From a virus: a DNA stretch of 35,071 nucleotides. This document shows, in pieces, positions 1 to 35,071 of the stretch (position 1 is the first letter of the stretch; each line of letters opens with the position of its first letter). The stretch lies in the IMG/VR virus record IMGVR_UViG_3300023082_000026, positions 1 through 35,071 of that record; one strand, 5' to 3'. The notes below the pieces were generated by a model. It saw nothing but the letters and a program-made list of their open reading frames with translations. It did not search any database and had not been told where the DNA came from. Both the position numbers and the translations under genes were made by a program.

Positions 1-1579
1 TCTGTCCAGAGGAGTTAGTAGCTTTTGCTCTCAATGTAGGTAAGTAAGAAGATTTATCTACGCCTATAGTAATACCTTGAGCAAGAATAGTTGGTATTCT
101 TTTTTGTCTTACAAAAAAGAAACCTTTAGTATATTTTTTAAGTTCGTTAATAACTTCATCTTCTATATTAAAATTTATAGATAATGGGAATATACCATAG
201 TCATTAGTTTCTTCTCTAATAATATCATTATTATAAAGAATACGAATAACTCCTGAAGCATTCTCTAAATCTATATTAGATTCATTAATGAAACCATCAT
301 TATCATATTCAATGTATTGTCTTTTTCCCTCTGCATCTCTTAGAGGTTTAGTTGTATAGTGTCCTTGTATAGCTGTTTGAAAATTCCCTGTAAAATCTAT
401 AAATCCTAAAGCATTTTTACCACGTATATTAAATACTGGTGATAATGAATCATCCTTCATTATATAAACAATACCTAACCTGTACATTTCTTTATTCCAG
501 ACACCAGTGTAATTATAAACATTACCAGCATCGTAGTATTCATACTTCTTAAGTTCATCATTTATATCTTTTGGTTGATATTCTTCATCCAAGTACCCAA
601 TATTTATATCGTTACTTATAGAAGGGTAAATTCTAAGAGAAAGATCCTCGAGTTCTGTATATGGTATAGTAGGTTTATCTACATTACCAAAAAACAACAT
701 ATTTTGTACTTGAGCCTGAGTTTTAACTCTATCTACAATATTGTATTGTATATTAAGCTCACTAGGATCTATCTGTATAACTTCTTCTAGACCTGTAATA
801 GTTAAATCAATAGTATTACCAATTATCTCTTTCTTATTGAGAATTTTATAAACTTCTGTAATTTCATTTTTATTTAGATCTCCAGTACTTCTAGAATAGT
901 AAATATTGATATAGTCATAAGCTGTTTCAAGATTATGCAATCTTAATTTAACAATTTTATTAGCGGATTCATTGAGAAGTCCCCCTCTTATAGAGAAGGG
1001 GTCATTTAACTTACCAATATAACAAGAAACTATACCAGATTCAGTAATAATATCAGATTCATTTCCATCGGCATCTGAATATTTAAAATAAAAAACATGA
1101 TTACCTGATTTTAAATCTCCACCTTCATAAAGACCTTTAAACTCTACATAAGGAATTTTTTCGCTTGTTTTAAATAGACGAGTAGTTTGAGTTACAAAGT
1201 TCTCCTTATATATATTAGTATCATTGTTACCTCTTCTGTCAACTATCTTATAGCGTTTATCCTCAACAACCGTAAACCTCGAATTTATAAGTCTAGGAGG
1301 ATTAGTATCATCGTTAAGAATTAAATTAACCGAGCCATCATATGATGGCTGTACAGTAATATCTACTGGACTCTTTAAATTAAATTCTAATTCCGTTGTT
1401 CTAAAATCAGTTAATTCTCCAGTATCAAGTTGTAAGTTTCTAAATGGATTATATTCGTATTTTAGATCACCCTCTTGATTAAATATTTTTGCGTGTATTT
1501 CATAATCTATATTAAAAACAGGTAGACGTAAGAACGTCATACCTGTTGTTATATTAGATATCGTTGATGTTACTATCAT
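1..1579 (-). CDS. Very large tail protein, partial (runs off left edge)
   Basis: The reverse strand is open from an ATG at 1579 to the window edge, giving 526 codons with no stop; the C-terminus lies outside. The ATG overlaps the TGA of the upstream 1105-aa gene (ATGA), so the two are translationally coupled. The visible protein is beta-rich and hydrophilic, without signal peptide or membrane segment. Segments such as PSYDGSVNLILND (about residue 80) and KGNN/RGNNDTNIY-like runs (about residue 118) match my memory of a conserved long crAss-like tail protein. By position it belongs to the distal short tail, together with its upstream partner (muzzle or stabilisation type). Family membership is fairly secure; the exact role is inferred from location. 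Confidence 0.8.
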   Translation of the reverse strand, partial: MIVTSTISNITTGMTFLRLPVFNIDYEIHAKIFNQEGDLKYEYNPFRNLQLDTGELTDFRTTELEFNLKSPVDITVQPSYDGSVNLILNDDTNPPRLINSRFTVVEDKRYKIVDRRGNNDTNIYKENFVTQTTRLFKTSEKIPYVEFKGLYEGGDLKSGNHVFYFKYSDADGNESDIITESGIVSCYIGKLNDPFSIRGGLLNESANKIVKLRLHNLETAYDYINIYYSRSTGDLNKNEITEVYKILNKKEIIGNTIDLTITGLEEVIQIDPSELNIQYNIVDRVKTQAQVQNMLFFGNVDKPTIPYTELEDLSLRIYPSISNDINIGYLDEEYQPKDINDELKKYEYYDAGNVYNYTGVWNKEMYRLGIVYIMKDDSLSPVFNIRGKNALGFIDFTGNFQTAIQGHYTTKPLRDAEGKRQYIEYDNDGFINESNIDLENASGVIRILYNNDIIREETNDYGIFPLSINFNIEDEVINELKKYTKGFFFVRQKRIPTILAQGITIGVDKSSYLPTLRAKATNSSGQ

Positions 1580-4500
1580 CCTCTCATATAATTAAAATTA
1601 TGGGTATCTCTTATCCATTCTTTAAAGTTAATACTCCATTTATCAGTAGCACTTCTACTTCCACCATCTTTTCTTCTAATCCATGTATGATTATCAGTTT
1701 CAGGGAAAGTAAAATAAATACCATTAGCATTAGGAAGTTCTTGTGTGGCTGGATTACCTATTGTACCTCTAGCTTTAAACGCAGTTCTAACCCAACTTTG
1801 AGGAGCAAACTTATTTTTCTCTTCAATATAAACCACTTCCCCATGATTAAATCCGGAAGCATTATCAAATATAAGTGGATCATCTTGCCATTTATTAGCA
1901 TCTGCAACTAATTTACTTATCAGTACATTAATCTTACCTCCTACTGTTCCCAAAATAGTTAAATCAGGTAATTCTATATTCTCTGTAGCACTTAAAGGAC
2001 TAGTTATATATGGAATAAATCCATCTCTTATTTCAGCAGATAGAGTATCCGGTAGTTTTCTAGATGCTATGTAGTTATTTATGATGCTAGTATCAAAATT
2101 ACTTACCGTGTTATTAGCTCTAAAATTAAATTTAGATAAATATGTTTTAGCTCCACCTTCTAATGAAGTCACAGAAGTAAATGGTAATGAAGAATAATCA
2201 ACTACAGTAGTGACTACTCCAGTAGATTTAGAGTTTATCTCTGCCTCAGAATCTAACATAGAATATATATTTCCTTTTCCACTATACTTACTCACTACTG
2301 CTAAATTATCATAAAATTCTATAATATCATTAAAATTATGAGAAGAAGATGAATTTGCAGATGAGAGTGCGAGTCTGTATTTATATGTTCTATCTCCATC
2401 ATCTGTTCTGATAATTAGGAAATTAGCTTTCCAACCCGCTGCTCCATAAGGATATGAGAACTCATCCCTACTATTACCAGGGGCAGGCATTGCATCAAAT
2501 GCATAATTACCGTTAATAGGATTTGGATCAAATGTAGATATATCTGAACTAGATGCTAACCATGCAGACCATACTGTTGGTCCTTGAGACTCTTCTATTA
2601 GATTAGCTAGGTCTTCTCCTCTATTTCCTCCTTTTTCAATATTTGAATTAGGTAAGAAATAAACAGAATTGTCATCCCTAACATATTTAAGAGGTGATCT
2701 TTCATTATTACGTCTATCCCAATGTATAACTGATCTAGTATCACCAGCATCCCAACCATGTTGCTGAATTGTACTATTAACTCCACCATATTTTAACAAC
2801 CTAGTAGGTTTTATTCTTGTAGTACCAGTTAAATCAGCATTTAATTGAGCTCTAAGAGATCCTACTACTTTTCTACTAGTAGTTACATCAGTAATTACGT
2901 TAAATTGAGTTGTACTTGTTCTATTGATCACCCAACTACTAACAAAATCTGGCACTACTGTAGAGTCATTGAAAGTTTTATTATAAGGTTGCTCTACTGG
3001 TATATAACCTCCAGCTATTAAGGATACATAATTTGTATCAGTAACTGGAACTGGTGGTACTAATTGTACTAATTCAGATTTAAAAGTACCAAAGTATTTC
3101 TGATAATTAGTTAAAGTAAAGTTTATATTATCAGATTTAGTTTTATTTATTCTATAGCCTCCTCTATACTTTAGATCTGAAGGTATGTTATTTGTCTCTC
3201 CACTTTTAATAATTCTATAATAATTATCACCAGTTTTAAAAATAGAGTCATCTATTACAGTTTCATTCTCACCACTAGTCGATATATTTGTTACGGCACC
3301 TGTATATTTTACAGTATCCTTCTTAAAATCAAGTAGATTGAAATCAACAATTTCAGGTGAATTATTATATTCACTATTGAACATATCATGCGTATAAATG
3401 CCTTTATAAATATCATAATGCTTATAACTGAAGCCTTGTTCACTATCATCAGATACCTTATCAATACCAGAGATTCTAACTATATAAAAGTAATTTCTTT
3501 TGAGTTTACCATCTGTCCTAATTACATTAGTAGTTGGTAAGATACTTCTAAGAAATGTTGTATCGGAATTAACTCTTAATAAAGATGGATTTGTTAAAGT
3601 AGGGTTAGCAGGATCTCTATAAACTGAAGAATTTTTAGCTTCTAATTCTATTTGAACTTTCATATTGCCATAATATGAAGGATTATCAATTTTTTGTATT
3701 AGAGAATAATTTTCTTGTAGATCATAGAATTCTAAATATATATCAACTCCATTCCCTGATTGACCTTGAAATCTATAATCAAAATCAATTGTCATATAAC
3801 CATCATTATTGCTAACTCCATCTCTATAAAGAAACCTATATGTATTATTAATATTATCAAATGTTTCAAATAGACCTAGATCTATTTCATATTCTCTTTT
3901 TAATTTTGGAAATAGACTGTATTTTGAATAAGGAATTAATGAAGCTTTAAATTTACTATTAGCTGGTAAATCGGAAACTATGGCAGATACTTTGCGACCT
4001 GCACCTATTTTATCAATAAAATAAGTAGCTGCATTAGGTTCTGTTACATCTAATCTAACGCCCTTAAAATCTTGCAGAGATTCACTAAATCCTACAGCTT
4101 CAATTGCTACTTTTTTAGTTTCAGATATTGCTGATGATGTATTAATAATATTAGAATCAAAATAATCTAATTCTTCTAATTTCATACCTATAGCTAAGGT
4201 AGAATTTGAATTCTCTTTAAAGAATACATATTCATTCTCTATATCTGCTTGATCAGATACAACCTTAATATCACCATTCTCAAGTTCCAATAAATTATTA
4301 TTGTCTGTTATTTTATAAAATTTTAAAGCAAATAATTTTCTATTTAATGGATCTGAACTTATATAATTATTAAGTTTAGCTTCTGTGTCTATCTCATCAG
4401 GTACATTTGCAGCTGATGGATCATGTATTGTATATGTAACTACATACTTATCTCCAGGATGTAGAACAAATAATTCTGGTTCAAATAATTTACCAACCAT

Positions 4501-4893
4501 AACTGTATTCTCTTTAGTGGCTGGGTTTGTGGTAGCCACTACAAACTGAGAAGTTTGAAAGTTTACAGGAGATAAATTGTCAAAGTCAGATGTACTGAAG
4601 TCTCTTTCTGGAGATGGAAAGCTACCTATTTCATTTTCACCTGTTTCAGGATTTAAACTTGCAACATATACAATACCACCATACTCCTTCATTCCAATTG
4701 GAATAAAACCAGGAGAAAGTTTTGCTCTTTCAACTTTACAGTTACCCATATCATTTTGAAGTACAAATTCATTACCATTATATGTAATCAAAGTTGCATT
4801 CAAAGCGTCTGTAAGTGCTGTATTTGGAGTAGTTAGTGGATTTAAATCTTTTATTAGTCCTTCCGAAAAGGTATTAATTGTGCTTTTGCGCAT
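1576..4893 (-). CDS. Large conserved tail protein (crAss-like muzzle/stabilisation type)
   Basis: This 1105-aa protein has the N-terminal signature I associate with a conserved crAss-like tail protein: NTFSEGLIKDLNPLTTPN near residue 7, LQNDMGN near 45 and GSFPSPERD near 90. In relatives it is annotated as a stabilisation or muzzle-type protein of the short tail, at the end away from the portal. The rest is mainly beta-strand, with no enzymatic motif, signal peptide or membrane segment. Its start lies inside the 3' end of the 326-aa gene (20-bp overlap) and its TGA overlaps the next ATG, so three consecutive tail genes are coupled. The role is inferred from family and position; placement in the tail is well supported. 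Confidence 0.85.
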   Translation of the reverse strand: MRKSTINTFSEGLIKDLNPLTTPNTALTDALNATLITYNGNEFVLQNDMGNCKVERAKLSPGFIPIGMKEYGGIVYVASLNPETGENEIGSFPSPERDFSTSDFDNLSPVNFQTSQFVVATTNPATKENTVMVGKLFEPELFVLHPGDKYVVTYTIHDPSAANVPDEIDTEAKLNNYISSDPLNRKLFALKFYKITDNNNLLELENGDIKVVSDQADIENEYVFFKENSNSTLAIGMKLEELDYFDSNIINTSSAISETKKVAIEAVGFSESLQDFKGVRLDVTEPNAATYFIDKIGAGRKVSAIVSDLPANSKFKASLIPYSKYSLFPKLKREYEIDLGLFETFDNINNTYRFLYRDGVSNNDGYMTIDFDYRFQGQSGNGVDIYLEFYDLQENYSLIQKIDNPSYYGNMKVQIELEAKNSSVYRDPANPTLTNPSLLRVNSDTTFLRSILPTTNVIRTDGKLKRNYFYIVRISGIDKVSDDSEQGFSYKHYDIYKGIYTHDMFNSEYNNSPEIVDFNLLDFKKDTVKYTGAVTNISTSGENETVIDDSIFKTGDNYYRIIKSGETNNIPSDLKYRGGYRINKTKSDNINFTLTNYQKYFGTFKSELVQLVPPVPVTDTNYVSLIAGGYIPVEQPYNKTFNDSTVVPDFVSSWVINRTSTTQFNVITDVTTSRKVVGSLRAQLNADLTGTTRIKPTRLLKYGGVNSTIQQHGWDAGDTRSVIHWDRRNNERSPLKYVRDDNSVYFLPNSNIEKGGNRGEDLANLIEESQGPTVWSAWLASSSDISTFDPNPINGNYAFDAMPAPGNSRDEFSYPYGAAGWKANFLIIRTDDGDRTYKYRLALSSANSSSSHNFNDIIEFYDNLAVVSKYSGKGNIYSMLDSEAEINSKSTGVVTTVVDYSSLPFTSVTSLEGGAKTYLSKFNFRANNTVSNFDTSIINNYIASRKLPDTLSAEIRDGFIPYITSPLSATENIELPDLTILGTVGGKINVLISKLVADANKWQDDPLIFDNASGFNHGEVVYIEEKNKFAPQSWVRTAFKARGTIGNPATQELPNANGIYFTFPETDNHTWIRRKDGGSRSATDKWSINFKEWIRDTHNFNYMRG

Positions 4894-5854
4894 AGTCTGG
4901 TTTAATAAATATTAACTCATCATTTGAGCTATCGTAATTTTGTACAAAGTTAGCGAATTTGTTTGATTTAGATTTAGTTCTAAAGACATATTTCAATGAA
5001 GGTGATCTGACTAAACATTCTTCTTTTAACTTTTTCATTAAAACTTTCGGTACAGTCTGCCCTCCTAAATGCATGGCATAGAATTCTTTTGAAAGACAAT
5101 AGTAAGAATACTCACTTCTAAATTTTTTTGAATTAGCATGCCATCTTAATTTTTTAACATACTGTTGTTCAAGTAATTTATATCTCTTATTCAGATCCTT
5201 TATTTTGTTAGTGAATCTTCCAATATAAACATGATCACCTTTGTTATTCATTAACAGTATCTCTAATCTTTTGGTAAGAAAGAATATCATTTTTCTAAGT
5301 CCAAATAACACTAAATGATCGAGTGATTTTTTATCACACTTTGCAAATGTATTATATACTGGTTGCATAAAATCTGACCATATTTTATCTTTCTTACCAA
5401 TTAAGTTTTGTCTAGTATTTAATTTTTTATAGATAGTTTCTTGATAGTTTTTACTAAGTACTACATTAACATCAAATATTGCTTTATTTGATGGTAACTT
5501 AATAAGTGTTTTAATACCAGTAAAACCTGAAGCAACAGGATCTAACATTTGTAATTTACCAGCTTGCCTACTCTTCCTGATTATGTCTCTCGGTACTTCA
5601 TAAAATGCCATTTTAGATGTTTTCTGATCTGGAAAATTAAATACAATTCCTCCCTCTACAAAGACATCAAACATTTCTGCAATATACACATTAAATATTG
5701 AAATGACTAGATCACGTTTATCCTTCCTACCATATATCATTCTTAAATTACCATCTCCTTTTAATTTTGTAACATCATAATAAGCAAAAATATCCTTTGC
5801 GGTTATTATATGTTGTTTTCTATCAATTGTATTCAAATAAACTAAGTCTTCCAT
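4874..5854 (-). CDS. Conserved tail-module protein, function unknown
   Basis: A 326-aa, strongly basic protein. The N-terminal half is mixed alpha/beta (FYEVPRDIIRKSRQAGK near residue 85, then TGIKTLIKLPSNKAIFDVN near 110). The C-terminal half is Lys/Arg-rich and helical (KKLRWHANSKKFRSEYSYY near 235). I see no catalytic motif and no membrane segment. It starts in a TAATG junction with the upstream 230-aa gene and overlaps the 1105-aa tail gene by 20 bp, so its translation is tied to tail proteins. The position between ring-type adaptors and the muzzle-type protein suggests a tail-ring or assembly component; the basic half could equally face DNA in the tail lumen. Both are inference. Confidence 0.75.
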   Translation of the reverse strand: MEDLVYLNTIDRKQHIITAKDIFAYYDVTKLKGDGNLRMIYGRKDKRDLVISIFNVYIAEMFDVFVEGGIVFNFPDQKTSKMAFYEVPRDIIRKSRQAGKLQMLDPVASGFTGIKTLIKLPSNKAIFDVNVVLSKNYQETIYKKLNTRQNLIGKKDKIWSDFMQPVYNTFAKCDKKSLDHLVLFGLRKMIFFLTKRLEILLMNNKGDHVYIGRFTNKIKDLNKRYKLLEQQYVKKLRWHANSKKFRSEYSYYCLSKEFYAMHLGGQTVPKVLMKKLKEECLVRSPSLKYVFRTKSKSNKFANFVQNYDSSNDELIFIKPDYAQKHN

Positions 5855-6546
5855 TAACGTAATACTTTATATGATAATCCAAATCGTTTTCTATCCCAAG
5901 AAGTTTGTATATTAAGTATAGTATCCATATCATTTTGAGTAAGATAGATTGGGGTTCTTGCGTCTGCACATGCCCTTAACCATTCTTGATTAAGCATCTG
6001 ACCCATTTGCATAGTGGCTTGATCCTTAGTTATATATGCTTTTTTAGTCATATCAACAGCTGCACAATACTTGGCAATAGCTTCAATTTCCTTATAGTTT
6101 AATGAGGGTAAACCATCTTCATCTGCTACAATACCTTTATATAAAATATTAACAGTGAAGTCATTACCAGTAAAATATAAGACATTGCCACTTCTAGAAT
6201 AATCTATATAATGTCCTTTACCATAAAATGGAGATCCTGGGGATTTAAGATCTTCAATATTATCCTCTATAAAAGAAGATGTATTATAAGCGCCTATACT
6301 TGATACAACATTTGTAGTTCCTACAGACTCTCCCAAACCCTGTACAGATTCTATAATATCTACATTACACGGTAACTCTAATTTATTATTTTTCACTCTA
6401 CCACTGAAAGTATATAATCTATAACTCTTGTTATTTATTTTATCCCATGCATGTAAAGCATAAGTTTCAAATGTATCATCATCCATATCTATTCCATAGA
6501 ATTCAAACAGATGAGACTTAGCTTCATAAAATTTTCTTTGTTCCAT
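5854..6546 (-). CDS. Probable tail ring/adaptor protein
   Basis: A 230-aa protein. Helical N-terminus (residues 1-40, containing ALHAWDKIN), a beta-rich middle with many Gly/Ser (55-140), and a long helical C-terminal half (150-215) with NYKEIEAIAKYCAAVDMTKK followed by NQEWLRACADARTP. Helical ends flanking a beta middle recall head-to-tail adaptors in general. It sits in the run of mid-sized genes between capsid and large tail proteins that in crAss-like phages encodes the stacked rings under the portal. Coupled by TAATG junctions to both neighbours. The ring assignment is inference from layout and size; the gene itself is secure. Confidence 0.75.
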   Translation of the reverse strand: MEQRKFYEAKSHLFEFYGIDMDDDTFETYALHAWDKINNKSYRLYTFSGRVKNNKLELPCNVDIIESVQGLGESVGTTNVVSSIGAYNTSSFIEDNIEDLKSPGSPFYGKGHYIDYSRSGNVLYFTGNDFTVNILYKGIVADEDGLPSLNYKEIEAIAKYCAAVDMTKKAYITKDQATMQMGQMLNQEWLRACADARTPIYLTQNDMDTILNIQTSWDRKRFGLSYKVLR

Positions 6547-7214
6547 TATTTAACTGTTTGATCATTAGGTGTGATTGGTGGAACTGCTTGTCTGTACCAT
6601 CTCATGAATTTTTCAGTTAGTCTTCTTTCTATTTCGTTATCAATAAATGATATATTATGTTGTTCTTCATCTGAACAGCATGTATAGTCTATTTGTCTAA
6701 CATCTTTAGGTATAAGACGTACTAATAACATATCTAAAGCTGATGGACAATTAAATATAAACCCATCTAAGCGATTATTTTTGTTAGGTGTAGTATCAAT
6801 CCAAACATAGGGTTTGTCTGCTCCACGCCTTTTATTTCTATGGTTCTGCCAAGCATTATTAGTATATACTTTATATTTAAACCTTCCATCTGTAGAACCT
6901 ACAAATTCAATTCCATTAGCTCCAAATTCAGTAAAGATTTGTGGAATTTCAAAATGCTTCAATAAAGGTAAAGCCTCTTCTTTACAAGGGCATCTATCTA
7001 ATGACTCGCAATCAATTTCTATACAACGTATAGAATATGTTAAGTCATTAATAGGAATTATATTTTTAGCAGCATATTCCTTAATTATCTGCATCCTTTC
7101 ATTTACAATACTATCTTCAATCTGTTCTATGGTAAATGGGAGATTAACAGTTGCACCTCTTAAACCTCCTATTACATTATTTTGTATAGCCGAAGCTAAT
7201 TTCTCTAGTGTCAT
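6546..7214 (-). CDS. Probable tail ring/adaptor protein; ATG start at 7214 preferred
   Basis: A 222-aa protein starting MTLEKLASAIQNNV. The frame also offers a TTG four codons earlier (7226), but that codon lies in the A/T tract of the terminator at 7225-7256, so the ATG at 7214 is the better start. The N-terminus has GGLRGATVNLPFTIEQIEDS (about residue 16), followed by helical segments. Two Cys pairs occur: CPCKEE near 75 and YTCCSDEE near 180. The C-terminus is helical (NEIERRLTEKFMRWYRQA). It ends in a TAATG junction with the 230-aa gene. By layout it is a component of the short-tail ring stack; no enzymatic motif is seen and the exact ring is not assignable. Confidence 0.75.
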   Translation of the reverse strand: MTLEKLASAIQNNVIGGLRGATVNLPFTIEQIEDSIVNERMQIIKEYAAKNIIPINDLTYSIRCIEIDCESLDRCPCKEEALPLLKHFEIPQIFTEFGANGIEFVGSTDGRFKYKVYTNNAWQNHRNKRRGADKPYVWIDTTPNKNNRLDGFIFNCPSALDMLLVRLIPKDVRQIDYTCCSDEEQHNISFIDNEIERRLTEKFMRWYRQAVPPITPNDQTVK

Positions 7215-7224
7215 TTTATTAAAC

Positions 7225-7256
7225 AAAAAAAGGTAGGTAGAAACCTACCTACCTTT
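7225..7256 (-). terminator. Rho-independent terminator after the 309-aa gene
   Basis: Perfect 12-bp inverted repeat (7229-7240 with 7245-7256) around a 4-base loop. Read on the minus strand, the GGTAGGTAG-type stem is followed directly by a run of seven T (7231-7225). It lies 27 bp after the stop of the 309-aa gene and just before the 222-aa gene. It would cap an abundant capsid/tail transcript and leave reduced readthrough into the ring and muzzle genes. Confidence 0.85.
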
Positions 7257-7283
7257 ATGATAATGTTAAAGATATCTTATTAC

Positions 7284-8213
7284 TTATGGTGTAACTACAT
7301 CTGAACCTTGTTCATCATCAACTGGAGTAGCTGCATCAGCTGGACCAGCAACAACAAGAGTCGCACCTGCAGTAGCTAATAGACCTTCAAAAGTGGTAGA
7401 CAATGTAGACAATACATATAATACATGAGTTGTTACAGATCTAGCTAATTCACCAACAACACCTGTTCCATGAATGTTACGATTATATTCATAACGGAAA
7501 GTGTATTGATTGTAAAGGGTACCAGCGATTGGACGTTCATCCAAGTTTTCAGCAGTAAAGTAAGTAGCTTCTTGAGTTGGAATACGTAAGTTTTTAAGTA
7601 AATCCCAAGCAGTTCCAAAACCTTGATTACCAGGAGTAGTGATAGTAGTAGCAGTACTTACATTTTCAAAAATTTGAGTAGTCTCATTAAATTTCTGAAA
7701 TACTGTAATAACAGGACTAGTAGAACCAGCTAACTTAGTAGTAAACCTTTGATATTCTGTACCTGCGGTGATGCTTAAGTTAGCTCCAGTTGCAGTTACA
7801 GTTAAACCCCTATAAGCTGCTGGTGCAGTTCCAGAATGAAAGTATTTAGTTAGTTTTGCAGCAATAGTTGTTGCAGTATCAGTACCAGTTAAATTAAATT
7901 CTACGTGAACTGGTTTACCATAATCAATAGCGAATCTTGAATAATCAGCATCAGCAGATCCTGATAATGTAATACCTAATTGTAAACGATATAAACCAGC
8001 AGTAATAGTAGGTAGAGTGATCTGAACCACTTCCTTAGCAGCAGCAACAGCTGAAGCTTTCCATACTGGACTCATATGAGAAACAATAAAGGTATTTAAG
8101 TTTTTAATTTTTAATCCTGTTCCACCTGTAGGAACAGCTTTGTCTGTAGCAGGTAAAGCTACAGATACTCTAGATAAGTCGTTTAGGACGTTTTCGGTTG
8201 TGTAATCAAACAT
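7284..8213 (-). CDS. Virion structural protein, Ala/Thr-rich, function unassigned
   Basis: A 309-aa protein with low charge and high Ala, Thr, Gly and Val, with alternating beta strands throughout, typical of abundant virion proteins. N-terminus MFDYTTENVLNDLSRVSV; residues 85-165 form a Thr/Ala-rich beta domain (GTDTATTIAAKLTKYF); a helical stretch follows near 245-285 (GVVGELARSVTTHVLYVLS); the C-terminal tail is acidic (DDEQGSDVV). It is preceded by an A-rich leader and followed by a strong terminator, consistent with high expression. Candidates are a tail hub/tube component or a capsid-vertex auxiliary protein. I recognise the type, not a specific family. Confidence 0.75.
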   Translation of the reverse strand: MFDYTTENVLNDLSRVSVALPATDKAVPTGGTGLKIKNLNTFIVSHMSPVWKASAVAAAKEVVQITLPTITAGLYRLQLGITLSGSADADYSRFAIDYGKPVHVEFNLTGTDTATTIAAKLTKYFHSGTAPAAYRGLTVTATGANLSITAGTEYQRFTTKLAGSTSPVITVFQKFNETTQIFENVSTATTITTPGNQGFGTAWDLLKNLRIPTQEATYFTAENLDERPIAGTLYNQYTFRYEYNRNIHGTGVVGELARSVTTHVLYVLSTLSTTFEGLLATAGATLVVAGPADAATPVDDEQGSDVVTP

Positions 8214-8255
8214 GATTTTTGTTTATGTTTTTGTTATTATTAGAGAAATTATCTG

Positions 8256-9065
8256 CTATCGTCTACGACCTCCTTGATCTTGGCTTTGAGGACCTTGATC
8301 AGGTATAGTTTTGTTGATAGGTATATTTGTTTGTAATCTTGGATCGGAAGCGTTCTCCATTAATAACGCAACTAGTTCTTTTATAATCTCATAACATACA
8401 TAATCTGGAAACTCTAGTTCTTGCGAAGTGTCTAGAGTTAATGCCATCTGCTCTTCTGTTAAGTTAATGTATTTAGGTACTTTTAAATAATCTATTAATA
8501 CAGAAGTCAAAGGGAAAATAGTATTATCCTTACCATATCTAATTTCTATTAGAACTGGGGAACTGTTACCATCTCTACTATTTGCTGCTTTAATAGCTCC
8601 TGTAACTACAGGTTCAGCTGTATTGTGTAAATAAAAGTACGGATTTTTATATGTAGGTCTCATATAATAATTATTTATAATCTGACTATACATATCAGCA
8701 GTTAACCTTTTAGCACCTACAAAAAATGGTTGTCCACTTTTATAGCATTTAAAATTTGCTGTTGGTGTATATTCGACCACACAATTTAGAATATGAAAAT
8801 AATCATCAGGTAGAGTACCAATATATGTTGCCCCATCTAAAGCGCTGAATGTCTTCAGGGTTAAATTTGTTAGTTTTACACTACCTTTTAAAACTCTTAA
8901 GTCATCAGTAGTTTGTTGACTTACATCATATATATTATTACGCTTGCTAGAGTAATTTACGATAGCTTTATTAATAAGATAATTATAATCTTCCAATAAC
9001 ATAGAAGGAGCTTGCACTTTATTTATCTCTATGAGAGCATATTCAAATACTTGTCTCGCGGTCAT
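8256..9065 (-). CDS. Probable first ring/head-tail connector protein
   Basis: A 269-aa protein. Helical N-terminus (MTARQVFEYALIEINKVQAPS, then DYNYLINKAIVNYSSKR), a central beta domain (residues 55-195, including YIGTLPDDYFHILNC), and a helical segment near 225-245 (YVCYEIIKELVALLMENAS), ending in a basic QGGRRR tail. An N-terminal helix pair, a beta insertion with the LPDDY-type turn and a C-terminal helix resemble head-tail connector and ring proteins, and the gene is in the expected place after the capsid. It ends with TAG, the only TAG among intact genes here. Connector role is likely; precise ring number is inference. Confidence 0.78.
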   Translation of the reverse strand: MTARQVFEYALIEINKVQAPSMLLEDYNYLINKAIVNYSSKRNNIYDVSQQTTDDLRVLKGSVKLTNLTLKTFSALDGATYIGTLPDDYFHILNCVVEYTPTANFKCYKSGQPFFVGAKRLTADMYSQIINNYYMRPTYKNPYFYLHNTAEPVVTGAIKAANSRDGNSSPVLIEIRYGKDNTIFPLTSVLIDYLKVPKYINLTEEQMALTLDTSQELEFPDYVCYEIIKELVALLMENASDPRLQTNIPINKTIPDQGPQSQDQGGRRR

Positions 9066-9074
9066 TTGTTTTCT

Positions 9075-9962
9075 TTATTTAGCGCCTCTTGTACGATTAG
9101 ACACTTTAGGTAAAGTTCCTTCACTTACTGTGTTTGCGGCTTCAAGGTCTTCGTTAGTTAAGCTATCAATGCTAGAAGCTCTATCGAATGAATATTCTTC
9201 AGGATAAACCTCAGCATAAATCATCTCTTTAATACGTTTATTTAGAGGAGTTTTAAAATAAGTAATTACTGAATTTTCAGTACCTCCCAATGGGATATTA
9301 TCCCCATAGTAATAGAGTTTATCTCTATTATATATTACACCTTTGTCAATTGCATCAATTAGCAATAGTCTTAAATGTGTATCAGATCCAGTATATAATT
9401 CTAATATTTTTTCTGGAGTACGCTCTGCAATACTAATTAAGTAGTCTTCAACATCTGAAGGCGGTAAGCCAGTCATACTATTACCAAGTAACCTAACCAT
9501 TTGATATAAGTTTCCTTCTTTATCATTATAGATATAAGTTTTAGCTTCATGAATATTTCTACGTTTATCATTCCTAATACGAGATTCCATACCTGGACGC
9601 TCTACGTAAAATTCAGCAGTACCATATCTTTTTGCGTTACCATCAATGATTAAATTACCTTTAGAGTCTTTCTCATGTCTGTCTTGTGCAATTTTTTTAG
9701 AGTATTTAATTGCATCCCATCTTGCTGCATCTAGTGGTTCATCTAAATCAAATTCAATGCCATCATATAATTCAATGACTGCATTTTCTGGAATAAACAC
9801 CTTGCCTGAGTTTTTATCCTCAAAGCTTAAGATCATATCACCATTACTATCGACACTACGAACTGAATCACTATAACGTCTAGTTCTTGGATTAATTGCT
9901 GGTTCCATCCAGATTTTAGTGAACTTGTAGGTAGTTCTTAAAATTATTTTGTTCTGTAACAT
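9075..9962 (-). CDS. Conserved capsid-proximal structural protein, function unknown
   Basis: A 295-aa hydrophilic protein. The N-terminal 70 residues are beta-rich (ILRTTYKFTKIWMEP, then DMILSFEDKNSG and VFIPENAVIELYDG). The middle is charged and helical (DAARWDAIKYSKKIAQDRHEK near 78) and the C-terminus ends RTRGAK. No membrane segment or catalytic motif. It directly follows the capsid gene except for the homing endonuclease gene between them, and it has its own TATATTTG element 26 bases before the ATG. The position is that of a conserved crAss-like protein between capsid and first ring. A capsid-vertex or portal-vertex role is possible but not shown by the sequence. Confidence 0.72.
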   Translation of the reverse strand: MLQNKIILRTTYKFTKIWMEPAINPRTRRYSDSVRSVDSNGDMILSFEDKNSGKVFIPENAVIELYDGIEFDLDEPLDAARWDAIKYSKKIAQDRHEKDSKGNLIIDGNAKRYGTAEFYVERPGMESRIRNDKRRNIHEAKTYIYNDKEGNLYQMVRLLGNSMTGLPPSDVEDYLISIAERTPEKILELYTGSDTHLRLLLIDAIDKGVIYNRDKLYYYGDNIPLGGTENSVITYFKTPLNKRIKEMIYAEVYPEEYSFDRASSIDSLTNEDLEAANTVSEGTLPKVSNRTRGAK

Positions 9963-9987
9963 ATTATTTCCTATTGTTTCTATTGTG

Positions 9988-9995
9988 CAAATATA
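9988..9995 (-). promoter_or_regulatory. TATATTTG element upstream of the 295-aa gene
   Basis: On the minus strand the gap between the homing endonuclease stop and the ATG at 9962 contains TATATTTG, matching the Bacteroidota -7 consensus TAnnTTTG, with the ATG 26 bases downstream. No TTTG is present at the usual distance upstream, so this is a half-match. It would restore transcription of the tail genes after the inserted endonuclease gene. Confidence 0.5.
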
Positions 9996-10018
9996 GTATT
10001 TATTTTACTATTTTACTC

Positions 10019-10720
10019 TTAATCTTTATATTTTATTTTAAAACGTTTTTTATATGTAAAACCTTTTCGTATGAATACTCCAACTGATTGTACATTAAGG
10101 TCAAAAAGATTACAAAAAGTTACATTAGATTCGTACTCAGTTGTTGTCCCTTCTAAAAGGTCCTCAACGATGATAGGTTTGTTCGATGGAGATTTAAATC
10201 CATTTGCATACTTTTCCTTTTTACTCTTACTAATCTTTATCTTAATTTCTTCTGTTAGAACTTTACCTTTATGAATTTCACTGTTGCGTTTTGAAAACTC
10301 TTCAGATCTTTTTTGACCTTTAAGTTTTGCACTCATTGCTGCTTTAGCTTCTTCCGTATGGTGTCTTCCGAAGAATCCATTTTTTTCTCCAAATACTTTT
10401 CTTTTCTCAATCCATTCTTTAGATTGTTTCACTCCTAAATGGCAAGGAATTATTTTAAAGAGTTTATTTATACATAAACTGTTTCCTTCAAACGTTTTTA
10501 AAATCTCAACTTCTTTCAGTTTTAATTCTTTGCGAGTATCAACTTGACAAAGTATTTCTTTAACTAAAATATCTTTATTAGTCTTAATGTATTCTCTATT
10601 CCAAACAGAACTAGAACCCATGTATTTATCAAAAAGGGCTTCGCATTTTGAAGTACGAAGCCCTATATAGAATTCTTGTGTTTGAGAATTCGTTATTTTA
10701 TATATGTAGTGTATTTCCAT
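10019..10720 (-). CDS. GIY-YIG homing endonuclease with NUMOD-type DNA-binding repeats
   Basis: A 233-aa protein. The N-terminal GIY-YIG domain (residues 1-85) shows the paired motifs HYIYKITN (4-11) and FYIGLRTSK (17-25), with R23 matching the conserved Arg and a Glu in KLKEVEILK near 75 as the likely metal-binding residue. A basic linker follows with NUMOD3-like motifs (GEKNGFFGRHHTEEAKAAMS near 110; a KGQKRSEEFSKRNSEIHKGK-like repeat near 135). The C-terminal 45 residues resemble a NUMOD1-type helix-turn-helix (TEYESNVTFCNLFDLN). It is a free-standing endonuclease between the capsid and 295-aa genes. It would cut the cognate site in endonuclease-free relatives and spread by repair. Family call is confident. 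Confidence 0.9.
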   Translation of the reverse strand: MEIHYIYKITNSQTQEFYIGLRTSKCEALFDKYMGSSSVWNREYIKTNKDILVKEILCQVDTRKELKLKEVEILKTFEGNSLCINKLFKIIPCHLGVKQSKEWIEKRKVFGEKNGFFGRHHTEEAKAAMSAKLKGQKRSEEFSKRNSEIHKGKVLTEEIKIKISKSKKEKYANGFKSPSNKPIIVEDLLEGTTTEYESNVTFCNLFDLNVQSVGVFIRKGFTYKKRFKIKYKD

Positions 10721-10724
10721 ACAA

Positions 10725-10732
10725 CAAATATA
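10725..10732 (-). promoter_or_regulatory. TATATTTG element just upstream of the homing endonuclease
   Basis: TATATTTG on the minus strand ends five bases before the endonuclease ATG at 10720. A start about seven bases downstream of a -7 element would fall at the ATG, giving a leaderless or nearly leaderless message. No TTTG at the usual upstream spacing. It may mean weak, independent expression of the endonuclease after the capsid gene. Confidence 0.4.
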
Positions 10733-10761
10733 GTGAAAATAACTGATATTCTCATCTACAA

Positions 10762-12183
10762 TTATACATTCTGCTCGATTATCATGCTTCTGAAAGGTGA
10801 GAAAACTCCGATACCAGCATAACCTGAATAAACAAGTTTGTTACCAGCAACTGGAGTAGATACATCACCTGATTCAACACCAGTAGTACCACCAACACCT
10901 TTGATTACGTTCCTGATGAATTCACCGCCTTTGATTGTAAACATCGCCATTGCAGGTTTACCAGCCATGATATCAGCAGTCATATCTAACACCATACCAT
11001 AACCTTTATTAGGGTACTCAATAGATAAAGCTTTATCAACTTTGAAAGTGATTTGGTTACCCATGAACTCGTAAGTATCAAAAGTAGTTCCAACTTTAAC
11101 TTTTCCACCAGCTTTTTGTGAATAGAATACAGATGAACTTTGAGTTACACCACGTAAGTACTCACGTAAAGTTTTTTGAAGTTGTGCATAAAGGATGTTA
11201 TTAACAACAAATACATATGAGTTACCTTCTGGATTAGCTGATTTTTCAGTCATATTAGCCATGATTTGATCAAGCATTTCAGTAGTAATACGTGCATAAG
11301 CGTATTTATTAGCGTAACGTTCAATTTGTGCGATCAAACCATCACCCATAGGGATTGGACGACCAGTACCAGCTTCAGTTACAGTACATTTACCATTTTT
11401 ATCATAATTTGATTTACCTAACAGCATAGCGTTGTTACGAGCCATCATGAATGAATCAAGTAATTCTTGTTCTTTCTTATGTAATTTGTAAATAGTTTGT
11501 TCTTGATTACCAGAACCTTTATTTTGGCCTAAACCAATGAATACATCTTCCATGATAGCATATTGGTCAGACCAAGTGATATCATTCCTGTGATGTGAAA
11601 TATGGTTACGATATCTCTCGATATTTGATTGATATTTAGTGTAACCTTCTTCTGAAAGCTCAGGGTGGTAGTTAGATTGGTAACGAGTTTTCATTCCAGG
11701 TTGACAAGCGTCTACATCCAAAATAGATGCAAAATCTGCATCAATTAATTGAACTGTCATTTCCCAGTAACGATCATGTTTACGAGTTGGCGCAGTTTTA
11801 ACAATGAATAACTGACGTGAATCTTCAACCCGGAAGGTATCATATTTTTCATAATAACGTTCAGTGAATGCCATTATAATGTCAGAACCATTAGCTCCAT
11901 CACCTACTGGAACAGATGCGAATTCAATACGTTTAATGAAATCGATATCTACATCCCATTCAAAAGAGAATGAATTGATTGATTGAAACTGATTCTTAGG
12001 AGTTTTATCATTTGAATAAATATTCATCAAAGACTCAGTCAAATAAGAAGCAGTTAAACCAGTATAATAGCGAGCTACGATACCTAACCTATGAGGAGCA
12101 GAACCTAAGAATTTATGAAAATCTTCATAAGTTTTAGTTGTGCCCATATTGGCTTTAACTGTTTGTGCGTTTAATATTTGCAT
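10762..12183 (-). CDS. Major capsid protein (crAss-like)
   Basis: A 473-aa protein matching crAss-like major capsid proteins in length and pattern: MQILNAQTVKANMGTTKTYE at the N-terminus, IYSNDKTPKNQFQSINSFSF near 75, FRVEDSRQLFIVKTAP near 140, a long alpha/beta middle (QDQYAIMED-like region near 205), and GGKVKVGTTFDTYEFMGNQI near 355. It would assemble the HK97-fold shell. It directly follows a probable scaffold gene, the usual order. Codon use is more regular and GC-richer than in neighbouring fibre genes, consistent with high expression. A homing endonuclease gene follows 41 bp downstream. No split, insertion or frameshift is visible. Confidence 0.9.
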   Translation of the reverse strand: MQILNAQTVKANMGTTKTYEDFHKFLGSAPHRLGIVARYYTGLTASYLTESLMNIYSNDKTPKNQFQSINSFSFEWDVDIDFIKRIEFASVPVGDGANGSDIIMAFTERYYEKYDTFRVEDSRQLFIVKTAPTRKHDRYWEMTVQLIDADFASILDVDACQPGMKTRYQSNYHPELSEEGYTKYQSNIERYRNHISHHRNDITWSDQYAIMEDVFIGLGQNKGSGNQEQTIYKLHKKEQELLDSFMMARNNAMLLGKSNYDKNGKCTVTEAGTGRPIPMGDGLIAQIERYANKYAYARITTEMLDQIMANMTEKSANPEGNSYVFVVNNILYAQLQKTLREYLRGVTQSSSVFYSQKAGGKVKVGTTFDTYEFMGNQITFKVDKALSIEYPNKGYGMVLDMTADIMAGKPAMAMFTIKGGEFIRNVIKGVGGTTGVESGDVSTPVAGNKLVYSGYAGIGVFSPFRSMIIEQNV

Positions 12184-12196
12184 TTTTTGGGTTTAA

Positions 12197-13354
12197 TTAT
12201 AAATCTCGGTAAAGATCTTCTACAGGAGGCAATGCTTGTACCGATGAATTGGTTGATTGTGTTATTTTGTTTCGAATAGAACTTCTTAGCTTACTCTCTT
12301 TTTCAACAGGAGCTACTGGTGCAGTAGGAGTGGCTTCAGCTTTACCTTTTTCATATGCTTTCTTACTAGCATCTGATATTTCTTTTTTGTAGTAATCATG
12401 AATTACATCAAAAGCTTCTTTGCCTTTCTTAGCATACCAAGCTATTTCGAATAGTGCTTTTGGATCTTCTAATAGTTTTCCAAATTCTGTAACACCATTC
12501 ACATCTTTATTTAAGATGAATCCTAGTACTTCTTGTTTATCTTCTAGTTCAATATCTAAGCCACCTATGTCTTCTGTTTGCCTAGCTACTTCAACTAAAC
12601 TTTCAGTAATTCTAGTAAATTCTTCTTCTTCTTTTTTCTGAATCTCTTGTTCTTTTTGAGTTATTTCATCTTTTTCCAATTGCAAATATTCGTCTCTAAG
12701 CGCATCTACTTTCTTTTTAAACAATTCGGGGTGTTCCTTTTGTTTGTCTAGTTCTATTTGAATTTCCTCTTCAGTTATTGTTTTAACTCTATTAACTAAA
12801 TCAAGGGCATATATTTCATCATCACTAAATTCTGCTACACTTTCTGTTACACTATTAGCTTGTAGAGCTTCCTCTACAGCTTTCTTTGAAAAGTATTCAA
12901 TCGCTTCCTCTAATGTGACTTGGTTGTCTCTTAAGAATTTAAGAGTTCTTTCTTCGTGTTCAGCTAAGTTAGCTGGATTTTCTTCGGCACTATTTAAAAT
13001 ATCAAATTGTTCTTCCGGAGATAGATCATCAAATGACACTTCAATTTGTGTACCATCTTCCTCCTCTATTTTTATGAGGCCATCTTTCCATCCCTTTGCT
13101 TCTAAAAGCTGAGATATAAGATCAGGAGTTTCAACTTGAGATTGTTGCTGTTCTAATTGTGCGGCTTCTTGTTCAGCAGCTTCTTTTTCAGCTAATACTT
13201 GAGCAGCTTGTTCAGGACTCATAGGTATTGCTAATGGAGGTGGATCACCACCAAAAGGAGTTCCATCTTCTGTTTCTAACTCTAAGAAACTATCTAATTC
13301 TGCATCAGTTTCTGCTAATTCAAAACCATTCTCTAATTCTTCATTTTCTGCCAT
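12197..13354 (-). CDS. Probable capsid scaffolding protein
   Basis: A 385-aa, very acidic protein dominated by Glu, Gln and Ala. The N-terminus is disordered-looking (MAENEELENGFELAETDAEL) with a PPPLAIPMSPEQ stretch near 38. Glu/Gln-rich coiled-coil segments occur at about 50-75 and again at 195-250 (KDEITQKEQEIQKKEEEEF). The C-terminus is basic (KLRSSIRNKITQ near 350), as in scaffolds that contact the capsid through a C-terminal tail. It lies 13 bp upstream of the capsid gene. Composition and position fit an internal scaffold; no protease motif is seen. Not recognised by direct similarity, so the role is inferred. Confidence 0.75.
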   Translation of the reverse strand: MAENEELENGFELAETDAELDSFLELETEDGTPFGGDPPPLAIPMSPEQAAQVLAEKEAAEQEAAQLEQQQSQVETPDLISQLLEAKGWKDGLIKIEEEDGTQIEVSFDDLSPEEQFDILNSAEENPANLAEHEERTLKFLRDNQVTLEEAIEYFSKKAVEEALQANSVTESVAEFSDDEIYALDLVNRVKTITEEEIQIELDKQKEHPELFKKKVDALRDEYLQLEKDEITQKEQEIQKKEEEEFTRITESLVEVARQTEDIGGLDIELEDKQEVLGFILNKDVNGVTEFGKLLEDPKALFEIAWYAKKGKEAFDVIHDYYKKEISDASKKAYEKGKAEATPTAPVAPVEKESKLRSSIRNKITQSTNSSVQALPPVEDLYRDL

Positions 13355-13363
13355 GACTTAATA

Positions 13364-13651
13364 TTATAAGGATTCAATATAATCAGCAAAATCTAGAATG
13401 TCTTTATGACGAATTACCCATGTAGATTTATTCACTGCATCTTTGATATAGCTTAAATCAACATCTTCAAATTCGATTGTTTCTTTAGCTTTCTCCAAGA
13501 CCTCTAGAATTTTTAAATCCTTTCGCATTTCCATCAATGACATTGACTCTTTGAGAGGTTTATTAATTACTGTTGCAATTAAATCAGAATAATGAACATT
13601 TTGTTCCTCATTTAATTTAATAGATGTTTCTTTGTTTTCAATTACTTTCAT
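13364..13651 (-). CDS. Small acidic protein, first gene of the capsid operon
   Basis: A 95-aa protein, predicted mostly helical, with no membrane segment. Motif-like runs are SDLIATVINKPLKESMSLME (about 22-41) and KDILDFADYIESL at the C-terminus. It is the first gene after the best promoter in the window (13675-13705) and lies 10 bp before the scaffold gene, so it is co-expressed with head-assembly proteins. Residues 20-95 look like a compact helical domain. I do not recognise a family; a small head-assembly or chaperone-like role is only a guess from context. Confidence 0.7.
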   Translation of the reverse strand: MKVIENKETSIKLNEEQNVHYSDLIATVINKPLKESMSLMEMRKDLKILEVLEKAKETIEFEDVDLSYIKDAVNKSTWVIRHKDILDFADYIESL

Positions 13652-13674
13652 ATTATTTCATTATTTTCAAGATG

Positions 13675-13705
13675 CAAATATAATACATTATACTTGTAAA
13701 ACAAA
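13675..13705 (-). promoter_or_regulatory. Bacteroidota-type promoter for the capsid operon
   Basis: On the minus strand TTTG (13705-13702) is separated by exactly 19 bases from TATATTTG (13682-13675), fitting the Bacteroidota primary sigma factor pattern of a -33 TTTG and a -7 TAnnTTTG. The ATG of the 95-aa gene is 24 bases beyond. The gap 13652-13734 contains no other gene. This is the only site here with both halves well matched and should drive the 95-aa, scaffold and capsid genes. Confidence 0.75.
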
Positions 13706-13734
13706 TAAGATATACAAATTATTTTTAAAATAAT

Positions 13735-16700
13735 TTAATAACCAGATGAATCAAAGACTTTTCCTGCCTTTAATTTAAAACCAGTTTCATCAATTTTACC
13801 TATTTCTACTCCATTTATAGTAAATATAATTTCAAGATCATTGATAACTAAAATATCCCTAGACGGAGTAGGTGCATCTGGATCTCCAATTCCTATTTTT
13901 CTAAATTTCCAACCTTCTCTTCTACCTAGCCCCGTAATATTATCACCAAGTTCAAATATCATTTGACTACTATTATTATCATCGGCTGTACTTTCATAAT
14001 GTATTTTGGCATAATCTGTATTAGCTCCCCAATATACACCATTAATAATATTTGTATTAACAAATCTAATGTCACCAGTCATATCAGCACCACTCTTAGG
14101 TACATAGTCAGTTAATAAATCTGTTCTAGTAATTTCTCTAACTCTTCTATCACTACCAATAGTAAGAAGTTTATTATCAGCTACTCCATCTGTTAATCTA
14201 TCGATTCCAATATAATCATTTGAGATAGTAAACTGATCTCTATTCATAGGTACTACATCCGCTTGATGTACTCTGAATACGAAAGCATCTTGATCGTAAC
14301 CATCATCACCTAATTCAAATACAAGTTTACTTCTACCATATAATGGATCTCCTCCAGGAGGAGAAGGATCGGAAGTATTAACAGATTCAAAGAAGATATG
14401 AGCATAATCCGTAAATCTATCCCATCTAATACCTGCTGAAACGGTGTCCGCAAAAGTGATATCACCTGTCATATTACCTCCTGTAACTGGTAGATATACA
14501 GGGTCTGTGATAGCTCTTACTGCAGTACTTAAAGTTTGCCAAGTCTTATCCCCTCTCCAATATTGTGTTATAGTTCCAGGAGCTATTACTGGTTCTCCAG
14601 TAAATGTAGGATGTAACAGACTAACACCTTTGTACTTAATATCATCCATATTAATAGTGAGTAAGTCTACTATATCTGTAGGATCTCCTAGATCACTAAC
14701 TCCATTTTTTCTAAAAATAAATCCCTCAAATTGTCCTGAATCTAAAATATTATCTCCTACTTCAAATACTAAATTTGAGTCACCTGCTGCATCTCCAGTA
14801 GTTTGAAAATATATTTTACCATAATCAGTTTGTGCACCCCAATATACGCCTTTGTCTATATTATTATTTACAAAACGTATATTACCCGTCATATCTCCAC
14901 CTGCCAATGGTAAATAATCAGGTAATGTTAATATATTATTATTGTATATTAACTTATCTCCAAAATTTATTTTAGTACCTTCAAATTTATATGCAATATT
15001 ACTAACAGGAAATTTAGGATCGATAAAAAGAATATCGTTTGGTAGTGTTTGACTACCATCACCTATTTCATCCACATAATAATTAGGTATCATTTCATTA
15101 AAAGATCTAACGCCTTTATAACCTTGTATATAACCAGGATTTTCTGCAGAGTTTAATTCAATACCAGTGATATCAGTAAACTTATTACCAACTTTAATTA
15201 AGCTACCACCCTCATCTAACATACCATCATAAGCATATACATATATATTATCTGGGTATACTTTCACGACTTCTACTAACATTGTAGTATCTTGTGTAAC
15301 TTCTTTATTTTTATTCCATCTCTTATAGAAAAAGAGATCTCCTACAACAGCATTGAATGTACTACTTATATTATATAAATATATAATACCACTACTAACT
15401 AAAGTACCGGTAGGATCATTTATAAACTCATTATTAACAGAGTCATAACGAGTACTTGGTACCAGTGCTTTATATGTTCCTGTAGTATCTCGTATATAAC
15501 TTGTACCAGAGATTGGAACTCCAGAAGAATTCATATCACCAATACCAAATGTTAAATCAATAGGATGATAAGTTGGGTCTCCAGGATCTGTCCCACTATT
15601 AATATCAACTAAATCTGTAATAGCAGTTGATATAACATTAACTTTGGTACCTTTTGCAGAAAGTGGTATTATTGTACCAGAAGTATCACTAAATTTACCT
15701 GAAACTTGAGCCCTAGTAAAAATAGGGATGGTTTCATATAAAACTATGTCTTTAAGAATGATGGAGAAGTCTAAGAACAAGCTTCCATTAAGGGCTTTTG
15801 TATCATTTACATCTCCAGCATATTCACTAGAACTTCTTAGTTTTAAATAATCAATTTCCAGATACCATTTATCACTATCTTCATAAATACTAAATCCTGT
15901 ACCTGTTGTTCCTGCAATATAATCATTAGACTTTATAAAATCTGTTACTGTAGTTCTACCATTCAAATATGTATTACCATTTACTGAAAATTTATAACCA
16001 TATGGAGTTGATCCACTTATACCTACGGTATCTTCATATAAAGTTAAAGGATTAAATGCTTCAGCTCTACCATTAGTTAAAAAACGTACTGTTCTATCTT
16101 GTGCTGAAATAAAAGATGCACTGCCAGCACTATCATATATTGCTAAACCAGTGTTTAAATCTTTAGATCCTACAAAAATACCATTAAATTGATCAGTTGA
16201 TAAACCTAATCCATATCTATTAGAATTGCTTAGAACATGAAGTGAAATATTACTAGCTTTACCTTTATCGCTGGCTGCCTCTATAAATAGATTACCAGTT
16301 ACTGTATCACCTTGTCTATCGATAAATAAGGGATCCCAACTTATATATTCTGCTGAATTTACATTATTATTTAAAGCGTAAAACCTTCTGGTATCAGCAG
16401 CATATATAAGTTGATTTTGATATACCGATGCTGGATTAGATGCTACTATTTCAGAAAAATTATTTAATAATAGTCCAGAGTTATGTAATACTAAATTCTT
16501 TTGTACACCAGTAAGGGTTTGAGAATCTAAATAACTTAAATATATATTCTGAGGGGAATCCTCATCTTCATCATCAGAAGAAGTTATTGGTCGGTATTCT
16601 CCATTGACGGTTATATATAATGTACTATTATCTGTAGTATATACAAAATATGCATCACCTGGATAGACTAATCCTGTTAGATTGTTTACTATTAATGTTG

Positions 16701-16905
16701 TTTTTGTAGGTGTTCCTCCAATAACATTACCATTTATAGCTAAATCATAGAATTTATTACCTACTTGTATCCTAATATTACCTGATGTACGTAATATTAA
16801 ATCTCTTTCAAAGTTACCAAGTACTGCCTGTTGTTTACCTAATAAGATCTCTAATTGACCAAGTGTGACTTCAACACCATTATCGTTTATATTTAATTTA
16901 CTCAT
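13735..16905 (-). CDS. Large repeat-containing tail fibre/appendage protein
   Basis: A 1056-aa, beta-rich protein. The N-terminal region (1-60, including VEVTLGQLEILLGKQQAVLG) may be the attachment part. Residues about 200-330 hold typical fibre segments (GDTVTGNLFIEAASDKG, then YGYKFSVNGNTYLNGRTTV). The C-terminal third carries three copies of a roughly 110-residue unit starting LPLAGGDMTGN, LPVTGGNMTGD and VPKSGADMTGD, each followed by a YWG/RWD...TDY element and an FE(L/V)GD strand. The (G)GxMTG signature is widespread in long tail-fibre repeats. It lies between the lysis cassette and the capsid operon, bounded by a hairpin upstream and a promoter downstream. No enzymatic residues were recognised. 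Receptor-binding or head/tail fibre role. Confidence 0.8.
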   Translation of the reverse strand: MSKLNINDNGVEVTLGQLEILLGKQQAVLGNFERDLILRTSGNIRIQVGNKFYDLAINGNVIGGTPTKTTLIVNNLTGLVYPGDAYFVYTTDNSTLYITVNGEYRPITSSDDEDEDSPQNIYLSYLDSQTLTGVQKNLVLHNSGLLLNNFSEIVASNPASVYQNQLIYAADTRRFYALNNNVNSAEYISWDPLFIDRQGDTVTGNLFIEAASDKGKASNISLHVLSNSNRYGLGLSTDQFNGIFVGSKDLNTGLAIYDSAGSASFISAQDRTVRFLTNGRAEAFNPLTLYEDTVGISGSTPYGYKFSVNGNTYLNGRTTVTDFIKSNDYIAGTTGTGFSIYEDSDKWYLEIDYLKLRSSSEYAGDVNDTKALNGSLFLDFSIILKDIVLYETIPIFTRAQVSGKFSDTSGTIIPLSAKGTKVNVISTAITDLVDINSGTDPGDPTYHPIDLTFGIGDMNSSGVPISGTSYIRDTTGTYKALVPSTRYDSVNNEFINDPTGTLVSSGIIYLYNISSTFNAVVGDLFFYKRWNKNKEVTQDTTMLVEVVKVYPDNIYVYAYDGMLDEGGSLIKVGNKFTDITGIELNSAENPGYIQGYKGVRSFNEMIPNYYVDEIGDGSQTLPNDILFIDPKFPVSNIAYKFEGTKINFGDKLIYNNNILTLPDYLPLAGGDMTGNIRFVNNNIDKGVYWGAQTDYGKIYFQTTGDAAGDSNLVFEVGDNILDSGQFEGFIFRKNGVSDLGDPTDIVDLLTINMDDIKYKGVSLLHPTFTGEPVIAPGTITQYWRGDKTWQTLSTAVRAITDPVYLPVTGGNMTGDITFADTVSAGIRWDRFTDYAHIFFESVNTSDPSPPGGDPLYGRSKLVFELGDDGYDQDAFVFRVHQADVVPMNRDQFTISNDYIGIDRLTDGVADNKLLTIGSDRRVREITRTDLLTDYVPKSGADMTGDIRFVNTNIINGVYWGANTDYAKIHYESTADDNNSSQMIFELGDNITGLGRREGWKFRKIGIGDPDAPTPSRDILVINDLEIIFTINGVEIGKIDETGFKLKAGKVFDSSGY
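13898..14918 (-). repeat. Three MTG-type repeat units in the 1056-aa fibre
   Basis: Copies begin near 14918, 14498 and 14107 on the minus strand. Copies 1 and 3 are closest: both have IRFVN, a GVYWGA element and a TDY(G/A)KI strand. Copy 2 has diverged (AGIRWDRFTDYAHIFFES) and has a longer loop between TDY and the FELGD strand. Between copies are 25-60-residue linkers. The pattern indicates internal duplication of a stalk module. Confidence 0.8.
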
Positions 16906-16923
16906 TTAATTTTATTTATAAAC

Positions 16924-16950
16924 AAAGATAGGGCTTTTAGCCCTATCTTT
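16924..16950 (-). terminator. Hairpin after the putative holin gene
   Basis: Perfect 12-bp stem (16924-16935 with 16939-16950) around TTT, four bases past the holin stop. The minus-strand downstream sequence is T-rich but not a clean T run, so it may terminate inefficiently or act as a processing or stability element between lysis genes and the 1056-aa fibre gene. Confidence 0.65.
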
Positions 16951-16954
16951 CGTA

Positions 16955-17272
16955 TTAAATGTGATCTAACTTCTTGTCCGCGTTTTCTTTAAGTAAAAGA
17001 TCATCAGATTTTTGAGCTAACTCAGGATCTACAGTTGCTAACTTAGATACAAAAGCTGCAGCTACAGACATTGCAGTTACATACTTTGTAATAAATTTAT
17101 ATTTTTCAGGTATAATAGCATCATTTTCAGTTAAGAATCCCGACGCTAAAGCAAGTATACCCGCAATCCATGTAAATCTACGCCAGTATCTAGGCGAATC
17201 ACTCTTGAGTCTCTGCCAAGTAACTATTAAATAGTTCTTAACTATGTTATATAAGTTATATAAGTTTTCCAT
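16955..17272 (-). CDS. Small membrane protein, probable holin
   Basis: A 105-aa protein directly after the endolysin gene (4-bp gap). The N-terminal 30 residues are amphipathic and basic (NYLIVTWQRLKSDSPRYWRR). One clear hydrophobic segment follows (FTWIAGILALASGFL, about 33-47), then a weaker one (YVTAMSVAAAFVSKLATV, about 66-83), and a charged C-terminus (KENADKKLDHI). Small size, one or two membrane segments, basic and charged ends and the endolysin neighbour fit a phage holin that permeabilises the inner membrane. I cannot place it in a named holin family; an accessory lysis membrane protein is the alternative. Confidence 0.72.
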   Translation of the reverse strand: MENLYNLYNIVKNYLIVTWQRLKSDSPRYWRRFTWIAGILALASGFLTENDAIIPEKYKFITKYVTAMSVAAAFVSKLATVDPELAQKSDDLLLKENADKKLDHI

Positions 17273-17276
17273 TGAT

Positions 17277-17777
17277 TTAAATTAATACGTAACCATCTTT
17301 ATCTACTTTTCCAGCTTTCTTAAGAGCTAATAAATCTCTCCAATTCTTACCAAATCTCATTTCGAAATGAGGAGCATCTACCATACTTTCATCTTTATCA
17401 CCCTGAGCTTTGGTTATCCCATCATTATCCCAATCTGCACCCCATACGAAGCCGTGTTTCTTGAATATATTGACAACTATCATCCAATTCTTATCGACAA
17501 CCCATGACTCTTTACCATCTTTTTGAATGACAAAGTCTAAAGCTAAACCATAATTATGATATGAAGAGCCTCCTGGTGCATTCGTTACAATTGGACCTGG
17601 TTTTGTACGGCCTTGCGCGTACAAGGCATCAGATTCAGCGAATGAACGCATAGTTTGAGTTATAAAAGGGTGTATTCCTACTGGAGTTTTAGCAACTGCT
17701 TCAGCATATGCGTCTAATGCTTTTTGTCTAATCTTGGGATGTAATTGATTTAGACGTTTTATTGATGTTTGTTCCAT
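17277..17777 (-). CDS. Endolysin, M15-type peptidoglycan peptidase (VanY/T5 endolysin-like)
   Basis: A 166-aa single-domain enzyme without signal peptide. The M15 zinc-site motifs are complete: SSYHNYGLALD (71-81) supplies H74 and D81, and DAPHFEM (134-140) supplies the likely catalytic D134 and the third zinc ligand H137, with the D-x-x-H spacing seen in T5-type L-alanyl-D-glutamate peptidases. It should cleave peptide crosslinks or stems of the cell wall at lysis. Lacking an export signal, it depends on the holin-like protein encoded 4 bp downstream. Coupled by TAATG to the 195-aa gene. The family is confident; the exact bond cleaved is not readable from sequence. Confidence 0.93.
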   Translation of the reverse strand: MEQTSIKRLNQLHPKIRQKALDAYAEAVAKTPVGIHPFITQTMRSFAESDALYAQGRTKPGPIVTNAPGGSSYHNYGLALDFVIQKDGKESWVVDKNWMIVVNIFKKHGFVWGADWDNDGITKAQGDKDESMVDAPHFEMRFGKNWRDLLALKKAGKVDKDGYVLI

Positions 17778-18364
17778 TATTTTGAATATATATTTAAACT
17801 ACAATTGTTTAATGTAACTCTATCCGAACCAGTTAATATAGTTAATAATCCTGTGAGTATACCAGTGAGTATATTAGAAGAAGTAACATAACTAACTGCT
17901 CTAATTTGTATCTGTAATCCATACGTGCGTATGTTTGTACTGGCATAAATAGGAAATTGAAAATGTTTCTTAAATACACCTTGATTGTTTATCTCTGCTA
18001 AATCTACGTAGCCTGTTGTTCCGTCATCTGGAAATGGTACATAAATCGGTGTAGGAGCAGGTATTACAAATCTCAATTGTACTTTACTAGCACCTTTCAC
18101 ATTTGTAACTTGATAGTCAAATGATAAATCATATGCTTGTTCCATTGTAGTATTTGGATTAGCTATCATTTTATGGTTTACAAAATCCCATCTAGGTTCT
18201 GGGAATGTATTTACATCGTAAGTGGAGTTACCACTTACGAATTGTATTGTTTGCCAAGTGTCCGTTAACACTAAAGCTGTTGATTTGCTGACCCTCTGTC
18301 TAGGAGTTCCACCGAACATATCTGAATAACGTTCAGGTTCTGTCATATGTTTTACTGTTGCCAT
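17777..18364 (-). CDS. Beta-rich protein between fibre and endolysin genes, function unknown
   Basis: A 195-aa protein. Residues 1-30 look flexible (MTEPERYSDMFGGTPRQRVS). From 30 to 160 it alternates beta strands (WQTIQFVSGNSTYDVN, YDLSFDYQVTNVKGASKVQLRFV), suggesting a jelly-roll-like fold. An odd segment with repeated Leu-Thr-Gly (ILTGILTGLLTILTG, about 167-181) precedes the last strand (RVTLNNCSLNIYSK). Fibre upstream (6 bp) and endolysin downstream (TAATG) suggest a virion appendage such as a fibre tip or trimerisation domain rather than a lysis function. The LTG segment is hydrophobic enough to mimic a membrane helix, so a membrane role is not excluded. Confidence 0.65.
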   Translation of the reverse strand: MATVKHMTEPERYSDMFGGTPRQRVSKSTALVLTDTWQTIQFVSGNSTYDVNTFPEPRWDFVNHKMIANPNTTMEQAYDLSFDYQVTNVKGASKVQLRFVIPAPTPIYVPFPDDGTTGYVDLAEINNQGVFKKHFQFPIYASTNIRTYGLQIQIRAVSYVTSSNILTGILTGLLTILTGSDRVTLNNCSLNIYSK

Positions 18365-18370
18365 TAATTT

Positions 18371-21300
18371 TTATAGTGATGTTGTACTTAATACTCCTGT
18401 ATCTGATATAGTAATCCTCCACCTAGTTCCATTAGGTGACTTAAGAATATAACCTTTAGTAGTATCTGTTACCTCATAATCTGTAGCTTGAGCTGTTAAT
18501 GCAAGTAGGCCAGTAACATTTATTGGTAGTCTAACGGTACCATTAACTGTCATAGTACCTAAATTAGTACTTAAATTTACACCAAATGTACCATCAGAAA
18601 AAAATATACCACCATTCTGCACTGTATTACTTGAATTTACTGTAGTCCAGCCACTATTAAAAGTTTGTCTAAAACTAAACGTTTTTAAACCTGTTACAGT
18701 TTGAGTAGTATTAGTAGTTATGTAATTACCTAAATCCGTTAATCTTACTATATGATTTGCTAACGTTGGTGCTGTTGCTATTAAACCCTGCCCAGCAATA
18801 CTAAAACTTACTCCAGGTTGTGGTGTAGTGGTTTGGTTCTGTACGTAAGTTGTTACCCCTGCTGTAGTATCTAAATCTGCTAGAACTTGAGCAAGAGTCC
18901 TAGTACCTACACCTCCCCCTGAATTTCTACCTAATAAAGTAGGTAAACTAACTGCTGAAGCAGAACCACTAGTTAAATTGAGAGTAGTACCGGTAATACT
19001 TCCACCTTGTATGATACCATTTATTCTAATAGCAGCGTTCTGAATGACAGTAGTTTGATTTTGAATATAATTTGCACTTCCAGTAGCTGGAGCTAAATTT
19101 ATACCACTTATATTAATAACTGGCGTAGTTGTTCCAGTGTCCACTGAACCTGTTAAACCATCTGTAGGATTAAGTGTAACAGAAGTTACTGTTCCACTTC
19201 CAGATGCTATAGTTATATTACCAGAACCAAATATACTAGTTCCATTAATGGTCTTAACATTAGTGCTATTTAATAACGTTCCACTCGAAACTGGTAATAT
19301 ATTAATTGCTCCATTACCATCTGCAGTAGTTCCAGGTACTAACGTACTAGTGTAGGTTACACCTAAACCGTCTGTATTATAGGCAGCTAAAGCAATAGAA
19401 CCTCTTACTCCGGAACCATTATTAGCAGCAGTCATTTCAATTAATGTAGTTTGATTTGAACTAATACCAGTAACTTGTAATGCACCTCTTATTGCTTGAG
19501 TAGCTTCAAAAATATTCGCAGTTTTAACATTTGCTTTTAGACCTAAACCAGTATTAACAGCGGAAACTGTAGGATACATGCTAACAGGTGTAGTAACATC
19601 TATTAATGTATTTACTTTATTGGTAAGGACTTCTTTAGTTAATAGTGCATTATATGTACCATTAGATGATACAGCATTCGTTGAACCATTTGTTGGATTA
19701 TTATCAATAATCAATGCTGATGGAATATCACTAATTAATGCAATTATACCACTTTTATTTAAAGGAAATTGTAATAATGAATTATTTGTAATTCCAGGGT
19801 AGTTAACTGAAATACCTTGTTGAAACCCTTTATAACTAAATGAGATACCTGAATGACCAAATCTTGAAGTTCTAAGATTTGGATCACTTTGTTCTTCTTG
19901 CTGAATGGTAAATGCATCACCTGTCTGAAAAGTAAACCCGTAACTATCATTACCAACCACACCTGCCCTCATAGAAGCTGCTGATATCATCTTATTGGTG
20001 GTATTACCAGAATCAGTTACATTTTGTAAATTTGGTGTAGCGCCACTGCCTAATTGATCCATTGTTACAAAATCCTTAGGATTAACACCACTTTCCCCAG
20101 CTAATCTACCTATAATGGTACCGCCTAAACCTCCATTACTAGAAGCCTCGTTAAATGTAATACCTCCCGTACCAGCTTGTATATTTACACTTTTGTTATC
20201 TCTAAGAATTATACCAGATGAAGTAGTGTTATCAGATAGACTATTAGTTAACAAACTACCCATGTCAGGAATATGATAGATATTAAGTCCAACTGAATTA
20301 TCTATTCCAGTAAATCCAGTAACCCTTAAACCATGATCAGTTACAGCACCAACTTGTGTTACTGCTTGTAATGTAGGTACACTAGCTCCTGCAGTTGCAT
20401 TAAATGTTATATTAGGGTATGTTCCAGTTATAGTTACATTTGAACCTGCAATAGGATTAAATTGAGCTATTGGAGTATAGTATTCCATTGCTGTATTACC
20501 AGAATTTATACGTATAGCTTGTCCTCCTGTACCTACAGTATTGTTTATATTAAATATACCACTACGTAGAATTTTAAACTTACTTGAACTTCCATATTGA
20601 AAATCCACAATTGATCCTGTACCTATAATATTATTGACTGTTAATGCTGTGGTGGCATCATTCATATTTCTAGTAATAGTAGTACCAGAACTATTGGTAA
20701 GTATAGAGGCTAGACTACCATTACCAAAAGCCTGCATACCACCAGCATCTAATCTACCATCTGGTAGAACTCCTGCTACATTTATACCTCCTTGTTGAAA
20801 AGTAACTATTCTAGAAGTTCCTAGTCTATTATTAACTGTTAAAGCTGGCTTTTCATCAGCAATCTCTCTAGTTAGAATAGTACCTTCATTTGCCGTTCCA
20901 AATGCTAAAGCTCCATTAGAAGCTCCATTAATACTACTAACTATATTAGCTAACATTTGATTTGCTGCGACAAAATCTCCAAATACCCCAGTACCATTAA
21001 TTCTTAAAGAGGCTTGTTGAGTTACTGTATTTTGATTCTGTATATAGTTAGTAGAATTTGGTATAGTAGGTTTGTTTGTAAGATCATTATAATTCCCACT
21101 AAAGAATGTTGGTTTATTTGTAATTTCTGTCCAATCTGGTACATATGTAATATTTCTATAAAAAGTATCACCTTGAGCTTTAGTTATCCAGTTACCATAA
21201 TTACCAAGGTTATTAGTGAACTGACTAAGTAATGTAGGCTTCCCAGTTAAACTATTCCAAGTCCCATCAAATAGTGTTGGTTTATTAATTAAATCATCAT

Positions 21301-21628
21301 AATCTCCACTAAATCCTGCTTCTCCACTTATAGTAAAGTTTGGATAATTCGCATCTATCGTTATATGAGGGCCAGCGATTAAGTTTACTGGAGCACTATC
21401 TCCAGTAGTAAGATTAAGCCATTCTGCACGAGTTAAGTGATATCTTTCATAAATATTTCCCCCTTGTAAACCGTTGAGGTTATTATGCAAATCTTCTTCT
21501 ACATCTGTATCTCCACAAATAACAATAGATGTTGAAGAACATGTAGAATCTATAAAAGAATCTATATTATTATCTGACGCTGTAACACTAGAGTCTTCAC
21601 CTATAGTTAAGTAATTATTGTTTTCCAT
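18371..21628 (-). CDS. Tail fibre protein with NKPT and YIQNQ repeats
   Basis: A 1085-aa, low-charge, Thr/Asn/Gly-rich fibre. Residues 1-70 hold a possible attachment module with Cys residues (STCSSTSIVICGDTD) and HNNLNGLQGGNIYERYHL (48-65), shared with the 459-aa fibre. Four NKPT-type motifs follow between 111 and 190, then repeated stalk segments (ALTVNNRLGT and ALTVNNIIGTGSIV) and three YIQNQ/YVQNQ units. LGNYITTNTTQTVTGLKTFS (about 970) is a classic fibre strand motif. The C-terminus (YEVTDTTKGYILKSPNGTRW) resembles fibre tips. It should bind the host surface. It follows the glycoside hydrolase gene after a palindrome and precedes the 195-aa gene by 6 bp. No enzyme motif seen. Confidence 0.82.
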   Translation of the reverse strand: MENNNYLTIGEDSSVTASDNNIDSFIDSTCSSTSIVICGDTDVEEDLHNNLNGLQGGNIYERYHLTRAEWLNLTTGDSAPVNLIAGPHITIDANYPNFTISGEAGFSGDYDDLINKPTLFDGTWNSLTGKPTLLSQFTNNLGNYGNWITKAQGDTFYRNITYVPDWTEITNKPTFFSGNYNDLTNKPTIPNSTNYIQNQNTVTQQASLRINGTGVFGDFVAANQMLANIVSSINGASNGALAFGTANEGTILTREIADEKPALTVNNRLGTSRIVTFQQGGINVAGVLPDGRLDAGGMQAFGNGSLASILTNSSGTTITRNMNDATTALTVNNIIGTGSIVDFQYGSSSKFKILRSGIFNINNTVGTGGQAIRINSGNTAMEYYTPIAQFNPIAGSNVTITGTYPNITFNATAGASVPTLQAVTQVGAVTDHGLRVTGFTGIDNSVGLNIYHIPDMGSLLTNSLSDNTTSSGIILRDNKSVNIQAGTGGITFNEASSNGGLGGTIIGRLAGESGVNPKDFVTMDQLGSGATPNLQNVTDSGNTTNKMISAASMRAGVVGNDSYGFTFQTGDAFTIQQEEQSDPNLRTSRFGHSGISFSYKGFQQGISVNYPGITNNSLLQFPLNKSGIIALISDIPSALIIDNNPTNGSTNAVSSNGTYNALLTKEVLTNKVNTLIDVTTPVSMYPTVSAVNTGLGLKANVKTANIFEATQAIRGALQVTGISSNQTTLIEMTAANNGSGVRGSIALAAYNTDGLGVTYTSTLVPGTTADGNGAINILPVSSGTLLNSTNVKTINGTSIFGSGNITIASGSGTVTSVTLNPTDGLTGSVDTGTTTPVINISGINLAPATGSANYIQNQTTVIQNAAIRINGIIQGGSITGTTLNLTSGSASAVSLPTLLGRNSGGGVGTRTLAQVLADLDTTAGVTTYVQNQTTTPQPGVSFSIAGQGLIATAPTLANHIVRLTDLGNYITTNTTQTVTGLKTFSFRQTFNSGWTTVNSSNTVQNGGIFFSDGTFGVNLSTNLGTMTVNGTVRLPINVTGLLALTAQATDYEVTDTTKGYILKSPNGTRWRITISDTGVLSTTSL
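21059..21301 (-). repeat. NKPT-type repeats in the 1085-aa fibre
   Basis: Four short repeats: DLINKPTLF, SLTGKPTLL, EITNKPTFF and DLTNKPTIP. The first two are 14 residues apart, as are the last two, with a 40-residue interval between pairs. Such W/Y-x-x-(I/L)-x-x-KPT motifs are common at hinges and stalk starts of phage fibres. Confidence 0.75.
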
Positions 21629-21641
21629 TTATTTTAAGTTA

Positions 21642-21665
21642 TAGGGAGTGATTAATCACTCCCTA
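21642..21665 (-). terminator. 24-bp perfect palindrome between hydrolase and fibre genes
   Basis: Two 10-base arms (21642-21651 and 21656-21665) flank TTAA; the whole 24-mer is self-complementary. It lies seven bases past the stop of the 1243-aa gene and 13 bases before the next ATG. No clean T run follows, so it may be a weak terminator, a processing site or a protein-binding site. Confidence 0.6.
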
Positions 21666-21672
21666 AATTTAT

Positions 21673-24600
21673 TTATTCTTCACTATAACCTCCAACAGTA
21701 TATTTCCAGCCATTGCCGGCAGAGTCTACAGCCATCACGTAACATATGATGTAAACATTACCTGTGTAACCTGCTAATAAAGCTGAGTAAGCCGATCTAG
21801 GTAATGTAGCTCCAGTACCAACCAAAGTTTGATCTCCAAATCCTCCGGCATCTCGTTTATTTAGATACCATTTATATTTAGTTTGAGCTAAATTTATACC
21901 TCCTCCAGAAGGATTTTTAGTACTAAAATTAGCAGTCCAAGTTTGAGTAGTATTATTAAATGTTTGAAATACATCGTAGGCAAAAGGCTTCTTAACTTCT
22001 GTTCCATCAATCTGCCATTTAGTAGCTAGTGAGTTTAAGTAGTTTAATCTTACAGCATCACTTGTAAATCTACCAAGCTTTTGATACTGTGCAAAGAAAT
22101 CCCAGTTTGCATTATTAGTATCAACAAATAATGCATGACCTATTTTACCTTGAGTTTCACTATGCGAGATTTGTCCTTGATAACCATCTCCATTAGTTCC
22201 AGTTTTGATCCATAGTCTACAGAAGTTTGTATCAAATTGTACGTGAACTATAGTTTTAACAAAATGTGGTGGAGTTACTGCATTAGGTACTGTAAAGTTA
22301 TTACGAAGAACCCTTACACCATCTCCAACATTACCTACGTAATCATTAGATTGAAAACTATTTGACCATGCCTCATACGTCTGTCCAGGTAAACTTCTCA
22401 TTACCCAAGTACATTCATATGGGAAATGTTTAACAGCAAAGTCAGCTGAATGATACTGTAAATCTGGAACATTTTCCGCTGTAATATAATTCTCTGTAAG
22501 TATAGGTGGTACACCAATTACTGCAGGAGTTGTATCGCCTTGAAAGAATAGTGGATAACTACCTTTCTTGTCTAACACTGTACCAACAGAATCACCACTC
22601 ACAGCAGCGGTTGTTGTACCAAATTTCTGAGAATTCTTGGCATAATAAACGCTATCCATTAATAACTCTTCAGCATTAAGAATATCAAAATTAGGATCCT
22701 CAACTGTTGTTTCATTAAAGGCTGGTGATAATACAACACTAGATTCATTCCTATTAGTACCTGCTTTAACTTTAAATCTATAATAACCTGCAGCTCTATT
22801 TATATTGCCTACATTAATAGTAGTTGTATAAGGTAAATATGTGGTTCCTCCATCTGTAGAATATACAATATCTGAAGGATAAGAAGTTTGCGTAGCAGTT
22901 AAAGTGTTAGTAGTATCATTAGCAATTAGAGTTGGTGCTGCTGGAGTAATAATTACTGGAGCATTTCCTGGATATACAGGTACTATTTTATAAAAATAAT
23001 TAATTGATGCTTGTGCACTTTCATCAATATATTGACATTCAGCTAATAGTGGTCCAGAGTAAATAGTTGTATAAGTACCATTTAAGGTAGAGCTTCTACT
23101 TATAATAACTTCTGTATCTACAATATTTTTATCAGTCCATGTAAGTAATACACTACCATTATCACCTACTTCTTGTTTTGCTATATTTTCTACAGGTTTC
23201 AACATAGGTTTACCAATATTACTAGTTTTTACAAAGATAGGACATTCACTAATAGTTAATGTAATATAACCATTTACAGCATTGACTGTACTAGTAACAC
23301 CGATCAATGATTCCCTAATTTCAGCTTCATCAATATTAGTTACTTGCACAGAAGCTTCATTAACTTTCAATTGAATAGTTAAAGTTCTAAATTCTGCTGT
23401 GTCTAACCAAAGCACAATTGTGTTCTCATCTGCAAGTTCATTTTTATAAGCCATAGCCCATATATGTTCATCTACAGTAGGAATAAGTGTAGCACCTTCT
23501 AACTGTGATACACCGTATTTCATTATAACATGAGAATACTTGTAATCAGTAAGAGTATGTTTAAAGTTAGCTACATACCAATATGACATGAGTGGTTTTC
23601 TATTCCAATCATTAGCATCTTGAATACCATCTGTAAGACCAGATGTTAAGAACTTGTCTGGATGTGGTTCATATTGATCACTATCTTCAACTCTTTGTGA
23701 ACCATGATTTGAAAACCAATATTGATTTGTAACATCAACTCCAGTCATTTGATTGATCATATAAACACGAGTTAACCAATAAGCTTTATAACGTGATCTT
23801 TCAAATTGTGTAGGATAAGCTGGAGAATATACACCACCATAATGTTCATCATAACCTACCTCAGTAAGCCATACTTCAACGTTAGGACAGTAGGTATCTC
23901 TAAACTCTACCCATCTTAAGTTAGCTTCTATTAAATTACCTAATTCTGGTTGTAAACCATAGGCGTTAATGGATGCATCTTGTGATCCTTCACTTGAGTT
24001 ATACCAGTGATAGTTAACTAAATCAAATGGATAATCACCTTTACCTCTATATTTATCACACCACCACATCACTTGGTTGGCATAGGCGATATTATCGCCA
24101 GATGCCGTAGATATAAAACTTACCTTCATAGAAGGGTCAGCATTTTTAATTCCAAACCCAGGACCCATGGCACCTTTATGTCCGTCATAAATAGCTGAAA
24201 GATAAGCAGCCATCTCTTGTGGATTATGATACATTTGTTCACCTAACCACCAACGGTCAAACTCATTACCTATTTCTAATACTTCAACCAAGTCTAAACC
24301 AACTCTCATTGGTTGAGGTGATCCATCATCCATAGGTTCTAATACAATCTGTGATGTATCTATATTTTTATTAGCGCCATACCTTGCAGCCCATACCCAT
24401 GAACTTCTAGCTATAAACTTGTAGTTCATAGGGTCTGTTGTATCTACTAGTTTAATAGATGACTTTCCAGGATCTACTGCTTTAGAGTATTGAGCATTAG
24501 GTGTATTAATAGCACGAAGAAACGCAGGTGAAGCATTTACGTCAATCATTACTTTAGAGCCATAGTTCTTAAAACCTTGTAAGAATTGATCAATATTACC

Positions 24601-25404
24601 TAAATCTGCATTAGTCCATCTATATTCTATTTGATAAGGTGTTAAGTTTTTACCTGAACCTGAGTTAACAAGTTTATTACCATAGAACCATTGAGGTACT
24701 ACATAAAACCTATGTGTACCACTAACTGGCGCCATAAGTTCAGGATGTTCTAACCAGAAACCGTTAGTTCCCATATGATATTGAACAGGACGTTCAACAA
24801 CTCTACGTTTATATTTTAAACCTTGATTAAGGACTTCAGTTTGTGGACGACCATATATTACAAAAGCTTTAATCCAGGCGTCCATTGATTCAGTGCCAAG
24901 AGTGATAAATCTTACACCCCCTCTAAACTCTGAGCCGGTGAAGTCTAATTTCACCCATTTTTCTCTTTCAATTTCATCCGACTCTGGCATTAATACATTA
25001 TAATCGGCACCATCTGCACTACCTAGTACAGTAATAGGCCCTCTAGTAGTATCTCCTATCCATATATATGCGTAATCAATATTATAAAAATTCTCTAAAT
25101 CAAATACTGCTCTATTATATTGAATATTATACCAACTTGATTTAAGATAATCATTATTAGCTATCCACATACCATCATTTGATGGTACACCAGTCGGTTC
25201 TCCATTAACGTTATTTATTGCACTAAGATCTGTTAAATTCACTATTGAGAGAACTCCTCCGTCACCATCTTCTAAGTAATGAAACTGGTTAGCAAATACT
25301 TTGTCAGGTTTTACTTGAATAGGTTTAGAGAATTCCCCAGCAGGAAGGGGAGTAAATGTTGAACTCCCCCCAAATGCTAGTCTTGTTGATGATAATATAT
25401 CCAT
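21673..25404 (-). CDS. Virion glycoside hydrolase (clan GH-A-like), multidomain depolymerase
   Basis: A 1243-aa protein. Residues about 30-190 form a beta domain resembling a discoidin-type carbohydrate-binding fold. Residues about 200-620 look like a (beta/alpha)8 hydrolase: LEIGNEFDRWW gives the Asn-Glu pair N380-E381 (acid/base) and VWLTEVGYDE gives E515 (nucleophile), with NYHWY (464-468) between. A beta domain follows (625-735), then an FnIII-like domain (740-812), the domain shared with two neighbours (820-897), a LamG/concanavalin-like domain (905-1130) and a C-terminal PKD-like domain. It should cut capsular or other surface polysaccharide during adsorption. Coupled by TAATG to the 470-aa gene. 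Hydrolase clan is confident, exact family and substrate are not. Confidence 0.85.
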   Translation of the reverse strand: MDILSSTRLAFGGSSTFTPLPAGEFSKPIQVKPDKVFANQFHYLEDGDGGVLSIVNLTDLSAINNVNGEPTGVPSNDGMWIANNDYLKSSWYNIQYNRAVFDLENFYNIDYAYIWIGDTTRGPITVLGSADGADYNVLMPESDEIEREKWVKLDFTGSEFRGGVRFITLGTESMDAWIKAFVIYGRPQTEVLNQGLKYKRRVVERPVQYHMGTNGFWLEHPELMAPVSGTHRFYVVPQWFYGNKLVNSGSGKNLTPYQIEYRWTNADLGNIDQFLQGFKNYGSKVMIDVNASPAFLRAINTPNAQYSKAVDPGKSSIKLVDTTDPMNYKFIARSSWVWAARYGANKNIDTSQIVLEPMDDGSPQPMRVGLDLVEVLEIGNEFDRWWLGEQMYHNPQEMAAYLSAIYDGHKGAMGPGFGIKNADPSMKVSFISTASGDNIAYANQVMWWCDKYRGKGDYPFDLVNYHWYNSSEGSQDASINAYGLQPELGNLIEANLRWVEFRDTYCPNVEVWLTEVGYDEHYGGVYSPAYPTQFERSRYKAYWLTRVYMINQMTGVDVTNQYWFSNHGSQRVEDSDQYEPHPDKFLTSGLTDGIQDANDWNRKPLMSYWYVANFKHTLTDYKYSHVIMKYGVSQLEGATLIPTVDEHIWAMAYKNELADENTIVLWLDTAEFRTLTIQLKVNEASVQVTNIDEAEIRESLIGVTSTVNAVNGYITLTISECPIFVKTSNIGKPMLKPVENIAKQEVGDNGSVLLTWTDKNIVDTEVIISRSSTLNGTYTTIYSGPLLAECQYIDESAQASINYFYKIVPVYPGNAPVIITPAAPTLIANDTTNTLTATQTSYPSDIVYSTDGGTTYLPYTTTINVGNINRAAGYYRFKVKAGTNRNESSVVLSPAFNETTVEDPNFDILNAEELLMDSVYYAKNSQKFGTTTAAVSGDSVGTVLDKKGSYPLFFQGDTTPAVIGVPPILTENYITAENVPDLQYHSADFAVKHFPYECTWVMRSLPGQTYEAWSNSFQSNDYVGNVGDGVRVLRNNFTVPNAVTPPHFVKTIVHVQFDTNFCRLWIKTGTNGDGYQGQISHSETQGKIGHALFVDTNNANWDFFAQYQKLGRFTSDAVRLNYLNSLATKWQIDGTEVKKPFAYDVFQTFNNTTQTWTANFSTKNPSGGGINLAQTKYKWYLNKRDAGGFGDQTLVGTGATLPRSAYSALLAGYTGNVYIICYVMAVDSAGNGWKYTVGGYSEE
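22714..22947 (-). repeat. Shared fibre domain, copy in the glycoside hydrolase
   Basis: Residues 820-897 of the 1243-aa protein. Key segments are TLIANDTTNTLTA, YSTDGGTTYLPYTTTINVG, RAAGYYRFKVKAG and NESSVVLSPAF. The pattern resembles a chitobiase C-terminal or Ig-like fold. Homologous copies lie at 25977-26207 and 26878-27099. Confidence 0.8.
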
Positions 25405-26816
25405 TATGGTACTAAGGTTAATCCTGATCCTTGAGGATAAAGGAATGGTACTTGTCTTCCTAATTGAATAGCAAAGTAAACAGGTTGTCCTGGAACAAAA
25501 CCTGTACCTGTAACTGTTAAACTAACAGGTGGTGTTACTTCAGTTATAGTTGTTCCATTAGTAGATCTAAATGGGGTAAATGATTGTGTTGTTCCATTAT
25601 CATTCCATCTTAAAATGAAGTAATCATTTGCTTGATAAGGAGTACTTGGCCAATCTACGAATGTTTCTGCAAGGGTTTGATTATATGTATGCATTACTCC
25701 TGCATCTATGTAACAACCAATTCCCCAAGGTACTGGTGTTCCTACAGTATATGAAGGTAATACACCAATTAAAGCATCTTGTTCCGTAGCTCCTAATTTA
25801 TAAGCAATAAAGTCACCATTAGTTAATTGATACTTAGGTGTTAATCTTTGAGGATCATGATCATATGCAAAGAATATACCAGGAGAAGTTTCAGCTGTTC
25901 CATCTTGATTAAAGTCAATTAGGCCATTTAATGCTGCTACTGCTGTATATCCTGGTAATAAATTACCTGCACTACCTGCTACTGTGAATGCTGGTGAATC
26001 AACCACAGCTGATTCGTCTCTACCTGCTGCAGATGATATTTTAAATTTCCAATAACCTGCTGCTCTAGCTACATCTCCAACTGAAATAGTACCGGTGTAA
26101 GGTACATAAGATCCACCTGCAGTACTAAATACTATCGCTGACTGATAAGTACCATGAGTTGCACTAAGTGTATTTGCACTATCATCTGCTGCTAGTACTG
26201 GCGGTGTTGGTGTGATATTACCTGGAGTTGGAGTAGTTATACTATTTGCTCCATAACTACTTGCTGTATATCCACTATTAGGTGTAGCTTGTACTCTATA
26301 GTAATAGAGAGTATTTTGTGTTAAACCTGAATCAGCATAAGCTAATAATGTACCAGTGTATAAGTTAGTTAAGTTAGCTGAAAAACCTGCATTAGTAGCT
26401 CTCTGAAGAACATAACCACTTGCATTCGCTACGCTAGTCCATGAAGCATTTACTGCATTTGAACCGTTAGCTGTTAAGCCAAGTGCAGGCGTAGCGAGTT
26501 GTGGATTGCCTCCACCTCCAATAAGACCAGCCTTTATTTTATAAGGATTTGATAATGTTCCATCACCATCAAATTGAGTTGTATCTAAATATGTAGTAGA
26601 AGATACCACAGCAGGATTAATTACAATCCTTTGATATACTTGTCCATCAATTACTGTTGTTCCACTAACTATAAAGTCAGTTTCAGAAAAAGCATAGTAT
26701 TTCTTTTTAGCTTCATCATATACTAAGTTTAAACTGTTCTTTATAATATTATATTCATCTGCTGATACCTGTTGTCCGTCTAGTTTATCAGGTAAATTTA
26801 TTATTTGTTCTGCCAT
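25404..26816 (-). CDS. Fibre/adhesin-like virion protein with FnIII and shared domain
   Basis: A 470-aa protein. N-terminal 100 residues: a helical start (LPDKLDGQQVSADEYNIIKN) and FDGDGTLSNPYKI, a motif typical of phage appendage proteins. A Gly-rich hinge (GLIGGGGNP) leads to an FnIII domain (107-197: VNASWTSVANASGYVLQRA and YYYRVQATP). The shared domain spans 204-280, followed by a unique C-terminal domain (285-470) with GLIDFNQDGTAE near 310. No enzymatic motif. It is 7 bp after the 459-aa gene and is coupled by TAATG to the hydrolase. Likely an adsorption accessory on the same appendage, binding glycans or linking hydrolase to fibre; this role is inferred. Confidence 0.78.
   Translation of the reverse strand: MAEQIINLPDKLDGQQVSADEYNIIKNSLNLVYDEAKKKYYAFSETDFIVSGTTVIDGQVYQRIVINPAVVSSTTYLDTTQFDGDGTLSNPYKIKAGLIGGGGNPQLATPALGLTANGSNAVNASWTSVANASGYVLQRATNAGFSANLTNLYTGTLLAYADSGLTQNTLYYYRVQATPNSGYTASSYGANSITTPTPGNITPTPPVLAADDSANTLSATHGTYQSAIVFSTAGGSYVPYTGTISVGDVARAAGYWKFKISSAAGRDESAVVDSPAFTVAGSAGNLLPGYTAVAALNGLIDFNQDGTAETSPGIFFAYDHDPQRLTPKYQLTNGDFIAYKLGATEQDALIGVLPSYTVGTPVPWGIGCYIDAGVMHTYNQTLAETFVDWPSTPYQANDYFILRWNDNGTTQSFTPFRSTNGTTITEVTPPVSLTVTGTGFVPGQPVYFAIQLGRQVPFLYPQGSGLTLVP
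25977..26207 (-). repeat. Shared fibre domain, copy in the 470-aa protein
   Basis: Residues 204-280. Key segments: VLAADDSANTLSATHGTY, YVPYTGTISVGDVARAAGYW, KFKISSAAGRDESAVVDSPA. This copy is closest to the one in the hydrolase; the order of conserved positions is identical. Confidence 0.8.
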
Positions 26817-26823
26817 GTTTTTG

Positions 26824-28203
26824 TTATTGTGTTAGTGTAAATGGTAATGCTAATGGGAATCCATATTTACCTACGTGTGTTGGTAAACTAGATTGTATTT
26901 TACTTTCTAATCTTCTATCTGCAGCTATAATTTTAGCTTTCCAGAATCCTGCAGGTCGAGCTATATCTTGGAAGCTTATTTTACCTGTATAAGGTAAAAA
27001 TGGTCCCCCATTAGTCGACATTAATATTTGATCGTCTGGATAAGACGCAAAGATCTCAAGTGTTTTATTGTAATCGTCGATGGCAAATACAGGTAATACA
27101 GTTTGTTCAATACCACCAACTAAAATTCTTGAAGTCCAATAGACAGCAGTATCAGTTCTAAACCAGTTTAATTCTGTCTCTGCACGAGCCAATGTATTAT
27201 TAGGAGGGTTAGTTCCTTCGTTACCTTCAGCTATAGTAAGTAAATGTCCACCTTCATCATCAATTACAGCTACAATTCTACCATACATTCCTGGTAAAGC
27301 ATCTATAGCGCTAAATCTAGTATCTCTAGTAATGAGTAATTTTTTCATACCCATAGAACTAACACTAACTAAACCATTTACATCACTAATAATGTCAAAA
27401 CTAAAAGGTTCTTCCTGATCCCATGCAGCCATTCTCTCTTCTGTGATAGTTGAGAGTTTAGTTATTTCTGTATCTAGTACTAATGATTTACCAGTAACTT
27501 TATCTACTTTGTTAGTGAGTATATAATTAATTAAATCTTTATTTTGTTCTATAAAGTTTACTATTTCTTGGATAGTGTCTAAATTAACATTATCAGAACT
27601 TAGCAAGGTCATGATACTACTTATTTGTCCTGATAATACACCATCTTGAGTTTGTAAATTATTTACAAATGTACGTAATGTAGCAAAGGTGTCTGTAGTG
27701 TTTCCCCCTCGTAAAGCTGTGACTAGGGAGTTTGCTACACCTGCATTTTCTTTACTAGTTACGGTGTTCCAAGCTGTAATATTTGCTTGTGTAATAGCTT
27801 TAACATAAGCTGGTACAGTTGGATCAATCTCTTCTTGTACTGCTAATTCTGATATAGTAATAAAAGGGTTATCTGGTGATGGGTCAACAAAGTTTGGATT
27901 GCCATTAAGATCATTGACTGTAGCATATCTATTTTCAGGTGATGCTTCAGTTGCAGCCATTAATGCGCCATATGTATTTAGATTGATGTGATATCTATTT
28001 TGTTGATCACCACCTTGTAATCCTTCTAAATCATTATGTCTTGATGGTTCAGGAGTTGGATCTGTGGGATCAGTCGGTGCTGTTTCAGTATCTCCACAAC
28101 AGTCAGTACTACCACCCACCTCTTTTATAAGGGCTAAGTTTTGTACTGAAGATGTATCATTCTCTTCTGTAATTACAGATATATTTCCACTTCCACTTAT
28201 CAT
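26824..28203 (-). CDS. Tail fibre with shared N-terminal motif and shared C-terminal domain
   Basis: A 459-aa protein whose ATG overlaps the TGA of the 70-aa gene. Residues 33-72 hold STDCCGDTE, a Pro/Thr-rich stretch and RHNDLEGLQGGDQQNRYHI, closely matching the 1085-aa fibre. Residues 80-250 are helical, probably a trimeric coiled coil (AITQANITAWNTVTSKENAG, then LDTIQEIVNFIEQNKDLINY and TNKVDKVTGKSLV). Residues 265-360 form a beta domain (MYGRIVAVIDDEGGHL). The C-terminal 90 residues contain the domain shared with the next two genes. Likely a fibre base or adaptor at the head of the receptor-binding cluster. Architecture is readable; the assembly position is inferred. Confidence 0.8.
   Translation of the reverse strand: MISGSGNISVITEENDTSSVQNLALIKEVGGSTDCCGDTETAPTDPTDPTPEPSRHNDLEGLQGGDQQNRYHINLNTYGALMAATEASPENRYATVNDLNGNPNFVDPSPDNPFITISELAVQEEIDPTVPAYVKAITQANITAWNTVTSKENAGVANSLVTALRGGNTTDTFATLRTFVNNLQTQDGVLSGQISSIMTLLSSDNVNLDTIQEIVNFIEQNKDLINYILTNKVDKVTGKSLVLDTEITKLSTITEERMAAWDQEEPFSFDIISDVNGLVSVSSMGMKKLLITRDTRFSAIDALPGMYGRIVAVIDDEGGHLLTIAEGNEGTNPPNNTLARAETELNWFRTDTAVYWTSRILVGGIEQTVLPVFAIDDYNKTLEIFASYPDDQILMSTNGGPFLPYTGKISFQDIARPAGFWKAKIIAADRRLESKIQSSLPTHVGKYGFPLALPFTLTQ
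26878..27099 (-). repeat. Shared fibre domain, copy in the 459-aa fibre
   Basis: Residues 369-442. Key segments: VLPVFAIDDYNKTLEIFASY, MSTNGGPFLPYTGKISFQDI, ARPAGFWKAKIIAADRRLES. The most diverged of the three copies, yet all anchor positions are kept (PYTGxI, (A/N)xxAGxxxxK, R/N-x-ES). Confidence 0.8.
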
Positions 28204-28412
28204 AATTTATTTAAGTTTACTTTGTGAAAATCTATAATAGCATCTTTAGTGTACTCACTAACATCAAAGTTTTCAATAAAATTAATAGCTAACATAGCTT
28301 CCTTAATTTTCATATAGTCTTTGTCTTTCATAGGATATCCTCTACTTAAGTTAAAAATATATTTTTTTAGAGACTTAAAGCAAATTTGTTTTAGTTCTAC
28401 TAGATTATCCAT
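28200..28412 (-). CDS. Small helical protein, function unknown; ATG start at 28412 preferred
   Basis: A 70-aa protein beginning MDNLVELKQICFKSLKKYIF. An upstream GTG at 28460 in the same frame would add 16 residues but lies 55 bp inside the preceding gene. The ATG at 28412 overlaps that gene by only 8 bp, like neighbouring junctions. The protein is basic at the N-terminus and helical throughout (KIKEAMLAINFIENFDV). It ends in an ATGA junction with the 459-aa fibre. Small helical proteins beside fibre genes are often fibre-assembly chaperones, but no family is recognised and this is a guess. Confidence 0.65.
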   Translation of the reverse strand: MDNLVELKQICFKSLKKYIFNLSRGYPMKDKDYMKIKEAMLAINFIENFDVSEYTKDAIIDFHKVNLNKL

Positions 28413-29157
28413 TACAACCACAATTACCATGTGGTAAGACCCTACTACAGATACCGCCACATGCGTCTATACCTTCTATTAATTTCTCTATCTCCTGAAT
28501 ACTACCTTGTTCCTTTAAATACTTAATACATTCTAGAACCATAAATAATAAATCTCGTTCTTTACGTATAGAAGTGTAATCATCAGTATCACATACTGTA
28601 TTACTATCTAGTAATAAAGACATTAACTTAAAATAACACGCATTCATAAAACAAGTAGATATTATTTTAACAGCAGTTATAGAAGCTGTACTAGGATATG
28701 TGTCTTTAAGTAATAAATCTATAGTAGTTTTTGCTGCAACATTATTAGTTACCTTATACAAATCTACACCATCACTATAATATATCACTAAACCATTAAA
28801 TCTATCTGTAGTTTTATCCCTATCATAAATTTCTTTTGAAATAACGAATACTCTATTAATAGTATAGACTCCATCTTGTGCTAAATTATATTTTTGAGTA
28901 GTGAAGTTATTAGCATACACTATATCTGGTGAATCTACATTTGTGTATGGTTCAGTAGTATTTACAATCACTGGCCCATACCTATGTTTATTGTATTGAA
29001 TAATATTTTGGAAATATCCTTCATTTAATTTATAACCAGCACCAGTTAATGATGGAGATATAAACCCTGTTAGATTGTCTGGTTGATAACCTGTTACATC
29101 CAAAATAGAAAGAATACAAGAATTATCTATTGTAACATTAAATTTTATATTTGTCAT
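28405..29157 (-). CDS. Conserved structural-module protein with Cys-rich C-terminus
   Basis: A 250-aa protein. Residues 1-140 are beta-rich (KFNVTIDNSCILSILDVTGY and a YFQNIIQYNKHRYGPVIVN region near 48). Residues 155-232 are helical (AVKIISTCFMNACYFKLMS; DLLFMVLECIKYLKEQGS). The last 20 residues are Cys/Gly-rich (DACGGICSRVLPHGNCGCNG), suggesting a metal- or disulfide-stabilised tail. It is the first gene after the terminator and TATATTTG element at 29202-29242 and heads the receptor-binding cluster. Its constant-looking domain layout beside variable fibre genes suggests an adaptor between virion and fibres. No family name can be given. Confidence 0.75.
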   Translation of the reverse strand: MTNIKFNVTIDNSCILSILDVTGYQPDNLTGFISPSLTGAGYKLNEGYFQNIIQYNKHRYGPVIVNTTEPYTNVDSPDIVYANNFTTQKYNLAQDGVYTINRVFVISKEIYDRDKTTDRFNGLVIYYSDGVDLYKVTNNVAAKTTIDLLLKDTYPSTASITAVKIISTCFMNACYFKLMSLLLDSNTVCDTDDYTSIRKERDLLFMVLECIKYLKEQGSIQEIEKLIEGIDACGGICSRVLPHGNCGCNG

Positions 29158-29201
29158 ATTTATATGTATGAGTTTCGTTAAATTTTGCTAGCTGTAAAAT
29201 G

Positions 29202-29209
29202 CAAATATA
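29202..29209 (-). promoter_or_regulatory. TATATTTG element upstream of the 250-aa gene
   Basis: TATATTTG on the minus strand starts one base after the T run of the terminator at 29211-29242, with the ATG of the 250-aa gene 45 bases downstream. No TTTG at the usual upstream spacing; that position lies inside the terminator stem. The arrangement ends the packaging/esterase transcript and restarts transcription for the fibre cluster. Confidence 0.55.
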
Positions 29210-29210
29210 C

Positions 29211-29242
29211 AAAAAAGGGTTAGTAAATTATTACTAACCCTT
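29211..29242 (-). terminator. Strong rho-independent terminator after the SGNH fibre
   Basis: Perfect 12-bp stem (29215-29226 with 29231-29242) around a 4-base loop. On the minus strand the stem ends in TTTTTT (29216-29211). It lies about 85 bp after the stop of the esterase fibre gene and closes the TerL-portal-esterase transcription unit. Confidence 0.88.
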
Positions 29243-29263
29243 ATAAATATATTAATCATTTAA

Positions 29264-29335
29264 CTAAACTAATACATATGTTGCTGCAGCTCCAATAGTA
29301 CCATCATGATCATTACTAATATTTTTCTTACGGTA
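29264..29335 (-). pseudogene. Apparent C-terminal remnant of a virion protein, out of frame with the SGNH gene
   Basis: Just past the SGNH stop, the +1 frame reads YRKKNISNDHDGTIG then AAATYVLV and stops at TAG (29264-29266). The peptide has the composition of a virion-protein C-terminus, not of random AT-rich spacer: no stop over more than 30 codons counting into the SGNH gene, with Gly/Ala and a hydrophobic last strand. It has no start codon of its own. It may be the old C-terminus of a fibre replaced by the esterase domain, or the true C-terminus lost through a one-base shift. The evidence is the reading frame alone. Confidence 0.4.
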
Positions 29336-29343
29336 AGAAAAAT
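29321..29343. repeat. Perfect 11-bp inverted repeat across the SGNH stop codon
   Basis: ATTTTTCTTAC and its reverse complement GTAAGAAAAAT flank a single G (29332). The TAA stop of the esterase gene (29328-29330) lies inside it, and the remnant frame is read from its far arm. No T run follows on either strand, so it is a poor terminator candidate; it marks the junction between gene and remnant. Confidence 0.75.
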
Positions 29344-30887
29344 GATGCTGAAGGTAATGCAGCTGCTATAGTAGTTTCTCCAGTTGCTGTTGGATGTGTA
29401 CCATCTGTCTGTAAATTGGATTTCCATACTCCACTATTTCTTGCTGTTTCAACTACATCTGCTACATCCACATACTTCCATAATGGAGCTGGTAATGTTC
29501 TTATCCAATCATTAAGTTGAATACGGATAGCTTCTTGAGGAGCACCAAAACTTGATCTTGGAAATACAGTTGCTTGTACAACACGCATTCCTGAATTTGC
29601 AAGTGTAGTCCACCACTTAAGATATTGTGCCTGTACATCAGCAAAAACTGTTGCAGAAGCTATATCATTTGCTCCGTAATTAGTTAATGCTATATCTATA
29701 CCTGTTGAGTAAGTAGACACAAATCCAAATGATCCATCTGTAGTATGATTTAGTGATTTATCACCACCAACAGCAAATTTAACCCAAGGGACATTAATTA
29801 AATCCAACCATTTTCTACCCCATCCTTGATCTAATTGAATACCTGTTCCACCATTTGAATTACCATCAAATATACTATCTCCAAAAAGACCAATATTTGC
29901 AAAAGTAGGTGTTGTATTTGGTTTAGCTATGATCCCAAAAGGCCCATATCCACCAGTTGTTATATTTGTTAATGTTCCTCCACTTAAAGTACCAGCAGGA
30001 AAAGTACCTTCGGTTAATGTAGATTGTGGTATTAAACCAAGTGGCCATTTCATACCAAGTGTAGTAACTGTAACAGATACTCTTAAATTATAATTAGTTC
30101 CAGCCACAAAGTTATAAGGACTAGGATCAGATTTTGCTGATCCTCCAGGAGGTATAGTAATGGAGGTTTGACCATTAAAAAATACATCTCTTGTACTTAC
30201 ATTATATATAGAAACTGCTATAGTAACAGGGTTTAATCCTAAACCCTCTGCTGCTGCTCCTCCAGTACTATTACCCATAGTCCAGTTAGGAAATAGAAAC
30301 TGAACTCCAGTACAATTAAACTTAGGTCTAAACCAATAAGAATAGGTTAAACCTGTAACAGTTCCATCACTAAAACCTTTACCAGGAGCTACAAACTTAC
30401 CTACTGGTATTATCCCACTAAACCAACCCGTAGATTTAATAATACTTATATTTGATAATTTAGCTATATCTGTATCGTTAGTAAATCTATGAGTTGCATC
30501 TTGAGTAATTGTATCAGCTGTCTGTACTCCAGTATGATTAGCCCTGTTCTTTAAATTTACATCTGTATCATTAACTGTAGCTCCAGTAGCTACACCTGTA
30601 AGTTTAGTTTTTTCAGCAGTAGTATATACTTGATCAATAGCAGTAATTTTAGTACCTTCTGCTGTAGTTATCAGCCTTTGGCCAGCTACAGTAGCGACTG
30701 CCCCTACATTACTAGCAGTTAAAGGGACATTTCCAGTACCATCAGGGGAAACTCCTGCTACAGATGTAACAGTGCCGGTTCCTCCACCACCTCCGCCTTC
30801 ATCTATTGTATCTTGAAGATATTGAAAATTGAACTCTATATCTTCAATTGTTTGAGGTGTATATTTACTAATTTTTTTAAGTGGCAT
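29328..30887 (-). CDS. Tail fibre/spike with C-terminal SGNH esterase domain
   Basis: A 519-aa protein. Residues 1-30 may attach it (MPLKKISKYTPQTIEDIEFN); a poly-Gly hinge (31-36) and typical fibre stalk follow (GTVTSVAGVSPDGTGNVPLT; TTAEKTKLTGVATGATV; TGVQTADTITQDATHRF), with a beta domain at 150-325. The enzyme domain (330-519) has all SGNH blocks: GDSIFDGN with S338, AVGGDKS with G374/G375, NYGANDI with N407, and DGTHPTATG with D495 and H498. It should remove acyl groups (for example O-acetyl) from surface glycans during adsorption. It follows the portal gene by 2 bp and ends at a palindrome with an out-of-frame remnant beyond. Esterase fold is confident, substrate unknown. Confidence 0.88.
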   Translation of the reverse strand: MPLKKISKYTPQTIEDIEFNFQYLQDTIDEGGGGGGTGTVTSVAGVSPDGTGNVPLTASNVGAVATVAGQRLITTAEGTKITAIDQVYTTAEKTKLTGVATGATVNDTDVNLKNRANHTGVQTADTITQDATHRFTNDTDIAKLSNISIIKSTGWFSGIIPVGKFVAPGKGFSDGTVTGLTYSYWFRPKFNCTGVQFLFPNWTMGNSTGGAAAEGLGLNPVTIAVSIYNVSTRDVFFNGQTSITIPPGGSAKSDPSPYNFVAGTNYNLRVSVTVTTLGMKWPLGLIPQSTLTEGTFPAGTLSGGTLTNITTGGYGPFGIIAKPNTTPTFANIGLFGDSIFDGNSNGGTGIQLDQGWGRKWLDLINVPWVKFAVGGDKSLNHTTDGSFGFVSTYSTGIDIALTNYGANDIASATVFADVQAQYLKWWTTLANSGMRVVQATVFPRSSFGAPQEAIRIQLNDWIRTLPAPLWKYVDVADVVETARNSGVWKSNLQTDGTHPTATGETTIAAALPSASFFLP

Positions 30888-30889
30888 TT

Positions 30890-33139
30890 TTAATTATTTT
30901 GAACTTCATCGTTTAATTTACTATTATCTGTTAGTTGTAATTTTTCAAGCTCTACTCGCTTTTTATCTAGTTCAATTTTTTCATTATTGAAATTAGCTCC
31001 TGAATCTGCAACTGATTTTTTAACTTCGTAATCTCTATCTGATTTTAATCTTTCTAGATCTTTGTCAGCTTTCTTAAGCGTTTCATTTTCTTTTTGCAAC
31101 TGTTCAGCTTGTTGATTTACCTGCATTAGTTGTTGTTGCAATTGTTGTAACTGTTGTTGCATTTGTCCCATCTGATTATTCTCCTCTTTCTTTTTAGAAG
31201 TAGCTGCTTCAACTTTGTCCCTCATATCAGATAGGGATTCAGTGGTCATAATGTCAACTACAAGATCTACTTCAGCCAATCCACCTTTAACTAATTCTAG
31301 CGTGAAAGCTTTAATTTCCTGCATTTCTCTAATAATTTCAGAAGAATCTCCAATATGAATATCATAGTCTGTAAATGAAAAGTATTTAGGTTCTATTGTG
31401 AATATCTTTTGTTTATTGTCTCCAAGTATAATAGATCCTTTCATTCCATCAACATAGGAAACTTTACACATATTAACAGTATCTATAAGGAGTTCTGTAG
31501 TAATATTATCCATTACATGAAAATACTGTTTAGTTATAACAGCTGAAGTTTTAATTCCAACTTCCACATTTGTTACAGCATCTCTTTGTTCAATATTTCC
31601 TAAACGTTCTCTAAATACTCCAGTAATACTTGAGCATACTTCTTCTGTTTGCTGTATAGCTAAATTAAAAGCTTGAATAGCTTGTCCAGGAACTGTATCA
31701 TCAAAACCTGCATAAATAGTATTGGAAGTTCCGGCAGATTCTTGTGCTGAGTTAAGAAGTGAGTAGCCTGCTTTTCTATACCCAATATATTTAGCTAATC
31801 TTTCCTCAGGAGTATTACCTAAGAAAGCTGGTAGGTTAGCCATATCAACATTACCACCTTTTACTCCAGAATTAGCTATTAAGTTGTCCCTTTGAAAATG
31901 GAGGATATTGTATTTATCTTGAATATTTTTAGTTGCTAATACCAGAGAATACGGCTTTCCATTTCTGTTAGAATAGAAAACACCATTGAAGGAGTTGTCA
32001 CACTCATAAGGATTGTCGTTAGATCTGATAACCGTTTCATCAAGACCCATCTCAGCATAGATGTCTTGACCAATTCTTGTACCCTTATAGCGATCCTGTC
32101 TAAATACTGTTTTTCCATCAACTTTTATTTTATTAACTGTTATCCATTCTACTTCGTAAACTGGAATTAAATTCCATCTATAATCATTCTCATTTTCTTG
32201 ATTATGACCTATTCCAACTTCTACTCCAGCAACTATACCAATAGCTTCAGGAGCAGTTATATATCTAGCATATCCTTGATTTGCATAATCTGCATATTCA
32301 AGATTAGTAAACATTTTATTTATATCATCTTTATTTTCAAAACAATGTCCGTACTGATTTAGTATTTGATCTCTAGTCATCCATTTACGATAAACTATTC
32401 TTGGAGATTTCTTTAAATAAGGAGAGTTAAAGTTCTTTTCATAAAATAGATTTCTCATATCTAGGATATCTATTTTAGGAGCTTGACCCTTATGAACCAC
32501 ATAAGATCTATAACCACATTCACCGGCAACTAGAAGATCTAACATCAATATTCTACGCTTTTCAGTTAAGTCAATATTTTTATTCTGCTTAATATGTTCT
32601 ATAATTAGCTGTGCAGCTAACTCATATTCAGATATAAACGACTTAGCGGTATCTTGTTTCTTCTGCTTAACATCCTCATCTGAAGCCTGTTCTATAGGAG
32701 GGGCAGCATTTGGGTTTTTTTGTAATTCTATTAAATGATCTACGTTTGTTTGAAATTGATTCTTAAGTAAATTAAGTTCTACTCGATCTATTTCTTTCTT
32801 CTTTAATTTTTCAATAGCATCAAGTGTACGTTTATCTTTACATGTTACTTTTGGTTTTAACTTATTACCTAAGTGCTCTCCAATTAAAGCATCAATATGT
32901 TTTCGCACAAGAGGTATGAACTCAATAGATGTAGGATTACCTATACCATAATTTTGCTCTAGATACTTAAATTCCTCAGGATCCATTACACCATTATAAT
33001 AATTATAAGCTGTTCTTAAATGAGTTTTTTCAGTAACTAATTCAGCAATGGCTGTGTCTATATGAGACATTAAATAGTCATCACTATCTTTTTCAGTTTC
33101 TGTATAGTATCTATGCTCGTTATAGTTTTGCGTTATCAT
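30890..33139 (-). CDS. Portal protein (crAss-like)
   Basis: A 749-aa protein with the length and N-terminal pattern of crAss-like portals: YYNGVMDPEEFKYLEQNYG (47-65), NPTSIEFIPLVRKHIDALIG (68-87), and a central alpha/beta wing and stem (EKRRILMLDLLVAGECGYRS near 190; FQRDNLIANSGVKGGN near 415). The C-terminal 100 residues form a coiled coil starting in an extreme Gln run (QMQQQLQQLQQQLMQVNQQ, near 660) and continuing charged to the end. It forms the dodecameric DNA channel at one capsid vertex, docking the terminase and the tail rings. It overlaps the 95-aa gene by 20 bp and is two genes after TerL. Confident by context and motif. Confidence 0.88.
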   Translation of the reverse strand: MITQNYNEHRYYTETEKDSDDYLMSHIDTAIAELVTEKTHLRTAYNYYNGVMDPEEFKYLEQNYGIGNPTSIEFIPLVRKHIDALIGEHLGNKLKPKVTCKDKRTLDAIEKLKKKEIDRVELNLLKNQFQTNVDHLIELQKNPNAAPPIEQASDEDVKQKKQDTAKSFISEYELAAQLIIEHIKQNKNIDLTEKRRILMLDLLVAGECGYRSYVVHKGQAPKIDILDMRNLFYEKNFNSPYLKKSPRIVYRKWMTRDQILNQYGHCFENKDDINKMFTNLEYADYANQGYARYITAPEAIGIVAGVEVGIGHNQENENDYRWNLIPVYEVEWITVNKIKVDGKTVFRQDRYKGTRIGQDIYAEMGLDETVIRSNDNPYECDNSFNGVFYSNRNGKPYSLVLATKNIQDKYNILHFQRDNLIANSGVKGGNVDMANLPAFLGNTPEERLAKYIGYRKAGYSLLNSAQESAGTSNTIYAGFDDTVPGQAIQAFNLAIQQTEEVCSSITGVFRERLGNIEQRDAVTNVEVGIKTSAVITKQYFHVMDNITTELLIDTVNMCKVSYVDGMKGSIILGDNKQKIFTIEPKYFSFTDYDIHIGDSSEIIREMQEIKAFTLELVKGGLAEVDLVVDIMTTESLSDMRDKVEAATSKKKEENNQMGQMQQQLQQLQQQLMQVNQQAEQLQKENETLKKADKDLERLKSDRDYEVKKSVADSGANFNNEKIELDKKRVELEKLQLTDNSKLNDEVQNN

Positions 33140-33407
33140 TGATTTCGTCTTTAGGTATTTTATAGGCTCTGAAATTCTTGTACAAAAAGAAACGTTTAGT
33201 TTTAATTTCTTTTATAATATAATCATAAAACTTATCCTCATTTTCAAATTGACCCATAATTATCAATGGTCGGTTATCATCTGGATTAAGCGGCCATATC
33301 AATGTATATTGTTCTAAATCTGGATCTTGAGTATATTTCAAGATGCCAGTATATTCAACGCACATTACATCAGCTAAGTATTTTTTTATTCTTTCTAATA
33401 GTTCCAT
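33120..33407 (-). CDS. Small conserved protein between TerL and portal
   Basis: A 95-aa alpha/beta protein: helical start (MELLERIKKYLADVMCVEY), a beta hairpin (LEQYTLIWPLNPDDNRPLII) and a basic helix and tail (YIIKEIKTKRFFLYKNFRAY). It starts in a TAATG junction with TerL and overlaps the portal gene by 20 bp, so translation of all three is coupled. No catalytic or Zn-binding motif. Small genes at this place often encode a terminase small subunit or packaging accessory; nothing in this one shows a DNA-binding helix-turn-helix, so its function is unassigned. Confidence 0.72.
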   Translation of the reverse strand: MELLERIKKYLADVMCVEYTGILKYTQDPDLEQYTLIWPLNPDDNRPLIIMGQFENEDKFYDYIIKEIKTKRFFLYKNFRAYKIPKDEINDNAKL

Positions 33408-35071
33408 TATTTTCTTATTACTCCAAACTCTTTATAACCTCTTTCGTTTACAAAGAAACCTAGATTGTTCCATTCTTTTATAGGATCTCTCTTAACTATT
33501 ACCCCTTGTAATTCTTGGTCCGCTATTTCTGTCATCTGCATAGCAGCTACTAAATCGTATTTACCTTTAAACTCATCACTATAATCCTGCAGTTGCATTA
33601 GCATATCAGGAAAAAATATATTTTGAGAATAATCTTCAATATAATCTCTAACTAAATCTAAACCATATGCTATAATTTTAGGAGTTGCTGGTGTACCATA
33701 CAATTGAGTTGCGCCTTTATTGCCTTGCTGATTTTCAAGTGCATATCTAGGACGTTTCATTAAGAGTTCCATTTTACCTTTCTCTCTAAAATAACCTTTA
33801 AGTCCTATTTTAGTATCCTCAAGGTTAGCTTTACAACCATACCAATAAAGTAATTGAAGTGCACGTTCATAAGCTTGTCTAACATCAGCAGGTCTATCTA
33901 GATATTTAGCAACATATAAATTACCAGACATTCCAATAGATCTTTTCTTAACAAGTATGCAAAACTTTGAACCATTTTCTCCTACAGCGGATTCATTTGT
34001 TCCAGCATCAATAGAGTCAATACCAGCAACATATAAGTTAGGAATGACCATTCCTTGATCATCATATTGAGGTTCCTCCATTATTTCTACATCGCCTTTC
34101 GGATTCTCTATAAACTTAACCCCTGCTATCTCTGAGGATTCAGAATTTATATAAACCCATTTAAGATAACCTCTTCTTGGTTTAGGAGTAGTTTTATGCA
34201 TTTCAACTTCAATACGTTGTTCTGCAAGTTTAGTTTGATTGAAATTATTAGATCCTTTTCTAGAAAGAGCTTCTTCATATGTAAAACAAAACTCTGCACA
34301 GTGTTTAGCTAGAGCTGTTGGTACTGATAAAAGTACATCTCTTTTCTTTTGATAGAATGCTTTACCGTCATCTTCTTTAACATAGCCACGTTTATCCATT
34401 GCTTGTTGTACTGTTTCATACGATGCAGCAAAGAAGCCTGTGTCAACATATTGTCTTCTACTATTTTTATTATGTCTATAAGGTAATATCTGAAAACCAT
34501 TAGGGTTTAAGAACATAGTTTCAAGAGCCATAATACCAGCCTTAGATTTGCCTTGTTTATTTTCTGTTATATCTGTATCACCACCTGTGCCAAATAATAT
34601 ACGAGTCCCTAATCTAATACCATTATTTATTACAAGGGCTTCTGCTACAGCATATGTATCTTGCCCTACTGGATTAGAACCAAACTCTTCAAATATAAGT
34701 CGTTCAGTTCTATCACCCCTAAGTTTATCTGCTTTATCAACAACCTGTCCAGATATTTGAGCTTGATGACCGTACTCAACACCTTGTTTGTCTAGAACAC
34801 CAGCACGTTTATGAAGACCTTGATTAAGAGATCTTGTGCGTCTCATACCACCATTAGTGTTCTGATTTAACCAATCAAGTTGTATCCAACATTTCTGAAG
34901 AATACCTTTACCAGTTAAATATGGTTCATATGAAGCCAGATAAACTGTTGAGAATTCAGGACTAGTTGTATAAGGTCTAACACCAAGAGATGCACCAACC
35001 TCAGAGAAACCAAGTCCACGACCTTTGAGAGCTAAAGCATCAAAACCTAATATTTCAGCTAACTCAATATA
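33407..35071 (-). CDS. terL: Terminase large subunit, partial (N-terminus beyond right edge)
   Basis: The frame is open to the edge, so the ATG at 34846 is internal; 75 more residues are visible upstream, 554 codons in all. ATPase motifs: KGRGLGFSEVGAS near 35000-35025 is the Walker A position but has Phe where Lys is usual; RLIFEEFGSN (34702-34673) is Walker B with the Glu pair; FGTGG follows as the coupling motif. The nuclease domain has VAGIDSIDAG (about 34020) for the first metal-binding Asp and KYDLVAAMQM (about 33560) for a later one. It pumps DNA into the prohead through the portal and cuts the concatemer. Ends in a TAATG junction. Identity is confident; about 100-200 N-terminal residues are missing. 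Confidence 0.92.
   Translation of the reverse strand, partial: YIELAEILGFDALALKGRGLGFSEVGASLGVRPYTTSPEFSTVYLASYEPYLTGKGILQKCWIQLDWLNQNTNGGMRRTRSLNQGLHKRAGVLDKQGVEYGHQAQISGQVVDKADKLRGDRTERLIFEEFGSNPVGQDTYAVAEALVINNGIRLGTRILFGTGGDTDITENKQGKSKAGIMALETMFLNPNGFQILPYRHNKNSRRQYVDTGFFAASYETVQQAMDKRGYVKEDDGKAFYQKKRDVLLSVPTALAKHCAEFCFTYEEALSRKGSNNFNQTKLAEQRIEVEMHKTTPKPRRGYLKWVYINSESSEIAGVKFIENPKGDVEIMEEPQYDDQGMVIPNLYVAGIDSIDAGTNESAVGENGSKFCILVKKRSIGMSGNLYVAKYLDRPADVRQAYERALQLLYWYGCKANLEDTKIGLKGYFREKGKMELLMKRPRYALENQQGNKGATQLYGTPATPKIIAYGLDLVRDYIEDYSQNIFFPDMLMQLQDYSDEFKGKYDLVAAMQMTEIADQELQGVIVKRDPIKEWNNLGFFVNERGYKEFGVIRK

Follow-up and report, generated by a model that had tools for sequence, protein, structure and literature searches.

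Our analysis of the window, by which we mean the whole 35,071-nucleotide stretch of IMG/VR virus record IMGVR_UViG_3300023082_000026, concerns three adjacent minus-strand genes, which encode a 459-aa fibre, a 470-aa protein and a 1243-aa protein with a glycoside hydrolase (GH) module. A GDSL/SGNH esterase gene lies upstream of the three, with one gene between, and does not encode the domain that they share. The features are as follows:

29328..30887, minus strand: gene for the 519-aa GDSL/SGNH esterase (Lipase_GDSL_2, 8e-15; phrog_8480, 2e-31)
26824..28203, minus strand: gene for the 459-aa fibre, with a tail-fibre PHROG match
26878..27105, minus strand: copy 1 of the shared, likely Ig-like domain, fibre residues 367-442 (placed by profile)
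25404..26816, minus strand: gene for the 470-aa protein (N-terminal part, FnIII-like segment, shared domain, unclassified C-terminal tip)
26232..26498, minus strand: FnIII-like segment, 470-aa protein residues 107-195 (Pfam fn3 E=0.07, below cut-off)
25986..26213, minus strand: copy 2 of the shared domain, 470-aa protein residues 202-277 (placed by profile)
21673..25404, minus strand: gene for the 1243-aa GH protein (N-terminal region, GH39-like module, FnIII-like segment, shared domain, unclassified C-terminal region)
23200..24792, minus strand: GH catalytic module, residues 205-735 (clan GH-A, closest to GH39)
22960..23202, minus strand: probable FnIII-like segment, GH protein residues 735-815 (borderline similarity to that of the 470-aa protein)
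22717..22947, minus strand: copy 3 of the shared domain, GH protein residues 820-896 (placed by profile)

By its marker families the source of the window is a member of the Crassvirales. The markers are the terminase, portal and major capsid protein typical of crAss-like phages, and a PHROG search of the window found phrog_6681 (4e-48), phrog_6547 (4e-46) and phrog_11589 (7e-12). Its portal is 22-26% identical to those of crAss-like phages and 41-43% identical to those in unannotated gut phage records. Neither an Rfam family nor a tRNA was detected in the window.

Judging from the neighbouring genes, the three proteins are presumably virion components. The fibre has a motif at residues 35-73 that is also present in a 1085-aa fibre, a tail-fibre segment at residues 186-247 (phrog_19602 tail fiber, 7e-7) and, beginning at residue 236, a stretch similar to the C-terminal region of a 267-aa protein encoded by a second crAss-like phage (below). 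The 470-aa protein ends in a tip for which a search of viral contigs found no relative and which is not conserved in the protein's relatives. The N-termini of the three proteins are unrelated to one another. The 1243-aa protein carries a clan GH-A enzyme module: a ten-sequence profile finds 5jvk (the GH39 enzyme of B. cellulosilyticus, 6e-6) and PslG (4.5e-4) in the PDB, Foldseek with the GH model (mean pLDDT 72) ranks 5jvk first (4.8e-13), and the candidate acid/base E381 (in GNE) and nucleophile E515 (in LTE) are invariant among 10 relatives. The catalytic module is likely to belong to GH39 rather than to another GH-A family; it shares the clan fold and the candidate catalytic glutamates with 5jvk and PslG, but is only 14% identical to 5jvk in the structural match and is here fused to the shared domain. 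It is up to 43% identical to Pedobacter-family proteins, mostly of 530-560 aa, which are present in most of 30 matching genomes among 101 Pedobacter-family genomes (a few of the 30 match through the Ig-like domain alone). In viral contigs the GH query, used alone and as a pair, yielded only the crAss-like contig already known.

One domain in three adjacent genes

A preliminary description had proposed that the three genes share a single domain of about 75 residues between positions 22714 and 27099. This is borne out, in both substance and location: the domain is about 76 residues long and is present once per gene, in frame, and the profile places the copies at the coordinates listed above. All three pairs align far above 2,000 composition-matched shuffles, with Smith-Waterman segment scores of 227 (GH/470), 100 (GH/459) and 142 (470/459) against highest shuffled scores of 64, 48 and 48, respectively. 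The corresponding amino acid identities are 57%, 39% and 44%, and nucleotide identities among the three copies are 64%, 46% and 48%. On this sequence similarity the three copies are homologous, and both the profile and a comparison of the window's proteins with one another indicate that the domain has no other carriers in the window. The fibre copy is the most divergent; only 17 residues separate it from the C-terminus.

An FnIII-like domain had also been thought to precede the shared domain in two of the proteins. The 470-aa protein does have a weak fn3 match at that position, and such a segment is probably present in the GH protein, but the two segments are barely alike (score 51, shuffle maximum 50, z 4.6), so the FnIII-like segment and the shared domain are not clearly one duplicated unit. 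The segment of the 470-aa protein resembles the same segment in two other tail proteins (L001 and L008).

Fold and relationships of the domain

Searches of the three proteins against Pfam, NCBIfam and PHROG gave no match in the domain region, and a sequence search of the PDB found no entry for the domain. An AlphaFold (AF2) model built from a 40-copy alignment is all beta (pLDDT 94, pTM 0.80). Foldseek ranks the Ig-like repeats of GhpA, the Aureispira grappling hook protein, highest (probability 0.8-0.9, TM 0.5-0.6), ahead of PKD and FnIII domains. The domain therefore likely adopts an Ig-like beta-sandwich fold, a prediction that we grade no higher because the best structural matches all lack significance (best E 0.21); a Foldseek search of viral models likewise gave no significant match. 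Aureispira is a member of the Bacteroidota, and GhpA too consists of repeated domains in a bacterial surface fibre, but its resemblance to the shared domain is at the level of the fold only (E 0.2-0.7, identity 12-20%).

Several known families were considered and rejected. BACON (PF13004) and BACON_2 (PF19190) gave no Pfam match, and profile-profile comparison with BACON sequences gave a probability of 1.7%. The Fn3-like accessory domain CHB_HEX_C_1 (PF13290) aligns in register with the shared domain by profile ('IYYTxDGS...Y..PI.I' versus 'IVVSENGG...YTG.INV'), but the alignment is not significant (probability 5.5%, P 0.007), there is no match above 22 bits, and a Pfam-profile search found PF13290 nowhere in the window. 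FN3 (PF00041) does not match the shared domain; its weak match (E 0.07) is limited to the preceding segment of the 470-aa protein. No carbohydrate-binding module family matches the domain. Conserved residues of the domain include the polar and aromatic H22, Y41, R52, Y56, K60, R67 and E69.

The family appears to be undescribed in the searched libraries but belongs to a known type, that of promiscuous Ig-like modules found in phage tails and in surface proteins of Bacteroidota. BACON and BACON_2 (crAss-BACON) are also Ig-like beta-sandwiches that form arrays, occur in Bacteroidota surface proteins and crAss-like tail proteins and move horizontally (PMC6949934); they differ in having no sequence relation to the shared domain, and here the arrays are bacterial, with single copies in three adjacent genes of the phage. 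Ig-like and FnIII domains are likewise promiscuous beta-sandwiches, spread over different virion proteins and kinds of phage (Fraser et al. 2006, as that work is cited in PMC6949934), and domain shuffling has been described (PMC10684548); the domain studied here differs from these in being a sequence family outside the searched Pfam, NCBIfam and PHROG libraries.

Occurrence in bacteria and other phages

All carriers of the domain that were found are Bacteroidota genomes or viral contigs. In Pedobacter and Segetibacter, large proteins contain 5-11 tandem copies with a period of about 80 residues, and all three array proteins that were scanned (L004, L007 and L009) end in a T9SS sorting domain (PF18962 and TIGR04183 in L004 and L009, PF18962 in L007; the L009 match lies slightly below the Pfam cut-off and above that of NCBIfam). 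By the sorting-domain criterion these three are predicted to be secreted by the T9SS. A Pfam match of L004 to THAP4_heme-bd (3.6e-13, in several stretches, the best inside the repeat array) is read as chance matches summed over its ten repeats, because it is absent from every single-copy protein. Among genomes the domain is rare, with 4 carriers in 201 of the Pedobacter family and 2 in 395 of the phylum (both counts include the genome from which the query came), and it was not found among 50,697 phage records.

In phage contigs and prophage-like regions there are one or two copies per protein, in tail-gene neighbourhoods. According to the ORF lists the domain gene follows a tape-measure-like gene and the next tail gene in two cases (L008, and L010 of a Pedobacter sp. 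Leaf170 prophage, where a tail protein carries the module), and it adjoins the tape-measure gene in two siphophages (L016 and L019). In a sheath-type phage (L018) the domain lies within a GDSL esterase, and elsewhere (L027) it is attached to another glycosidase-like protein. The phage carriers therefore span sipho-, myo- and crAss-like types, and no partner is common to them and the bacterial arrays. Phage and bacterial copies have nearly the same conserved positions. The divergent second domain of L001, used as a query, matched its own contig only.

The same genes in a distant crAss-like phage

In the contig IMGVR_UViG_3300010373_000003 (L002; 92,895 bases) the domain recurs in three genes, whose order matches that in the window. 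Their products have 267, 460 and 1228 aa, the last being the GH protein, and a GDSL esterase gene separates the 267-aa and 460-aa genes. The window fibre is 44% identical to its counterpart over 224 aa of its C-terminal half, the 470/460 pair is 46% identical over 284 aa and the GHs are 42% identical over 1,198 aa. The two esterases, of which that of L002 lies inside the cluster, are 28% identical over 335 aa. These are the only proteins, 4 of the window's 24, that match L002. The L002 portal shares 54-58% identity with portals of the crAssphage type, and the contig has matches to crAss PHROGs for terminase, portal and capsid; the window has the same three families but is far more distant, and comparison of portal, terminase and capsid between window and L002 gives only short or very weak matches of 18-28%. 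Better-known kin of both phages, among the 50,697 phage records, have neither the domain nor the 470-aa protein.

Since the trio is collinear in L002 though the head genes can hardly be aligned, the duplication is not recent and the cassette of adsorption genes has, on the comparison of these two phages, probably moved between divergent crAss-like lineages. Such exchange has a precedent by analogy, in that BACON repeats pass horizontally between otherwise unlike crAss-like phages (PMC6949934, PMC11216935). The cassette could instead be ancestral to crAss-like phages, slow-evolving and lost from the known relatives, as the identity of the terminase, portal and capsid PHROG families in both phages would allow. 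We think this unlikely: the adsorption genes would have to evolve far more slowly than portal and terminase (42-49% versus short 18-28% matches), the opposite of what a review reports for the Crassvirales, in which the tail spike region evolves fast (PMC10136315), and loss would be needed in all recorded kin.

Age of the duplications

Duplication with domain shuffling, as had been suggested for these tandem genes, is supported, but the events are old. The fibre copies of the two phages form one clade (support 100/99), apart from the GH and 470 copies, which group with the Pedobacter array repeats without resolution in a tree of only 76 columns. Where residues are identical between the window copies, the same codon is used in 49, 42 and 56% of cases, and codon usage alone predicts 47, 45 and 49%; agreement no higher than this expectation (that is, saturated synonymous sites) indicates old duplications and, together with the fibre clade, implies that the copies predate the split of the two cassettes. 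The adjacency of the genes, and a GH/470 identity (57%) a little above that between the GH copy and its own counterpart (49%), might have spoken for recent tandem duplication or ongoing gene conversion within this genome. Yet the 460-aa copy of L002 resembles the GH copy just as closely (57%), and we regard a recent event as effectively ruled out by the codon evidence and hardly compatible with the 100/99 clade. The GH and 470 genes may have exchanged sequence by gene conversion long ago.

Position of the domain and its possible role

The domain repeatedly lies where conservation changes. The 470-aa protein is 42% identical to its counterpart before the domain and has no identity after it, and the GH is 49% identical before and 22% after; another pair (L012 and L014) shows the reverse pattern, with 55% identity after the domain and nothing before. 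The fibre is conserved with L002 from residue 236 on, with different first 235 residues, so a lineage-specific base appears to have been joined to a shared distal part. This switching in the 470-aa protein, the GH, L012/L014 and the fibre places the module beside natural exchange points.

We favour, with a probability of roughly 0.52, the reading that the domain is an uncatalogued Ig-like module of Bacteroidota and their phages that in this phage serves mainly as a joint or spacer of adsorption proteins. The three proteins and the esterase would form the virion's adsorption set (a fibre, a 470-aa tip protein, a GH39-like polysaccharide-cutting enzyme and an esterase), in which the module would adjoin the boundary between a constant part and exchanged ones, either tips that cut or bind sugars or a fibre base of the phage itself. 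An Ig-like module could act there as a robust joint that tolerates exchange of the adjoining parts, and its job would be spacing and joining, not binding. Glycan binding explains the architecture no better than a spacer or joint does; a spacer role has been proposed for BACON and DUF1735, two Bacteroidota Ig-like domains for which the evidence favours spacing over binding (PMC6949934, PMC11216935). Against a joint, the fibre domain is almost C-terminal and so joins nothing distal there.

Within the fibre, the domain is the part best conserved with the counterpart (59%, versus 34% for the stretch just before it), as would fit a binding tip, and the polar or aromatic character of several conserved residues may also speak against a joint.

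Alternatively, the copies might each have a weak affinity for a polysaccharide or protein of the host surface, through which the virion would gain avidity and the GH would be kept on its substrate. We keep this as a possible but less probable role because the fibre module is near-terminal and best conserved; the module's attachment to the GH39-like enzyme, to the L018 esterase and to the L027 glycosidase-like protein also points this way. The module is, however, unrelated to known carbohydrate-binding families, bacterial arrays of 5-11 copies have nearly the same conserved positions, which a structural repeat would be expected to show, and the BACON and DUF1735 evidence just cited favours spacing. 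The preliminary description had also offered a docking domain that brings all three proteins to one common appendage. Three adjacent carrier genes, in an arrangement kept in the second phage, speak for such a role, but we find it very unlikely, since the module is found in unrelated virion types (siphophages and a sheath phage among them) and in bacterial T9SS proteins with no common partner, and since the N-termini of the three proteins differ, which rules out a common docking terminus. Docking domains are usually N-terminal, and the module is C-terminal or central; a better candidate for docking is the N-terminal motif that the 459-aa fibre has in common with the 1085-aa fibre. More speculatively still, copies derived from host adhesin repeats could engage the host's Ig-like arrays or their ligand by mimicry, steering all three proteins to one T9SS-displayed structure, with exchange of the cassette across phage families setting host range; we give this idea very little weight.

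If the module is mainly a joint or spacer, its position would mark where receptor-binding tips are naturally exchanged. This small family, missing from the searched libraries, links secreted surface arrays of Pedobacter-type bacteria with proteins used for adsorption by phages of three or more morphotypes, and a profile of it would aid the annotation of tail-tip proteins in environmental Bacteroidota phages. The collinear adsorption cassette is documented here in two crAss-like phages that have head genes with hardly any recognisable similarity, and the recurrence of the gene set in so distant a phage suggests that phages trade a ready-made kit for host attachment.

Modules and N-terminal segments in other phage and bacterial proteins

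Two copies of the Ig-like module are present in the GDSL esterase of a sheath-type phage (L018:9749-11827), and the module is absent from the window's own GDSL esterase. In the cassette of the second crAss-like phage, the GDSL esterase (L017:7967-9415) opens with a segment that is similar (29% over 111 aa) to the 470-aa protein of the window at its N-terminus, which suggests that N-terminal parts were exchanged. The Pedobacter proteins L004, L005, L006 and L007 combine a parallel β-helix and module arrays in one protein; some of the repeats are nearly identical inside a single protein of this set, which suggests that the arrays expanded recently. A divergent module copy (56 bits, long branch) is carried by a different glycosidase-like protein of another Pedobacter-family genome (L027:967-3225).

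Fibre termini and other window genes

The 459-aa and 1085-aa fibres have in common a short N-terminal segment, HN(D/N)L.GLQGG....RYH (41% over 39 aa, E 2e-4), which is a candidate virion-docking segment.

Common segment and additional ORFs of the window
26824-28203, residues 35-73: common N-terminal segment, 459-aa fibre
18371-21628, residues 37-65: common N-terminal segment, 1085-aa fibre
10019-10720: 233-aa ORF between structural genes, starting IHYIYKITNSQTQEFYIG
17277-17777: 166-aa ORF matching endolysin PHROGs (1.9e-30)

At the other end, two fibres (window 26824-28203 and L017:7162-7965) have FPLALPFTLTQ and FPFVLPLTLS as their C-terminal tails; these resemble FPYTFPFNLS, the end of a tail protein on a siphophage contig (L016:8616-9359). 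The 233-aa ORF is a candidate GIY-YIG homing nuclease, which its starting sequence recalls, and the endolysin-matching ORF lies directly downstream of the tail-fibre genes.
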